64,000 nt of DNA from the NCBI RefSeq assembly GCF_026167665.1, contig NZ_CP098740.1, positions 6,076,001-6,140,000 of the forward strand, written 5' to 3'. This document shows, piece by piece, positions 1 to 64,000 of this stretch. Position 1 is the stretch's first letter. Each line of letters starts with the position of its first letter. Under the pieces are notes generated by a model that had not been told where the DNA came from, ran no database searches, and was given only the letters and a program-made list of their open reading frames with translations. Position numbers and translations under genes: made by a program. This DNA comes from Streptomyces drozdowiczii. Its GTDB lineage: Bacteria; Actinomycetota; Actinomycetes; Streptomycetales; Streptomycetaceae.

Positions 1-511
1 CGAGCCCGAAGCGGCGCACGATCCGGTTGGCGGTGTTGTTGAGGTGGCTGATGAAGGGCCGGAAGACGGCCGTGAAGGCCCGCTGCGGAGTGGCGACCGT
101 CTTCGCCACCGCGAGCGGCGAGGAGATGGCCCAGTTCTTCGGGACCAGCTCGCCGACGACCATCAGGAACACCGTGGACAGCGCCGTGCCGATGACGAGC
201 GCCACGGACGAGGCCACACCGGGCGAGAGCCCGACGGCCTCCACCGGACCCCGGATCAGCTTGGCGATGGACGGCTCGGAGAGCATGCCGACGACCAGGT
301 TGGTGACGGTGATGCCGAGCTGCGCCCCGGAGAGCTGGAAGGTGAGGCTGCGGACCGCCTTCATGGCGCTCGCGGCTCCGCGCTCACCCTGCTCGACGGC
401 CCGTTCCAGCTGGCCGCGCTCCACCGTGGTCAAGGAGAACTCCGCCGCGACGAAGGCGCCGCAGGCGAGCGAGAGCAGTACCGCAACGAGCAGGAGAAGC
501 ACTTCGGTCAT
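1..511 (-). CDS. CNNM/CBS-domain (hemolysin/CorC-type) membrane protein, N-terminal part only
   Basis: The gene reads leftward out of the window, so only about 170 N-terminal residues are present. They start MTEVLLLLVAVLLSL at an ATG at 511. An N-terminal hydrophobic helix is followed by the CNNM (DUF21) signature: FVAAEFSLTTVERGQLE near residues 21-40, then FQLSGAQLGITVTNLVVGMLSEP, then a second membrane segment, then VVGELVPKNWAI. Full-length members continue with paired CBS domains and a CorC_HlyC domain, which lie outside the window. The family is linked to magnesium or cation homeostasis at the membrane; that role is family knowledge, not shown here. Confidence 0.85.
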   Translation of the reverse strand, partial: MTEVLLLLVAVLLSLACGAFVAAEFSLTTVERGQLERAVEQGERGAASAMKAVRSLTFQLSGAQLGITVTNLVVGMLSEPSIAKLIRGPVEAVGLSPGVASSVALVIGTALSTVFLMVVGELVPKNWAISSPLAVAKTVATPQRAFTAVFRPFISHLNNTANRIVRRFGL

Positions 512-676
512 CGGTTCACCTCCGTCCCATGATCGGACAGGGACCGGAGGACCGCGCGATGTCGGTGGCTTCTGGGACTGGGAGGCTCGCCCATGGGCGG
601 ACGCTCACACCTTTCGTCGGAGGGGCAGGAGTGCCTCCCCATAGTAAAGGATCAGCAAAGTCGCCGGTGCTGCCGG

Positions 677-1117
677 TCACCTTCCCCCTGTGCCCGGACC
701 GAGCGGCTTCACCCACCGCCGCCAGTGGTCCTCGCGGTGATAGCCGGCGGCCCGCCAGGTGTGGTGGGCCCGCTCGTTCTCCTCCAGCACCATGGCGTCC
801 ACCCGCCGCCCGCCCAGCTCGGCGAAGCGCCGCTCCGCCGCTTCGAGGAGCGCGGTCGCGATGCCCTGTCGGCGGTGGTCCGGGTGGACGGCGAGCCGGT
901 AGGCGGAGCACCGCCAGCCGTCGAAGCCCGCGATGACGGTCCCCACGAGCACGCCCTCCCGTTCCGCGAGGAGCAGTGCCCCCGGGTCGCGGTCGATGAG
1001 CCGGGCCACCCCGTCGTGGTCGTCGCTGATGCTGGTGCCCTCGGCGGCCGTCCGCCAGAACAGCAGCACGGGGTCGATGTCGGAGGAGGCGGCGGGGCGC
1101 AGGGAGAGATCGCTCAT
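677..1117 (-). CDS. GNAT family N-acetyltransferase
   Basis: A 146-residue single-domain GNAT protein. Acetyl-CoA binding is indicated by the motif A core RLAVHPDHRRQGIATALLEAAERR around residues 75-100, with the Q/RxxGxG/A loop as RRQGIA. The C-terminal part, VLEENERAHHTWRAAGYHRED, matches the usual beta6-alpha4 region (x-A-xx-W/Y-xxx-GF/Y). The ATG at 1117 is preferred; an in-frame TTG four codons upstream is possible. The substrate cannot be told from sequence. It is monocistronic on the minus strand, between the CNNM protein and the P450. Confidence 0.85.
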   Translation of the reverse strand: MSDLSLRPAASSDIDPVLLFWRTAAEGTSISDDHDGVARLIDRDPGALLLAEREGVLVGTVIAGFDGWRCSAYRLAVHPDHRRQGIATALLEAAERRFAELGGRRVDAMVLEENERAHHTWRAAGYHREDHWRRWVKPLGPGTGGR

Positions 1118-1181
1118 GGGGCGAGCCAATCAGAGGGCCGCACATCCGGGCGAACGCTTTCCCCGCCGGTACGGGGACGGC

Positions 1182-2470
1182 TCAGCGCAGTCGTGCGGGC
1201 AGCGAGTCGACGCCGTACACGATCGACAGCTTGCGGAAGGCCAGGTCCTGCGGGGGTACGGCGAGCCGCATCGCGGGAAAGCGCCGGACCAGGGCCGGGA
1301 AGGCGGAGCGCAGTTCCATACGGGCCAGCTCCGCGCCGATGCAGCGGTGGATGCCGTACCCGAAGGCGAGATGCCCGGCCGGGGTGACCCGGTCCACGTC
1401 GAACCGCCCGTCGTCCGTGACGTACGCCGGATCGCGGTTGGCGCCGCTGAGCGAGCAGAGCACCATGTCGCCGCGCGGGATCACCACCCCCGCGATCTCG
1501 ATGTCCTCGCGGGCGAACCGGGGGAACGCCATCTGCACGGCCGACAGATAGCGCAGCACCTCTTCCACGAAGGGTGCCGCCACGGCGTCGTCCGTCCGCA
1601 GCCGGTCCGCCACCCCGTGGTTCCGCAGCAGTACGAGGGCGCCGAGCGCGATCGTGCTGGCGGTCGTCTCGAAGCCCCCGGTGAGCACCCCGTCCGCCAG
1701 GCCCGCCAGTTCCTCGTCGTCCACGCTGTCCCCGTGCTCCCGCACGATCATCCCGAGCAGGCCGTCGCCCGGCGCGCGGCGCTGGTCCCGGACCACGCCC
1801 CGGAAGTAGTCGAGCGACTCCGACATGGCGCCGAACGGCGCCGTGGCCCCCGGAACAGGTCGAAGCGGTCCATGGCCAGCTTCTGGAAGTCGTCGCGGTC
1901 CTCGTAGGGCACCCCGAGCAGTTCGCAGATGGTCAGCGACGGCACGGGCAGCGCGAACGCGTGCACCAGATCGACCGGCCCCGGCGCGGCCGCCATCGCG
2001 TCCAGCCGCTCCGCGACGATGGCGTCGATCCGGGGCGTCAGCCGGCGCAGCCGGCGCATCGTGAACTCCGGGGTGAGGATGCGGCGCAGCCGCGTGTGCA
2101 CCGGCGGATCGCTGAACCCCAGGCCGCCGGGGCTGTGCTCGGCGGCTATGCCCGCGTTGCCCGCGAGATGGGCGAAGTCCGTGCTGAAGCCCTCCGCGGA
2201 GCCGAGCACGGCCTTGGACTCCTCGTAGCCGGTGACCACCCAGGCGTCCATGCCGAACGGCAGCACCACCCGGGACACCGGGGCGCTCGCCCTGGTCTCG
2301 GCGAGCCGGCGGACCGGGTCGAGCCCGTCCCTGCGCAGCGGCATCAGCAGCTGTTCCGGGAGGAGCTTCATCGTGGTCGAGCCGAATCCGTGCTTCTGGA
2401 TCCTGGCCAGGTAGCCGCGCCCGAGACGGGCCGTGATGCGGGAACGGAACGTCGTCGTACTCAATGTCAC
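1182..2470 (-). CDS. Cytochrome P450, interrupted by an apparent 1-base deletion
   Basis: Haem-thiolate monooxygenase; about 429 aa once one base is restored. The first frame (from ATG 2470) carries the N-terminal half to ...MDRFDLFRG. The second frame resumes at GATAPFGAMSESLDYF. The break lies in the C5 run at 1847-1851, which must be C6 for continuity. Signatures are intact: I-helix GGFETTAST (about residue 265), ExxR as EVLR (about 304-307), and haem loop FGYGIHRCIG with the axial Cys near 377. It resembles bacterial class I P450s that need separate ferredoxin partners; none is adjacent. Substrate unknown. It could be a real pseudogene, but the genome-wide pattern of identical lesions argues for a sequencing error. 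Confidence 0.85.
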
Positions 2471-2665
2471 TCCATGAGTCGTCGCGAGAACGGGTCGGTC
2501 GGCGCGCCTGCGGCGCCAGGACGTGGCCGACCGCGGTGACTTCGGCTACCTGAGCCTTGAGCAGGAATTATGACCAGGTGTTCGACCGATGGGGGGCCGG
2601 GGTACGGAATCCGTCCGGGATACGCGGATGGACGGACGCGCGGGCGCCCCCGGAGCCTGTGACTC

Positions 2666-3348
2666 CTACCGCCGCACCGCCGCGTCGGGCCGCCGCGCCA
2701 CACCCAGCACGCAGGACGAGGTGGGCAGCCGGACCCCGCGCTCCGGCAGGCTGACCCGCCGGTACGACTCCACCGTGAAACCGGCCGCCGCGAGGGCGGC
2801 GAGCGTGTCGCGCGCGGTGTGGCAGCCCCCGGCCAGGCGGGGCCAGAAGGTGCGGTCCAGGGCGCGCTGGGCCGCCGCCATGGCCCGCCCGTCGGACCGC
2901 ACATGCTCGAAGAAGCGCAGCTCGGCGCCTGGGCGCAGGACCCGCCGTAGCTCCGCGAGCGACCGCTCCACATCCCGCACGGTGCACAGCACCAGGGAGG
3001 CCACGGCCCCGTCGAACGCCTCGCTCTTCACCGGCAGCGCCTCCGCGGTCCCCGGCACCACGTCCACCGGGATGCCCGCGCGCAGCGCCGAGCGCACCGC
3101 CAGCCGGCGCAGGGTGCGTTCGGGTTCGATCGCCACCACCTCCGACACCGCGAGCGGGTAGTGGGCGAAGTTCAGGCCGTTCCCGGCGCCGATCTCGACG
3201 ACCCGTCCGGTGAGCCCGGCCAGCAGTTCCGCCCGGATCGCGGCGAGACCGGCGGCGGACTCGGCGGCCACGCTCATCCGCGCGTAACAGCGCGCGAAGA
3301 CCGGGTGGTGCACCGCGTCCGGGGGATGGTCGTGTTCCGCAGCCGCAT
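2666..3348 (-). CDS. Class I SAM-dependent methyltransferase (apparent 5' frameshift)
   Basis: About 227 aa. The methyltransferase fold is clear: motif I VVEIGAGNGLNFAHYP, acidic motif II AIEPE, EALPV and FDGAVASLVLCTVRD, then LRRVLRPGAELRFFEHV. The long open frame begins at a GTG (3313) with no ribosome site. An ATG at 3348 sits six bases after AGGAGG and reads MRLRN in another frame; adding one base at about 3327-3336 joins the two frames into MRLRN-HPPDAVHHPVFARCYAR. I therefore take 3348 as the start with a single-base deletion. The family resembles UbiE/phosphatidylethanolamine-type methyltransferases; substrate unknown. The gene is followed downstream by a 195-base gap to the P450. Confidence 0.75.
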
Positions 3349-3400
3349 GGCGGACCTCCTCGACGGACCGGCTCCTCCAATTCTGCCCCTTTTCCGGGGC

Positions 3401-4090
3401 TCAGCCCAGCGGCCGGTCGCCGCCCAGTGGTGCGGCCAGCCAACTCGCCGCCCGCGCCCGGAACTCCGTCGGCGCCAGCGACCCGGCGCCCGCCGGGACG
3501 ACGCCCAGCAGCGGCGACCCGGCGGCCACCGGGAGGTCCGCCACATTGCAGCGCTCCGCCAGATCGGGCGCGGCCGGCATGCTGCCGATGACCACCCCCA
3601 GGCAGTCGAGTTCCCGGGCCCGCAGCGCCTCCGCCGTCAGGGCCGTGGAGTTCAGGGTGCCCAGACCGGCCGGGGCGACCACCAGGACCGGGGCCGCGAG
3701 GAGCCGGGCCGCGTCCGCCAGGGTCGCGCCCTCGTCGTCGAACCGTACGAGCAGCCCGCCGGCGCCCTCGACCAGCACCAGGTCGTGGTCGGCGGCCAGC
3801 TTCCCGGCGGCCTCGGCGACCTCGTACGGGCGCACCGGCTCCATCCCGGCCCGGCGGGCGGCCGTCGCGGGCGCCAACGGCTCGGGGTAACGGGCGAGTT
3901 CGACCGCCGTGACATGGGCGCCAGCCAGTCGCGCCACCTCCGCCACGTCACCGGGCTCGCCCGGCTCCAGGCCGGTCTGGGCCGGTTTGAGGACGGCGAC
4001 GCGGCGGTGCGCGGCGGCCGCCGCCACGGCCGCCGTCACGATCGTCTTGCCGATCTCCGTACCGGTACCGGTCACCACCAGAACGCTCAT
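3401..4090 (-). CDS. bioD: Dethiobiotin synthetase BioD
   Basis: ATP-dependent carboxylation of 7,8-diaminopelargonate to dethiobiotin, the penultimate step of biotin synthesis (cytosolic). 229 aa, the usual size. The modified P-loop GTGTEIGKT is at residues 8-16; KPAQTG (about 36-41) and VEGAGGLLVRF (about 113-123) form the substrate and Mg sites. It starts three bases after the bioA stop, so it is the last gene of bioB-bioA-bioD and probably translationally coupled. Confidence 0.95.
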   Translation of the reverse strand: MSVLVVTGTGTEIGKTIVTAAVAAAAAHRRVAVLKPAQTGLEPGEPGDVAEVARLAGAHVTAVELARYPEPLAPATAARRAGMEPVRPYEVAEAAGKLAADHDLVLVEGAGGLLVRFDDEGATLADAARLLAAPVLVVAPAGLGTLNSTALTAEALRARELDCLGVVIGSMPAAPDLAERCNVADLPVAAGSPLLGVVPAGAGSLAPTEFRARAASWLAAPLGGDRPLG

Positions 4091-4093
4091 GGC

Positions 4094-5397
4094 TCAGCCC
4101 TCCCGCGCCGCAGCGCACACCGCGCGGCAGATCCGTGCCACGTCGTCGTCACCCGTCACGTACGGCGGCATGGTGTAGACGAGGTCCCGGAACGGCCGCA
4201 GCCACACCCCTCGCGCACCGCCGCACCGGTGGCCGCCGCCATGTCCACCTCGTGGTCCAACTGCACGACCCCGATCGCGCCGAGCACCCGCACATCGCGG
4301 ACCCCGGGCAGCTCCCGCGCCGCCGCCAGGCCCTCGTTCAGCCCGGCCTCGATCCGCTTGACCTCCTGCTGCCAGTCCTGGCCGAGCAGCAGGTCGATGG
4401 AGGCGCAGGCCACCGATGCGGCCAGCGGGTTGCCCATGAACGTGGGGCCGTGGGCGAGCACGGGCACCTCGCCGCGCGAGATGCCCTCGGCCACCTCGCC
4501 GGTGCAGAGCGTCGCCGCCATCGTCAGATAGCCGCCGGTCAGCGCCTTGCCCACGCACATCACGTCGGGGGAGACCCCCGCGTGGTCGGCGGCGAAGAGC
4601 TGTCCCGTACGGCCGAAGCCCGTCGCGATCTCGTCGAACACGAGCAGCACGCCGTACGCGTCGCACGCCTCGCGCAGTACGCGCAGATAGCCGGGGGAGT
4701 GGAAGCGCATGCCGCCCGCCCCCTGGACCACCGGCTCCACGATCACCGCCGCCAGCTCGTCGGCGTGGAGCGCGATCAGCTCGCGCAGATGCGCCGCGTA
4801 CGCGGGGTCGGGCCCGGAACCGTAACCGGCGGGCGGTTCGTCCGCGAAGACCTGGCGGGGCAGCGCGCCGGACCACAGCTCGTGCATCCCGCCCTCCGGG
4901 TCGCACACCGACATCGGCTGCCAGGTGTCCCCGTGGTAGCCGCCGCGCCAGGTCAGCAGCCGCTTCTTGGCCGGCCGCCCGGCCGACCGCCAGTACTGGA
5001 GGCACATCTTCACGGCCACCTCGACCGACACGGAGCCCGAGTCGGCGAGGAAGACGTGGCGCAGCGGTTCCGGGGTGATCTCCACCAGCCGGGCCGCCAG
5101 CCGGACGGCGGGCTCGTGAGTGAGCCCGCCGAACATCACATGGCTCATCCGGTCCAGCTGGCCGCGTGCCGCCTCGTTCAGCACGGGGTGGTTGTAGCCG
5201 TGCACGGCCGACCACCAGGAGGACATCCCGTCGACCAACTCGCGCTGTCCGTGGGCGGGTTCGGCGAGCCGCAGCCGGACCCCGGACGCGGACTCCACGA
5301 CCAGCGGTTCCTGCCGGCCCGGCATGGGGCCGTACGGATGCCAGACGTGCGCCCGGTCCAGGTCCCGGAGTACGGCGGGGGAGAGCGGCTCAGGCAT
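4094..5397 (-). CDS. bioA: Adenosylmethionine-8-amino-7-oxononanoate aminotransferase BioA (apparent frameshift near the 3' end)
   Basis: PLP enzyme converting 8-amino-7-oxononanoate to 7,8-diaminopelargonate with SAM as amino donor. ATG at 5397 gives [20 protein letters not shown]. BioA landmarks: [15 protein letters not shown], the PLP lysine in [12 protein letters not shown], and [11 protein letters not shown]. The first frame runs to AVREG, then goes out of frame at the C4 run 4207-4210. One restored base continues as [17 protein letters not shown], the conserved BioA end, to a stop at 4094 (434 aa in total). The start overlaps the end of bioB by eight bases. The intact C-terminus in the alternative frame suggests sequencing error rather than decay. 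Confidence 0.9.
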
Positions 5398-6592
5398 TGG
5401 GCGCGAGGTCCGTACCGGCGCCGCGGCGGCGGACCGCCACCAGGTCCGTGCGGGCGCCCGGCGTCTCCGGCACCTCGGCGGCGGGAACGGCCTCCGCCTC
5501 CGCGCCCTCCCCGCACGGCCCGCAACCGCCGCCCGCGTGCGAACCGCAGCCCTCGGCCGCATGGGAGCCGCAGCCCGCCGCCGCGTCCGCGCGGTGCCGG
5601 GGGAGCGTCGTCGTACCCGCCCCCTCCACCTCGAAACCGGCGTCCGCGATCATGTCCAGATCCGCCTGCCCGGCCTGGCCCTCACTGGTCAGGTAGTCGC
5701 CCAGGAAGATGGAGTTGACCAGGTGCAGGGCGAGCGGCTGCATCGAGCGCAGATGGACCTCGCGCCCGCCCGCGAGCCGCACCTCCACGTCGGGGCAGAC
5801 GAACCGCACCATCGCGAGGATCCGCAGACAGCGCTGCGGCGTCAGGTTCCACTCCTTGGCGAGCGGGGTCCCCTCGAACGGGATCAGGAAGTTGACCGGC
5901 ACCGAGTCCGGGTCCAGCTCGCGCAGCGAGAAGACCACGTCGACCAGGTCCTCGTCGCTCTCGCCCATGCCCGCGATCAGCCCCGAGCAGGCGGAGAGCC
6001 CGGCGGCCTGCGCCTGCTGCACCGTGTCGACGCGGTCGGCGTAGGTGTGGGTGGTCGTGATCTCCCCGTACGTCCCCTCGGACGTGTTGAGGTTGTGGTT
6101 GTACGCGTCGGCGCCCGCCGAACGCAGCCGGTCGGCCTGGCCCTCGGAGAGCAGGCCGAGGCAGGCGCACACCTCGACGCCCTCGTTCTGCTCCTTGATG
6201 GCCTCGATGGTCTGCGAGACCCGGTCGACGTCCCGGTCCGTCGGACCCCGGCCGCTGGCCACCAGGCAGACGCGCTTGGCGCCGCCGGCCACCCCGGCCG
6301 CCGCCGCCTTCGACGCCTCCTCCGGCTTCAGCCAGGTGTACTTGAGGATCTCGGCCTTGGAGCCGAGCCGCTGCGAACAGTACGAGCAGTCCTCGGGGCA
6401 GAGCCCGGACTTCAGATTGACCAGATAGTTGAGTTTCACCCGCCGTCCGAACCACTGACGGCGCACCTCGCCGGCCGCGGCCACCACGTCGAGCAGTGCG
6501 TCGTCCGGGGTCGCCAGCACGGCGAGCGCTTCTTCACGGGTCGGCAGCTCGCGCCGCAGCCCCTTGTCCACCAGCGTGTTCAGGAGGTCCAT
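5390..6592 (-). CDS. bioB: Biotin synthase BioB with Cys/His-rich C-terminal tail
   Basis: Radical-SAM enzyme inserting sulfur into dethiobiotin. 400 aa from ATG 6592 ([12 protein letters not shown]). The SAM cluster motif CxxxCxxC is CPEDCSYC (Cys 65, 69, 72). Conserved segments [19 protein letters not shown] and [13 protein letters not shown] are present. Beyond the usual family end near residue 325 there is an extension of roughly 75 residues. It contains tandem GCGSHA-type repeats with several Cys and His (about residues 340-360), then a low-complexity Ala/Glu/Pro stretch. First gene of bioB-bioA-bioD, divergent from bioF across a 142-bp spacer holding a dyad. Confidence 0.95.
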
Positions 6593-6658
6593 GGCGATGA
6601 TCCTGACGCACCGCACCGCCCCGAGCCAAGGAGGAACCGGACAACAGAGCTGACAGGG

Positions 6659-6678
6659 GGTGTGTGCATTGCCACACC
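6659..6678. promoter_or_regulatory. Dyad in the divergent bioB/bioF promoter region
   Basis: Perfect inverted repeat GGTGTG-N8-CACACC in the 142-bp spacer between the divergent starts of bioB (6592) and bioF (6735). Its position suits an operator for a shared biotin-responsive repressor such as a BioQ/BirA-type protein, but I cannot match it to a published consensus. A -10-like TAGGGT at 6700-6705 lies about 30 bases before bioF. Confidence 0.4.
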
Positions 6679-6734
6679 GTGTCTCGGCATGAGCCCGGTT
6701 AGGGTCTGTGAGCTGCCTACAAAAGGGACCGCCC

Positions 6735-7877
6735 ATGCCCGCCACCCCGTTCGACTGGATCGACGACGAGGCGCGCCGGCGCGCGGACGCGGGCCTGGTC
6801 CGCAGGCTGCGGCCCCGCGAGGCCGAGGCGGAGCCGCTGGACCTCGCGAGCAACGACTACCTCGGGCTCACCCGGCACCCGGAGGTGACCTCCGCAGCGG
6901 CGGACGCGGCGCGCCGCTGGGGCGGCGGGGCGACCGGCTCCCGCCTGGTCACCGGCTCGACCGCGCTCCACGCCGAGCTGGAACGCGAACTCGCCGCGTT
7001 CTGCGGCTTCGAGGCCGCGCTCGTCCTCTCCTCCGGTTACGCCGCCAACCTCGCGGCCCTCACCGCGCTCACCGGACGCGGCGCCCTCATCGCGTCCGAC
7101 GCGGGCAACCACGCCTCCATCGTGGACGGCTGCCGGCTCTCCCGGGCCGAGACCGCCGTCGTCCCGCACGCCGACCCGGAGGCCGTCCGCAAGACGCTGC
7201 GCGGGCACGGGGGCCGGAAGCTGGCCGTCACCGACTCGGTGTTCTCCGTGGACGGCGACGCCGCGCCGCTCGCCGCGCTGGCCGCCGTCTGCCGGGCGGA
7301 GGGCGCCGCGCTCCTGGTGGACGACGCGCACGGACTCGGGGTGCTCGGCGAGGGCGGACGCGGCGCGCTCGACGCGGCGGGGCTCGCGGGCGACGCGGAC
7401 GTCGTCGCCACGCTCACCCTGTCCAAGTCCCTGGGCAGCCAGGGCGGCGCGGTCCTCGGCCCTGCCCGGGTCATCGACCACCTGGTCAACACCGCGCGGA
7501 CGTTCATCTTCGACACCGGGCTCGCCCCGGCCGCCGTCGGCGCGGCCCTGGGCGGACTCCGGCTGCTGCGCCGCGAACCGGAGCGCGCGCTCAGGGCGCG
7601 TACGGTCGCCACCGCGCTGTACGAGGGGCTGACGGCGGCCGGGCTGACCGCGGTGCGGCCCGACGCGGCGGTCGTCTCGGTCCGGGCGCCCTCGGCCGAC
7701 GCCGCCGTGCGCTGGGCCGCCGACTGCCGGACGGCCGGGACGGCGGTGGGCTGCTTCCGGCCGCCGTCCGTGCCCGACGGCATCTCGCGGCTCCGGCTGA
7801 CCGCCCGCGCGGATCTGACGGACGAACAGATCGCGCGGGCGGTGGAGACGGTGCGGAGGACCGCACCGCAGAGCTGA
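6735..7877 (+). CDS. bioF: 8-amino-7-oxononanoate synthase BioF
   Basis: PLP-dependent decarboxylative condensation of pimeloyl thioester with alanine, the first committed ring-building step of biotin synthesis. 380 aa from ATG 6735, preceded by AAAAGGGA. Alpha-oxoamine synthase features: [47 protein letters not shown], and the PLP lysine in [11 protein letters not shown]. Transcribed divergently from bioBAD, completing the four-gene late pathway. Confidence 0.95.
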
Positions 7878-7891
7878 GGCGGTGGTCCGGC

Positions 7892-8089
7892 TCAGCGTTT
7901 CAAGCCGGAGACGAAGGACGTCCAGGCCGCCGTGGAGAACTCCAGGGGCGTCCGGGCCACGTCCTTCGAGTCGCGCACGGCCAGCAGCCGGCCGCTCCCG
8001 GACGGCGCGGTCTCCACGCAGTTGTTCATCCCCGTGCTGTAGCTGCTGCTTCGCCAGCGCGAGGCGTGCCGGGCGAGGTGTTCGGACAT
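7892..8089 (-). CDS. DUF397 small protein (abaA/whiJ cluster type)
   Basis: 65 aa, start ATG 8089 with GAGGAAG seven bases upstream. The DUF397 core is evident: RWRSSSYSTGMNNCVE near residues 12-27, then LLAVRDSK and W-TSFV at the end. DUF397 proteins in Streptomyces are small partners of WhiJ-like XRE regulators. Here it follows the XRE gene on the same strand with a 25-bp gap, as in abaA/whiJ-type loci. Its biochemical role is not established. Confidence 0.9.
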   Translation of the reverse strand: MSEHLARHASRWRSSSYSTGMNNCVETAPSGSGRLLAVRDSKDVARTPLEFSTAAWTSFVSGLKR

Positions 8090-8114
8090 GACGCTTCCTC
8101 CGGGCGGTGGGGGG

Positions 8115-8973
8115 TCACCGGTCGCCGCGGTCGATCGCGGCGATCCGGTCCAGCGTGTGCTCCGGCGACAGCGCGTGCGTCTGAAGGGTCTCGAAGGCCG
8201 AGCTGTACGCCGCAAGGTCTTCTTTCCGTTCCAGATAGAGGCTACTCGTCAAGTGGTCAAGAACGACCACGTCAAGGTCGGAAGCGGTCGGAAAGGAGAA
8301 GATAACGAAAGGGCTGGTGAGGCTGACATAGCCGCCGACCGAGAACGGAAGCAACTGGAGTTGCACATGGGGAAGTTGTGCCACCCGGGCGAGATGGCGC
8401 AGCTGCTCCCGCATCACTCTTCGGCCACCCACCTCCCGGTGCAGCACCGCCTCGTCCAGGACCGCGCTCAGCCGCAGCGGCGGATCGCTGCGCAGCACCC
8501 CCTGCCGGGTCAGCCGCACCTCCACCAGCGAGTCCAGCTGGCCGGACGGCAGTCCGTCCAGCGATGCCCGGGTCACCGCGCGGGCGTAGTCGGCCGTCTG
8601 CAACAGGCCCGGGACCACCGTGGTCTCCAGCGTGCGGGCGGTGCGCGCCTGCGACTCCAGGCTGATGAAGTCGCGGTACTGGGCGGGATGAGCCCCCGGT
8701 AGGCGTGCCACCAGCCGGCGCCGCCCCGCCCGCCGAACCGGCGAGCGCGCCCAGGACCTCGCGGAGCTTCGGATCGTCCATGCCGTACGCGTCGAGAAGC
8801 CGGTTCACGTCATCCGGCCGCACCCCGCTGACACCTGTCTCGATCCTGCTCACCTTCGACTGGTGCCAGCCGAGCAGCGCCGCCGCCTCCCGGCTCGTGA
8901 GACCTGACGTGTGACGCAGGCTCCGCAGCTCCTCTCCCAGCTTGCGGCGCCGCACCGCAGGGCCGTGCTGCAT
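8115..8973 (-). CDS. WhiJ-like XRE regulator with DUF5753 domain (two apparent 1-base deletions)
   Basis: Full length would be about 286 aa. The N-terminal helix-turn-helix is LGEELRSLRHTSGLTSREAAALLGWHQSKVSRIE (residues 12-45). The C-terminal DUF5753 part is ISLESQARTARTLETTVVPGLLQTADYARAV and beyond. Between them the frame breaks twice, at C4 8724-8727 and G3 8681-8683. Adding one base at each gives a continuous linker with the family motif WWHAYRGLIPPQYRDF. Start ATG 8973 follows a GGGAGG site. WhiJ-family proteins bind DNA and modulate development with DUF397 partners. The start faces the RsbW-like gene across an AT-rich spacer. Confidence 0.85.
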
Positions 8974-9063
8974 CCGATGGCTCCCTCCCGCTGCCCGACG
9001 AGCAGACAGTGTGGCGCCCGAGCGGGCCCGTGTGGGGAGAGTTCACCGGTTTGAGGGACAGAT

Positions 9064-9073
9064 ATATGCATAT
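9064..9073. promoter_or_regulatory. AT-rich palindrome between XRE and anti-sigma genes
   Basis: Perfect 10-bp palindrome ATATGCATAT inside an AT island (about 9059-9075) in otherwise GC-rich DNA, lying in the 133-bp divergent spacer. Plausible operator or -10 region for the flanking WhiJ-like regulator; binding not shown. Confidence 0.3.
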
Positions 9074-9106
9074 CTTGGTGGATCGCCGCCACGGAGGGGA
9101 GCATCG

Positions 9107-9610
9107 GTGGCAATCTGGCGCGAAGCACAACCGGACCGCTCGCCGGTCCGGTATCGGGTGGGAAAGGGACGGCTCGCCATGGCAGACCATCAGGAAGCAC
9201 GCGTCACCCTGCCGAGCGAGCCGGTCTCGGTCTCCGCGGCCCGCGGGTTCGTCGCCCGGGTACTGACGGAGTGGGGCCTGCCCGAGGACGCGGAGCTGGC
9301 CGACACCGTCCGCCTGATCCTCTCGGAGCTGGCCACCAACGCCGTCCTGCACACCTTCGGGCAGTCGCCCACCTTCACCGTCGACCTGCGCCTGGAACGG
9401 GACGAGGAACTGCGCCTCGGGGTGACGGACAGCCACCCCCGCCGGCCGCAGCGGCTGCCCGCCGCCGTCCAGCAGGACAACGGCCGCGGCATGGTCATCA
9501 TCCGCTCGCTGGCCAAGGAGTACGGCGGCCGGCTGGCCGTCACCCCCACCGCCGACGGCGGCAAGACCGTCTGGGTGGCGCTCCCGTGGCAGGTCCCCGT
9601 CCAGCCCTGA
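9107..9610 (+). CDS. ATP-binding protein, RsbW/anti-sigma factor-like (HATPase_c_2)
   Basis: 167 aa from GTG 9107, chosen because GGAGGGGA lies seven bases upstream; an internal ATG at 9180 is an alternative. GHKL fold motifs: N-box LILSELATNAVLHTF, G1-like LGVTDSHPRRP, and G2 NGRGMVIIRSLAKEYG, then GGKTVWVALPW. Short stand-alone proteins of this type are serine kinases or ATPases acting on sigma or anti-anti-sigma partners. With the WhiJ-like regulator and DUF397 it completes the three-part whiJ/abaA-like set. Confidence 0.85.
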   Translation: MAIWREAQPDRSPVRYRVGKGRLAMADHQEARVTLPSEPVSVSAARGFVARVLTEWGLPEDAELADTVRLILSELATNAVLHTFGQSPTFTVDLRLERDEELRLGVTDSHPRRPQRLPAAVQQDNGRGMVIIRSLAKEYGGRLAVTPTADGGKTVWVALPWQVPVQP

Positions 9611-9620
9611 GGCGGCCGGG

Positions 9621-10093
9621 TCAGGCGACCCGGCCGTAGTAGACGCTCCGCGTCCAGATCTTCTCCAGGCGGACCACGGCGCCCGTCTTCGGCGAGTGCC
9701 AGATCTTCCCGCTGCCGGCGTAGATGCCGACGTGGTAGACGCTGCGCCCGGAATGGAAGAAGACCAGGTCACCTCGTTGGCGCTTGGACGCCGAGATGTG
9801 CCTGGTCCTGTTGTACTGCTGCTGGGCCGTCCGGGGAGTTTCTTGCCGGCCTTCTTGAACGAATAGAGCGTCAGCCCCGAACAGTCGAAGCTGCCGGGCC
9901 CGGTGGCGCCCCAGCGGTAGGGCGCCCCCTTCTTCGACGCGGCGATCTTCAGGGCCTTCATCGCGTGGCCGGCCGCCTGCGCCTCGGGCGCGGCTCCTGG
10001 GACGCACAGCGTGCCGCCGACGGCGGCGAGAGTCATGACCGAGGCCGTGGTGGCCCGGGCGAGCAGAGACGGGACATGAACCTGCGCACTCAT
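9621..10093 (-). CDS. Secreted NlpC/P60 cell-wall hydrolase (apparent frameshift)
   Basis: About 157 aa once repaired. Start ATG 10093 (GAAGGG six bases upstream; a TTG two codons earlier is also open). A signal peptide (LLARATTASVMTLAAVGG...EAQAA) covers residues 1 to about 38. The NlpC/P60 catalytic Cys is in PGSFDCSGLTLYSF. The frame breaks in the G4 run 9833-9836; a fifth base joins KKLP to RTAQQQYNRTR. The His region GDLVFFHSGRSVYHVGIYAG follows. It is a likely D,L-endopeptidase cleaving peptidoglycan stem peptides. The mRNA leader carries a c-di-AMP riboswitch, typical of actinomycete cell-wall hydrolases. Confidence 0.85.
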
Positions 10094-10097
10094 GCGC

Positions 10098-10213
10098 AAC
10101 CCTTCGTCAGCCGCCTGTGAAGGATGACCTGTCGGGTTCGGGCTGGCGAAGTCGCCCGGCCGCGTGACGCGGCTTCACCCCGAGGGACAACCGGAGATCC
10201 GGCGGTCCCGTAG
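10098..10213 (-). ncRNA. ydaO/yuaA c-di-AMP riboswitch
   Basis: Read on the minus strand, the leader of the NlpC/P60 gene contains the conserved blocks of the ydaO-yuaA aptamer in order: ACCGCCGGAT, CGGGGTGAA followed by a GCCGCG/CGCGGC hairpin, then GCCCGAACCCGACAG, CAGGCGGCTGACGAAGGG. It ends just before the start codon. In actinomycetes this riboswitch controls resuscitation and cell-wall hydrolases, turning them off when c-di-AMP is high. Boundaries are approximate, and the recognition is by eye, not by covariance model. Confidence 0.75.
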
Positions 10214-10599
10214 TGCTCGGGTCCTCCACTCCTGCCGATCCACTCCTGTCGACCAGTCATCCGGGCGGCGGCAGGACTCGGCGTCCGCCCGGACCGCCCC
10301 GCCGCGGTGGCGGGGGCTTGTCGTCCCACGGATCTTGACTCACCTCGGGCCGGATTTCCGAGCCGGAACAGCCATCGGTGAAGACCGTCACGGATGGCCC
10401 GTTCAGGTGGACGGAAACCCGTACGGCGGTCCGCCGGCCGCCCGCGGCCACGGCCGTACCAGCGGCGTCGCGAAGGAATCCGCCCCCCGCGCATCAGGAA
10501 AAGGCAAATCGGCCCGTCGCTCGTGAGAGGGAACTCCTACGCCGAACGAGCGAGGAAATCCGGCGCACCCCTCGGGCGTGTCGGTGACCTGCGGGGGTG
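10214..10599. other. Intergenic stretch without a convincing gene
   Basis: 386 bases between the riboswitch and the 102-aa protein gene. Short open frames exist on both strands but lack ribosome sites, recognisable domains or normal codon bias. It presumably holds the promoter of the riboswitch transcript; nothing else is visible. Confidence 0.5.
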
Positions 10600-10908
10600 T
10601 CAGTCCGGCGGGGCGGGCGGCAGGGCGACCCGGCCCGCCCGCCGCTCGCCGTCCAGCGCCCGCAGCGCGCGGGTCAACGTGGCGCTGTGGATACGTGATT
10701 CGCCGCGCCGGTGCATCAGCGCGAGCGCGTCCCGTAAGGCCGCCGCGTGCGAGGCGAGCGCCTGGGCGGCGCGCAGGGCCGCGTAGGTGTCGTCCCCGTG
10801 CGCCGGGTTGATCCGGCCCACCTGGTCGACCACATGCAGATAGCGGTCGATGAACTCGGACTCGGCCCGGGTCAGGGCGGGCAGCGGCGAGAACTCCGGT
10901 GGCTGCAT
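10600..10908 (-). CDS. Hypothetical protein co-transcribed with the ClpP-like gene
   Basis: 102 aa, starting MQPPEFSPLPALTRAESEF seven bases after the ClpP-like stop, so probably the second gene of that operon. It is mostly helical (FIDRYLHVVDQVGRI; AALRAAQALASHAAALRDALALMHRRG) with no signal peptide or membrane segment. I recognise no family. Association with a catalytically dead ClpP makes an adaptor or accessory role conceivable, but that is speculation. Confidence 0.65.
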   Translation of the reverse strand: MQPPEFSPLPALTRAESEFIDRYLHVVDQVGRINPAHGDDTYAALRAAQALASHAAALRDALALMHRRGESRIHSATLTRALRALDGERRAGRVALPPAPPD

Positions 10909-10915
10909 CCCCGGT

Positions 10916-11548
10916 TCACCACCCGGAGCGCGGCGGCACCGGGAGCCGGTTCCGCACGATGTGGTCCACCAGCCCGTACGCCAGAGCTGCCTCCGCGTCG
11001 AGGACGAGATCGCGCTCGGTGTCCTCGGTGACCTGCTCGGCGGAGCGCCCCGTGTGCCGGGCCAGCATGGCGGTCATCGTGTCGCGCATCCGGGCCAGTT
11101 CCCGTGCCTCGATCTCCAGGTCGGACGGCTGCCCCTGGACCGGCTCGTCCAGCGCGGGCTGGCTGACGACCACCTTGGCGCCGGGCAGCATGTGCCGCCG
11201 GCCCGGGGCGCCCGCGGCGAGCAGCACCGCAGCCCCGGCCCCCGCCCGGCCCAGGCAGTAGGTCTCCACCTCGCAGCCGAGGAAGTTCATCGTGTCGTAC
11301 AGGGTCGTCATCGCGCCGAACGAGCCGCCCGGCGAGTTGATGTACAGCGAGACGGGCCGGTCCGGCGCGTCGTGCTCCAGGTACATCAGCTGGGCCACCA
11401 GATCGTTGGCGGCCGTCTCGTCCAGGGCGGTGCCGAGGAAGACGACGCGCTCGGCGAGCAGCTTGGAGTACGGGTCGAGGGTCCGGGACCCCTGGGAGGT
11501 GCGCTCGGTGAACTCGGGCAGGACGTGACGGGCGACGGGACGGTACAC
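10916..11548 (-). CDS. ClpP-family protein lacking catalytic Ser and His
   Basis: 210 aa, GTG 11548 with GGAGGAG upstream ([13 protein letters not shown]). The ClpP fold is clear: [42 protein letters not shown], then the handle region to GLVDHIV. The nucleophile motif, normally GQAASMGA, reads GRAGAGAA, putting Ala at the Ser position (about residue 104). The His motif, normally I-H-QP, reads VVSQP (Ser 129). Only the Asp region DTERD is kept. It should therefore be proteolytically inactive on its own, like ClpR-type subunits, and may form mixed rings with another ClpP. Streptomyces carry several clpP paralogues; I cannot say which one this is. Confidence 0.9.
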
Positions 11549-11611
11549 GGCGGTGCCTCTCCTCCGGTCGCGCGGGCACAGCGGGGCGCCCGCGCACGCT
11601 TCCGTAAAAAA

Positions 11612-11638
11612 TGTACAGGACGTACAGAAGGTTATGAT
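11612..11638 (+). promoter_or_regulatory. phd promoter and autoregulatory operator
   Basis: Inverted repeat TGTAC-N5-GTACA (11612-11626), the core recognised by YefM/Phd-type antitoxins, directly precedes a near-consensus -10 TATGAT (11633-11638). The ATG at 11645 lies seven bases after the -10, so the transcript is probably leaderless, and antitoxin binding would block the promoter. Confidence 0.6.
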
Positions 11639-11644
11639 GGGAGC

Positions 11645-11932
11645 ATGGCTTACGAGATTCCGGTGACGCAAGCCCGGGCTGAACTCGCCGAACTGATCAA
11701 CCGAGTCGTCTACGGCGGCGAGCGCGTGGTCGTCACGCGGCACGGCAAACCGCTCGTCGCCCTCGTATCGGCCGCTGACCTGGAACGACTGGAGAAGGAG
11801 GAGGCGGCGGCGGAGCAGGAGCAGGTGATCAGCTCCGTCTCCTCGATCGGCTCCACCCCGTCCGCTCCGGGCGAACGGCAGCGCTTCGGCATCGCGGCGG
11901 AGCACCGGGGCCACCGCGGCCGGGACGACTGA
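11645..11932 (+). CDS. Phd/YefM-family type II antitoxin (no adjacent toxin)
   Basis: 95 aa. The Phd_YefM fold is in the N-terminal half: [46 protein letters not shown]. The acidic, flexible C-terminal tail ([10 protein letters not shown] and on) is the usual toxin-binding part. No Doc or RelE/YoeB toxin gene follows; the next gene is convergent and unrelated. It is therefore an orphan antitoxin or stand-alone repressor, divergent from the ClpP-like gene. Confidence 0.85.
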
Positions 11933-11949
11933 CCCCCGTACACAGCGAA

Positions 11950-11977
11950 GCGCCCCCGTCCACCAGGACGGGGGCGC
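11950..11977. terminator. Bidirectional terminator hairpin
   Basis: Perfect 11-bp stem GCGCCCCCGTC/GACGGGGGCGC with a 6-base loop, between the convergent antitoxin and DUF3533-like genes. Confidence 0.8.
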
Positions 11978-11991
11978 ACTCCTGAGCATGG

Positions 11992-12981
11992 TCAGCCGGC
12001 CAGTGCGGGCTCCCGCGCCGATGCCGGCGCCGTGGTGTCCGCGGCCGGCCTGCGGCGCCCGCCGACGAGCACCGCGACCAGCCCCAGCACCGCCCACACG
12101 CCGAGCGTCAGGACGGGGACGCCCGCCGCCGCGCCGTCGAAGAACGCCACCGAGCGCAGTGCGGACCCGCCCGCCCCGGGCGGCAGCAGCTGACCGATCA
12201 CGGCGATCGGGCGGGGGAGCAGTTCGGGCGCGCTGGTCACTCCCGAGAAGGGGTTGCCCAGCAGCACCATGAGCAGCGCGCCGATCCCGATGCCCGGTGT
12301 GCCGAGCAGGGCGGCGAGTCCCGCGACCGGCGCGCCGATGGCGAGCACGATCAGGGCGACGGTCCCGGCCTCGCTCCACCAGTCGCCGGTGAGGGCGCCG
12401 AGCCAGCTGTCCGTCACGGCGGTGGCCAGGAGCCCCACCAGGACGGCCACTCCGAGCAGGGCGACCCCGGCCCGCGCCCCGCGCAGCCCCAGCACGGTCA
12501 CGGCCGCGCCGGCGGCGACCCCCGCGATGGCCAGTGGCAGGATGCTGGAGCCGAGCACGGCGCCCCTCGGGTCGGCGGCGGGCGCGGCCACCACGTCGGT
12601 GACCGGCACCTCGGAGCCGGCCGGTGCCCCGGCGGTCACCGCCTCGCGCAGCAGCTGGGCGACCACCGTGCTGCCCGCGCTCGCCGTCAGCAGCTCGGGG
12701 CCCTTGGCGGTCGCGACGACCGCGCCGTAGACGGTCCGGTCCTCGATCGCGTCCCGGGCCTCGGCCTCGGAGGCGTAGCGGTGCACCTCGAAGGCCCCGT
12801 CGCGCTCCTCGAACCGCTGCTGGAGCTGGTCGGCGGCCGGCGCGGTACCGGCGATCGCGACCGGCAGGTCGCGCGGTGCGGTGCGGGCGGCGGGCCAGGC
12901 GAAGGCCCACAGGGCGAGGGTCACCACCAGCGGAACCAGCAGGACCACCCCCACCAGGCGGCGGTTCGGGGTGAGGGACAT
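11992..12981 (-). CDS. ABC-2/DUF3533-like multi-pass membrane protein
   Basis: 329 aa. One N-terminal membrane helix ([20 protein letters not shown]) is followed by an external domain of about 110 residues, then five or so hydrophobic segments from about residue 145 ([20 protein letters not shown] onward). This is the YhgE/Pip/DUF3533 arrangement related to ABC-2 permeases, but there is no ATPase gene nearby. The divergent TetR gene and shared operators suggest it is that regulator's target and possibly an efflux or envelope-stress protein. Confidence 0.75.
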
Positions 12982-13029
12982 GGGAAGGGCCTCGATTTCG
13001 GAGAGGACGAACCCTCAAAGAGAAGGATC

Positions 13030-13099
13030 GTTCGTTTTATCTGACTCCGACACTGTCGCGCTCGCGGTCGGCGGTTGTCAAGAATGAATGTTCGTTTTA
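13030..13099. promoter_or_regulatory. Paired operator-like repeats between the DUF3533-like and tetR genes
   Basis: The 10-mer GTTCGTTTTA occurs at 13030-13039 and again at 13090-13099, exactly 60 bp apart, one copy beside each divergent promoter. The second lies in an imperfect dyad AATGAA-TG-TTCGTT (13083-13096) that abuts the tetR start. This suits autoregulation plus repression of the neighbour. Confidence 0.5.
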
Positions 13100-13109
13100 A
13101 GTTGGCGGC

Positions 13110-13739
13110 ATGGCCCGTGTATCCCAGGCGCACCTCGACGCCCGCCGCAGACAGATCCTGGACGGCGCCGCGCGCTGCTTCGCCCGTGACGGCTTCCACG
13201 GCACCTCGATGCAGGACGTGCTGAAGGAGGCCGGTCTGTCGGCCGGCGCGGTCTACCGCTACTTCAGCGGCAAGGAGGACCTGATCGAGGCCATCGCGAC
13301 CGAGGCCGTGAACGGGGTGCGCCGGGCCTTCGAGGGCGCGGCCCGGGACACCCCCGTCCCCGCCCCGGACGTCCTGATCGGCCGGGTGTCGCGAAGCCTG
13401 TTCGCGGACGGCCTCGAATCGGGGCGGGGGCTCGAACCCCGGGCGTACGCGGGACTGATCATCCAGGTGTGGTCCGAGACGCTGCGCAGCGAACGGCTGT
13501 CGGCCGCCCTCACCGAGGCGTTCGGCGGGCTGCGCGGGGCCTGGACGGAGCTGGTCGGGCTGTACCGGGAGGCCGGGGTGCTCCGGGCGGACGTGCCCGA
13601 CGAGCACGTCGCCCGGGCCCTGATCGCGACGGCCCAGGGGTTCATCGCTCAGCTCGCCATGTTCGGCGACACCGGCCCGGAGGTCCTGGAGAACGGGCTG
13701 CGCGGACTGATGTCGATGGACCCGGTGAAGGCGGGCTGA
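13110..13739 (+). CDS. TetR/AcrR family transcriptional regulator
   Basis: 209 aa. Canonical TetR HTH at residues 10-55: RRQILDGAARCFARDGFHGTSMQDVLKEAGLSAGAVYRYFSGKEDLI. The C-terminal ligand domain is divergent, as usual. It is divergent from the DUF3533-like membrane protein with two shared repeats between them. The start lies 11 bases after the second operator, so the message is leaderless or nearly so. Confidence 0.92.
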   Translation: MARVSQAHLDARRRQILDGAARCFARDGFHGTSMQDVLKEAGLSAGAVYRYFSGKEDLIEAIATEAVNGVRRAFEGAARDTPVPAPDVLIGRVSRSLFADGLESGRGLEPRAYAGLIIQVWSETLRSERLSAALTEAFGGLRGAWTELVGLYREAGVLRADVPDEHVARALIATAQGFIAQLAMFGDTGPEVLENGLRGLMSMDPVKAG

Positions 13740-13750
13740 CCCGCCCGGCC

Positions 13751-14800
13751 TCACCCCTTCCGGTCGTGCTCCGCCAGCCAGGCGTCCTCCGCCGCGTAGT
13801 CGAACAGGCCCGTCCCGTACGACCGGAGCATGGCCGGATACGCCTCCCGCCAGTCCCGTCCGGCCAGCTGCCCGGCGATCCACTCGACGGTCTCCGGCAG
13901 CGATTCGGCGTACCCCGTCACCGGCCGGTAGCCGAGTTCCCGCTCGGCGGCCGACATGTCGTACACGATGGGGTGCGGCGCGCTCCACGGCGTCGAGCCG
14001 ACGCCCTCCGGGGTCGGGCCGCCGGGCATCAGCACCGTCTCCGTGCTCCGGCCCAGCACCGCGTCCACCGCCTCGCCGATCTCCGCGACCGTCGGCGCCT
14101 GCGGATCGGCGGCGTTCAGCACCCGGGATCCGGGCCGGGCGGCGGCCAGCTGGATCAGCTCCGCCACGTTCGCCGAGTGGACCGGATGGAAGCGGGACGC
14201 CCCGCCGTACGCCAGCACGCGCCGGGTCCGGCCGTCCAGCGCCCGCTTGACGAAGTACAGCTCACGCGGCGAGCGGCAGTACGGGCCGTGCACCGCACCC
14301 GCCCGCAGCAATGTGGCGGGCAGCGCGTCGCCGGCCGCCAGGAGATCGCGCTCCAGCCGGATCTTGCGCGTCGCGTACGTGTCCTCGCCCGGCTCCACGG
14401 TGCCCAGCGACTCCCGGATAGGCACCGGGTAGCGCGGTTCCCGGCCCGGTTCGCCCATCGTGTCGAAGCTGCGGCCCTTCTCGTCCTCGTACACCACGCC
14501 GCTGGAGACGACGACCACCGAGCCGATCCTGCCGGCGAGCCCGGTCAGCTGCCGGGCGTGCTGCCGCCCGTACGCCACCATGTCGACCAGGACGTCGCAT
14601 CCCGGTCCGAGCGCCGCCGCGAGGGCGCCCTCCTCGTCGCGGTCCAGGGCGACCGCCCCGACCCCGTCGTCCCAGCTCTCGTCACGGCCTCCGCCGCGCG
14701 AGGCCGCCGTCACCTCCCAGCCGTCCTCCGACAGCGCGCGCACGGCGGCCCGCCCTATCTGTCCCGTCGCTCCCAGCACCCATGCGCGTCCCTTGCTCAT
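13751..14800 (-). CDS. NAD(P)-dependent epimerase/dehydratase-like protein (extended SDR)
   Basis: 349 aa. Rossmann motif WVLGATGQIGRAAV at residues 7-20 (TGxxGxxG). The usual YxxxK is not obvious; the corresponding region reads TYATRKIRLERDLL, with Tyr and Lys in YATRK. Atypical extended SDRs of this type often act as nucleotide-sugar modifiers or NAD(P)-binding sensors; substrate unknown. Convergent with tetR (11-bp gap), followed downstream on its own strand by nothing relevant. Confidence 0.75.
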   Translation of the reverse strand: MSKGRAWVLGATGQIGRAAVRALSEDGWEVTAASRGGGRDESWDDGVGAVALDRDEEGALAAALGPGCDVLVDMVAYGRQHARQLTGLAGRIGSVVVVSSGVVYEDEKGRSFDTMGEPGREPRYPVPIRESLGTVEPGEDTYATRKIRLERDLLAAGDALPATLLRAGAVHGPYCRSPRELYFVKRALDGRTRRVLAYGGASRFHPVHSANVAELIQLAAARPGSRVLNAADPQAPTVAEIGEAVDAVLGRSTETVLMPGGPTPEGVGSTPWSAPHPIVYDMSAAERELGYRPVTGYAESLPETVEWIAGQLAGRDWREAYPAMLRSYGTGLFDYAAEDAWLAEHDRKG

Positions 14801-14842
14801 GCCCGAACGCTAGGCCCGGCCCACGCCTCCGACCAGCGACGT

Positions 14843-15577
14843 TCACCGCTCGCGAATCCGCTGTCGGCGTTGCCGTTTCGGGAACCTGCCCGGCTGCTTC
14901 CCGTCGGCCGCCTGCTTGACCTTCACCGCGTACTCGTCCACGTACTCCTGTCCGGAGAGCCGCAGGATCGCGTACATGATCTCGTCGGTCACCGCGCGGA
15001 CGGCCGCCTTCTCGTTCTCCAGGCCCGCGTAGCGCGAGAAGTCCAGCGGTTCGCCGAAGCGGATGGTGACGGGCTTGAGGCGGGGGAGCCGCCGGCCGGG
15101 CGGCTGGATCTCGAAGGTGCCGACCATCGCGCACGGCACCACCGGCACCTGCGCCCGGATGGCCATCACGGCCACCCCGACCTTCCCCTTGTAGAGCCGC
15201 CCGTCGTGCGAGCGGGTGCCCTCCGGGTAGATGCCCAGCAGCTCGCCCCGCTCCAGCACGCCGATGCCCTCGCGGATCGCGGCCTGACCCGCCTCCTTGC
15301 CCGACCGGTCCACCGGGATCTGGCCCGCGCTGCGGAAGAAGGCGGCCGTCAGCCGGCCCTTCACGCCGGGTCCCGTGAAGTACTCCGCCTTGGCCAGGAA
15401 GGTGATCCGCCGCTTGAGGATCGCGGGCATCAGGAAGTGGTCGGAGAACGACAGGTGGTTGCCCGCGACGATCGCGGCGCCGTCGTCCGGGACGTGCTCC
15501 GCTCCCTCGATGACCGGCCGGAACAGCAGCCGCAGCACCGGCCCGAGAACGACGTACTTGAGGACGTAGTAGAACAC
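14843..15577 (-). CDS. 1-acyl-sn-glycerol-3-phosphate acyltransferase (PlsC family)
   Basis: 244 aa. Acyltransferase block I NHLSFSDHF (NHxxxxD) near residue 40, block II around FRSAGQIPVDRSG, block III YPEGTRSHDGRLYKGKVG, block IV VPVVPCAMVG. The N-terminus has a short membrane-associating helix. It transfers acyl groups to lysophosphatidate in membrane phospholipid synthesis. The C-terminus is basic and low-complexity. Confidence 0.9.
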   Translation of the reverse strand: MFYYVLKYVVLGPVLRLLFRPVIEGAEHVPDDGAAIVAGNHLSFSDHFLMPAILKRRITFLAKAEYFTGPGVKGRLTAAFFRSAGQIPVDRSGKEAGQAAIREGIGVLERGELLGIYPEGTRSHDGRLYKGKVGVAVMAIRAQVPVVPCAMVGTFEIQPPGRRLPRLKPVTIRFGEPLDFSRYAGLENEKAAVRAVTDEIMYAILRLSGQEYVDEYAVKVKQAADGKQPGRFPKRQRRQRIRER

Positions 15578-15655
15578 GGTCTCTCCCCGGTCCGGTGTAT
15601 CAGCGGGTCGATGATGGAGACGTATACCCCGCGCCCGCCGGGCGACGCCGCGCCC

Positions 15656-17253
15656 TCACATCTGCGCGCCGAAGTCCTGGGTCCAGACAAGGCCGCCGGG
15701 GCTGTCCTGGATGCCCACGCCCAGCTCCTTGAACGAGCAGTTCAGGATGTTCGCCCGGTGGCCCGGGCTGTTCATCCAGGAGTTCATCACGTCGGCCGGC
15801 GTCCGCTGCCCCTTCGCTATGTTCTCCCCGTACGTGCTCCACCGGTAGCCGGCCGCCGTGATCCGCTCGCCGGGGCCCGAGCCGTCCTGCGAGGTGTGCG
15901 AGAAGTAGTCCTGCGCGGCCATGTCCTCGGAGTGCCGCTGCGCGGCGGTCGTCAGCTCGTCGTTCCCGGTCACCGGCGAGCAGCCCTCCTTCGCGCGCTC
16001 GGTGTTGACGAGAGCCAGCACCTGTTCCGCGTCCGACGGCGGGCTCGGCGCGGGCTCGACCGGGGCCGGCCGGGTCGCCGAGGGGGCCTTCGTCGCCGGA
16101 GGGCGTGTGGTCGCGGGCGCCGTCTTCCGCGGCTTCGCCCGGTCCTTCTTCTTGGTGGCGCTCGGGCTGGGGCTCCCGGCGGAGTGCGAGGGCGAGGCGG
16201 ACGGCGTCGCGGAGGCGGACTCCTCGGCCGAAGCGGTCGCGGTGACGGAGCCGTCGGCCTCGGGGGCGGTCGCGACGGAGACCTCGTCGCCGCCCTCGTC
16301 ATCCGTGGACAGATGGACGGCGGCGCCCCGGCCCCCAGCACGCCCACCGCGAGAACGGACGCCACCACGGCGTTGCGCCGGCGGCGGCGCGCCTGGTCCC
16401 GCCGCCGCGCCGCCCGGCCGGGCCGCGCGGACGCGCCGAGGGGGGCGGCCGCCGCGACCTCGGTCAGCCGGGGATCCCGGCCCGCCCCGGCCACCGCGAG
16501 CGGGACCAGCGCGAGGCCCACGAGCAGGCCCTCGGCCGGCACCAGGCCGGAGCCGAACCCCGAACAGACCGTGCAGCCGCGCGCGTGGCGCGCGATGCGC
16601 TTGCGCCACAGCGGCGAGGGCGCCCCGTCCCAGCCGGCCAGGATGTCGTCCAGCAGGATGCACCGGGGCTGCGCGGCCAGCGCGCCCACCACCACCCGGG
16701 CGGTGTCCAGCTGCGCCTTCATCCGCTGCACGCGTACGGCGGTGTGCTCGGGCGACAGGTTCATGGCGGCGGCCACCTCGGCCCGGGTCAGCTGCCCCGC
16801 CGCCTCCAGCCACCACAGCGAGAGCAGCGCCCGGTCGTCCTCGTCCACCCAACGGGTCGCCTCGGCGACCTGGCGGCGCTGCCCGGACAGGCCGAGCCGC
16901 AGGATCGTCACGTCCACGAAGTCCGCCGCCGGATCGACCCGGTCGTGGCCGGTGGCCAGGGGCTCCACGGGGATCGCGGCGGACTGCCGGTCGCGCCAGT
17001 GCCCGCGTATCTCGTTCATCGCGATGGCCACCAGCCAGGAGCGGAAGCTCTCCGGATTCCGCAGGCCGGGCAGGGCGCGCAGCATGCGCAGGACCGTCTC
17101 CTGCACGACGTCGTCCACGTCCGCGTGGCCGTTCAGCGCGCGTCCGACGATGTTGTAGAGCAGCGGCAGACAGGACGCGACGAGTTGGTCCTTGGCGTCG
17201 GCGTCACCGGCCCGTGCCGCCTTGATCAACGCCCGTTCGCGGTCCTGGCCCAT
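15656..17253 (-). CDS. ECF-type sigma factor fused via a membrane helix to an extracellular CAP/SCP domain (apparent frameshift)
   Basis: About 532 aa once repaired. ATG 17253 gives MGQDRERALIKAARAGDADAK. Region sigma2 is YNIVGRALNGHADVDDVVQETVLRMLRAL; sigma4 is LTRAEVAAAMNLSPEHTAVRVQRMKAQL. A Cys-containing zinc-finger-like stretch (RHARGCTVCSGFG) follows, then a basic stop-transfer region and membrane helix (NAVVASVLAVGVLGAG). The frame breaks there in C4 16326-16329; one added base continues VHLSTDDEGG into a Ser/Thr/Pro linker. A CAP domain ends the protein: ALVNTERAKEGC, LTTAAQRHSEDMA, YFSHTSQDG, GENIAKGQRTPADVMNSWMNSPGHRANIL. The cytoplasmic sigma and external CAP halves suggest direct surface sensing. 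Confidence 0.8.
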
Positions 17254-17384
17254 GCTGTGCTCACTCTTCCGGAGTCCTGTTCTGGCTTCACGCACACCTG
17301 GGAGATGCCGCCCGGCCGGAGACCATAACAAAAACCTGTCGCTCACTTGTGCGTAAAGATGTCCGGCCCGGTGTGTGCAAGGAA

Positions 17385-17418
17385 GTCCGGCCCCACCACA
17401 CAGGTGGCGGGGCCGGAC
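17385..17418 (-). terminator. Terminator hairpin downstream of GH6
   Basis: 10-bp perfect stem GTCCGGCCCC/GGGGCCGGAC with an additional small inner stem in the 14-base loop, located just after the GH6 stop on the minus strand. Confidence 0.75.
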
Positions 17419-17445
17419 GGAGTCACCGGGTCATCCGGTCACTGA

Positions 17446-19572
17446 TCAGGGCGCGGTGCCCCAGGAGAGCGCACCGGCCGTGTACACGCCGACCTTGGAC
17501 GCGTCGGCGAACGAGGTGCCCGTGCCGTGGCTGTAGTCGTCCGCCTCGTTGAAGTTGGACCAGTCGCTCTTGTTCAGCCGCAGCTGCATCTCACCGGTGG
17601 AGGCGCCGGCCGCGAGGGTGCCGCTGCCGAAGGAGACCTCCAGGTAGTGGCTGGCCCCGGCCGCCGTACCGCCCGACTTCACCGCCAGGCTCAGCTTCCC
17701 GCAGCCCAGGACCGCGTAGTCGCACGAGGTGCCGAAGGTGGAGGAGCCGGACTCGGGGGTGAACCAGTAGCGCAGCTTCACCGTGGACAGGTCCACCGCC
17801 GTGCTGCCGGTGTTGACCAGCTGGAGGCCGAACCGGATCTGGTTGTCGGTCGCGGAGGAGTCGTTGTTCTTGTACTGGACCTTCAGCGAGCCCGTTCCGG
17901 TGCCGCCCCCGGCGGAGGTGGTGACGGAGAGGGCCGAGGAGGCCGCCGAGACGTTACCGGCCGCGTCCTTCGCCTTGACGGTGTAGCTGTAGGCGGTCGA
18001 GGCCGACAGACCCGTGTCGGTGTACGAGGTGGTGGTCGTCGAACCCACCTTGGTGCCGCCCCGGTACACGTCGTAGCCGGTCACCGCCTTGTTGTCGCTC
18101 GACGCGGACCAGGACAGCGAGACGCTGCTGCTGGTCTTCGCCGTGGACGTCAGGCCCGTGGGCGCGGTCGGCGCCTGGGTGTCGGTGCCACCGCCGGGGT
18201 TCTCGCCACCGCCGTTGATCGGCGGGTAGGCGTTGCGGACCAGCTCCTGGAACTGCGCGGAGAACCAGTGGCCGGCGAGCGGGGCGTTGGGCAGTGCGCC
18301 CGTCTTGCTGTTGCCGTTGCGCCCGTTGCCCTCGTAGGTCGGGTCGCACATCCGGTCGAAGCCCTTGCCCTCGTCGTTGTCCTCGGGCTGGCTGTTGCCG
18401 TCCGACTCCCCCGGGGGCTTCGCCCACACATAGGCGTCGATCCCGGGCTCGGGGGCGGTGGTGGGACGCTCACCGATACCGGCACCGCTCTGGTTGCACC
18501 AGTTGCCGGCGTGGATGCGCCGGTCGACGCGGCCGCCGTTGACGTAGGCGTCCACGCTGGTCAGCGGGCCCGCCGAGGTGGGCCGGTCGGCGCCGCCCCA
18601 GCCGTTGCGGGCGGTGTCGATCAGCATGCCGATGTTCGAGTTGAAGCCCTGGCCCACCAGCTGGGTGCGCAGCGCCTGGGCGAACGACAGCTCATCGACG
18701 TAGTAGTTCCAGTCGACCCACTTGGACTGGCGCACGGTGGTGCCGTTGACCGAGTCGGTGACCTTGAAGTTCGGCTCCTTGAGGGCCGAGTAGTTGGCCG
18801 TGTTCACGATGAAGCCGGCGACGTCGTTCACGGTCGCGCCCTCGGAGGTCGCGGCCTTCTTGAACTCCAGGCCCGCCGGGGCCATGTTGGTGTCCCAGCC
18901 CAGCCAGCCGTGGTGGGCGGCGTCCACGTAGTTGTAGACGTTCGGGATCGCGCCCAGCGTGTGCAGCGCGTACCCGATGCCCTTCTCGTAGTTGCCGTTC
19001 GCCTTCATCGTCGCGCAGGCGTCGGTCGAACCGGCCGTGCCGCCCGCGTTGGTGACGATGTTGGGCAGCGAGTCCGGCTCGATGATGGTGACGATCCGCA
19101 GGTTCGCGTACGCCGGGTCGGCGAGGATCTCGGAGATCGGGTCGATGTAGTCGCTCTTGTACCGGTCGAGCTCCGTGGGGCCGAGCTCACCGTTGGAGGC
19201 CAGCGCCGCACAGTCGCGCCCCGGCAGGTCGTAGATGACCACCTGGAAGAGGTTCGCGCCCTGGTCGAGGGCGGTGTCCAGGTGCTCGCGCAGGCTCATC
19301 GCCCCGGGGGTGCCGCCGATGGCCGCGATGCGGTCCATCCAGACGAAGGCCGGGGTGTTGGCGATGGCCGCGCCGCCCGGCTCGGCCGCCGCCTTGGCGG
19401 ACCAGTCCGGGTTCACATATGCCTTGGCGCCCACGTACGGGTTGTCGACCCGGGCCGCCGCCGCGTCGGCGGTGGTGGGGATCGCCACCGCCAGCGCCGC
19501 GCCCATGGCCAGGGCGGAGGCTGCGGCCAGCCTCCGGCGCAGACCTTGCTTGATGGTGCCTCTGGTACTCAT
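17446..19572 (-). CDS. Secreted GH6 cellobiohydrolase with FnIII and CBM3 modules
   Basis: 708 aa. A Sec-type signal peptide (RRRLAAASALAMGAALAVAI...ADA) is followed by the GH6 catalytic domain from about residue 40 to 455. Catalytic-region motifs: VVIYDLPGRDCAALASNGE, IIEPDSLPN (likely general acid Asp), NVYNYVDAAHHGWLGWDTN, DTARNGWGG and DAYVWAKPPGESDG. Loops are long, as in exo-acting Cel6B-type enzymes that release cellobiose from non-reducing ends. A Gly-rich linker leads to FnIII (about 475-560) and a family 3 cellulose-binding module to the C-terminus. It lies downstream of GH48 and GH10 on the same strand; a strong hairpin separates it from GH48, so it may have its own promoter. Confidence 0.92.
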   Translation of the reverse strand: MSTRGTIKQGLRRRLAAASALAMGAALAVAIPTTADAAAARVDNPYVGAKAYVNPDWSAKAAAEPGGAAIANTPAFVWMDRIAAIGGTPGAMSLREHLDTALDQGANLFQVVIYDLPGRDCAALASNGELGPTELDRYKSDYIDPISEILADPAYANLRIVTIIEPDSLPNIVTNAGGTAGSTDACATMKANGNYEKGIGYALHTLGAIPNVYNYVDAAHHGWLGWDTNMAPAGLEFKKAATSEGATVNDVAGFIVNTANYSALKEPNFKVTDSVNGTTVRQSKWVDWNYYVDELSFAQALRTQLVGQGFNSNIGMLIDTARNGWGGADRPTSAGPLTSVDAYVNGGRVDRRIHAGNWCNQSGAGIGERPTTAPEPGIDAYVWAKPPGESDGNSQPEDNDEGKGFDRMCDPTYEGNGRNGNSKTGALPNAPLAGHWFSAQFQELVRNAYPPINGGGENPGGGTDTQAPTAPTGLTSTAKTSSSVSLSWSASSDNKAVTGYDVYRGGTKVGSTTTTSYTDTGLSASTAYSYTVKAKDAAGNVSAASSALSVTTSAGGGTGTGSLKVQYKNNDSSATDNQIRFGLQLVNTGSTAVDLSTVKLRYWFTPESGSSTFGTSCDYAVLGCGKLSLAVKSGGTAAGASHYLEVSFGSGTLAAGASTGEMQLRLNKSDWSNFNEADDYSHGTGTSFADASKVGVYTAGALSWGTAP

Positions 19573-19637
19573 TGCGGCTCCGTGCTCCTCTCGTACGCCT
19601 GCGGAAACTCCCCGCAGACGGGTTCATGGGGGTGCTG

Positions 19638-19682
19638 CCCGATGGCGGGTTCAGCGGGGTGAGTGGTAGACCCGCCATCGGG
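19638..19682 (-). terminator. Terminator hairpin between GH48 and GH6
   Basis: Perfect 13-bp stem CCCGATGGCGGGT/ACCCGCCATCGGG with a 19-base loop, 56 bases after the GH48 stop on the minus strand. Confidence 0.8.
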
Positions 19683-19737
19683 AGTGGGTGGGGTGACCGG
19701 CGCTCCGGCAGGTCACGGGGGAGGTGCCGAGCGCCTG

Positions 19738-22545
19738 TTACGGCTCGACTCCCCAGGCCAGCGCGCCGGCGACATAGGCGCCGACCTTGGTGGAGTCCGC
19801 GTAGGACGTGTTGGTGGCCCGGCTGTAGTCGTTGCTCTCGTCGAAGTTCGACCAGTCGCTCTTGTTGAGCCGCAACTGGATCTCACCGGTCGACGCGCCG
19901 GCCGCCAAGGTGCCCGCACCGCCGGTGAAACCGACCTCCAGGTAGCGGTCGGCGCCGGTCCTCGGACTGGAGACGGCGACCACCGTGTGCGTGATGGTGG
20001 ACGAGCCGCGTGCGGCGTAGTCGCAGTAGGTGCCGAAGGTGCTCGGTCCGCCGTCCGCGGTGAACCAGTACCGCACCTTCACCGTCGACAGGTCGACCGG
20101 CGCGCTGCCGGTGTTCACGACCTGGAGGCCCATCCGGATCTGGTTGTCGCTCGCGGAGGAGTCGTTGTTCTTGTACTGCACCTTCACCGCGCCGGTACCG
20201 GTCGAGCCGCCCGTCTTCGTCTTCGCGAGGACCGCGTCGGACAGCGCCGAGGTGTTGCCGCCCGCGTCCCGCGCCGCGACCGCGTAGGTGTACTCGGTGT
20301 CGGCGGCGAGCCCGGTGTCGGTGAACGTCCGCCCGGTCGCGTTGCCCGCCAGCACACCGTTGCGGTACACGTCGTAGCCGGTCACCGCGGTGTTGTCGGT
20401 GGACGCGGACCAGGAGAGCGAGACGCTGTCCTTGGTGGTCGCGGTCACCGTGAGCCCGCCCGGCGCGGTCGGCGGCTCGGTGTCGCCGCCCGGCTCACCG
20501 CCGCCGCCCTCCACCAGCAGCTCCGCGTAGATCGCGAAGGCCAGGGCGAGCGCGGCCTGCGCCCAGAAGCGGTGGTACGTGAAGACGGGCGCGTCCCCGC
20601 CGTCCAGGTACGCCTGCACCTTCGGCCAGTCCGGGTCGTCCTTGTACCAGCTGCGGATGGAGATGAACGTCGAGCCGGAGCGGATCGGGTCGCCACCCGG
20701 CATGGTGCCCGTCCAGCCGGACGGGATGTACACCTCGTCGTCGAACCGGTTGTAGTCCAGCCGGGTCTCCGGCACCGAGATGCCCTTGTCCGTGGCGTTC
20801 AGCGCCATCGCGTCCAGCAGCGCCTTGGCGAGCGCCGCCGCGTCCTCGTCGCCCGACTTGGCGGCGTAGTAGGTGAGCGTCTTCACGTACGCGGCGCCCA
20901 CGCCGACGTCGTTGGCGTAGTCCACCACGGATACGTGCAGACCGGCGTTGTCACCGGGCGAGGAGGCGTTCCAGGTGTCGGGCTGCCCGGTCCAGTTGAG
21001 GGTCGAGGGGAAGCGGAAGCTGCCGTCGGAGCCGATGGTCGTCTCGCTCGACGCCCAGGCGACCCACTTCGAGAGCACCGCCTCGGCCGTCGCGTTGCCG
21101 GTCACGTAGTAGTACGCGGCGACGCGTTCCATGCCCCACGCCTGGAAGCCGAACCAGTTGTTGCTCGCCGGGTCGTGGTACACCGGCTGCCAGTCGTACG
21201 CCATCCCGTAGAAGGTGGGCGTGCCGGCCGGGGGCGCGCTGTAGCTGCCCTCCCAGCTGTTGGTGCAGCCGCCCGCGAGGGCGCCCTCGCTGGACTGGAG
21301 CCAGGTCAGGAACTCCAGCTGCCGGGTCAGGCTCTTGGACCAGTCCGATCTGGCCGTCGCCGACTTGGGGGTGAGCGAGGGAACGTTGGACAGCGCCCAG
21401 GCGGCGAGCGGGTTCTGGTAGCCCTGGTGCGAGGCGCCGTCCCCGATCCGCCAGGCCCAGCCGCCGCCGCTGCCCGCGGCGGCCCCGCCCCAGGCGTAGT
21501 ACCAGGACAGCAGATAGTGCTGGGAGTCCCTGCCGGAGGCGGCGGGGCAGGATTTGGGGTCGGTGCAGCCGCCGATGCGCTTGAAGTACTTGTCGAACAT
21601 GGCGTAGCGGAGGTAGTCGCCCATCTTGGCGGCCTTCGCCACCGAGGCCGCGATTTGGCTCCCCTTGCCCTGCTCGGAGGCCCAGCGGTACGCCCAGTAG
21701 GCCGCCTGCACCGCACGGGCGTCGGCGTCCGGCGCGTTGGTGTACTTCCACTGCTTGGCGTAACTGGAGTCCTTGACGAACAGGTCCAGATACCCGTTGG
21801 GGCCGCCGTACTTGAAGAGGTCGGTGGTCGGCTGCGGGACGGTCTCCCAGACCGATTCCTGCGCACCGCGCTGGTAGGTGTTGATGAAGGAGGCGCCGGC
21901 CCCCGGCCCGGACTCGCCGCCGGTGCCCGGCTTGTTGCCGTAGCCGTAGACGTTGTCCAAGTCCATCAGCCAGTGCATGCCGTAGACGTCCATCGTCCCG
22001 TAGGACGAGGCGAGTTCGGCCGACAGCGGGTCGGTGCCCACCGGCACCGTGCCGTCCAGCGCCGAGGGGTAGCCACTGGGCAGCGGGTGCTCGGGGGCGT
22101 AGGTCGCGGGCGCCGAGGGGTTGTACGAGTCGCTGGTGGACTGGTCGGCGTGCTGCGGGATGATCGTCTTCTCCGCCACCGCCCAGGCCGCGTTGAACGG
22201 CGCCCAGTTGCCGGTCACCCTGCCGTAAGCGGCCTCCAGCCACATCCAGAAGCTGACGGCCTCCGACGTCGTCTGGTGGCCGTGGTCCGGCGCCTCGACC
22301 ATCAGGGTCTCGACCGAGTGGTACGGGAGACCGTCCGGGCTGAAGTAGCCGTTCGCGGCGTCCTTGATCTTGCCGTACTGGGTGAGGAACGCCTGCGTGT
22401 ACGGGTCGTCACCGGCGGCGGCCGCGCGGGCGCCGGTACCGGTCTGTGCCGAGGCGGGCCGGGCGGTCGCGGTGCCCTGGGCCAGACCGACGGCCAGCAC
22501 GCTGCCGCCGAGGGCGCTGCTGAACGTTCTCCGTGATATCGACAC
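19738..22545 (-). CDS. Secreted GH48 reducing-end cellobiohydrolase with FnIII and CBM3
   Basis: 935 aa. The N-terminus [14 protein letters not shown] is a twin-arginine-like signal. The GH48 domain runs from about residue 45 to 690: [41 protein letters not shown] contains the general-acid Glu. FnIII (about 700-785) and CBM3 (about 790-935) follow. GH48 acts processively from reducing ends and is the key partner of GH6 exo-enzymes acting from the other end. The CBM3 and FnIII are close relatives of those in GH6, suggesting module shuffling. It lies 147 bp downstream of the GH10 gene. Confidence 0.93.
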
Positions 22546-22692
22546 AAATCCTCCAGTGGCGGGTGTCGTCGAGGGGGAGGGGAGGAGGGGGAAGAGGTGG
22601 GGACGGGGTGCGGCGGATGCGCGGGAGGGTTTACGGGTGGGGTCGCGCGAGGGTGTTGCAAGGGGAGCGGGGGCCTGAGCGGGGCCCCGGGA

Positions 22693-25022
<2,330 letters not shown>

Positions 25023-25502
25023 ATGACGGACGACTGGCGGCAGGACCGGATCGGCACCGCGCTCCGAGGCGAGAATCCCACGGTGCTCCGGAGGCTGGAC
25101 GCGGGATTCGCCGTGATCGGGGACGTTCAGTTCCTGCCGGGATACTCGGTGCTGCTCGTGGACGACCCCGCCGTAGAGCGGTTGTCGGAGCTTCCCCGGG
25201 CCCGGCGCCAGGCGTTCCTGGCCGGCATGGACGCCCTCGGCGAGGCCGTCGAACGCACCTGCCGACGGCTGGACCCCGCCTTCCGGCGGGTCAACCTGGA
25301 GATCCTCGGGAACACCGATCCGTTCCTGCACGCGCACGTATGGCCCCGGTACGACTGGGAGCCGCCGGAGCTGGTGGGCGGGCCCGTCTGGCTGTACCCG
25401 GCCGAGCGGTGGCGCGACGGACGCCACGCGGTCGGCCCTCGGCACGCCGCCCTCCGCGAGGCGATCGGCGAGGAGCTGGACCGGCTTACGTCTCCCGCGT
25501 AG
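25023..25502 (+). CDS. HIT-superfamily nucleotide hydrolase-like protein
   Basis: 159 aa. The HIT signature is seen near residue 110: NLEILGNTDPFLHAHVWPRYDWEP. The first two His of HxHxH are present (HAH) but the third position is Trp, giving H-A-H-V-W. Streptomyces relatives are annotated as diadenosine tetraphosphate hydrolases; the changed third His makes activity uncertain. The 3' end overlaps the convergent 52-aa membrane protein gene by 17 bases. A CebR-like site lies about 40 bp upstream. Confidence 0.75.
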   Translation: MTDDWRQDRIGTALRGENPTVLRRLDAGFAVIGDVQFLPGYSVLLVDDPAVERLSELPRARRQAFLAGMDALGEAVERTCRRLDPAFRRVNLEILGNTDPFLHAHVWPRYDWEPPELVGGPVWLYPAERWRDGRHAVGPRHAALREAIGEELDRLTSPA

Positions 25503-25644
25503 CCGCCATCCCGATCGTGATCAGGCCCAGGATCACCCAGCCGAACCAGAGCCAGCCGTTGCTCCCCAGCGCCACCGTGTACGCGGTGACCGCCACCAGG
25601 GCGCCGGCGGTGAGCATTCCCATCGTCTTCGTGGATCCGGACAT
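25486..25644 (-). CDS. Small membrane protein (52 aa)
   Basis: ATG 25644 preceded by GAGGAGG nine bases upstream. Two hydrophobic helices: MLTAGALVAVTAYTVALG and WLWFGWVILGLITIGMAA, with a short basic N-terminus and a charged C-terminus (TRET). I recognise no named family. Its end overlaps the end of the convergent HIT gene. The strong ribosome site and two clean membrane helices support it as a real gene. Confidence 0.7.
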   Translation of the reverse strand: MSGSTKTMGMLTAGALVAVTAYTVALGSNGWLWFGWVILGLITIGMAATRET

Positions 25645-25710
25645 GCGCGCACCCTCCTCATCGGCCGCGCGGCCGTAAAGGCCATCGTCACCCGAAAGGA
25701 GGGTCCGCCG

Positions 25711-26661
25711 CTACTGTCCGCGCGCCTGCAACGACGCGAGATACGCGTTGTACGCCTGGAGCTCCTGGTCCCCGTCGCGGTCCGCCGCCCGGTCCGAGCG
25801 CTTCGCCGTCCGCTGTTCCGAGCGGTACCACTGGAACACCAGGGCCACCAGGACCACCACCGAGGGGATCTCGCTGAACGCCCACGCGATGCCACCGGCC
25901 GCGCTCTGGTCGGACAGCGCGTCGATGCCGAGCGAGCCCGGCGGGTCCTTGTACACCTCCACCATCGGCGTGGAGGCCATCATGAGGGCGATCCCGAAGA
26001 ACGCGTGGAACGGCATCCCGGCGAACAGTTCCAGCATCCGCATCACATAGCCGGGGCGGTGCGGCCCCGGGTCGACGCCCATGATGGGCCAGAAGAAGAA
26101 CAGGCCGACCGCCAGGAAGTGCACCATCATCACGAGGTGCCCGGTCGTGGAGCCCATCAGGTAGTCGAAGAGCGGCGTGAAGTACAGGCCGTAGAGGCTG
26201 GCGATGAACAGCGGGATCGTGAACGCCGGATGCGTGACGATCTTCATGTACCGGCTGTGCAACAGCATCAGCAGCAGCTCGCGCGGCCCCTTCGTGCCAC
26301 GCGGCGCGACCGGCAGCGCGCGCAGCGCGAGCGTCACCGGCGCGCCCAGCAGCAGCAGGATCGGCGACAGCATGCTGATCACCATGTGCTGCACCATGTG
26401 CACGCTGAACATGACCATGCCGTAGTCGTTGAGCCGGGTGCACATCACCAGCGCGATCGTCAGCACCCCGATCATGAACAGGACCGTGCGCCCCACCGGC
26501 CACGCGTCCCCGCGCCGCCGCAGCCGCAGCACCCCGTACCCGTACAGCAGCACCGCCAGGACGCAGCCGATCAGGAAGAACGGGTCCGCGGAGAAGTGGA
26601 GGCCGCGTCCCAGCGTGAACGGCGGCAGGTCCATGTTCATGCCGTGCCCGCTGTGATCCAT
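25711..26661 (-). CDS. Cytochrome c oxidase assembly protein, CtaG/caa3 type
   Basis: 316 aa, beginning MDHSGHGMNMDLPPFTLGR, with a His/Met-rich metal-binding-like N-terminus. At least seven membrane helices, including FFLIGCVLAVLLYGYGV, TVLFMIGVLTIALVM and HMVQHMVISMLSPILLLLGAPV. This is the CtaG_Cox11-analogue (caa3_CtaG) family, required for copper insertion or assembly of the aa3/caa3 oxidase in Gram-positives. It ends with a charged cytoplasmic tail (DRAADRDGDQELQAYNAYL). Confidence 0.9.
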   Translation of the reverse strand: MDHSGHGMNMDLPPFTLGRGLHFSADPFFLIGCVLAVLLYGYGVLRLRRRGDAWPVGRTVLFMIGVLTIALVMCTRLNDYGMVMFSVHMVQHMVISMLSPILLLLGAPVTLALRALPVAPRGTKGPRELLLMLLHSRYMKIVTHPAFTIPLFIASLYGLYFTPLFDYLMGSTTGHLVMMVHFLAVGLFFFWPIMGVDPGPHRPGYVMRMLELFAGMPFHAFFGIALMMASTPMVEVYKDPPGSLGIDALSDQSAAGGIAWAFSEIPSVVVLVALVFQWYRSEQRTAKRSDRAADRDGDQELQAYNAYLASLQARGQ

Positions 26662-26727
26662 CTGTTCACTCCCGACGGGAACGCCGGGACGTCCCTGTTT
26701 CGTGCTGGTTGTCCCGACCAGACTAGA

Positions 26728-26761
26728 ACCGCCCCCGGCCGAGGATGCGGCCGGGGGCGGT
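26728..26761 (-). terminator. Terminator hairpin downstream of pfkA
   Basis: Perfect 13-bp stem ACCGCCCCCGGCC/GGCCGGGGGCGGT with an 8-base loop, immediately after the pfkA stop on the minus strand. Confidence 0.8.
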
Positions 26762-26779
26762 CTCGTGTCGGGGTGTCGC

Positions 26780-27805
26780 TCAGAGCACGCACTCCGCCTC
26801 GGCGTACCGGGCGGCCGGGACCGTCTTCAGGGTCTCCACCGCGTGCGCGAGGGGCACCAGCGTGATGTCCGTGCCGCGCAGCGCCGTCATCATGCCGAAC
26901 TCACCGCGGTGCGCCGCCTCCACCGCGTGCCAGCCGAACCGGGTCGCGAGGACGCGGTCGTACGCGGTCGGCGTGCCGCCGCGCTGGACGTGGCCCAGGA
27001 TCACCGGGCGGGCCTCCTTGCCGAGACGCTGCTCCAGCTCGACGGAGAGCTGGGTCGCCACGCCGGTGAAGCGCTCGTGGCCGTAGATGTCCTTGGCGCC
27101 CGACTGGAAGTCCATGGAGCCCTCGCGCGGCTTCGCGCCCTCCGCGACGACGACGATCGCGAACTTCTTGCCGGCCGAGAAGCGTCGGCCCACGACCTCG
27201 GTCAGCTCGTCGATGTCGAAGGGGCGCTCCGGGACGACGATGGCGTGCGCGCCGGCCGCCATGCCGGAGTGCAGGGCGATCCAGCCGGTGTGGCGGCCCA
27301 TGACCTCGACGATCATGACGCGCTGGTGCGACTCGGCGGTGGTCTTCAGCCGGTCCAGCGCCTCGGTGGCGACGCCGACGGCGGTGTCGAAGCCGAAGGT
27401 CACGTCGGTCGACGCGATGTCGTTGTCGATGGTCTTCGGCACCCCGACGATCGGAAGGCCCGCCTCGGACAGCAGGTTCGCCGCCTTGAGGGTGCCCTCG
27501 CCGCCGATCGGGATGATCGCGTCGAGACCGAGATCCCTGACGTGGCCCCGGGCCGTCTCGACGCCCCCGCGCAGATGCGCCGGCTGGACCCGGGAGGAGC
27601 CGAGGATCGTGCCGCCCCGGGCGAGGATGCCGCCCACGGCGTCCAGGTCGAGCTTGCGGTAGTCGCACTCCAGGAGGCCCCGCCACCCGTCGTGGAAGCC
27701 GATGACCTCGTCGCCGTGGTCGACCACAGCGCGGTGGACGACGGACCGGATGACGGCATTGAGGCCGGGGCAGTCGCCGCCGGAGGTGAGCACACCAATT
27801 CGCAT
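26780..27805 (-). CDS. pfkA: 6-phosphofructokinase (ATP type predicted)
   Basis: Phosphorylates fructose 6-phosphate in glycolysis (cytosol). 341 aa, ATG 27805 (MRIGVLTSGGDCPGLNAVIR). Nucleotide site GGEGT at about residues 104-108 has Gly where pyrophosphate enzymes carry Asp, indicating ATP. The following PKTIDNDI retains Lys, an ancestral residue also found in actinomycete ATP enzymes. The catalytic Asp is in TIDND; substrate residues are in MGRHTGWIAL and PERPFDI. Separated from gatD upstream by a strong hairpin. Confidence 0.93.
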   Translation of the reverse strand: MRIGVLTSGGDCPGLNAVIRSVVHRAVVDHGDEVIGFHDGWRGLLECDYRKLDLDAVGGILARGGTILGSSRVQPAHLRGGVETARGHVRDLGLDAIIPIGGEGTLKAANLLSEAGLPIVGVPKTIDNDIASTDVTFGFDTAVGVATEALDRLKTTAESHQRVMIVEVMGRHTGWIALHSGMAAGAHAIVVPERPFDIDELTEVVGRRFSAGKKFAIVVVAEGAKPREGSMDFQSGAKDIYGHERFTGVATQLSVELEQRLGKEARPVILGHVQRGGTPTAYDRVLATRFGWHAVEAAHRGEFGMMTALRGTDITLVPLAHAVETLKTVPAARYAEAECVL

Positions 27806-27863
27806 TGCCCGGGAAACCTTTGCAACGTGGGCCGACGACCGGACCACGTCGTCCGGTTGGATC

Positions 27864-27893
27864 CCCGCCACCCTACCGGCGCAGGGTGGCGGG
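27864..27893 (-). terminator. Terminator hairpin between gatD and pfkA
   Basis: Perfect 11-bp stem CCCGCCACCCT/AGGGTGGCGGG with an 8-base loop, about 80 bases after the gatD stop and 59 before the pfkA start. Confidence 0.75.
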
Positions 27894-27972
27894 ACCGAAC
27901 CGGGCGTCCGCCTGCTGGACGCCGCTCATCCGAGCCCTGCGCCACTCATTGGACAACCAGTGAATTGCCTGG

Positions 27973-28701
27973 TCAGGCGGGCTGTGTGGCAGCCGCGACG
28001 CGCTCCGCGCGCAGCGCCTCGTACCACCGGTCGTCGGTCGGCGGGAGCGCGTTCACATCGAGGGCCAGCTTGAGCAGCAGGTCCGCGATCATGGGGTTCC
28101 GCGCCATCACCGGACCGTGCATGTACGTGCCGAACACGGTGTCGTTGTACGCGCCCTCGGTGCCGTCCCCCGTGCCGTTGCCCCGGCCGAAGCGCACCCG
28201 GGCGAACGGCCGCGCCGTCGGCCCGAGATGCGTGACGCCCTGGTGGTTCTCGAAGCCGGTCAGCGGCGGCAGGCCCAGCTGCGGATCGATGTCCGCCAGC
28301 ACGTCGCCGACGCACCGCGCGCCCTCGCCGCGCGTCGAGACCACGTCCAGCAGACCGAGACCCTGCTCGCGCTCACCGAGGTCGTTGATGAACTCGTGGC
28401 CGAGGATCTGGTACCCGGCGCAGACCGAGAAGATGATCGCGCCGTTGGACGCGGCCCGGGCGAGCCCGCCGTCGCGGCGCAGCCGCTCCGCCGCGAGCCG
28501 CTGCGGCCGGTCCTCACCGCCGCCGATCAGATAGATGTCGCCCGACGTGGGCACCGGCTGGTCGCTGCGCACGTCGACGCGCGCCACGTCCAGGCCGCGC
28601 TGGCGGGCGCGGCGCTCCACCACGAGGGCGTTGCCCTGGTCGCCGTAGGTGCTCAGCAGGTCCGGGTACACCCACACCAGCCGCAGGCTGTTGTTGCTCA
28701 T
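27973..28701 (-). CDS. gatD: Lipid II isoglutaminyl synthase, glutamine amidotransferase subunit GatD
   Basis: 242 aa, ATG 28701 preceded by GGAGAGGACG. Class I glutaminase of the CobB/CobQ type: LIGGGEDRPQ, nucleophile Cys94 in FSVCAGYQILG, and His in GTYMHGPVMARNP. It supplies ammonia to MurT for amidation of the D-Glu of lipid II, an essential cell-wall modification in actinobacteria. It lies 34 bases downstream of murT in one operon. Confidence 0.93.
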   Translation of the reverse strand: MSNNSLRLVWVYPDLLSTYGDQGNALVVERRARQRGLDVARVDVRSDQPVPTSGDIYLIGGGEDRPQRLAAERLRRDGGLARAASNGAIIFSVCAGYQILGHEFINDLGEREQGLGLLDVVSTRGEGARCVGDVLADIDPQLGLPPLTGFENHQGVTHLGPTARPFARVRFGRGNGTGDGTEGAYNDTVFGTYMHGPVMARNPMIADLLLKLALDVNALPPTDDRWYEALRAERVAAATQPA

Positions 28702-28735
28702 GCTTCGTCCTCTCCGGAGGGGCCCGGGGCCGGGG

Positions 28736-29974
28736 TCAGTTGCCGACACGGCGGCGCAGGTCCTGGAAGGCGGTGTAGTTGGCGATGACCTCGATGCGCC
28801 CGGGCGGAGCCTGCTGCACGGCCTCGTCCAGGTTCTCGCAGACCCGGAAGTCGAGTCCGGCCACTTCGAGGCGGACCGCGAGGTCCAGCTTGCGGTCGCC
28901 GAGCACGAAGATCGGGTGGCCCGCGAGCTGGGTGTAGTCGACGTCCCACAGCCACGAGGTGTCCGTGCCGTCCGCGCCGCGCGCGTTCACGGAGAGGATC
29001 ACCGGGGTCGGCGGCGGGTCGATCAGCGAGAAGGTCTCCAGCCAGCCCGCCGGGTTCTTCGCCAGCAGCAGCCGAAGCTCACGGCCGAGGAAGCTCACCA
29101 CGTCGTAGCGGCCGGCGACGGCCTGCACCTGGTACATGCGCTCCAGGGCCACCTGCGGCGGCACCCCGAAGACCGCGGCGACGGCCGCCGAGCTCGTGGC
29201 GTTGGCCTTGTTGGCCCGGCCGGGCAGCTGGAGGTGGATCGGCCACGCCGAACCGTGCGGGTCGAGCACGTAGTCGCCGTGCAGCACCCAGCTCGGCGGC
29301 GGACGCCGGAAACCGCACTCGCCGCAGAACCAGTCGTCGCCGGGGCGCTGCATGACCCCGCCGCAGGACGGGCAGGACCAGGCGTCGTCCTTCCACGCCT
29401 GTCCGGCCGCGACCCACACCACGTTGGGGGAGGAGGAGGCCGCCCAGACGATCAGCGGGTCGTCGGCGTTGGCGACGATCACGGACTTCGAGCCGGAAAG
29501 ACCCTCGCGCCACTTCTCGGCCAGCATCCGCGTCTCCGCGGCCCGGTCCAGCTGGTCGCGCGAGAGGTTGAGGAGCGCGATCACCTTGGGCGTCGTGTCG
29601 CGGGCCACCCCGGCGAGGTACTTCTCGTCGACCTCGATCACGCCGTACTGCGCGTCGGAGCCGCCGGCCAGCGCCGATGTGATGCCCGCGGGCATGTTGG
29701 CGCCGAGCGCGTTCGACACGACCGGGCCCGCGGCGCGCAGCGCCTCGGCGATCAGCCGTGTGGTGGTCGTCTTGCCGTTCGTCGCCGAGACGAGGATCAC
29801 GTCCAGGTGCTGCGCCAGCCGCCCGAGCAGGTCGGGGTCGAGCTTGAGCGCCACCCGGCCGCCGATCACCGATCCGCTGCCCCGCCCGGCCGCCCGCGAC
29901 ACCGCCGCAGCGGCCTTGCCCGCCGTCACGGCCAGCTTGGCCCGCGGCGACAACGGCTCCGTGTTGCCTGCCAT
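28736..29974 (-). CDS. murT: Lipid II isoglutaminyl synthase subunit MurT (Mur ligase-like, DUF1727)
   Basis: 412 aa, ATG 29974 with AAGGAGG upstream. The Mur ligase P-loop ATNGKTTTT is at about 65-73. A four-Cys zinc ribbon, CPSC...CGEC, near residue 205-225 is characteristic of MurT. The C-terminal DUF1727 domain ends DLRRRVGN. MurT activates the D-Glu alpha-carboxyl of lipid II with ATP and receives ammonia from GatD. The longer upstream open frame is rejected because of the strong ribosome site here. Confidence 0.93.
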   Translation of the reverse strand: MAGNTEPLSPRAKLAVTAGKAAAAVSRAAGRGSGSVIGGRVALKLDPDLLGRLAQHLDVILVSATNGKTTTTRLIAEALRAAGPVVSNALGANMPAGITSALAGGSDAQYGVIEVDEKYLAGVARDTTPKVIALLNLSRDQLDRAAETRMLAEKWREGLSGSKSVIVANADDPLIVWAASSSPNVVWVAAGQAWKDDAWSCPSCGGVMQRPGDDWFCGECGFRRPPPSWVLHGDYVLDPHGSAWPIHLQLPGRANKANATSSAAVAAVFGVPPQVALERMYQVQAVAGRYDVVSFLGRELRLLLAKNPAGWLETFSLIDPPPTPVILSVNARGADGTDTSWLWDVDYTQLAGHPIFVLGDRKLDLAVRLEVAGLDFRVCENLDEAVQQAPPGRIEVIANYTAFQDLRRRVGN

Positions 29975-30169
29975 CGTCCTAGATCCTCCTTGCATCGGTC
30001 CGCCGCCCAGCCTATCGATGTCCGGCACTGTGACCGCACGGCGGCACCGTCCGGCTCGTGGACTTCCGGTGGAATGGAGGACGCGTGAGCGGGCCGTCGC
30101 GTTCTCCAGGGGCCCGCCGGCGACGTAATCCGGGTGCACGGGCGGCCGGGGACGCGTTACCGTCGGCGT

Positions 30170-30238
30170 ATGGACGTCAACGGCATCACCACCACCGCGA
30201 CCGCGCGAGCGACCAGCTCGCCGGTTGCCGCCGTCTGA
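30170..30238 (+). CDS. Short Ala/Thr-rich leader ORF upstream of the AlaRS-like gene
   Basis: 22 codons, MDVNGITTTATARATSSPV then AAV and TGA, with five Ala and five Thr codons concentrated in the second half. A -10-like TACCGT at 30158-30163 places the likely start of transcription at the ATG, that is, leaderless. It lies 125 bases before the alanyl-tRNA synthetase paralogue, a layout expected of an attenuation leader that senses charged tRNA. Small hairpins, including GACCG-GAAA-CGGTC, follow, but no classical terminator is obvious. Confidence 0.45.
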   Translation: MDVNGITTTATARATSSPVAAV

Positions 30239-30363
30239 CTTTCCCTTCCCCCGGCGACCGGAAACGGTCCGTCGGTGGTTGCCGAGGAGATTCCTCCCCG
30301 GCCGGGTGACCGAACGGTCCCGTTCTCCGGCGCCTTCCCGCCACCCGCGAAGGAGCCGTCCCC

Positions 30364-31530
30364 ATGGACACCGAACAGCTCGCCCGTACCTTCCTGGAGT
30401 ACTTCGAGGAGCGCGGCCACCGCCGCATCACCGGCTCGACCCTGCTGCCGCCGCCCGGCGACCCCGTGCTCTTCACCACATCCGGGATGCATCCCCTCAC
30501 CCCGTACCTGGAGGGCCGCCCGCATCCGCTGGGCCGCCGGCTGGTCAACCGGCAGCGCTGCCTGCGCACCACCGACCTGGACGAGGTCGGCGACGCCACC
30601 CACCTCACCGTCTTCGAGATGCTCGGCAGCTGGTCGCTGGGTGATTACGAGGGCCCGCGCAGCCTGGAATGGGGGTACGGGCTGCTCACCGAGGGCCTGG
30701 GCATCGACCCCGCCCGGCTGCACGCCACGGTGTACGCCGGGGACGAGCGCACCGAGCCCGACACCGCCTCGCTGCGGATGTGGCAGGGGCTGGGCCTGCC
30801 GGTGGAGCCGACCGTCGAGGACAACTGGTGGTCCAACGGGCCGACCGGGCCGTGCGGACCCGACTCGGAGATCTTCCTGTGGAGCGGCGAGGGGCCGCCC
30901 GTGTCCACGCCCACCGGGGACGACCGCTGGGTGGAGGTGTGGAACCACGTCACGATGAGCCACCGCAGGCTCGACGACGGGTCGCTGGTGCCCCTGCCGC
31001 AGCGCAATGTCGACACCGGGCTCGGTCTGGAGCGGCTGGCCTCGCTGCTCCAGGGCAAACGGTCGGTGTTCGAGTGCGATGTCTTCGATCCCTGGCGCCG
31101 TGCCGTACCGGACCTGTGGCCGCTGGACGAGCCCTCGCTGCGGCTGGTCTGCGACCATCTGCGCTCCGCCGTCGTGGTCATCGGCGACGGGGTCCGCCCG
31201 GCCGCCACCGGGCGCGGTTACGTGCTGCGCCGACTGCTGCGACGGGCCCTGACCGTGCTCCGCCGCGACGACCCCTCGCGCACGCTCGGCGATCTGCCGC
31301 CCGAGCCGGTCCGGCACACCCTGGACCACTTCCGGCAGGACGTGGACCCCGGCGAGGTGCTGCGCGTGCTGGCCGACGAGGAGCGCCGGTTCGTCCGGCT
31401 CCTGGAACGCGGCAGGCAGGTGCTGGCCCGGCCCCGGTTCCGGGGGCCGCTCACGGAGGAGGACCTGCGCTACCTCCACGACACCCACGGGCTGCCGCGC
31501 GACCTGGTGACGAGCTTGCGGGAGGGGTGA
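30364..31530 (+). CDS. Catalytic-domain-only alanyl-tRNA synthetase paralogue
   Basis: 388 aa against about 880 for AlaRS. Class II core motifs are intact: GSTLLPPPGDPVLFTTSGMH, VNRQRCLRTTDLDEVG, FEMLGSWSLGDY, NGPTGPCGPDSEIF, QRNVDTGLGLERLASLLQG and the anticodon-side GRGYVLRRLLRR. It stops after about residue 380 with no editing domain (no HxxxH) and no C-Ala domain. It could aminoacylate a tRNA-like or carrier substrate, or protect against an AlaRS inhibitor. It is not the housekeeping enzyme. A short Ala/Thr-rich leader precedes it. Confidence 0.85.
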   Translation: MDTEQLARTFLEYFEERGHRRITGSTLLPPPGDPVLFTTSGMHPLTPYLEGRPHPLGRRLVNRQRCLRTTDLDEVGDATHLTVFEMLGSWSLGDYEGPRSLEWGYGLLTEGLGIDPARLHATVYAGDERTEPDTASLRMWQGLGLPVEPTVEDNWWSNGPTGPCGPDSEIFLWSGEGPPVSTPTGDDRWVEVWNHVTMSHRRLDDGSLVPLPQRNVDTGLGLERLASLLQGKRSVFECDVFDPWRRAVPDLWPLDEPSLRLVCDHLRSAVVVIGDGVRPAATGRGYVLRRLLRRALTVLRRDDPSRTLGDLPPEPVRHTLDHFRQDVDPGEVLRVLADEERRFVRLLERGRQVLARPRFRGPLTEEDLRYLHDTHGLPRDLVTSLREG

Positions 31531-31535
31531 GACGG

Positions 31536-31564
31536 GAGCGGTGCCGGGGGCCCCGGCACCGCTC
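31536..31564. terminator. Bidirectional terminator
   Basis: Long GC stem GAGCGGTGCCGG/CCGGCACCGCTC with a 5-base loop, between the convergent AlaRS-like and pectate lyase genes. Confidence 0.85.
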
Positions 31565-31570
31565 GTGGCG

Positions 31571-32776
31571 TTACGGAGTGACCACGGTCCCGCCGAAGGA
31601 GACGACCAGGCGGCCGTCGGAGGCGAACGACCAGTCCAGGGCCCCGTCGTACGCGGAGCAGCGGGAGCCGTTCGCGCCGGTCCAGAACTGGTTGGAGCCG
31701 TCCGCGTCGCCGACGGTCTTGTCGTTGGAGCCGTCGCCGCCGCGGCAGGAGGTGTTGTCCCGGAACACCGAAGTGCCCTTGTCGAAGGAGAAGTTGCGCT
31801 CCTCGTTGTCGATGCCCACGTTGTCGGACACGGTCATCGAGCCGGGGTTGCTGTTGTACGTGAAGCCGTGGTGGCCGTTGTGGTAGGCGATGTTGCGCCG
31901 CACGATGTGGTCGACCTTGATCCCGTCGCCGCCGAGCTTGAAGCCGTTGCGGTCGCCGTCCTCGTTCACGGTGCCGTCGGAGAGGGTGCCGTTGTCGTAG
32001 CTGAGGGAGTCCTCGATGGTCACGGGGCCGATGGGGCCGGTGTCCTTCTTCGTGTAGAGGTCCCAGCCGTCGTCGATGTTGTTGTGCGAGACGGTGTAGC
32101 GGAAGACGTTGCCCGGTCCCGCGGTGAGCTTGGCGGCGAACCCGTCCGCGTCCTCGCCGTCGGAGTCCGCGTTGTCGTGCGACTCGGAGCTGAGGACGAG
32201 GTTGTTCGCGGGCCACTCGTCGTCGGGGGTGTCGGAGGAGATCCGGGAGATCTGGAGCCCCGAGTCGTGGTTGAAGCGGGTCACGACGTGCTCGATGACG
32301 TTGTCGCTGCCGCCCACGAAGATGCCGTTGTCACCGGCGTGCTCGACGGTGAGCCCGTCGATGTGCCAGTAGTCGCCGTTCACGGCGAGCCCGCGGGCCG
32401 CCGGGTCCTCGCTCATCTCCGAGAAGTTCAGCACCGGCTGCTCACCCGGGTAGGCGGCCATGGTGGTGCGGGCGCCCGAGGTGCCGTCGTTGCCCGGCGG
32501 GATGGTGACCGTCTGCCCGTACCGGTACGTGCCGCCGCGCAGGTAGATCGTCCCGCCGGCGTTCACCCGGCTGATCGCCGAGGCGAGCGTGGTGGGGTCC
32601 GCCTCGGTACCGGCCGCATCGGCGCTTCCGTCCGGTGCAACGTACAGTGCGGCGGCCGCGAGGGAAGCGTTTTCCCGACCGGTTTCCTGACCAGGGGCGG
32701 CCTGTGCGGTGGTGCCCAGGACGGCGAATGAACCGGCCAGCAGGGCGGCACAGGCGAGAACAGGCTTGAGCTGCAT
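31571..32776 (-). CDS. Secreted right-handed beta-helix polysaccharide lyase, PL9-like pectate lyase
   Basis: 401 aa. The signal peptide MQLKPVLACAALLAGSFAVLG ends near TAQAAPG. A parallel beta-helix follows, with repeated short strands (YWHIDGLTVEHAGDNGIFVGGSDNV, HDSGLQISRI, NNLVLSSESHDNADS). The segment NADSDGEDADGFAAKL (about residue 200-215) matches the Asp-rich calcium site and catalytic Lys region of PL9 endopolygalacturonate lyases. It probably cleaves pectin outside the cell. A LacI-type operator lies about 55 bp upstream. Confidence 0.8.
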   Translation of the reverse strand: MQLKPVLACAALLAGSFAVLGTTAQAAPGQETGRENASLAAAALYVAPDGSADAAGTEADPTTLASAISRVNAGGTIYLRGGTYRYGQTVTIPPGNDGTSGARTTMAAYPGEQPVLNFSEMSEDPAARGLAVNGDYWHIDGLTVEHAGDNGIFVGGSDNVIEHVVTRFNHDSGLQISRISSDTPDDEWPANNLVLSSESHDNADSDGEDADGFAAKLTAGPGNVFRYTVSHNNIDDGWDLYTKKDTGPIGPVTIEDSLSYDNGTLSDGTVNEDGDRNGFKLGGDGIKVDHIVRRNIAYHNGHHGFTYNSNPGSMTVSDNVGIDNEERNFSFDKGTSVFRDNTSCRGGDGSNDKTVGDADGSNQFWTGANGSRCSAYDGALDWSFASDGRLVVSFGGTVVTP

Positions 32777-32828
32777 CTTTGACTCCAGGTGGGGGGAGTG
32801 AACCGGACGGGCTTCCGCCCGGAGTGGT

Positions 32829-32840
32829 GCAAGCGCTTTC
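32829..32840. promoter_or_regulatory. LacI-type operator upstream of the PL9-like gene
   Basis: Near-perfect palindrome GCAAGCGCTTTC, minus-strand GAAAGCGCTTGC, of the kind bound by LacI-family sugar regulators; 53 bases before the lyase start. Regulator unknown; it is not the CebR consensus. Confidence 0.5.
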
Positions 32841-32922
32841 TATCGACCGTAGAGTGACGCCATGGGCACGTCAATGGTCATGCATGTGTTTGCCAGACCA
32901 GTATGTGAACGCCGTGATGGCT

Positions 32923-33600
32923 CTACGCGAAGGTGTACGGGCGCAGCACCATGAGGGAGTCCTCCTGCGTCGCGACCATGGCGAAGGGGAACCGGTCGAG
33001 TTCGAGGCAGAGCGCCACGTCCTCCGGGTGGGTCCCCGCGCGCACCCCCTGCGCCAGCTCGGCAGCGGCGCGTGAATCGCCCGCCCGGCGCAGGAACGGC
33101 TCCGCGTCCACCGCCTCCCCGGCCGCGCGGCGTGCGACGTACTGGGCGCACGCCAGGTCCTCGTCGGCGCGCCCGTCCTCACCGGTGACCACGAAGGTGA
33201 CGTTCCCGCCCGCGCGCTCCCGCAGTAGCCGCGCCGTCGCCTCCGCCACCACGAAGCCGGCGCACAGCACCAGGGGCGCGTCCTTCACCGCGAGGGCGCC
33301 GACCGTCCCCGCCGTGGTCTTCTGCACCACGGTCCGGCCGCCCAGGTCCCGTGAGCGCAGCTGCCCCGGCGAGTTGACGGCGTCGAACCCGGGCGCGAGG
33401 GCACCGTCCTTGAGTGCCATCCAGTCCGGGTGACGGCCCTTGAGCGCCAGCGCCTCGTCCAGTGAGCCGGCGAGCACGATCTTCTCCGCGCCCCGGGCGA
33501 AGGCCCAGGCTGCCACGGTGTATGCGCGCATGACATCGACGACGACCGCCACGGAGGGGGTCGCGGAGAGCTCGGCGATGCCGAGGAAACGGGCGTCCAT
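32923..33600 (-). CDS. 2-phosphosulfolactate phosphatase-like protein (ComB family)
   Basis: 225 aa. ComB fold features: [61 protein letters not shown] helix and [18 protein letters not shown]. The family founder removes phosphate from 2-phosphosulfolactate in coenzyme M synthesis. Bacterial members without that pathway have unproven roles. No coenzyme M genes are nearby, so only the family is assigned. Divergent from the deformylase gene. Confidence 0.8.
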
Positions 33601-33759
33601 CCGCCCATGATCACCCCTGGCCGTCCGTGCCCGCCCGGACAGTGGTGCGCATCACGCCGGCTGCCGTGAAAGGCCGCCCGGGTGACCGGGGCGACAGTGT
33701 TGACGCAGGTCCGCGGCCGGGAAGTCCGGCGTCCCCGGCGCCACCTCGTGGAACGTACG

Positions 33760-34314
33760 ATGACCGCCATGCGCAACCGCCCGATCCCCGGCAGCTCCGG
33801 CATCGTCCGCACCATGACCCTGCTCGGCGACCCCGTGCTGCACGCGCCGTGCGAACCGGTCACGGAGTTCGGCCCCTCGCTCGCCCGGCTCGTCGAGGAC
33901 ATGTTCGCCACGATGTACGAGGCGCGGGGCGTCGGGCTCGCCGCCAACCAGATCGGTGTGCGGTCACGGGTGTTCGTCTTCGACTGCCCCGACGACGAGG
34001 GCGTGCGCCACCTCGGACATGTGGTGAACCCGGTCCTGGTGGAGGCGGACGGGGTCACCGTGCGCGGCTCCGAGGGCTGCCTCTCGCTCCCCGGCCTGGA
34101 GGCCGGCACCCCGCGCTTCGACCACGCGGTGGTCGAGGGCGTCACCATGACCGGCGAGCCCGTCCGGATCGACGGCACCGGCTTCTTCGCCCGCTGCCTC
34201 CAGCACGAGTGCGACCACCTGGAGGGCCGGGTCTACACCGACCGGCTGACCGGGCTGCGCCGGGCCCGGGTGCTGCGCGCGGCCCGCCGGGCGCCGTGGG
34301 CGCGTAACGGCTGA
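33760..34314 (+). CDS. def: Peptide deformylase
   Basis: Removes the N-formyl group from nascent proteins using a metal ion. 184 aa from ATG 33760 (MTAMRNRPIPG). All three motifs are intact: GVGLAANQIG, EGCLSLPG with the metal-binding Cys, and QHECDHLEG (HExxDH). Streptomyces encode several deformylases; this one is stand-alone, not next to fmt. The C-terminus is basic (RRARVLRAARRAPWARNG). Start choice is uncertain by three codons (a second ATG is at 33769). Confidence 0.9.
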   Translation: MTAMRNRPIPGSSGIVRTMTLLGDPVLHAPCEPVTEFGPSLARLVEDMFATMYEARGVGLAANQIGVRSRVFVFDCPDDEGVRHLGHVVNPVLVEADGVTVRGSEGCLSLPGLEAGTPRFDHAVVEGVTMTGEPVRIDGTGFFARCLQHECDHLEGRVYTDRLTGLRRARVLRAARRAPWARNG

Positions 34315-34321
34315 CGGCTCG

Positions 34322-34970
34322 TCAGAAGCCGGGCCCGTCCGCGCGGTCGCCCGCCGCGGCCAGTCTGCCCCAGAGGAGGTCGGCGAGGCTGCGGACCAAC
34401 TGCTCGCGGGACAGGGGCGTTCGCCCAGCCACCAGTCACCGGCCGCGTGCATCATGCCGACGATGCCGTGGCCCCAGATCCGGGCCATCGCCTCGCTGTC
34501 CGGGCCGAGGTCCACCCGCTCCGCGATCACCATGGCCAGCTCCTCGCCCAGGCGGCGCAGCAGCGGGGCGGAGTGCCGGCCGACGTCGAAGCCCTGCTCG
34601 GGGCGGGGGCCGAGTCGTCGGACGGGTGCATCAGGAAGCGGTACACCTGGGGGCGGGCCTCGATCGCCGCGAGGTAGGTGTCGAGCGTCGACTCGACCCG
34701 GGCGCGCCGTTCGGCGGGGGCGTCGAGCGCGGCGCGCAGGGCGCTCAGCAGTGCGTCGGTGTGCCGCTTGGCGAGGGCCCGGTAGAGCCCGCCCTTGTCG
34801 CCGAAATGCCGGTAGAGGATCGGCTTCGTGATGCCGGCCTCCGCCGCGATGGCGTTCATCGAGGCCCCGGGGCCGTCCCTGAGCACCACGCGGTCGGCGG
34901 CGTCGAGCAGCTCCCGGCGGCGGCGTTCGGCCGTGGTCCGCTGGCGCTCGGCCTGTCGTGTGGTCTCCAT
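34322..34970 (-). CDS. TetR family regulator (two apparent 1-base deletions)
   Basis: About 216 aa after repair. ATG 34970 (METTRQAERQRTTAERRRRE). The HTH at about 20-62, DAADRVVLRDGPGASMNAIAAEAGITKPILYRHFGDKGGLY, is intact. The frame breaks at G5 34605-34609 (joining HPSDDSAP to RPEQGFDVG) and at G4 34414-34417 (joining GDWWLGERP to LSREQLVRSLADLLW). With both bases restored it ends ADGPGF at 34322. It is divergent from the acyl-CoA dehydrogenase with dyads between them, typical of FadR-like TetR control of fatty acid breakdown. Confidence 0.85.
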
Positions 34971-35060
34971 GTCGTCTCTCCCACCCCTGACCGTGCCTGT
35001 CCGTCGTGCCTGCGCAACGTAACACCCTGTCCGGCGGGGTGCGGATGGCGTCTCATGTGG

Positions 35061-35108
35061 TTGACACAGGCTACTTGCCAGTAACAGACTGTTGTTACCG
35101 CAAGTAAC
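35061..35108 (+). promoter_or_regulatory. Promoter and TetR operators of the acyl-CoA dehydrogenase gene
   Basis: Perfect -35 TTGACA (35061-35066). Overlapping and following it are dyads TACT-TGCC-AGTA (35072-35083) and GTTAC-N5-GTAAC (35094-35108). These are good binding sites for the divergent TetR protein and would cover the -10 and start region. Confidence 0.6.
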
Positions 35109-35141
35109 GAAGCGTTTCGACGGCAGTACGTGGAGGGGAAC

Positions 35142-36368
<1,227 letters not shown>

Positions 36369-36379
36369 CCGCACCGCAT

Positions 36380-36419
36380 ACGGCCCCCGCGCCCGGCACA
36401 CGCCGGGGGCGGGGGCCGT
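36380..36419. terminator. Terminator hairpin after the acyl-CoA dehydrogenase gene
   Basis: 18-bp stem with one mismatch (arms 36380-36397 and 36402-36419) and a 4-base ACAC loop, 12 bases after the stop codon. Confidence 0.85.
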
Positions 36420-36508
36420 ACGCGTGGGGTGCTCACGATGGTGTGCGCCTGCCATGTACCTGTAGATTCCCGGTGGAGATCGTGACCGGGTGATGGAGGG
36501 AGCAGGGC

Positions 36509-36907
36509 ATGGCGAGATCCGGAGCGGCGCGGATCGCGATGACCGCGGCGGCGGCCTTCGGGCTCGTGGTGACCGCGCAGACGACCGCGCACGCCGACCC
36601 CCGGACGGTCGACGCGGTCTTCGGCGGTTACGGGGAGTGGAACGCGGACCCCTACGGCACCGCCCCCGGCGACTCGATCCGCGCCTGCGACACCGACGCC
36701 GACGGCTGGAGCATCGAGGTCAAGCTGGACATCGGCCGGGACGGCACCTGGGACCGCATCGCCACCACGCGCGGCCACACCTCGCCGTACTGCACGCCGT
36801 GGAAGACCGGCAACATCAAGGAGGGCACCCCCGTCCTCGTCCAGGTGGCGAACGTGGGCGGAGATGCCACTTACCCCAAGGGCTCCGTACTGCTCAGCCG
36901 CGCCTAG
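36509..36907 (+). CDS. Secreted hypothetical protein
   Basis: 132 aa. Signal peptide to about residue 30 (IAMTAAAAFGLVVTAQTTAHA|DPRT). The mature part has two Cys (RACDTDADGW; SPYCTPW), probably one disulfide, and a small beta-rich domain. Only a general resemblance to small secreted Streptomyces proteins; no function assigned. The ribosome site GGAGGGAGC precedes the ATG. Confidence 0.7.
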   Translation: MARSGAARIAMTAAAAFGLVVTAQTTAHADPRTVDAVFGGYGEWNADPYGTAPGDSIRACDTDADGWSIEVKLDIGRDGTWDRIATTRGHTSPYCTPWKTGNIKEGTPVLVQVANVGGDATYPKGSVLLSRA

Positions 36908-36920
36908 CGCGTGTTCTCCA

Positions 36921-37412
36921 TCAGGCGGCGGGCAGCTGCGCCTCGATCGCCTTCACCAGTTCGGGCGCGTCCGGCTCCGTGCGGGGGCGGATGCGGGCGA
37001 CCGGCTCACCCGCCGGGGAGATCAGGAACTTCTCGAAGTTCCACTGGACGTCCCCGGCCTCGCCGTCCGCGTCCGCGACCCGGGTCAGCTCCGCGTACAG
37101 CGGGTGCCGGTTCGCTCCGTTCACCTCGGTCTTCTCCAGCAGCGGGAAGCTCACCCCGTACGTCGTCGAGCAGAAGGTCTCGATCTCCTCGGCGGTCCCC
37201 GGCTCCTGGCCGCCGAACTGGTTGCACGGCACACCGAGCACGGTGAGACCCCGGTCCCCGTACTCCTTCTGGAGCCGCTCCAGGCCCGCGTACTGCGGGG
37301 TCAGCCCGCACTTCGATGCCACGTTCACCAGCAGCACCGCCCGGCCGCGGTAGTCGCCCAGCGACGTCGGCTCGCCGGTGAGGGTGCGCAGCGGAATGTC
37401 GTACAGCGTCAT
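36921..37412 (-). CDS. Glutathione peroxidase family thiol peroxidase
   Basis: 163 aa, ATG 37412 with GAGGAG upstream. Peroxidatic Cys35 in VASKCGLTPQY (Cys instead of Sec), Gln in CNQFGGQEPG and Trp in QWNFEKFLI complete the GPx tetrad. Streptomyces lack glutathione, so thioredoxin or mycothiol-linked reductants are more likely donors. It lies 35 bases downstream of the GNAT gene on the same strand. Confidence 0.9.
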   Translation of the reverse strand: MTLYDIPLRTLTGEPTSLGDYRGRAVLLVNVASKCGLTPQYAGLERLQKEYGDRGLTVLGVPCNQFGGQEPGTAEEIETFCSTTYGVSFPLLEKTEVNGANRHPLYAELTRVADADGEAGDVQWNFEKFLISPAGEPVARIRPRTEPDAPELVKAIEAQLPAA

Positions 37413-37447
37413 GGATGTCTCCTCGTCGGTGTCTTCCCGGCCCATTC

Positions 37448-37990
37448 TCACCCCAGGGGTGCGTCGGCGACGCGGCCGACCGACTTGTAGTAGAAGGTCG
37501 TCGGCTTCAGGACCCCGTCGGGACCGGCCGCGTAGTCCGGAACGGAACCGCACTCCGTCCACCCCGCCGCACGGTACAGCCGCTCCGCCGGACTGCCGCT
37601 CTCGGTGTCCAGGACCAGGAGCGTGACGCCGTCGTCGGCCGCCGTGCGCTCGGCCGCGGCCAGCAGCTCACGGCCGAGTCCGCGCCCGCGCGCCGAGGGG
37701 CGGACCATCAGCTTGGTCACCTCCGCGCGGTGGCGGGCGTTCGGCAGCGGCGCCCGGACCAGGCCGATCGTGCCCGCGATGCGTTCCCCGTCCCGGGCGA
37801 TCCACGCCTGGAGCCGCCCCGCCTCCACGGACGCGGCCCGGGCGCGCCACCACTCGGCAGCGGTGCCGCGGTCCAGGGGCGCCAGGAAGCCGACGGACGA
37901 GCCGTTCTCGACGGTCTCCACGAGCAGGGCGGCCAGCTCGTCGGCGTAGGTGACCAGCTCGGGGCCGGACACCGGGACGATCTCGGTCAT
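37448..37990 (-). CDS. GNAT family N-acetyltransferase
   Basis: 180 aa, ATG 37990. Acetyl-CoA motif KLMVRPSARGRGLGRELLAAAER near residue 93-115, then LLVLDTESGSPAERLYRAAGWTECGSVPDYA, a common GNAT finish with Tyr available as general acid. Substrate unknown. Upstream member of a probable two-gene unit with the glutathione peroxidase. Confidence 0.85.
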   Translation of the reverse strand: MTEIVPVSGPELVTYADELAALLVETVENGSSVGFLAPLDRGTAAEWWRARAASVEAGRLQAWIARDGERIAGTIGLVRAPLPNARHRAEVTKLMVRPSARGRGLGRELLAAAERTAADDGVTLLVLDTESGSPAERLYRAAGWTECGSVPDYAAGPDGVLKPTTFYYKSVGRVADAPLG

Positions 37991-38204
37991 GGGGGTCAGG
38001 TCCTTCCGTGGAACGCCGGTCCGCATCTCCGCGCGGACCGGCTGCGACGCGATCCTAAGCGGGTGTCCGCCGGCAGCGGCCGTCCGGTCCGTGAGCCCCT
38101 GCCCGCCGTACTGCCGGACACGCGTCCCCGTGACACTCTGGAAGCGGAACGTCCGGTTCGGCTCCGGTCCGCGCCGGGCGACCGTGCCAGCAAAGGAGGC
38201 CGAC

Positions 38205-38636
38205 ATGGCCAACACGGGCAGCGCACCGGCGGCACCACGCGGCACCGACGGATCACACCACCCCGCCCGCACGGGCTGGACCGCGTTCGCCGCGGTCCTG
38301 ATGATCTTCGGTGGTGCCATGGCGATCTTCCAGGGCATCGCGGCCATCGCCAAGGACGACGTCTTCGTCGCCACGCGCAACTATGTCTTCCAGTTCAACC
38401 TCACGGGCTGGGGCTGGATCCACCTCATCCTCGGAATCGTGATCGTCCTCGCCGGCTGCGCACTGTTCACCGGGGCCTTCTGGGCACGGGCGGTGGGCGT
38501 CGTCCTCGCCGGGCTCGGCGCACTGGCCAACTTCGCGTGGCTGCCGCACTATCCGCTGTGGTCCATCGTGCTCATCGCCATCGACATCTTCATCATCTGG
38601 GCGCTCTGCGCGGGCCCCGACCGCGCGAAAGCCTGA
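38205..38636 (+). CDS. Four-helix membrane protein (DUF7144-like)
   Basis: 143 aa, ATG 38205 with AAAGGAGG six bases upstream. Four membrane helices: WTAFAAVLMIFGGAMAIFQGI, GWGWIHLILGIVIVLAGCALF, FWARAVGVVLAGLGALANF, WSIVLIAIDIFIIWALCAG. Streptomyces small membrane family with no known activity. Convergent with the antiporter gene (7-bp gap). Confidence 0.8.
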   Translation: MANTGSAPAAPRGTDGSHHPARTGWTAFAAVLMIFGGAMAIFQGIAAIAKDDVFVATRNYVFQFNLTGWGWIHLILGIVIVLAGCALFTGAFWARAVGVVLAGLGALANFAWLPHYPLWSIVLIAIDIFIIWALCAGPDRAKA

Positions 38637-38643
38637 CGGGGCC

Positions 38644-40395
38644 TCACGGCTCCCGCAGCAGTACGAGCGTGTCGCCCGGACCCGGCTCCGGGCGACCGCT
38701 CCGTGTGACCGGGACGAGCCGGCCCTCCGGCCGCACCACGAACAGCAGGTGCTCCCCGGGCGCCGGCGGCCCGTCCGCCGACCGCGTCACCACCCGCGCC
38801 CCGGCCGCGTACTTCCGGGCGAGCTCGGGCCGGGTGAGGCCGGGCCCGAAGAGGGCGTCGCCACCGGTGTACGGGGCCACCACCCCGTGGCTCGCGGAGG
38901 GCGGGGCGAGCCGGCCCACCTCTCCCTCGACGCTCTCCCGCAGCGTGAGCGACGCCAGCGCGTTGAAGTCGTCCTCGCCGGTGAGCAGCAGCACCGAGGT
39001 GATCCCCTCCAGCTCCGCACCGGCCCCGGTGGCCGAGGCGAACAGTTCACCGGGTGCCAGCTTCAGCCCCGCGGCCCTGATCCGCGCCCGCTCCTCGTCC
39101 GCGCCCGCCCACATCAGCACGTCGAGCCCCGCCCCGCTCAGCGCGCCCGCCAGGTCCACCGCCCACGGCGCCCCGCCCACCAGCAGCGGCCGGGACCGGG
39201 CCGGCCGCAGCACCCCGAGCCGCCGCGCCGCCGGGAAAGCGGTCAGGCCGTAGAGCGACACCGTCGCCACGATCACCACGAAGGTCGCGGGCAGGATGCG
39301 CTCCGCACCGCCGATGTGGTGCGCGGCCAGCTCCGAGGAGAACGTGGAGGCGGTGGCCGCCGCGACGATGCCCCGGGGCGCCATCCAGCCGATGAACCAC
39401 CGCTCCCGCGCGGGCACGTCGGTGCCGGCCGCCGCGAGGTGGGCGATGAGCGGCCGGGTCACCAGGACGAGGAGGGCGGTCAGCGCCAGCGAGGGCAGCA
39501 CGACGTGCCGCAGCGACGCCGGGGTGACCGTCGCCGAGATGGAGACGAAGAGCAGGCCGATGACCAGCGAGACCAGCGTCTCGAAGAACGGGCGGCGCGT
39601 GGGCAGATCGAGGCCGGGCAGATTGGCCATGGCCATCCCCATGACGACCGCCGAGATCAGCCCCGTGTCGTCGCGCAGCGCGTCGCAGGCGGCCGCCACC
39701 CCGACCACGGCGGCCAGCTGGAGCGAGGTCTCCAGCTCCTCGCTGAGCCGTACCCGACGCAGCACCAGCCACAGCACCGCCGCACCGGCCGCGCCCGCTC
39801 CCACGCCCACCCCCGCACTGGCCAGGAAGTGCCCGAGCCCGCTGCCGAACTCCGGCCGGCCGCCCGCCAGGACCCCGTGGAAGACGAGCGCCCCCAGGAT
39901 GCCGCCGACCGGGTCGATCAGAGCCCCCTCCCAGACGAGGATGCGCCGCAATCGCTCCGTGGGCCGTACGAAGGCGAGCAACGGCCCCACCACCGTCGGG
40001 CCCGACACGACGAGGATCGCCGCGAGCATCACCGCCGCCTGCGCCGACATGTCCAGCACCGGCACGGCGAAGAGCGCGGCGGACACCAGCGTCAGCAGGG
40101 CCCCCAGCCACAGCAGCCGGACCACCACCCGCCGGTTGTGCCCCCTGAGCCGCTTCAGGTCCAGGCCGAGCCCGGCGTCGTAGAGGATCACGGCCACCGC
40201 CAGCGACACCAGCGGCGAGAAGGCGGGTCCGAGCAGCCGCTCGGGATCGATGTCGTCGGTGAGCGCCCCCGCGATGAACCCGGCGGGCAGCAGCACCAGC
40301 AGCGCCGGCACCCGCAGCCGCCTCGCCAGCAACTGCGAACCGACCGCGAGCACCACGATCAGCCCGAGCCCCACGTACACCTGGTCCGCCGTCAT
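38644..40395 (-). CDS. Cation:proton antiporter (CPA family) with RCK-like C-terminus
   Basis: 583 aa. About 12 membrane helices cover residues 1-400, including VPALLVLLPAGFIAGAL, AILVVSGPTVVGPLLAFVRP and GALIDPVGGILGALVFHG, with the charged Asp residues in LIDP and SAVVMGMAMAN. WMAPRGIVAAATAS resembles the Na+/H+ exchanger signature. The last about 180 residues form a degenerate TrkA-N/RCK-like domain (RPLLVGGAPWAVDLAGAL; VLLLTGEDDFNALASLTLRE). Predicted exchange of Na+ or K+ for H+ across the plasma membrane. ATG 40395 follows GGAGG. Confidence 0.9.
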   Translation of the reverse strand: MTADQVYVGLGLIVVLAVGSQLLARRLRVPALLVLLPAGFIAGALTDDIDPERLLGPAFSPLVSLAVAVILYDAGLGLDLKRLRGHNRRVVVRLLWLGALLTLVSAALFAVPVLDMSAQAAVMLAAILVVSGPTVVGPLLAFVRPTERLRRILVWEGALIDPVGGILGALVFHGVLAGGRPEFGSGLGHFLASAGVGVGAGAAGAAVLWLVLRRVRLSEELETSLQLAAVVGVAAACDALRDDTGLISAVVMGMAMANLPGLDLPTRRPFFETLVSLVIGLLFVSISATVTPASLRHVVLPSLALTALLVLVTRPLIAHLAAAGTDVPARERWFIGWMAPRGIVAAATASTFSSELAAHHIGGAERILPATFVVIVATVSLYGLTAFPAARRLGVLRPARSRPLLVGGAPWAVDLAGALSGAGLDVLMWAGADEERARIRAAGLKLAPGELFASATGAGAELEGITSVLLLTGEDDFNALASLTLRESVEGEVGRLAPPSASHGVVAPYTGGDALFGPGLTRPELARKYAAGARVVTRSADGPPAPGEHLLFVVRPEGRLVPVTRSGRPEPGPGDTLVLLREP

Positions 40396-40526
40396 CGGCC
40401 CGCCTCCTCCGGCGCGCCCCACGGCGGCGCGCGTCACCACCTTCGGTGCCGCCGCACGCGGCGCCCGCGAGGGCTCGCGCCGGGAGGCGTACTCGGCGGC
40501 CGGGATCGCCCGGAAGGGCTATCCGC

Positions 40527-41171
40527 TCACGGCCCGAGGCGCCCCTCGGCGGCGTCGAACGCGGGCGCGAGCGGGGCCAGCGCGGCGCGGAGCAGACCGG
40601 CCGGGGAGCCCGCGGCCACGACCAGTCCTCCGGCGCCCGGACTCGCGGCGTCCCCGGCGGGCCGGAGCCAGCCTTCGAGCGCGATGCGGATCGCGGCGGC
40701 CGTACTCGCCGCCAGAACGCGGGCGGTCGGCGCCGATGCGTCGTCCAGGCGCGCGGCGATCGCCGCGGTGAGCGGCGGCTCGACGCCGGCGGTGGCGTCG
40801 AGGAAGGCGTCGCGCAGCGCGGGCCGGGTGGTGACGAGCAGCAGCGCCTCCCGGCCGCGCGCACCGGGGTCCGTGTACTGCTCGACCACCGCGTCGGTGA
40901 CGGCGTCGGCCAGGCGGACGTCCGCCGGTCTGGCCGTGACGGCCGCCGCGACGCGCGCCTCCCGGTCGGCGGTGACGGCCGAGACGATCGCCTGCTCCCG
41001 GCTGGCGAAGTAGTTGTTGTAGGTACGCGGCGAGACGCCGGCCGCCTCGGAGATGTCCTCCACCCGCACCCGGTCGGGCCCGTGCTCGATGGCCAGCCGC
41101 AGCGCCGCCTCGCGCAGCGCCTCGCGGGTGGCCTGCTTCTTGCGCTCCCGCAGTCCCGGTGGTGTCGTCAC
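40527..41171 (-). CDS. TetR family transcriptional regulator
   Basis: 214 aa from GTG 41171. HTH: LREAALRLAIEHGPDRVRVEDISEAAGVSPRTYNNYFASREQAIV. It is divergent from the TIM-barrel protein gene; the spacer holds paired 12-bp repeats and a dyad. It probably controls itself and that neighbour. Confidence 0.9.
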   Translation of the reverse strand: MTTPPGLRERKKQATREALREAALRLAIEHGPDRVRVEDISEAAGVSPRTYNNYFASREQAIVSAVTADREARVAAAVTARPADVRLADAVTDAVVEQYTDPGARGREALLLVTTRPALRDAFLDATAGVEPPLTAAIAARLDDASAPTARVLAASTAAAIRIALEGWLRPAGDAASPGAGGLVVAAGSPAGLLRAALAPLAPAFDAAEGRLGP

Positions 41172-41193
41172 GGCGCCAGCGTTCCACAGAGGA

Positions 41194-41221
41194 TGCGCGC
41201 ACGCAAACTTGCGCGCACGCA
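41194..41221. promoter_or_regulatory. TetR operator region
   Basis: 12-mer TGCGCGCACGCA occurs twice (41194-41205 and 41210-41221), 16 bp apart. The junction forms a dyad CGCAA-AC-TTGCG (41202-41213) extendable to GC on both sides. It lies between the divergent tetR and TIM-barrel genes. Confidence 0.55.
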
Positions 41222-41274
41222 CTTTTCCTGCCAGCCTCGGCCCGACCAGGACGGACCGACGGAGAGGACGCACC

Positions 41275-42300
41275 ATGCGGGCCAGAGGAATGACCTACGA
41301 CACCGGATTCGTGCTGCACGGCCGCACATCCCGCGAGCACTTCGACCTCGCGGTGGTCCGGCGGGAGCTCGCGATCATCCGCGACGACCTGCACTGCAAC
41401 GCCGTTCAGATCATCGGCGGCGACCCGGACCGGCTGGAACAGGCCGCGGTCGCCGCCGCCGCACTCGGCCTGGAGGTCTGGTTCTCGCCCTACCCGCTGG
41501 AATTGGAGCCCGAGCAGATCCTCACGCTCTTCCGCGACTGCGCCGCGCGGGCGGAACGGCTCCGTCGGGAGGGCGCCGCGGTCGTGTTCGTCGCGGGCGT
41601 CGAGCTGAGCGTGATGAACCGGGGCTTCCTGCCGGGGGAGAGCCCCGAGGAACGGGTCGGCCGGCTGATGAGCCGCCCCGAACGACGGGCCGAGGAGATC
41701 CGTGGACTCGGCGTGCGCGTCAACGCGTTCCTCGGTGACGCCGTGGCCGCCGTCCGCGAGCACTACCGGGGCACCCTCACCTACGCGGCCATCCAGTTCG
41801 AGCAGGTCGACTGGGCGCCCTTCGACATCGTGACGTACGAGCTGATCCGCTCCGCCGAGATCGCCGACCGGTTCCGCGACGCGGTCCGCACCCTGGCCCG
41901 GGGTCCGAAGCCGCTCGCCGTCACCGGATTCGGCACCGCGGCCTACCGCGGCGCGGGGGACCGGGGCGGGCGGGTCCTGGACGTGGTCGAGCACGACCCG
42001 GTGACCAAGGACCCCGTACGGCTGAACGGCGTCCACGAGCGCGACGAGCCCGGCCAGGCCGCGTACCTGAGCGAACTCCTGGAGGTCTTCGAAACCGAGG
42101 GCGTGGACAGCGCGTTCGTCTTCCTGTTCGCCCTGCCCGGCTACCCGCACCGCCCGGACGGCGATCCCAGGGACGACCTGGACCGGGCGGGGCTGGGCAT
42201 CGTCAAGCTCCTCGAAGGGCGCCGGGGACGGACCTACCCCGACATGGAGTGGGAGCCCAAGGCCGCCTTCGCGGCAGTGGCACAGCGGTATCGCGGGTGA
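41275..42300 (+). CDS. TIM-barrel-like conserved protein (relatives labelled abortive infection protein)
   Basis: 341 aa, ATG 41275 with GGAGAGG upstream. The order of segments resembles a glycoside-hydrolase-type barrel: LHCNAVQIIGGDPDRLEQAA, LEVWFSPYPLEL, VVFVAGVELSVMNRGFLPG, LTYAAIQFEQVDWAPFDIV, PLAVTGFGTAAYRGA and SAFVFLFALPGY. From memory, similar Streptomyces proteins carry the label abortive infection protein, but nothing here resembles a known Abi effector. Carbohydrate-active or other barrel enzyme, substrate unknown; likely under the divergent TetR. Confidence 0.7.
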   Translation: MRARGMTYDTGFVLHGRTSREHFDLAVVRRELAIIRDDLHCNAVQIIGGDPDRLEQAAVAAAALGLEVWFSPYPLELEPEQILTLFRDCAARAERLRREGAAVVFVAGVELSVMNRGFLPGESPEERVGRLMSRPERRAEEIRGLGVRVNAFLGDAVAAVREHYRGTLTYAAIQFEQVDWAPFDIVTYELIRSAEIADRFRDAVRTLARGPKPLAVTGFGTAAYRGAGDRGGRVLDVVEHDPVTKDPVRLNGVHERDEPGQAAYLSELLEVFETEGVDSAFVFLFALPGYPHRPDGDPRDDLDRAGLGIVKLLEGRRGRTYPDMEWEPKAAFAAVAQRYRG

Positions 42301-42309
42301 CCGGGTGCG

Positions 42310-43008
42310 CTACTCCCGCTTGTCGTCCCAGGGCGTGCCCAGCCAGCTGTCGAACGAGGTGACCAGCGCCGTCAGCGCCGCCGCCAGCCGCCGGTCGGTC
42401 CACTGCGCGTGGACGACGACCTCGCCGTCGGCATGGAACTCGAACGGGGTCTCGCCCGCCGCCCGCCAGCGGATGCGCCGGGGCCCGCGCGGCACGTCCC
42501 CGCCGCCACTCACCAGGCTGCCCACGCCGATCGCCAGCCACAGCGGGAACAGGAGCCACCACACGTACCACCAGAAGATCCGGCCCTTGAGGCCGACGGC
42601 CTCGGGACAGCCGGCCTGGGTGACCGTCCAGCGGGTGCGCAGGCCCTTGCCCGAGCACGCCTTCTCGCGGACGACGGTCCCCAGCACCTCCCCGTGACCG
42701 CCCAGCACCCGGTACGTCGAAATCCCGTCACCGGCCGACGCGGTGACGACCGTTGCCAGCCGGGCGCGGCGCTCCGGGTCGGCCCACAGCACGAAGGAGC
42801 GGGCGCCGGTCTTCCGGGCGGCGAGGTACGCCGGTATGCCGCCCGGCGGCAGCTCCCGCTCCAGATGGGCCAGCACCCGCGACTCCGCGCCCGGCTCGTC
42901 CGCGACCTTGACGACATGGCTGAAGCGCGAGACGGGCGCGGGCGCCGGTGCGCCCTTGCGCGGCTTCCTCCCCGTCGCGACGGCACTCACTTGCAGGACG
43001 GCGGCCAC
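42310..43008 (-). CDS. Hypothetical membrane-anchored protein
   Basis: 232 aa. A soluble N-terminal part of about 135 residues (SHVVKVADEPGAESRVLAHLERELPPGGIPAYLAARKTG...) is followed by one aromatic membrane segment, FWWYVWWLLFPLWLAIGVG, and a C-terminal domain ending SWLGTPWDDKRE. No family recognised. Downstream of tesB on the same strand with a 61-base gap. Confidence 0.65.
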   Translation of the reverse strand: MAAVLQVSAVATGRKPRKGAPAPAPVSRFSHVVKVADEPGAESRVLAHLERELPPGGIPAYLAARKTGARSFVLWADPERRARLATVVTASAGDGISTYRVLGGHGEVLGTVVREKACSGKGLRTRWTVTQAGCPEAVGLKGRIFWWYVWWLLFPLWLAIGVGSLVSGGGDVPRGPRRIRWRAAGETPFEFHADGEVVVHAQWTDRRLAAALTALVTSFDSWLGTPWDDKRE

Positions 43009-43069
43009 GTACGCGCTCCTCCGTTGTGACGACAGGGAAGTCGAACAGTAGCCCTACCGTCGGAGGGGG

Positions 43070-43954
43070 TTACGCGGACGGGGCGCCGTCCAGCCGCCGG
43101 AACAGGCCCTCCTGCACCACCGACACCAGCAGATTGCCCGCCCGGTCGTAGATCCGGCCGCGCGCCAGACCCCGCCCGCCCGTCGCGATCGGCGACTCCT
43201 GGTCGTACAGGAACCACTCGTCCGCCCGGAACGGTCTGTGAAACCACATCGCGTGGTCCAGCGACGCCATGTCGAAGCCGCGCGGCCCCCACAGCGGCTC
43301 CACCGGGATGCGGACCGCGTCCAGCAGGGTCATGTCGCTCGCGTACGTCAACGCGCAGGTGTGCACCAGCGGGTCGTCGCCCAGCGGCCCCACCGCACGC
43401 ATCCACACCGCGCTGCGCGGATCCGCGTCCTTGATCTCGTCCCGCGTCCACCGCAGCCGGTCCACGTAGCGGATGTCGAACGGCTGGCGCCGCGCCATCC
43501 GCTCCAGGGCCTCCGGCAGACCGCCCAGGTGCTCGCGCACCTCCTCGGCGACCGTCGGCAGCTCCTCCGGATCCGGCACCACCCGGGCAGGCGGCAGCTG
43601 GTGCTCGAAGCCGGCCTCCTCCGGGCGGTGGAACGACGCCGTCAGGTTGAAGATCGTCCGCCCCTGCTGCACGGCCGTCACCCGGCGGGTCGTGAACGAC
43701 CTGCCGTCCCGGACGCGCTCCACGTCGTACACGATCGGCACCCCGGGGCGCCCCGGCCGCAGGAAGTAGGCGTGCAGCGAGTGGACCGGCCGGTCCCCGT
43801 CCGTGGTGCGGCCCGCCGCCACCAGCGCCTGCCCCGCCACCTGGCCGCCGAAGACCCGTTGCAGGGACTCGTCGGGGCTCCGGCCCCGGAAGATGTTGAC
43901 CTCGATCCGCTCCAGGTCGAGCAGGTCGACCAGACGCTCGGCGGGGTTCGTCAT
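43070..43954 (-). CDS. tesB: Acyl-CoA thioesterase II (TesB)
   Basis: 294 aa, ATG 43954 with GGAGAAG upstream. Double hot-dog fold: LERIEVNIFRGRSPDESLQRVFGGQVAGQALVAAGRT in the first half, RPFDIRYVDR-type and SLDHAMWFHRPFRADEWFLYDQESP in the second. The catalytic Asp/Gln/Thr positions fit the latter segment (LDHAMWFH). Hydrolyses medium- to long-chain acyl-CoA. It follows the helicase gene by 17 bases. Confidence 0.92.
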   Translation of the reverse strand: MTNPAERLVDLLDLERIEVNIFRGRSPDESLQRVFGGQVAGQALVAAGRTTDGDRPVHSLHAYFLRPGRPGVPIVYDVERVRDGRSFTTRRVTAVQQGRTIFNLTASFHRPEEAGFEHQLPPARVVPDPEELPTVAEEVREHLGGLPEALERMARRQPFDIRYVDRLRWTRDEIKDADPRSAVWMRAVGPLGDDPLVHTCALTYASDMTLLDAVRIPVEPLWGPRGFDMASLDHAMWFHRPFRADEWFLYDQESPIATGGRGLARGRIYDRAGNLLVSVVQEGLFRRLDGAPSA

Positions 43955-43971
43955 GCCGTTCTTCTCCACTC

Positions 43972-46484
43972 TCACAACTGGCCCACGGACGTGACCCGCA
44001 CGACCGCCCGGCCCTCCTCGTCCGACGCGGCGAGGTCCACCTCCGCGCTGATGCCCCAGTCGTGGTCGCCGTTCGGGTCGGCGAACGTCTGGCGGACCCG
44101 CCACACCCCGTGCGCCGCGTCCTCGTCGATCTTCAGCAGCTTCGGGCCGCGCGCGTCGGGACCGGTGCCCAGCTCCTCGTACTCGTCCCAGTACGCGTCC
44201 ATCGCCTCGCCCCACGCGTCCTCGTCCCAGCCCGCGTCCGCGTCCAGCTCGCCCAGATCGCGGACCCGGTCCAGCGCGGCCAGCTCCACCCGGCGGAACA
44301 TCGCGTTGCGCACCAGCACCCGGAAGGCACGGGCGTTCGCCGTGACCGGCTTGACCTCGTCCGCCCGCTCCTGCGCCTGCTCGGCGGTCTCCACCTCGGG
44401 GTTGGCCAGCTGCTCCCACTCGTCCAGCAGACTCGAGTCCACCTGCCGGACCATCTCGCCCAGCCAGGCGATCAGATCCTCCAGGTCCTCCGACTTGAGG
44501 TCGTCCGGAATGGTGTGCTCCAGCGCCTTGTACGCGCTCGCCAGATACCGCAGCACGATGCCCTCGGTCCGCGCCAGCTCGTAGTTCGACGTGAACTCCG
44601 TGAAGGTCATGGCCCGTTCGTACATGTCCCGGATCACCGACTTCGGCGACACCGGATGGTCGCCCACCCACGGGTGGCTGCGCCGGTAGACGTCGTACGC
44701 GTGCCACAGCAGCTCGCTCAGCGGCTTCGGGTACGTCACCTCCTGGAGCAGCTCCATCCGCTCCTCGTACTCGACGCCGTCGGCCTTCATCTGCCCGACC
44801 GCCTCACCGCGCGCCTTGTTCTGCTGCGCGGCCAGGATCTGGCGCGGATCGTCCAGCGTCGACTCCACCACCGAGACCATGTCCAGCGCGTACGACGGCG
44901 AGTCCGGGTCCAGCAGCTCGAACGCGGCCAGGGCGAACGTGGACAGCGGCTGGTTCAGCGCGAAGTCCTGCTGGAGATCCACGGTGAGCCGCACGATGCG
45001 CCCCTCCGCGTCCGGCTCGTCCAGCTGCTCCACCACACCGCCGTCCAGCAGCGACCGGTAGATCGCGATGGCCCGGCGGATGTGCCGCAACTGCGCCCGG
45101 CGCGGCTCGTGGTTGTCCTCCAGCAGATGCCGCATCGCCTCGAACGCGTTGCCCGGACGGGCGATCACCGAGAGGAGCATCGTGTGCGTGACCCGGAAAC
45201 GCGAGGTCAGCGGCTCCGGATCGGACTGGATCAGCTTGTCGAACGTGGTCTCCGACCAGGCCACGAAGCCCTCGGGGCCTTCTTGCGGACGACCTTCCGC
45301 TTCTTCTTCGGGTCGTCACCCGCCTTCTTGACCGCCTTCTCGTTCTCGATGACGTGCTCGGGCGCCTGGGCGACCACGAAGCCCGCCGTGTCGAAACCCG
45401 CCCGCCCGGCCCGGCCGGCGATCTGGTGGAACTCCCGCGCCCGCAGCGTCCGCACCCGGGTGCCGTCGTACTTGGTGAGCGCGGTGAACAGCACCGTGCG
45501 AATCGGTACGTTGACGCCGACGCCCAGCGTGTCCGTACCGCAGATCACCTTCAGCAGACCCGCCTGCGCCAGCTTCTCCACCAGCCTGCGGTACTTGGGG
45601 AGCATGCCGGCGTGGTGCACGCCGATGCCGTGGCGCACGTACCGCGAGAGGTTCTGCCCGAACTTGGTGGTGAAGCGGAAGTTGCCGATCAGATCGGCGA
45701 TCTTCTCCTTCTCCTCCTTGGTGCACATGTTGATGCTCATCAGCGACTGTGCCCGCTCCACTGCCGCCGCCTGGGTGAAGTGCACGATGTACACCGGCGA
45801 CTGCCGGGTGTCCAGGAGCTCCGTGAGCGTCTCGGTGATCGGGGTCAGCCGGTACTCGTAGCTCAGCGGTACGGGACGGGTCGCCGAGCGGATCACGGAG
45901 GTCGGGCGGCCGGTGCGCCGGGTCAGGTCCTCCTCGAACATCCGGACGTCACCGAGCGTCGCCGACATCAGGACGAACTGCGCCTGCGGGAGTTCGAGCA
46001 GCGGGATCTGCCACGCCCAGCCCCGGTCCGGCTCCGCGTAGAAGTGGAACTCGTCCATCACGACCTGGCCGATGTCCGCGTACTTCCCGTCACGCAGCGC
46101 GATCGAGGCCAGCACCTCGGCGGTGCAGCAGATCACCGGGGCGTCGGCGTTGACCGAGGCGTCCCCGGTGAGCATGCCGACGTTCTCCGTACCGAACAGC
46201 TTGCACAGGTCGAAGAACTTCTCCGAGACCAGCGCCTTGATCGGCGCGGTGTAGAAGGTGACCTTGTCCTGCGCCAGCGCCGTGAAGTGCGCACCCGCCG
46301 CGACCAGACTCTTCCCGGACCCCGTCGGCGTGGAGAGGATCACGTTGGCCCCGGACACCACCTCGATCAGCGCCTCCTCCTGAGCCGGGTAGAGGGTGAT
46401 CCCCTGCGTCTCGGTCCAGGACGAGAAAGCCTCGAAGAGAGCGTCGGGATCGTCGGTCGGGGGCAGCTGATCGATAAGGGTCAC
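43972..46484 (-). CDS. DEAD/DEAH-box helicase with DUF3516 (apparent frameshift)
   Basis: About 837 aa after repair. The GTG start at 46484 reads (M)[13 protein letters not shown]. Superfamily II helicase motifs: Walker [10 protein letters not shown], Ia [19 protein letters not shown] in [19 protein letters not shown], then the C-terminal helicase half ([44 protein letters not shown]). The frame breaks at G4 45274-45277; one base joins VVRKKAP to [14 protein letters not shown] and the long DUF3516 domain. Mtr4/Ski2-like; probably RNA remodelling or decay. Confidence 0.88.
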
Positions 46485-46652
46485 GCCCCCATCTTGCCTG
46501 TCTTCCGCCCCGATGAGGGAACCGGACGACGGCCCGAAGATCACGGACGATACGCTTCCCTCTCAACTCGGCCGCGCCGCACCGGCGGTGGCCGGATCTC
46601 GCGCCCGGGCACCGCGGGCGCACTCGGCGACACCTACGGGGGCTCGGCAGTC

Positions 46653-47444
46653 ATGATGGGACCGGCACACTCTCTGTCGGGGGCGGCGGCCTGGCTGGGG
46701 GTGGGCGCCGCGGCGGCGGCCACCGGCCACACCATGCCGTGGCCCGTCCTCGTCGTCGGGGCGCTGATCAGCGCGGGCGCCGCGCTCGCCCCCGACCTCG
46801 ACCACAAGTCCGCGACCATCTCGCGCGCCTTCGGGCCCCTCTCGCGCGGGGTCTGCGAGATCGTCGACAAGCTCTCGCACGCCGTCTACAAGGCCACCAG
46901 GCTGCGCGGCGACTCCCACCGCAACGGCGGCCACCGCACCCTCACCCACACCTGGGTCTGGGCCGTCCTGATCGGAGCCGGCGCCTCCGCCGTCGCCTAC
47001 AGCGGCGGGCGCTGGGGGGTCCTCGCGATCCTCTTCGTCCACCTGGTCCTCGCCGTCGAGGGGCTGCTCTGGCGGGCCGCCCGCGTCTCCAGCGACGTCC
47101 TGGTGTGGCTGCTCGGCGCGACCAGCGCCTGGATCCTCGCCGGCATCCTCGACAAGCCGGGCAACGGCGCCGACTGGCTCTTCACCGACCCCGGCCAGGA
47201 ATACCTGTGGCTCGGGCTGCCGATCGTGCTCGGCGCCCTCGTCCACGACATCGGCGACGCGCTGACCGTCTCCGGCTGCCCGATCCTGTGGCCGATCCCG
47301 GTGGGCCGCAAGCGCTGGTACCCGCTCGGCCCGCCCAAGGCCATGCGCTTCAAGGCCGGCAGCTGGGTCGAGATCAAGGTGCTGATGCCGGTCTTCATGA
47401 TCCTCGGAGGCGTGGGCGCGGCGGCCGCGATGAACGTCATCTGA
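46653..47444 (+). CDS. Metal-dependent hydrolase-like membrane protein (DUF457/YdjM family)
   Basis: 263 aa. Starts MMGPAHSLSGAAAWLGVG; the His of GPAHS, APDLDH near residue 50 and NGGHRTLTHTWVW are the conserved metal-ligand-like His/Asp of DUF457. Several membrane helices follow (WVWAVLIGAGASAVAYSG, GVLAILFVHLVLAVEGLLW, YLWLGLPIVLGALVHDIGDALT). Relatives were described as LexA-regulated inner-membrane proteins; enzymatic role unproven. Confidence 0.8.
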   Translation: MMGPAHSLSGAAAWLGVGAAAAATGHTMPWPVLVVGALISAGAALAPDLDHKSATISRAFGPLSRGVCEIVDKLSHAVYKATRLRGDSHRNGGHRTLTHTWVWAVLIGAGASAVAYSGGRWGVLAILFVHLVLAVEGLLWRAARVSSDVLVWLLGATSAWILAGILDKPGNGADWLFTDPGQEYLWLGLPIVLGALVHDIGDALTVSGCPILWPIPVGRKRWYPLGPPKAMRFKAGSWVEIKVLMPVFMILGGVGAAAAMNVI

Positions 47445-47452
47445 GCCGCCCC

Positions 47453-47472
47453 GGGGCCGGCGCACCGGCCCC
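47453..47472. terminator. Bidirectional terminator
   Basis: GGGGCCGG-CGCA-CCGGCCCC hairpin, 8-bp perfect stem, between convergent genes. Confidence 0.7.
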
Positions 47473-47481
47473 CGGACCCCG

Positions 47482-49307
47482 TCAGCCGTGCCAGGAGCGC
47501 CAGAGCGCGGCGTACGCCCCGTCCGCCGCCACCAGCTCGTCATGGCTGCCCAGCTCGGTGATCCGGCCCCGCTCGACCACGGCGATCACATCCGCGTCGT
47601 GCGCGGTGTGCAGCCGGTGGGCGATCGCCACCACCGTGCGGCCCTCCAGCACCCGGGCGAGCGACCGCTCCAGGTTCCGGGCCGCCCGGGGGTCGAGCAG
47701 CGAGGTCGCCTCGTCCAGGACCAGGGTGTGCGGATCGGCGAGCACCAGCCGGGCGAGCGCGATCTGCTGGGCCTGCGCCGGGGTGATCACCAGACCGCCC
47801 GAGCCGATCTCCGCGTCGAGCCCCTGCTCCAGGGCCCGCGCCCAGCCGTCCGCGTCGACCGCGGCGAGCGACGCCCACAGCTCCGCGTCCTCCGCGTCCG
47901 TACGGGCCAGCCGCAGGTTGTCCCGCAGCGAGCCGACGAACACATGGTGCTCCTGGTTGACCAGCGCCACATGCGACCGCACCCGCTCCGTCACCATCCG
48001 CGAAAGACGCGCGCCCCCGAGCGTGACCTCGCCGTCCCGGGGCTCGTAGATCCCCGCCAGCAGCCGGCCCAGCGTCGACTTGCCCGCCCCCGACGGGCCG
48101 ACCAGCGCCAGCCGCGTACCCGGTGCGACGTCCAGCGACACCCGGTGCAGCACGTCGACCCCGTCCACGTAACCGAAGCGCACCTCGTCGGCGCGCACGT
48201 CCCGGCCGTCCGGGGACACCGACGCGTCACCCGCGTCCGGCTCGATCTCCCGGACGCCCACCAGCCGCGCCAGCGACACCTGGGCCACCTGCAACTCGTC
48301 GTACCAGCGCAGGATCAGACCGATCGGGTCCACCATCATCTGGGCGAGCAACGCCCCCGTGGTGAGCTGCCCGACCGTCATCCACCCCTCGATGACGAAC
48401 CAGCCGCCCAGCAGCAGGACCGCGCCCAGGATCGTCGCGTACGTGATGTTGACGACCGGGAACAGCACCGTCCGCAGGAACAGCGTGTACCGTTCCCACG
48501 CCGTCCACTGCTTGACGCGCAGGTCCGACAGCGCGACCCGGCGGCCCCCCAGCCGGTGCGCCTCCACGGTCCGCCCCGCGTCCACGGTCTCCGCCAGCGC
48601 CGCGGCGACCGCCGCGTAACCGGCGGCCTCCGAGCGGTACGCCGCAGGGCCCCGGCGGAAGTACCAGCGGCAGCCGATGAGCAGCAGCGGCAGCGCCACG
48701 ACGACCGCTAGGGCCAGCGGGGGAGCGGTGACGGTGAGGGCGGCGACCAGCAGGCCCACCCAGACCACGCCGATGGTCAGCTGCGGGACGGCCTCGCGCA
48801 TGGCGTTGGCCAGCCGGTCGATGTCCGTGGTGATCCGGGACAGCAGATCGCCCGTACCGGCCCGCTCCAGCACGCCCGGAGGCAGCCGCACCGAGCGGAC
48901 CAGGAAGTCCTCGCGGAGGTCGGCGAGCATCTCCTCGCCCAGCATGGCGCTGCGCAGCCGCATCAACCGGGTGGCCACCGTCTGCACCAAGAGCGCGCAC
49001 GCGAACACGATCGCGGTGCGCTCCAGATGCAGGTCCCGGACCCCGTCGGACAGGTCCTCCACGATCCCGCCCAGCAGGTACGGGCCCACGATGGACGCCA
49101 TCACCGCGAACGTGTTGAGCAGGGTCACCACGACGAACGGCCTGCGGTGGCGCCGCATCAGCTCCAGGACGTAGGCCCGGACGGTGGCGGGCCGGCCGAC
49201 CGGCAGGGTGGTGGCCGTCTCGGGGGCCGCCGGGTCGTAAGCGGGGGTACATGGGCCGGTGGGGCGGCGCCGGTCACTGCCTGGCCTTTCATGCCCGTTC
49301 CTCTCAT
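47482..49307 (-). CDS. ABC exporter half-transporter, degenerate signature motif (apparent 5' frameshift)
   Basis: About 608 aa after repair. The ATG at 49307 overlaps the upstream ABC gene stop as ATGA. One base is missing in G5 49243-49247; restoring it joins the N-terminus (MRGTGMKGQAVTGAAPPAHVP) to AYDPAAPETATTLPVGRP and the transmembrane domain. Six membrane helices precede a nucleotide-binding domain with Walker A LVGPSGAGKST, Walker B LVLDEATS and H-loop AHRL. The signature, normally LSGGQ, reads ITPAQ. It pairs with the upstream gene as a heterodimer. Confidence 0.88.
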
Positions 49308-51087
49308 GCCCGTTCCTCGATTTCCTGGTGTGCGGCTGTTACGTCGTCGGTCTCGCGGGTGACGACCGCGCGGTAGCGCTCCTCGGTGCGCAGCAGCTCG
49401 CGGTGCGTGCCGACCGCCACCACCGTGCCGCCGTGCACCAGCGCCACCCGGTCGGCCAGGTCGAGGAGCAGGGGCGAGGAGGAGAACACCACGGTCGTAC
49501 GGTCCGTACGCAGCGCCTTGACGCCCGCCGCGACCCGGGCCTCGGTGTGCGAGTCGACCGCGGAGGTGGGCTCGTCCAGGACGAGCGTGTCCGGGTCGGT
49601 GAGCAGCGACCTGGCCAGGGCGAGCCGCTGGCGCTGACCGCCGGACAGGGACCGGCCGCGTTCGGTGATCCGGGTGTCCAGCGGCTCGCGGTCCCGCTCG
49701 GGGAAGCCTGTGCCAGCGCGGCCAGCACGTCGTCGCACTGCGCGGCGGACAGCGCGGCCGCCGCCTCCACCTGCCCGGACGACGGCACGTCCAGCAGTTC
49801 GCGCAGGGTGCCCGAGAGCAGCACGGGGTCCTTGTCCTGGACGAGCACGGCGGTCCGTGCCGCGGCCGGCTCCAGTTCGTCCAGCGGCACGCCGCCCAGC
49901 AGGACGGAGGGCGCCACGGGAGCGTCGGATTCCCCGGGCTGGGCGTGTCCGCCGAGCCGTTCCGCGAGCCGGCCCGCCTCGTCCGGGTCGCCGCAGACGA
50001 CCGCGGTGAACCGGCCCTGCGGGGCCAGCAGCCCGGTGACCGGGTCGTACAGGTCGCCGGACGGGACGGTGTCGACGGTCGCCGGGCGGGTGTTGCGGCT
50101 CAGCGACAGCACGCGTACGGCGCGCTGCGCGGAGGGGCGGGAGAAGGAGTACGCCATCGCGATCTCCTCGAAGTTCCGCAGCGGGAACAGGGCCAGGGTG
50201 ACCGCGCTGTACACCGTCACCAGCTGGCCCACCTCGATCCGGCCGTCCCGGGCCAGCGAGGCCCCGTGGACGACCAGGGCGAGCAGCAGTACGCCGGGCA
50301 GCAGGACCTGGACCGCCGAGATCAGGGACCACATGCGGGCGCTGTGCACCGCGGCCTCGCGGACCTCCTGCGAGGCGCGCCGGTAGCGGTCCAGGAACAG
50401 CTCCTCGCCGCCGATGCCGCGCAGGACCCGCAGCCCGGCCACGGTGTCCGAGGCGAGTTCGGTGGCCCGGCCGCCCTTCTCGCGCTGCACGTCCGCCCGC
50501 CGGGTGGCGCGCGGCAGCAACGGCAGGACGGAGAGGGCGAGGAACGGCATGGCGATCGCCACGAGAACGCCGAGCGACGGAAGGTAGAGGACGAGCCCCA
50601 CGCTGATGACGACGAGGACCGTGGCGGCGGCCAGGAAGCGCGAGAGCGCTTCGACGAACCATCCGATCTTCTCGACGTCGCCGGTCGACACGGCGACCAC
50701 TTCGCCGGCCGCGACCCTGCGCGTCAGCAGCGAGCCCAGCTCCGCGGTCTTGCGGGCCAGCAGCTGCTGGATCCGGGCGGCGGCGGTGATCCAGTTGGTG
50801 ACGGCGGCCCGGTGGAGCATCGCGTCGCCCAACGCGGTCAGCACGCCCAGCAGCGCGGTCAGCCCACAGGCCAGCGCGAGCCTGCCGCCGGACCGGTCCA
50901 CGACCGCCTGGACGGCCAGCCCCACCGCCAGCGGGTAACCCGCGATCGAACAGTGGTGCACCAGCCCCCAGAACAAGGACTTGAGCTGCCCGCGGATCTG
51001 ATTGCGGCCCAGCCACAGCAGGAAGCGGGGACCTGAACGGACATCGGGATCGCCGGGGTCCGAGAACGGAAGATCGCGAATGTGCAT
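49304..51087 (-). CDS. ABC exporter half-transporter, degenerate Walker A (apparent frameshift)
   Basis: About 594 aa after repair. ATG 51087 (MHIRDLPFSDPGDPDVRSG). The membrane domain runs from about residue 30 to 310. In the nucleotide domain the Walker A position reads VVCGDPDEAGRL without the GK(S/T) lysine, and the H-loop position has Ser (VFSSSPLLLD). The signature RSLSGGQRQRLALA and Walker B LVLDEPTSAVD are intact. A base is missing in G4 49700-49703; restoring it joins LAQASP to ERDREPLDTRIT. With the downstream partner only one composite ATP site would be competent. Exported substrate unknown. Confidence 0.88.
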
Positions 51088-51321
51088 GACATCCCAAAGG
51101 ATCGGAAGAGGCAGGGCCGCGAGGCGCCGCGAAAGCGCGTCGGGGCAGCACCGAGTAGCCCGCGGAATACGCGGGCGGGGGGAACCGGACCGAGCAAGCC
51201 TTGCCGGTCACCGGGATCGCGGCAAACGGTTTTACGCGGCGCGGGTAAAGATTCGGCACGCTTTCCCCGGGGCCGCCCGGGGTGGACAACGGCGTACATC
51301 GCCAGGTGCGAGCATGGACGG

Positions 51322-52065
51322 ATGCGTATAGCCGGTGCGGTTCGGATGGTGGCCTCGGCGGCCGCCTGTGGTGTCCTGCTCACGACCCTGACGTCCTGCG
51401 GTGACGGAGGGGACACGAAGAAGGGCGCCGCCGCCGAGCGCCCGGCCGCAGGGAAGGGCAGTACGAAGGCCCCCGTCAAGGACCTGAAGCGCATCCCCGA
51501 TGTGGGCGACCGGCTCCAGTCGAAGATCCCCGCCGAGTCCCGCCAGGTCGTCGCCGTCTACGGCGAGGGCAAGGACTCCGCGGACTCCACCGTCGTGCTC
51601 TACACCAAGTCCGGCTCCACCTGGGACAAGGCCGCCTCCTGGAAGGGCCACAACGGCAAGAAGGGCTGGACGCCCGACCACCACGAGAACGACAACCGCA
51701 GCCCCGTCGGCGTCTACACCCTCAGCGACGCGGCCGGTGTCCTGCCCGACCCGGGCGCCCGCCTTCCGTACACGCAGACCGCCTCGATCCAGGCCCCGCA
51801 CTACTGGGCCAAGTCGCACTGGCACGACTTCGACTACGTCATCGCCATCGACTACAACCGGGTCAAGGGCACCCCGCCCAACGACCCGACGCGCCCGCAG
51901 GGCCAGACCAAGGGCGGCAGCATCTGGCTGCACATGGACCACGGCAGCGGCACCTCGGCCTGCGTGAGTGTCTCCAAGGAGGCCATGGAGAAGCTGCTGC
52001 GCACCCTCGACCCGAAGCAGCACCCGGTCGTCGTCATGGGCGACCGGGCCAGCCTCCGCGCCTGA
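51322..52065 (+). CDS. Lipoprotein L,D-transpeptidase-like (YkuD family)
   Basis: 247 aa, ATG 51322 (MRIAGAVRMVASAAACGVLL). Lipobox LTSC at about residue 30 gives a lipidated Cys and a Gly/Lys-rich spacer. YkuD-type core: SPVGVYTLSDAAG, FDYVIAIDYNRV, and WLHMDHGSGTSACVSVSKEAM with His and catalytic Cys (SACVS instead of the common GCVR). It may form 3-3 crosslinks or attach ligands to peptidoglycan outside the membrane. Confidence 0.8.
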   Translation: MRIAGAVRMVASAAACGVLLTTLTSCGDGGDTKKGAAAERPAAGKGSTKAPVKDLKRIPDVGDRLQSKIPAESRQVVAVYGEGKDSADSTVVLYTKSGSTWDKAASWKGHNGKKGWTPDHHENDNRSPVGVYTLSDAAGVLPDPGARLPYTQTASIQAPHYWAKSHWHDFDYVIAIDYNRVKGTPPNDPTRPQGQTKGGSIWLHMDHGSGTSACVSVSKEAMEKLLRTLDPKQHPVVVMGDRASLRA

Positions 52066-52082
52066 CGCGCGCCGCTCAGGCG
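52059..52082. terminator. Hairpin spanning two convergent stop codons
   Basis: Inverted repeat CGCCTGA-N10-TCAGGCG whose arms contain the stop codons of both the L,D-transpeptidase and the D-lactate dehydrogenase genes; probable bidirectional terminator. Confidence 0.5.
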
Positions 52083-55009
52083 GGGCCCGGGCGGGTCGCC
52101 CACTCCAGCTCCATCAGAGCGGAGTGGTACGAGCGGCCCGTCGCCCGGTCCATGCCGATCTCGCACATCCGGTTGGCCGAGAGATACGCGTCGTACTCCC
52201 GGGACCCCACCTCGGCGGCCTCCTTGGCGGTCGCGGACGCCGTCAGCTCCTGGTGCAGCATCCCGCGGTCGCCCGCGAAACCGCAGCACGCGGCGTCGTC
52301 GGGGATCACGGTCTCGTCCGCGCAGGCATCGGCGACCGCGTGCAGCCGGTCCACATCGTCCAGATGCTCCATGGAACAGGTCGGGTGCAGCACGGCCGAA
52401 CGGGACTTGCGCACCACCGTCAGCTCCGGAAGCAGTTCGTCCGCCGCCCAGACCAGGGAGTCGACCACGGTCAGTTCGCGGTGCAGCGCCCGGTTGTCCT
52501 CGGTGAGGTACGGGACCACCTCATGGGCGATTCCCAGCGTGCACGAGGAGGCGTCGACCACCAGCGGCAGCTTTCCGCCGGCCGTCCAGCCCCAGGCCGC
52601 TTCCACGATCCGGTTGGCCATCACGGCGTTGCCGGAGTCGTAGCCCTTGGAGTGCCAGATGGTGGCGCAGCAGGTGCCGTTGACGTCGTCCGGGATCCAG
52701 ACGGGCTTTCCCGCCCGGGCCGACACGGCCACCACGGCCTGCGGCAGCGACGGGCCGCGATGGCTGTCCGGGCTGCCGAAGATGCGGTTGACGCAGGCCG
52801 GGTAGTACACCGCGCTCGCCCCCGCCCTGGAGGTGCGCGGCAGCTTGCGGGGCGCGGCGCCGGGGATCTCGGGAAGCCACTCGGGGACCAGATCGCGGCT
52901 CACCGCCCGGCGGGCGAGCCGGGTGACCCCTTGCAGCAGCCGGTCGTCGATCCGGCTCGCCGCGGCGACCGCGAGCCGCGCCGCCGTCTCCGCCGTACGG
53001 AAGTGCTTGGCGGCGAGCGCGGCGATCCGCTCCTCGCGCGGGGAGTGCCGCTGGTGGCGGAAGTTCTTCATCATGGCGCCCGTGTCGATGCCGACCGGGC
53101 AGGCCAGCTTGCAGGTGGAGTCGCCGGCGCAGGTGTCCACGGCGTCGTAGCCGTAGGCGTCGACCAGGCCGGTCTCGACGGGCGAGCCGTCGGGCTGGCG
53201 CATCATCTCGCGGCGCAGCACGATCCGCTGACGCGGTGAGGTCGTCAGGTCGTGGCTGGGGCAGGTCGGTTCGCAGAAGCCGCACTCGATGCAGGGGTCG
53301 GCGATCGCCTCGACCTTCGGGATGGTCTTCAGCCCGCGCAGATGGGCCTTCGGGTCGCGGTCGAGGACGATCCGCGGCGCCAGGACCCCGTCGGGGTCGA
53401 TGACCTGCTTCGTACGCCACATCAGCTCGGTGGCCTGCGGGCCCCATTCCAGTTCGAGGAAGGGGGCGATGTTGCGGCCCGTCGCGTGCTCCGCCTTGAG
53501 TGATCCGTCGAACCGCTCGACCGTCAGCCGGCAGAAGTCCGCCATGAAGGCGGCGTACCGGTCGACGTCGGAGGGCCGCGCCGCGTCGAAGGCCAGCAGG
53601 AAGTGCAGGTTGCCGTGGGCGGCGTGCCCGGCGACGGCGGCGTCGAAGCCGTGCTCGGCCTGGAGGGCGAGCAGCGCCTCGCAGGCGTCGGCCAGCCGGG
53701 ACGGCGGGACCGCGAAGTCCTCGGTGATCAGCGTCGTACCCGAGGGGCGGGAGCCGCCGACCGCGGTGACGAACGCCTTGCGGGCCTTCCAGTACCCCGA
53801 GATGGTGCGGGCGTCCCGGGTGAACTCGTTGGTCACCGAGGTGACGGGCCGGACCAGCTCCAGCCGCCGCACCACATCGGCCGCCGCCCGCTCGTACGCC
53901 TCCTGGCCCGCCTCGTCCGGGGCCCGGAACTCCACCAGGAGCGCGGTGGTCTCCTTCGGCAGCCCGGCCCAGTCGGCCGGGACCCCCTGCACGCTCACGG
54001 AGGCGCGCAGCGTGTTGCCGTCCATCAGCTCGACGGCGATGGCCCCCGCCTCGTTGAACAGCGGGACGGCGGCGGCAGCGGCGGTCAGCGAGGGGAAGAA
54101 CAGCAGTGCCGTGGAGATCCGCCGGTCCAGCGGCAGGGTGTCGAAGACGACCTCGGAGATGAAACCGAACGTCCCCTCGGAGCCGACCATGAGGCCGCGC
54201 AGGATCTCCACCGGGGTCGAGCCGTCGAGGAACGCGTCCAGCCGGTAGCCGTTGGTGTTCTTGATCTCGTACTTGGCGCGGATGCGGGCCGTGAGCGCCG
54301 CGTCCGCCTCGATCTCCGCCTTCAGCGCCAGCAGCCCTTCGCACAGCTGCGGCTCGGCCCGGGCCAGGTCCGCGTCGGCCGCCGGGTCGGCGGTGTCCAC
54401 GACGGTGCCGCTCGGCAGCACGAAGGTGAGCGAGGAGACGGTCCGGTACGAATTGCGGGTGGTGCCGGCGGTCATGCCCGAGGCGTTGTTGGCGACGACT
54501 CCGCCGATCGTGCAGGCGATGGCGCTCGCCGGGTCCGGGCCCAGCAGCCTGCCGTACCGGGCGAGGGCCGCGTTGGCCCGCACGACCGTCGTCCCCGGGC
54601 GGATACGGGCGCGGGCGCCGTCCTCCAGGACCTCGATGCCCGCCCAGTTCCGCCGGACGTCGACGAGGATGTCCTCGCCCTGGGCCTGGCCGTTGAGGCT
54701 GGTGCCGGCGGCGCGGAAGACCACGTTGCGGCCCTTGCCGTGCGCGTACGACAGGATCGCGGAGATGTCGTCCAGGTCCTCGGGGACGACCACCACCTGG
54801 GGCACGAAGCGGTACGGGCTGGCGTCCGAGGCGTACTTCACCAGGTCGGAGACCTTCCAGAGCACCTTGTCCGCGCCGAGCAGGGCGGTCAGCTCGGTGC
54901 GCAGTGTCTCCGGGGTGCCCGGCGCCTGCGCGTCGGGGACGCGGTCGTGGGAGGGCGGGCGGACCGCGGCGGGGCGCAGGGTGTCGGGGTCGGGCTCCAG
55001 CAGCGGCAT
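52076..55009 (-). CDS. FAD- and Fe-S-containing D-lactate dehydrogenase-like oxidoreductase
   Basis: 977 aa fusion. The N-terminal FAD-binding PCMH domain (VVFRAAGTSLNGQAQGEDILVD; GVVANNASGMTAGT; GSEGTFGFISEV) is followed by the FAD-oxidase C domain (VAGHAAHGNLHFLLAFD). Next come two 4Fe-4S motifs, CIECGFCEPTCP and CAGDSTCKLACPVG. The C-terminal CCG-type cysteine domain has CCATIW, SSCTLG, HPTCSMEHL and CCGFAGD. Members oxidise D-lactate or related 2-hydroxy acids and feed the quinone pool at the membrane. Alone on its strand, upstream of no partner. Confidence 0.9.
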   Translation of the reverse strand: MPLLEPDPDTLRPAAVRPPSHDRVPDAQAPGTPETLRTELTALLGADKVLWKVSDLVKYASDASPYRFVPQVVVVPEDLDDISAILSYAHGKGRNVVFRAAGTSLNGQAQGEDILVDVRRNWAGIEVLEDGARARIRPGTTVVRANAALARYGRLLGPDPASAIACTIGGVVANNASGMTAGTTRNSYRTVSSLTFVLPSGTVVDTADPAADADLARAEPQLCEGLLALKAEIEADAALTARIRAKYEIKNTNGYRLDAFLDGSTPVEILRGLMVGSEGTFGFISEVVFDTLPLDRRISTALLFFPSLTAAAAAVPLFNEAGAIAVELMDGNTLRASVSVQGVPADWAGLPKETTALLVEFRAPDEAGQEAYERAAADVVRRLELVRPVTSVTNEFTRDARTISGYWKARKAFVTAVGGSRPSGTTLITEDFAVPPSRLADACEALLALQAEHGFDAAVAGHAAHGNLHFLLAFDAARPSDVDRYAAFMADFCRLTVERFDGSLKAEHATGRNIAPFLELEWGPQATELMWRTKQVIDPDGVLAPRIVLDRDPKAHLRGLKTIPKVEAIADPCIECGFCEPTCPSHDLTTSPRQRIVLRREMMRQPDGSPVETGLVDAYGYDAVDTCAGDSTCKLACPVGIDTGAMMKNFRHQRHSPREERIAALAAKHFRTAETAARLAVAAASRIDDRLLQGVTRLARRAVSRDLVPEWLPEIPGAAPRKLPRTSRAGASAVYYPACVNRIFGSPDSHRGPSLPQAVVAVSARAGKPVWIPDDVNGTCCATIWHSKGYDSGNAVMANRIVEAAWGWTAGGKLPLVVDASSCTLGIAHEVVPYLTEDNRALHRELTVVDSLVWAADELLPELTVVRKSRSAVLHPTCSMEHLDDVDRLHAVADACADETVIPDDAACCGFAGDRGMLHQELTASATAKEAAEVGSREYDAYLSANRMCEIGMDRATGRSYHSALMELEWATRPGPA

Positions 55010-55067
55010 GGTGGTTCTCCTCGGCGGTTCGTCGGTCCGGCGGCTCGGCGCCGCGTCCCGTGACCGG

Positions 55068-55511
55068 TCAGCAGCGGCGCTCCGGCATTCCGTCGACCAG
55101 GGCGGTCAGCAGGCCGCCGAGCACCTCGCGCTGGCCGGCGGTCAATGGAGCAAGGATCTCCTCCGCGGCCGCCCGGCGCGCGTCACGCAGCGAGCGGAGC
55201 GTGGCGATGCCCTCGTCCGTGATCTCGATCCTGACCACCCTACGACTGTCCGGATCGGGGACGCGGCGCACCCTGCCGCTCGCCTCCAGGGCGTCCACCA
55301 GCGTGGTCACGGCGCGGGGGACCACGTCGAGGCGCTGCGCGAGATCCGCCATCCGGGGCGGTCCGTCGTAATGGGCGACGGTCCGCAGCAGCCGGAACTG
55401 CGCGGGGGTGATGCCGATCGGCTCCAGCTGGCGGCCCTGGATGCGCTGGAGCCTGCGGGTGAGCCGCAGCAGCTGTTCGGCGAGCATGCCGTCGGGGTCG
55501 GGGGAGTCCAT
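55068..55511 (-). CDS. MarR family transcriptional regulator
   Basis: 147 aa, ATG 55511. Winged helix: GITPAQFRLLRTVAHYDGPPRMADLAQRLDVVPRAVTTLVDALEASGRVRRVPDPDSRRVVRIEITDEG, with the typical wing DSRRVVRI. Divergent from an ABC exporter gene with a 25-bp perfect dyad between, so it very likely represses that exporter. Confidence 0.93.
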   Translation of the reverse strand: MDSPDPDGMLAEQLLRLTRRLQRIQGRQLEPIGITPAQFRLLRTVAHYDGPPRMADLAQRLDVVPRAVTTLVDALEASGRVRRVPDPDSRRVVRIEITDEGIATLRSLRDARRAAAEEILAPLTAGQREVLGGLLTALVDGMPERRC

Positions 55512-55536
55512 GGGAGGAACAGTATCAGGACTTGGT

Positions 55537-55561
55537 TCATTGTGAGTAGGGGTAACAATGA
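55537..55561. promoter_or_regulatory. MarR operator
   Basis: Perfect 7-bp inverted repeat TCATTGT-N11-ACAATGA in the 144-bp divergent spacer. It overlaps a candidate promoter for the ABC gene (TTGTGA at 55540 and TATGCT at 55564). Confidence 0.65.
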
Positions 55562-55655
55562 GCTATGCTCTCATTCGGCTCGACTGTCACGGTCGCGATC
55601 CCCGCGTCCGGGCGGCCCCGCCCGCCCCATTGCCGCACGTCCGACGAAGGAGCCC

Positions 55656-57461
55656 ATGAAACCCGACGAACCCATGTGGACACCCCCGCCCAAGGACGCC
55701 GCCCAGCCGCCCGTCGAGCTGCGCCGCATCCTCCGCCTCTTCCGCCCGTACCGCGGCCGCCTCGCGGTGGTCGGACTGCTCGTCGGCGCCTCCTCGCTGG
55801 TGTCGGTCGCCTCGCCGTTCCTGCTGCGCGAGATCCTGGACACCGCCCTCCCGCAGGGCCGGACCGGGCTGCTCACGCTGCTCGCCCTCGGCATGGTCCT
55901 CACCGCCGTGATGAACAGCGTCTTCGGTGTGCTCCAGACGCTCATCTCCACCACCGTCGGCCAGCGCGTGATGCACGACCTCCGCACGGCCGTCTACACC
56001 CAGCTCCAGCGGATGCCGCTCGCCTTCTTCACCCGGACCCGTACGGGTGAGGTCCAGTCCCGGATCGCGAACGACATCGGGGGCATGCAGGCCACCGTCA
56101 CCTCGACGGCGACCTCGCTCGTCTCCAACCTCACCGCGGTCATCGCCACCGTCGTCGCCATGCTCGCGCTCGACTGGCGGCTCACCGTCGTCTCGCTGCT
56201 CCTGCTGCCCGTCTTCGTCTGGATCAGCCGCCGGGTCGGCCGCGAGCGCAAGAAGATCACCACCCAGCGCCAGAAGCAGATGGCCGCCATGGCCGCCACC
56301 GTCACCGAGTCGCTGTCCGTCAGCGGCATCCTGCTCGGCCGCACGATGGGCCGCTCCGACTCGCTCACCCAGAGTTTCTCCGAGGAGTCCGAGCGGCTGG
56401 TCGACCTCGAAGTGCGCTCCAGCATGGCCGGACGCTGGCGGATGTCCACGATCGGCATCGTCATGGCCGCCATGCCGGCCGTCATCTACTGGGCCGCCGG
56501 CATGGCCCTCCAGTCCGGCGGGCCCGCCGTCTCGATCGGCACCCTGGTCGCCTTCGTCTCCCTCCAGCAGGGCCTCTTCCGCCCCGCCGTGAGCCTGCTC
56601 TCCACCGGGGTGCAGATGCAGACGTCCCTCGCGCTCTTCCAGCGGATCTTCGAATACCTCGACCTCACCGTGGACATCACGGAGCCGGAGAACCCGGTGC
56701 GCCTGGAGAAGATCCGCGGCGAGGTCCGCTTCGAGAACGTGGACTTCAGCTACGACGAGAAGAGCGGCCCGACCCTCAGCGGCGTCGACGTCACCGTGCC
56801 CGCCGGAGCCGCACTGGCCGTCGTCGGGCCCACGGGCTCCGGCAAGTCCACCCTCAGCTACCTGGTGCCCCGGCTCTACGACGTGACCGGCGGCCGGGTG
56901 ACCCTCGACGGGGTCGACGTGCGCGACCTCGACTTCGACACCCTCGCCCGCGCGGTCGGCGTCGTCTCGCAGGAGACATACCTCTTCCACGCCTCGGTCG
57001 CCGAGAACCTGCGCTTCGCGAAACCGGACGCCACCGACGAGGAGATCGAGGCGGCGGCCCGCGCCGCGCAGATCCACGACCACATCGCCTCACTGCCCGA
57101 CGGCTACGACACCCTCGTCGGCGAGCGCGGATACCGCTTCTCCGGCGGCGAGAAGCAGCGCCTCGCCATCGCGCGGACCATCCTGCGCGACCCGCCGGTG
57201 CTGATCCTGGACGAGGCGACGAGCGCGCTCGACACCCGTACGGAACACGCCGTGCAGGAGGCCATCGACGCGCTCTCCGCCGGACGCACCACGATCACCA
57301 TCGCCCACCGGCTCTCCACCGTCCGCGACGCCGACCAGATCGTCGTCCTCGACGGCGGCCGCACGGCGGAGCGCGGCACCCACGAGGAGCTGCTCCGGCT
57401 CGACGGACGGTACGCGGCACTGGTCCGCCGGGACACGGAGATGGCCCCCGTGGCGGGCTGA
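55656..57461 (+). CDS. ABC exporter (fused membrane and ATPase domains)
   Basis: 601 aa, ATG 55656 with GAAGGAG just upstream. Six-helix exporter domain (about 35-330) and a complete ATPase domain: Walker A GPTGSGKST, Q-loop VVSQETYLF, signature YRFSGGEKQRLAIA, Walker B LILDEATSALDT, H-loop AHRLS. A homodimeric multidrug-type exporter is likely, induced through the divergent MarR repressor. Confidence 0.93.
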   Translation: MKPDEPMWTPPPKDAAQPPVELRRILRLFRPYRGRLAVVGLLVGASSLVSVASPFLLREILDTALPQGRTGLLTLLALGMVLTAVMNSVFGVLQTLISTTVGQRVMHDLRTAVYTQLQRMPLAFFTRTRTGEVQSRIANDIGGMQATVTSTATSLVSNLTAVIATVVAMLALDWRLTVVSLLLLPVFVWISRRVGRERKKITTQRQKQMAAMAATVTESLSVSGILLGRTMGRSDSLTQSFSEESERLVDLEVRSSMAGRWRMSTIGIVMAAMPAVIYWAAGMALQSGGPAVSIGTLVAFVSLQQGLFRPAVSLLSTGVQMQTSLALFQRIFEYLDLTVDITEPENPVRLEKIRGEVRFENVDFSYDEKSGPTLSGVDVTVPAGAALAVVGPTGSGKSTLSYLVPRLYDVTGGRVTLDGVDVRDLDFDTLARAVGVVSQETYLFHASVAENLRFAKPDATDEEIEAAARAAQIHDHIASLPDGYDTLVGERGYRFSGGEKQRLAIARTILRDPPVLILDEATSALDTRTEHAVQEAIDALSAGRTTITIAHRLSTVRDADQIVVLDGGRTAERGTHEELLRLDGRYAALVRRDTEMAPVAG

Positions 57462-57526
57462 CCGGGAGGCTTGCCGCCGGGCATGGCGTCCCCGGCCCCG
57501 GGACCGGCGCGGGTTAGCGTGCCCGC

Positions 57527-58387
57527 ATGGCGCACGAGACCCCGGATCCCCCGCCCCCGGTCACCCCGCCCCGCCGCCGCACGCGCCTGACCCGGCGCGG
57601 CCGCCTGACGCTGTTCATCGGCTCCCTGCTCGTCCTCGTCGTGGCCGCAGCGGTGCTCGTCCCCCTGCTCACACGAGAAACCAAGACCGAGGAAACACCC
57701 CGCACACTGGTGATCCCCGAGGGCCGCCGGGCGCCCCAGGTCTACGAGGCCGTCGACCAAGCCCTCGGCGTACCCGCCGGCACCACCGCCGCAGCCGCGC
57801 CGACATCGGACCTGCCGCTCCCGGCCGCCGCTAAGGGGAACCCCGAGGGCTACCTCTACCCGGCGACGTACCCGGTCACCTCCGCGACCACCCCGAAGAG
57901 CCTGCTGCGCTACATGACCGACACGGCGGGCCGGCACTTCGGCGCCGACCACATCACGGCGGGCGCCCGCCGCAACGACGTGACCGTGTACCAGACGGTG
58001 ACCATCGCCAGCATCGTCCAGGCCGAGGCGGACACCGAGGCCGACATGGGCAAGGTCGCCCGCGTCATCCACAACCGCCTGGACCGGGGCATGCCCCTCC
58101 AGATGGACTCCACCCTCAACTACGCGCTGAACCGCAGCACCCTGGACACCACCACCGGCGACACCAAGCTCGCCAGCCCCTACAACAGCTACGCCCACAA
58201 GGGACTCCCGCCCACGCCCATCGGCAACCCGGGCGAACAGGCGATGACCGCCGCGATCACCCCCACCCCGGGCCCCTGGCTGTACTTCGTCACGGTGGCC
58301 CCGGGCGACACCCGCTTCACGGACGACTACGCGGAACAGCAGCGGAACGTGGCGGAGTTCAACCGGAACCGCGGGGGAGGGGGATGA
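57527..58387 (+). CDS. Endolytic murein transglycosylase MltG (YceG-like)
   Basis: 286 aa. A basic, proline-rich N-terminus, one membrane helix (LTLFIGSLLVLVVAAAVLVPLL, about 27-48), then a LysM-like part (TLVIPEGRRAPQVYEAVDQAL) and the YceG domain. The catalytic Glu is in TIASIVQAEADTEADMGKVARVIHNRL, and MDSTLNYAL and SPYNSYAHKGLPPTPIGNPG are conserved. It cuts nascent glycan strands at the outer membrane face. The family's usual gene beside aroE/yqgF is absent here, so this may be a paralogue. Confidence 0.92.
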   Translation: MAHETPDPPPPVTPPRRRTRLTRRGRLTLFIGSLLVLVVAAAVLVPLLTRETKTEETPRTLVIPEGRRAPQVYEAVDQALGVPAGTTAAAAPTSDLPLPAAAKGNPEGYLYPATYPVTSATTPKSLLRYMTDTAGRHFGADHITAGARRNDVTVYQTVTIASIVQAEADTEADMGKVARVIHNRLDRGMPLQMDSTLNYALNRSTLDTTTGDTKLASPYNSYAHKGLPPTPIGNPGEQAMTAAITPTPGPWLYFVTVAPGDTRFTDDYAEQQRNVAEFNRNRGGGG

Positions 58388-58402
58388 GAGCGGGCCCCGG
58401 CC

Positions 58403-59509
58403 TCAGACCAGGGCGGGCGCCTTCGCGGGCCCCGCAGGCACCCCGTCCCGCACCAGCGCGATGATCTCCCGCACGGCGGCACGCCCGGCACGGTTGGCGC
58501 CGATCGTGCTGGCGGAGGGGCCGTAGCCGACGAGGTGGATACGCGGGTCGCGCACGGCCCTGGTGCCCTCTACCCGGATACCGCCGCCGCGTTCCCGCAA
58601 CCGCAGCGGGGCGAGATGGTCGATGGCCGCGCGGAAGCCGGTGGCCCAGAGGATGACGTCGGCCTCGATGTGGCGGCCGTCGTCCCAGGCGACCCCGGAG
58701 GGCGTGATCCGGTCGAACATGGGGAGCCGGTCCAGCACCCCGGACTCGCGGGCGCGCCGGATGGCGTCGTTGACGGTCAGCCCGGTCACGCTCACCACGC
58801 TCTGCGGCGGCAGCCCGCGCCGGACCCGCTCCTCCACCATGGCGACGGCGGCCCGCCCCTGGTCCGCCCCGAAGGGCCCTTCCCGGAAGACCGGAGGCCG
58901 GCGCGTCACCCAGTGGGTCTCCGCCGCCACCTCGGCGATCTCCATCAGATGCTGCGTACCGGAGGCGCCTCCGCCGACGACGACCACCCGCTGTCCGGCG
59001 AACTCGGCGGGGCCCGGATAGCCGGCCGTGTGCAGCTGCCGCCCCCGGAACGTCTCCTGCCCCGGGTAGCGCGGCCAGAAGGGCCGGTCCCATGTCCCGG
59101 TCGCGTTGATCAGGGCGCGCGTCGCGTACGTGCCCTCGGAGGTCTCGACCAGCAGCCGGCCGCTGTCGCCCTCGCGCACGGCGACGACGTCGACCGGTCG
59201 GTGCACGCGCAGCCCGTTGGCACGCTCGTACCGGTCGAAGTAGGCGCCGATGACCTCGGACGAGGGCCGCTCCTCGTCCGCGTCGGTCAGCTCCATGCCC
59301 GGCAGCGCGTGCATCCCGTGCACCTTGCCGTACGTCAGCGAAGGCCACCGGAACTGCCAGGCGCCGCCCGGGGCCGGGGCATGGTCGAGGACCACGAAGT
59401 CGCGGTCCGGCTCCAGACCGCCGCGCCGCAGGTGGTACGCGGCGGACAGCCCCGCCTGCCCGGCGCCGATCACCACGACGTCCACCGACCGCATCGCCAA
59501 ATCGTTCAC
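58403..59509 (-). CDS. Flavin-containing NAD(P)H monooxygenase-like oxidoreductase
   Basis: 368 aa from GTG 59509 (GTAGAAG upstream); ATG 59494 is the alternative. FAD site VVIGAGQAGLSAAYHL at the N-terminus, NADP site VVVVGGGASGTQHLMEIAE near residue 175, and the ATG-type closing motif LWATGFRAAIDHLAPL. Fits the class B monooxygenase (FMO/CzcO-like) superfamily; substrate unknown. Convergent with mltG, 15-base gap. Confidence 0.85.
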   Translation of the reverse strand: MNDLAMRSVDVVVIGAGQAGLSAAYHLRRGGLEPDRDFVVLDHAPAPGGAWQFRWPSLTYGKVHGMHALPGMELTDADEERPSSEVIGAYFDRYERANGLRVHRPVDVVAVREGDSGRLLVETSEGTYATRALINATGTWDRPFWPRYPGQETFRGRQLHTAGYPGPAEFAGQRVVVVGGGASGTQHLMEIAEVAAETHWVTRRPPVFREGPFGADQGRAAVAMVEERVRRGLPPQSVVSVTGLTVNDAIRRARESGVLDRLPMFDRITPSGVAWDDGRHIEADVILWATGFRAAIDHLAPLRLRERGGGIRVEGTRAVRDPRIHLVGYGPSASTIGANRAGRAAVREIIALVRDGVPAGPAKAPALV

Positions 59510-59597
59510 GCTTCTACCAACTCCGACGGTCCCGCGGAACTTCCCGCGCGCCCGTCGCTCAACGGTTCCGGCCCCGGGCCACGGCAGGATGGGGCCC

Positions 59598-60020
59598 ATG
59601 CCTTCCGCCTTCACCACCACGGTCCTGCACCTCACGACGGGCTCCACGGAGACCGTCACCGACCTGACATCGGACTGCGAACAGTTCCTCGCCCGCGCGG
59701 CTTCCGGCCGCGACGGCCTGCTCAACCTCTTCGTCCCGCACGCCACCGCCGGAATCGCGGTCCTGGAGACCGGCGCGGGCAGCGACGACGACCTCCTCTC
59801 CGCCCTCCACACCCTGCTCCCGGCCGACGACCGCTGGCAGCACCGCCACGGCCACCCCGGCCACGGCCGCGACCACGTCGTCCCGGCCCTGATCCCCCCG
59901 CACGCGACCCTGCCGGTGATCGCGGGCCGACTGGAACTGGGCACCTGGCAGTCGGTGTGCCTGGTCGACACGAACGTGGACAACGCGGAGCGGCAGGTGC
60001 GGCTGAGCTTCCTGGGCTGA
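59598..60020 (+). CDS. YjbQ family protein (UPF0047, secondary thiamine-phosphate synthase-like)
   Basis: 140 aa, ATG 59598. Signature GLLNLFVPHATAGIAVLETG and HGHPGHGRDHVVPALIPPHATLPV, then ELGTWQSVCLVDTNV, with several His and Asp that line a metal/thiamine-phosphate pocket in solved relatives. The thiamine-phosphate synthase activity of this family is weak and its real role debated. Confidence 0.9.
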   Translation: MPSAFTTTVLHLTTGSTETVTDLTSDCEQFLARAASGRDGLLNLFVPHATAGIAVLETGAGSDDDLLSALHTLLPADDRWQHRHGHPGHGRDHVVPALIPPHATLPVIAGRLELGTWQSVCLVDTNVDNAERQVRLSFLG

Positions 60021-60069
60021 TCGAGATCGTTCAGCTGGGTCGTACCGCCGATTCTCCGTACCATGCGCG

Positions 60070-60243
60070 CTCGAACGACTCTCTGCCGCCGCCTCCGTCG
60101 GGGCTCACGTCATCGGCTGGGCGGACGACTGGGAGGTCTCCGGGGCCACCGATCCCGTGACCCGCCCCAGCCTGGGCCCGTGGCTCCGTGACGAGAAGGG
60201 CCCGTACGACGGTTTGGTCGCCGCAGCCGTGAATACCTGTTGA
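60070..60243 (+). pseudogene. Serine recombinase (resolvase N-terminal) fragment
   Basis: 57 codons ending in TGA, with no start of its own. The segment ASVGAHVIGWADDWEVSG then ATDPVTRPSLGPWLRD and GPYDGLVAAAV corresponds to the middle of the catalytic resolvase domain of actinomycete site-specific recombinases, where xxVGWAxDxDVSG, RPxLGPWL and WDxLVAxKLDRxGR are usual. The upstream Tyr/Ser catalytic part and everything after AAAV are missing, so it is a relic of an integrative element. Confidence 0.6.
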
Positions 60244-60417
60244 CCACGGTCGCCCTGTGCGGGCAGTGCCATACGCGGCTCTGCACCCAGACGTCACAGG
60301 GCGCCCCACCGCGCTGCTCGTGTACGGCGCGGAACAAGGGCCGGCTTCAGGCGCGACACTGTCGGCCCGTACCACGCCGTGTGGTTCCGGGACCGATACG
60401 CCGCGTCGGGACGGGAG

Positions 60418-60603
60418 TTGGCCGCTCTCGAGGCTGAGCCGAGGCACCGTCCAGCCGCTGGGGGCGGTGCGGGACGCGGCGACCAGTCGCGGCTCGGCCA
60501 GGGCCGCCGGCGCGGCGGCGAACTCCTCGCCAGACCAGTCCAGTTCGCGGCGCACCTGATCGGGCCGCCGGAGCGGGTCCGCGGCGATGCGGGCGTACAG
60601 GTT
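60418..60603 (-). pseudogene. Fragment of a LuxR-type regulator N-terminal domain
   Basis: About 62 codons in one frame: NLYARIAADPLRRPDQVR, ELDWSGEEFAAAPAAL, AEPRLVAASRTAPSGWTVPR. This resembles the TrmB-like winged-helix start of Streptomyces LuxR-family regulators, the same family as the intact gene at 61065. No LuxR C-terminal HTH follows, and downstream reading is not coherent. A decayed copy adjacent to the recombinase relic. Confidence 0.45.
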
Positions 60604-61064
60604 CTCGCCGTGGCTCCTTCGGACGTCAGGCGTCGCAGCGCACCCCCACAGCACCCCCGTACTCGCGCGCAGCCAATTGAAGCACGCCGGGGGCGTCCCG
60701 GCCCCCGATACGGGGCAGCGGGGAAATCCGGCGGGGGTGAAGTTCGGCCAGCGGCCCGCCGTACGCGAAGAATCCTGGCGCCCAACGGGTACCGGCCGTT
60801 ATTTTCCTGCCGTCCGGCGCCGGGCCGTGTCTTGATTTCGCAGTGTTTCTTCGTCATGGCGGTGAGGACCCCCGGATGACCTGGGGTCTTCACGCTCCCG
60901 GACGCCGTACGGGTCGGTGCCCGGCGGCCCGCCTGGCCGGAACCGGCGAGACCCGTGATCGTTTTGCGCGGGGGGCCTGTCCATCTGTCGGACCACGCCT
61001 TAACAAGATCTTCCGTCGCGCTTTATCGTCTCCGTGTCCGGTTGCTGCACGGCATTTAGTTGCC
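60604..61064. other. Intergenic region upstream of the LuxR gene
   Basis: 461 bases without a supportable gene. It contains a hairpin GACCCCCGG-ATGA-CCTGGGGTC (60867-60888, one mismatch) and an AT-richer stretch (CTTAACAAGATCTTCC, CTTTATCG) from about 61000 that probably holds the luxR promoter. Confidence 0.5.
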
Positions 61065-62096
61065 ATGGGTGCGAGAAGGCGGAAATTGAAGACACATGAG
61101 GATGTTCCGGGGGAGTTCCTGGACAGTGGACTTCTCCGACGCGTGTACGGATTCATGCTCGACGCCAGCAGGTGTGACGGGGACGCGCTCGATGTGGAGA
61201 CGGCGTGTGCACAGCTGGAGGTGCGCGAGGAGCACTTCCGGGAGGCGCTGGCCGACCTGGTCGCCCTCGGCCTGCTGGTGAACCGGCCGGGGCGCGGCTT
61301 CGTCGCCGTGTCCCCCGACGAGGCGACCACCCGCGTACTGCTCCCCCTGGAGTCCGAACTGCGCACCCGGCGCGCGCGGGTGGAGGAGGTCAGGCGCCGC
61401 CTGGTGTCGTTCTCGCCGGTCTTCGACGCCAGCCTGCTGGCGCGCGAGAACCGGCGCCAGATCGAGACCATCGACAACCTCCCCGACGTGCGGGCCGCGA
61501 TCGCCGAGCTGTCGGCCAAGGCCGGCCGGGAGATCCTCACGGCCCAGCCGGGCGGCGGCCGTCGCGAGGACGTGCTGGTCGAGGCGGCGCCGCGGGACTA
61601 CGACACCCTCGACCGGGGCGTGGTGATGCGGATCCTCTACCAGCACACCGCCCGCTCGAGCCGGGGCACCCAGTCCTACGTGGAGCAGGTCACGCGCCGC
61701 GGGGCCCAGGTGCGCACGCTGGACGACCAGTTCATGCGGTTCCTGGTGTTCGACCGGGAGTGCGCGGTGTTCGCGAACCCCGCCGACCCCAACGGCGCGG
61801 TGGTGGTGCGCAATCCGTTCGTCGTCGCCTTCATGGTGGAGACGTACGAGCGCCTGTGGCTGACCGCGGAGCCCTTCGAGGCCGACGGCGACGCCCAGCC
61901 GGAGATCATGGACGACCTCAAGGACGCCATCGTCCGCCTGCTCACGGCGGGGATGACCGACGCGGCCGTGGCCCGCCGCCTGGGGATGTCCGTACGCACC
62001 TGCCGGCGCCACGTCGCCGAGATCATGACGTCCCTCGACGCCGAGAGCCGCTTCCAGGCCGGTTACCTGCTCGCTCTGCAGGAACAGCCCAAGTGA
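61065..62096 (+). CDS. LuxR family regulator with TrmB-like N-terminal domain
   Basis: 343 aa, ATG 61065 (MGARRRKLKTHEDVPGEF). N-terminal winged-helix-like part: LRRVYGFMLDASRCDGDALDVETACAQLEVREEHFREALADLVALGLLV. A middle phospholipase-D-like/sensory region of about 150 residues contains RGVVMRILYQHTARSS, VTRRGAQVRTLDDQFMRFLVFDRECAVF. The C-terminal LuxR HTH is TAGMTDAAVARRLGMSVRTCRRHVAEIMTSLDAESRFQAGYLLA. Not a response regulator or an AHL receptor. It sits 263 bases upstream of the exported-peptide gene and likely controls it. Confidence 0.9.
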   Translation: MGARRRKLKTHEDVPGEFLDSGLLRRVYGFMLDASRCDGDALDVETACAQLEVREEHFREALADLVALGLLVNRPGRGFVAVSPDEATTRVLLPLESELRTRRARVEEVRRRLVSFSPVFDASLLARENRRQIETIDNLPDVRAAIAELSAKAGREILTAQPGGGRREDVLVEAAPRDYDTLDRGVVMRILYQHTARSSRGTQSYVEQVTRRGAQVRTLDDQFMRFLVFDRECAVFANPADPNGAVVVRNPFVVAFMVETYERLWLTAEPFEADGDAQPEIMDDLKDAIVRLLTAGMTDAAVARRLGMSVRTCRRHVAEIMTSLDAESRFQAGYLLALQEQPK

Positions 62097-62196
62097 CCTG
62101 CGGTGACGCGCCAGTGCCGCCGCGTCGCCACGGTTCCTTCACACCGCAGCCCGATTGGCTCCCCCTCGTCCGGCTTGCCCCTTTCCTTCTCGTGGA

Positions 62197-62221
62197 CATC
62201 AAGTTGCCATGCAGCTTGATG
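62197..62221. promoter_or_regulatory. Dyad and promoter upstream of the exported-peptide gene
   Basis: Perfect repeat CATCAAG-N11-CTTGATG. Its right arm contains a -35-like TTGATG (62216-62221), 17 bases before TACTCG (62239-62244). A natural site for the preceding LuxR regulator or another factor acting on the peptide/ligase operon. Confidence 0.45.
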
Positions 62222-62359
62222 CTCCACCGGTTTTTCACTACTCGGCCCGCGCTCCTGGCACGTTGATGCCAGAACGGTGAGCGGCCCGCAGCGCGGTACG
62301 GCGGAATTCGCGAGAACCGGTGACAAGGCGCGGCAACGGACGTAGTGAGGGGCTGGACA

Positions 62360-62503
62360 GTGCATCGCTTCGGCAAGGTGACTGCTGCGGGAATCGCGAT
62401 CATCGTGGCCGTCCTGGGCAGTGCGGAGGTTTCCGCCGCAGGGCAGCGGGGAATTCCCGCGACCGCGACCGCCGCTCCGGCCGGCGACACCGGCTGGGGA
62501 TAA
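62360..62503 (+). CDS. 47-aa exported peptide precursor ending GDTGWG
   Basis: GTG 62360. The sequence has a basic start (MHRFGKV), a hydrophobic core TAAGIAIIVAVLGSAEVSA consistent with a signal peptide, then a short tail AGQRGIPATATAAPAGDTGWG. Signal cleavage near SAA would release about 20 residues. The stop is only four bases before the ligase GTG, so the two are translationally coupled. No homologue of known function recognised. Candidate signal or modified peptide. Confidence 0.6.
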   Translation: MHRFGKVTAAGIAIIVAVLGSAEVSAAGQRGIPATATAAPAGDTGWG

Positions 62504-62507
62504 TTCC

Positions 62508-64000
62508 GTGTCGAATTCGATCAATGACCTGTACCGGAGCTTGGCGGAGCACCCCGAACGCCGGATGCGTTTCGTGTCCTTCGCCGGGAAACTCGAAACG
62601 AGGAATTTCCCGGAGATTTACAAGGACGTCATGGAACTCATGGACGAGTTGCGGGAATCCGGGTGCCGGGCCGGTGACCTGGTGGGGGTGACGGGCCCCA
62701 ACTCCTACGAGTGGGTCCTCGCGGACCTGGCCCTGCTCGGCCTCGGCTGCGTCCCGGTGGCCCTGGCGCTGGAGCAGGGCGCCGACGGCCGGGCGCTGGC
62801 GGCCCTCGCCGACGCGTACGGCCTCGCGGCGGTCTTCACGACCAGGGCGCCCGCGCCGGACAGAGAACGACCGGCCGGAGAACTGCCGAATGGTGAGCTG
62901 CCGGACGGGGAGCTGCCGGACGGCGTCGCGGCGCTCACCGCGCGGCCGTTGAAGCTCGTCCGGCGCGACGTCCCGGCCGGTGCGCGACCGACCCTGCCGG
63001 GGGACGCCTTCACCATCGCCTTCTCCTCGGGCACCGCGGGCAGCAAGAAGGGCCTGCTCATGTCCGCAGCGGGGGTGGAGAACACCATGCGCATCTCCGC
63101 CGAGGCGTGGCGGCTCACCGCCGACGACGACCTGCTGATCGTGATGCCGTTCTCCAACTTCCAGCAGCGGTACCTGCTGTACACGGCCGTGCGGTACGGC
63201 ACCGACGTGACGGTGGTCCCCCCGGAGCGGATGCTCCAGAAGCTGCGCGAACTCGCGCCCACGGTCGTCCTCGGGCCGCCGTCCTTCTTCGAGCTGCCCG
63301 CCAACCGGGTCGGCTCGGCGGGCCCGCGCGAGCGGCTGCCCTACCTCCTGGCCACGGCCCTGCACGCGCTCGTCCCCGGGCGGGCCGGCCGCCGGCTGCG
63401 GGCCCGTCTCGGGCGCCGCTGGACGGGGGTGTACGGGTCGCGGGTGCGGCTGATGCTCACCGGCTCGGCCCCGGTGCCCCCGCGCACGGTGCGGGTGTTC
63501 CAGCGCCTGGGCGCACCGCTCTTCGAGGTTTACGGGAGCAGCGAGATCGGCTGGATCGCCTTCAACCTGCCCGGCGGGCACCGGATCGGCAGCGCCGGGC
63601 GCCCGGTGGACGGGGTGCGCGTGGACGTCGCGGACGACGGCGAGATCACCGTGCGCACCGGACTGCCCCAGTGCCTGGGGTACGTCTTCGAGGGCGTCGG
63701 CACGCAGGACGCGGTCTTCCTCGGCGACGGCCGGATCGTCACCGGGGACCTCGGGGAGTTCGACCGCGCGGGCTTCTTGCGGCTGAAGGGCCGCAAGAAG
63801 AACGTGATCATCACGCGCAGCGGGGTGAAGATCAACCCCGAGGAGCTGGAACTCGCCCTGGAGAAGGCATGCCCCGGCGTGCGGGCGATGGTCGCGGCGC
63901 CGGACGGCGGCGGACTGCTGAGCTGCGTCGTCTGGGTCGAGGACGTGGCGGACGCGGACCGGGTCGCGCAGGTGGAGGCGTACCTGGAGGAGGCGAACGG
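62508..64000 (+). CDS. AMP-dependent acyl-CoA/acyl ligase (ANL superfamily), 3' end outside the window
   Basis: GTG 62508; at least 497 residues, still open at the window edge. It starts (M)SNSINDLYRSLAEHPE. ANL motifs: DLVGVTGPNSYEWVLADLALLGLGCVPVAL, A3 P-loop AFSSGTAGSKKG (Ser/Thr-rich), EVYGSSEIG (A5), ITRSGVKINPEELE and the GRKKNVI hinge (A8). The catalytic Lys near the C-terminus has not been reached. It adenylates a carboxylic acid and passes it to CoA or a carrier protein. Coupling to the peptide gene and the preceding LuxR suggests the start of a biosynthetic cluster. Confidence 0.88.
   Translation, partial: MSNSINDLYRSLAEHPERRMRFVSFAGKLETRNFPEIYKDVMELMDELRESGCRAGDLVGVTGPNSYEWVLADLALLGLGCVPVALALEQGADGRALAALADAYGLAAVFTTRAPAPDRERPAGELPNGELPDGELPDGVAALTARPLKLVRRDVPAGARPTLPGDAFTIAFSSGTAGSKKGLLMSAAGVENTMRISAEAWRLTADDDLLIVMPFSNFQQRYLLYTAVRYGTDVTVVPPERMLQKLRELAPTVVLGPPSFFELPANRVGSAGPRERLPYLLATALHALVPGRAGRRLRARLGRRWTGVYGSRVRLMLTGSAPVPPRTVRVFQRLGAPLFEVYGSSEIGWIAFNLPGGHRIGSAGRPVDGVRVDVADDGEITVRTGLPQCLGYVFEGVGTQDAVFLGDGRIVTGDLGEFDRAGFLRLKGRKKNVIITRSGVKINPEELELALEKACPGVRAMVAAPDGGGLLSCVVWVEDVADADRVAQVEAYLEEAN
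62880..62924 (+). repeat. Three tandem 15-bp repeats in the ligase gene
   Basis: Unit GARCTGCCGRAYGGN occurs three times in frame, encoding ELPxG three times (ELPNG, ELPDG, ELPDG). It forms a flexible insertion between the first subdomain and the P-loop part of the ligase. Length variation between strains would be expected. Confidence 0.7.

Follow-up and report, generated by a model that had tools for sequence, protein, structure and literature searches.

A short secreted-type peptide and its neighbouring TrmB-LuxR regulator as a candidate signal-receptor pair in Streptomyces

What is the role of a 47-residue reading frame lying between a regulator gene and an acyl ligase gene at the end of the window, the whole 64,000-nucleotide stretch of Streptomyces drozdowiczii DNA analysed here? 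Very probably, the frame encodes the precursor of a short secreted signal bearing DTGWG, for which the adjacent TrmB-LuxR protein would be the dedicated intracellular receptor. The features of the locus are as follows.

61065..62096, + strand: TrmB-LuxR one-component regulator of 343 aa, the proposed peptide receptor (ORF, Pfam, AF2, PDB comparison)
62197..62221, no strand: palindrome CATCAAGTTGCCATGCAGCTTGATG, the proposed operator (conservation and genome scan)
62360..62503, + strand: secreted-type precursor peptide of 47 aa ending DTGWG, with GTG start and TAA stop (homologues)
62360..62437, + strand: signal-peptide-like N-terminus, residues 1-26, with the AxA-type site VSA/AG (by eye and hydrophobicity scan)
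62486..62500, + strand: DTGWG core, the proposed mature signal, ends provisional (core comparison across precursors)
62508..64000, onward to 64154 in the genome, + strand: ANL acyl ligase, the enzyme that opens the downstream cluster (ORF, Pfam)

The peptide ends in ...PAGDTGWG and its TAA finishes at 62503; the GTG of the ligase follows four bases later, at 62508, as the original prediction had stated. Direct reading places a ribosome-binding-like GAGGGG (62347-62352) 7 nt upstream of the peptide GTG, and a longer frame is possible from a GTG at 62345. The ligase is complete in the genome, where its end corresponds to window coordinate 64154 (positions 3508-5154 of locus L009), and it matches Pfam AMP-binding with an E-value of 1.2e-38. 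The suggestion that the peptide marks a biosynthetic cluster reaching beyond the window was borne out: an ordered cluster follows downstream and is kept in two other species. This cluster also encodes an AsnB-like protein and dioxygenases, which may serve another product.

Is the peptide tied to the regulator or to the ligase? Conservation of the reading frame and its C-terminus in relatives had been proposed as the deciding test and, when this was run, both proved to be conserved: the frame and DTGWG recur in other genomes, adjoining the same kind of regulator, while the G preceding DTGWG in the predicted GDTGWG ending is not retained. A search of 392 Streptomyces genomes with a DNA pattern for the peptide alone gave 23 distinct loci that were read. 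A TrmB-LuxR match was present in the 1.5-kb flanks of 18/18 loci with a secreted-type ORF and of 0/5 chance frames, secreted-type status being judged by eye. The simple pattern of a single terminal DTGWG matched in 6 of 101 genomes, representing two real precursors and four chance frames. At RTKPTM-type loci, the majority of which were chosen through a peptide match, the peptide ORF was found in 141 of 144 and the regulator was divergent in all 141. The link between peptide and regulator is not incidental. No match was obtained in a peptide search of plasmid records, and the database precursors that carry names are mostly called 'hypothetical protein', a few being 'secreted protein' or '5'-nucleotidase'.

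The search can also be run from the regulator. In the regulator-first survey, recognisable peptides lay within 1.5 kb at 1 of 22 loci in one set (L029-L050) and at 5 of 40 in a second (L107-L146); a peptide of this kind is missing from the surroundings of many TrmB-LuxR proteins. Locus L105, which belongs to the window's regulator clade, and locus L013 have neither peptide nor palindrome, and the regulator was absent at E 1e-40 from 29 of 30 genomes in the order of genome G662.

One precursor class adjoins clpB in all six stretches examined, with dnaK, grpE, dnaJ and clpB as neighbours where these were examined, and 182 of 246 Streptomyces genomes contain a match to its profile. The window pair is best read as a cluster-linked relative of this widespread locus.

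The original prediction also had the peptide and ligase acting together, for example in peptide acylation. The tight coupling in the window fits such a role, as does the fact that two species sharing the cluster arrange these genes in the same way. However, among 11 other distinct peptide loci a ligase match (tblastn, E 1e-4) occurs only in L011 and L012 (the same as L106) and is absent from the remaining nine, and one peptide locus class sits among chaperone genes where examined. With no match at 9 of these 11 loci, we regard the ligase link as incidental and acylation as very improbable. We give equally little credence to the idea that the ORF exists only for translational coupling or attenuation of the ligase. 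The four-base gap, and a ribosome-binding-like GGGG for the ligase within the last peptide codons, would suit this purpose, but the amino-acid core is kept, with synonymous change, at loci in which peptide and regulator genes are divergent and a ligase match is absent.

How is the core organised in other precursors? The window precursor has a single core copy; precursors elsewhere carry 1-10 copies, mostly of the form D-[S/T/I/L]-x-W, and the core differs between species, with 24 combinations of positions 2 and 3 among 141 loci. Within one precursor, 416/416 pairs of copies are identical at core positions 2 and 3 and show synonymous codon differences, and all 39 multi-copy precursors are homogeneous at these two positions (maxima of 19 and 16 in 5000 shuffles). 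Core codons 1-4 show 339 synonymous and no non-synonymous differences; the copies counted were chosen by D[ST]xW, leaving out the degenerate GTGRG, ETGWG and DRGWG. This choice fixes positions 1 and 4, and the fair test of core constraint is at positions 2 (S/T) and 3. Position 5 is constant in just 28 of the 39, so any length assigned to the active peptide is provisional. Among 120 database precursors, seven mix core types and three are without D-x-x-W.

The regulator has the composite structure that had been predicted for it, a TrmB-like N-terminal part and a LuxR HTH. A PDB search with a profile built from 75 regulators found archaeal TrmBL2 (E 5e-11, profile positions 11-251), and the C-terminus matches the LuxR HTH family PF00196 at 23.9 bits (cut-off 23.5); Pfam TrmB models gave no match to the window regulator at E<=0.1. 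In the AF2 model (pLDDT 90.7), a wHTH at about residues 21-81 and a helix at 84-114 are followed by a PLD-like effector domain (133-267) and the LuxR HTH (275-340). A wHTH followed by a PLD-like effector domain, the arrangement that characterises TrmB-type proteins, is found by both the model and the PDB comparison, and structure comparison with VIA-align covered the folds already picked up by Foldseek. The ligand-type domain appears to have a TrmB/PLD-like fold.

Does this domain recognise the core? At the clpB-type locus, distinct precursors with a readable regulator residue 157 pair Thr at core position 2 with Val157 in 42 of 43 cases, and Ser with Met157 in 62 of 62. The sole exception among readable rows is L294, which has Leu. 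The normalised MI between residue 157 and core position 2 is 0.97, and the next best of 201 columns reaches 0.20. With columns 150-215 left out of the tree, 22 changes each of residue 157 and core position 2 were inferred; of 200 pairings, 194 gave 7/7 independent pairs in agreement, with a median p of 0.016. Beyond the clpB-type locus, L155, with a DT core, carries Ala at 157, and the window regulator has Ile.

The rule pairing T with V and S with M was derived from 31 loci and fixed before 100 further loci were fetched; of the 105 distinct precursors scored, 71 were held out. A first scoring covered 45 of the 100 and appeared to break the rule, S being accompanied by V in 10 and by M in 6. 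It went astray because it required the letters QPG, and the script slid to a neighbouring paralogue; many Met-type regulators are without QPG and read EMLTVQPS. The second scoring, by ORF ends, found the regulator in 122 of 141 loci, with S accompanied by M in 58, L in 6, V in 1 and a gap in 2, and T by V in 37 and L in 3; the V exception, L151, was the wrong paralogue on inspection. The third scoring took the regulator nearest the peptide ATG, so that the assignment rule was altered after results were in hand, and this final rule ignores residue 157. Three rows were dropped because the ORF was not found (L150, L276, L283), eight could not be read at residue 157 (five with S, two with T and one with I), and ten identical-precursor pairs were collapsed, one of which (L152/L214) had spanned both sets. 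The strong covariation suggests that residue 157 reads core position 2, and it points to a peptide ligand, rather than a sugar, for TrmB-LuxR.

The covariation also bears on whether the precursors might instead be RiPPs of the repeat type, or antimicrobial peptides, whose production TrmB-LuxR merely regulates. RiPPs can hold multi-copy cores, and the short protein P0003 has a weak likeness to the thiovarsolin family that stays below threshold, with 15.9 bits against a cut-off of 35; the six short proteins scanned gave no above-cut-off match to NCBIfam curated precursor families. A mere regulator, however, need not covary with the core, as residue 157 does through 22 switches, and no tailoring enzymes were seen in the chaperone neighbourhood of the clpB locus, neighbours having been scanned at a minority of all loci. 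We regard this explanation as unlikely.

Where would the regulator act? In the window's regulator clade, the palindrome (CATCAAGnTGCCATGCAGCTTGATG) lies upstream of the peptide gene at 11/11 distinct scanned loci, and a reversed control gave 0. With up to three mismatches, the 7.39-Mb genome contains two sites, both in the window's cluster, the second preceding the AsnB-like gene (G000:C1:6147133). The 9-mer TGCCATGCA alone is unremarkable in the window (1 match, 0.29 expected). Conservation of the site makes the palindrome a putative operator.

That the regulator senses a peptide signal, one of the roles originally suggested, is strongly supported by the pairing, the multi-copy precursors, the covariation and the conserved palindrome. 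The precursor would be exported through its signal peptide and the core freed by proteolysis; the core would then return to the cytoplasm, presumably via an oligopeptide permease, and bind the PLD-like effector domain, with residue 157 reading position 2. The regulator may then bind the palindrome that lies ahead of the peptide gene. Since the ligase operon opens with the peptide gene, and the other palindrome stands before the AsnB-like gene, this could constitute a self-amplifying loop and a density switch for the cluster. Alternatively, the peptide might stay inside the cell or in its membrane and serve there as a ligand or antagonist of the regulator, without any signalling between cells, since covariation speaks for recognition and not for movement between cells, and export, release and import are steps that we infer. 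We consider this improbable: signal-peptide-like N-termini recur in precursors that were retrieved with a profile, independently of hydrophobicity (a hydrophobicity filter formed part of the selection of one precursor set), and the multi-copy design fits the release of several identical peptides.

How far does a secreted signal of this kind extend? We lean slightly towards a genus-wide interpretation, in which Streptomyces would use hyper-diverse D-x-x-W peptide pheromones read by TrmB-LuxR receptors as a peptide-sensing class of their own. The code Thr-Val157/Ser-Met157, perhaps with further positions read via 164-173 and 201-209, would separate species; the clpB-locus pair (SCO3664 in S. coelicolor) would restrain antibiotic production, and biosynthetic clusters would have acquired copies of the module to serve as switches of their own. 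If this is confirmed, antibiotic-producing Streptomyces would possess a secreted peptide language, with precursors encoded beside probable sensing regulators. A genus-wide code with a readable receptor position would amount to a new class of peptide-signal receptor, a test case for pheromone-receptor co-divergence and a direct handle on silent antibiotic clusters by adding the right pentapeptide. It would also supply candidate cargoes for BldK-type permeases, which are believed to import peptide signals.

Accounts of Streptomyces signalling usually centre on butyrolactone chemistry, and acyl-homoserine lactones have reportedly been found in the genus. A 2026 review names gamma-butyrolactones as Streptomyces signals (PMC13220807). 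No description of this peptide-receptor family was found in the open-access PMC literature searched, which mostly lacks subscription papers. Within the genus there is a likeness to the unidentified 655-Da extracellular peptide signal of the BldK oligopeptide permease, which one paper describes as thought to vary between strains (PMC9640686). Identity of the core peptide with this signal is not supported: no stretch of 3-12 residues past residue 25 has a mass of 652.5-657.5 Da in P0277 (S. coelicoflavus) or P0281 (S. tendae), the two precursors compared, both from species other than S. coelicolor.

The regulator shares a C-terminal LuxR-type HTH with LuxI/LuxR acyl-homoserine-lactone systems, but the Pfam scan of P0001 found no autoinducer-binding domain, only HTH families and weak DUF7436/DUF6879 matches. 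It differs from archaeal TrmB and TrmBL2 in the added C-terminal LuxR HTH and in the proposed peptide, instead of sugar, ligand. Yeast alpha-factor type pheromones are likewise released from a secreted precursor with tandem copies of a short pheromone; they are eukaryotic and use a membrane GPCR, and homology is not claimed. In the RRNPP family (Rap, Rgg, NprR, PlcR, PrgX), the precursor gene adjoins the receptor gene and the receptor domain is a TPR. According to the 2026 review, these Firmicutes systems bind a secreted peptide, re-imported by an oligopeptide permease, in a cytosolic receptor (PMC13220807). The Streptomyces pair resembles them in its adjacent genes and its secreted-type precursor, secretion being judged from hydrophobicity, and would also share re-import of the peptide and its binding by a cytosolic receptor. 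It differs in that AF2 and PDB comparison give its receptor a TrmB/PLD-like domain with a LuxR HTH in place of a TPR, in precursors with up to ten core copies, and in its actinobacterial hosts.

The arrangement of the right end of the window is as first described, with a TrmB-LuxR regulator, an ORF for a 47-aa peptide and a ligase all present in place:

Positions 61065–62096: TrmB-LuxR regulator
Positions 62360–62503: ORF for the 47-aa peptide
From position 62508: ligase

The window covers positions 6076001–6140000 of a single-contig genome of 7.39 Mb, and the biosynthetic cluster that had been suspected beyond its end does follow the ligase. The gene order is ACP, amidohydrolase, PhyH-like dioxygenase, second ACP, KAS III-like protein, GNAT, BtrH-like protein, Na/H antiporter, phosphopantetheinyl transferase, asparagine-synthase-like (AsnB-like) protein and TauD-type dioxygenase; the two ACPs and PhyH were identified by our own reading of the translations. 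Six cluster proteins were scanned against NCBIfam, and only one, the AsnB-like protein, scored above a cut-off, as a generic asparagine synthase. The cluster spans 3508–16758 of L009, the window locus extended into its own genome (window 62508 onward), and a GMC-type oxidoreductase, again by our reading of the protein, also lies in it. The ligase-to-AsnB-like genes recur in identical order in Streptomyces sp. LUP30 (L011) and S. rhizosphaerihabitans (L012), and in both the regulator and the ligase flank the peptide ORF; the L011 cluster has no match to the phosphopantetheinyl transferase.

Is the short ORF a real gene? A profile of nine precursors found beside related regulators, searched against 5.8 billion proteins (8000 candidates scored), matched 43 proteins at E ≤ 10; 27 are assigned to Streptomyces, and up to four core copies are found among the 43. 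The original prediction expected the reading frame and the C-terminal GDTGWG to be conserved in relatives. DTGWG indeed forms the sole invariant columns across the nine precursors, while the full GDTGWG ending is kept in close homologues (P0029, P0030 and P0032; 68–77% identity to the window peptide). In eight cases a peptide match and a regulator match lie on contigs of equal length, very likely one and the same contig. The window peptide is a real gene.

The pairing was also checked with the peptide as starting point. Two neighbouring DTGWG copies, written as a DNA pattern, matched in 23 of 392 Streptomyces genomes; chance matches do occur, because the reversed control gave 16 matches in 12 genomes. 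In 23 distinct loci read (two other listed places were left out), 18 had, as judged by eye, a secreted-type short ORF and five were chance frames by the same judgement. A TrmB-LuxR match lay in the 1.5-kb flanks of 18/18 of the former versus 0/5 of the latter, the match being partial in L070 and L079. At L095/L070 (genome G063) the peptide is intact, and the adjoining, partly matched regulator appears to have an interrupted reading frame.

One widespread class of precursors carries an RTKPTM leader and was matched in 182 of 246 Streptomyces genomes (E ≤ 0.001); ORF and TrmB-LuxR match were both present in the 30/30 such loci first read. RTKPT itself is probably untranslated, since the leader DNA, GTGAGGACGAAGCCGACTATG, resembles a ribosome-binding site plus ATG. 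The gene clpB adjoins the locus in 6/6 wide stretches, one of which (L098) was the source of the queries, and dnaJ and grpE lie on the other side in 5/6. A degenerate version, DLAWG/DVGWG, is found next to TrmB-LuxR genes at 3693190 in the window's own genome. Published reports on S. coelicolor give clpB as SCO3661, hspR as SCO3668 and dnaK as SCO3671 (PMC2631018), tabulate SCO3665 and SCO3666 as LuxR-family proteins (PMC3282765), and name SCO3664 ('regulator') among the targets of transposon insertions that raised actinorhodin >50-fold (PMC6585502). From position alone, we infer that SCO3664–3666 are the regulators of the clpB-adjacent locus in this species.

In 52 distinct precursors, each ≤1.5 kb from a regulator match, there are 186 D[ST]xW cores, and 39 precursors have 2–10 copies. 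Positions 2 and 3 agree in 416/416 copy pairs inside a precursor; between precursors, agreement is 0.50 and 0.42. Each of the 39 is uniform at position 2 and at position 3; the highest counts in 5000 shuffles were 19 and 16. Copy pairs agree at 0.29–0.42 in the flanks and 0.62 at position 5. Core codons 1–4 show 339 synonymous versus 0 non-synonymous differences, a zero conditioned by the D[ST]xW selection, which fixes positions 1 and 4; the fair test is positions 2 (S/T) and 3. With the wider pattern [DEN]xxW in 141 RTKPTM-type loci, some of them duplicates, position 2 is homogeneous in 103 and position 3 in 102 of 104 multi-copy precursors, and 24 position-2/3 combinations occur, TG, ST, IG and LG among them. 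Among 120 database precursors, 110 have one core tetrapeptide, seven mix two or three, and three have N-x-x-W instead.

The core covaries with residue 157 of the regulator (window protein numbering), which sits in the motif E-x-L-T-x-Q-P. In the first 31 loci, V157 accompanied Thr at core position 2 (10) and M157 accompanied Ser (21), and this rule was written down before 100 further loci were fetched. The held-out tally is a third scoring, the regulator-assignment rule having been changed after results were seen; the final rule ignores residue 157. It gave V 31, L 1 and two unreadable for Thr; M 41 and five unreadable for Ser; V 11 and one unreadable for Ile; and V 3, A 2 and I 1 for Leu. With both sets joined and identical precursors collapsed, Thr–Val holds in 42/43 and Ser–Met in 62/62 readable cases, 71 of these 105 being held out. 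Column 157 has a normalised mutual information of 0.97, against 0.20 for the runner-up among 201 columns. On a tree of the regulators from which columns 150–215 had been excluded, 22 changes are required for the core and 22 for residue 157; seven independent pairs on well-supported branches gave 7:0 in 194/200 random pairings and 6:0 with one tie in the other six, with a median p of 0.016. Outside the clpB-type locus, and with the window regulator set aside, I or V is found in 14 of 15 DT-core regulators (L155 has A), and the only DS-core regulator (L130) has M; the window regulator itself has I with its DT core. For core positions 3 and 5 the strongest associations are with columns 164–170, 201–202, 209 and 219–220 (0.44–0.65, ancestry uncontrolled); 7/8 and 8/8 of their top columns fall inside the effector domain.

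In 11/11 distinct scanned peptide-bearing loci of the window regulator's clade, the peptide is preceded by the palindrome CATCAAG[C/T]TGCCATGCAGCTTGATG or by a relative with ≤6 mismatches. It is absent from L104, L090 and L094, which have the peptide with regulators of other clades, and from L013, L105 and L014, where no peptide was found; the upstream side of L013 is short because the stretch begins 408 bp before the match. The reversed palindrome gave 0 in the same 18 stretches. L105 and L013 have close regulators (63–66% identity) and neither peptide nor palindrome in the stretches covered, reflecting either loss or a peptide elsewhere. Four of seven independent upstream regions share a 9-mer, a level reached in 2/1000 simulations; the 9-mer by itself is not rare in the window. 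Allowing ≤3 mismatches, the palindrome occurs twice in the whole genome of the window (control 0), at window 62197 and, differing at one base, in the gap ahead of the AsnB-like gene of the cluster. A second site lies in this gap in all three cluster-bearing genomes:

L009 12133
L011 19508 (4 mismatches)
L012 20079

Other TrmB-LuxR subfamilies have divergent short ORFs with related cores:

L122: four copies of DNGWS; Ala at 157 in alignment A2
L130: two copies of DSGWG
L108: DTEWT
L126: DDEWH; Leu at 157
L155: DTGWD; another family of the phylum, outside Streptomyces

L162 (G487), from another actinobacterial family, has a secreted-type ORF of 81 aa upstream of and divergent from a TrmB-LuxR gene; the ORF contains IFDIG twice and may follow the same plan around an unrelated core. 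Short ORFs ending VPTPHW lie ~360–410 bp upstream of a TrmB-LuxR gene of a different subfamily, on the opposite strand, in L113, L118 and L168 (L113 and L168 are one locus), and are a possible further peptide class. P0045 (134 aa, secreted-type) repeats DDTSWG, DDTGWG and DDSGWG, is unlike Streptomyces leaders and may come from another phylum.

How might such a peptide act? The sequences themselves display the pairing, copy homogenisation, covariation, conserved palindrome and predicted fold. The peptide would be exported, cut, imported and bound by the regulator, activation would follow, and the system would depend on density. The best-supported single step is the Thr/Ser reading at residue 157, where Val, being smaller, would leave room for the additional methyl group of Thr, and Met, being longer, would occupy the space above Ser. 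Followed up, the observation leads to a coherent, putative peptide–receptor family, which fits no described system among those tested or found in literature searches.
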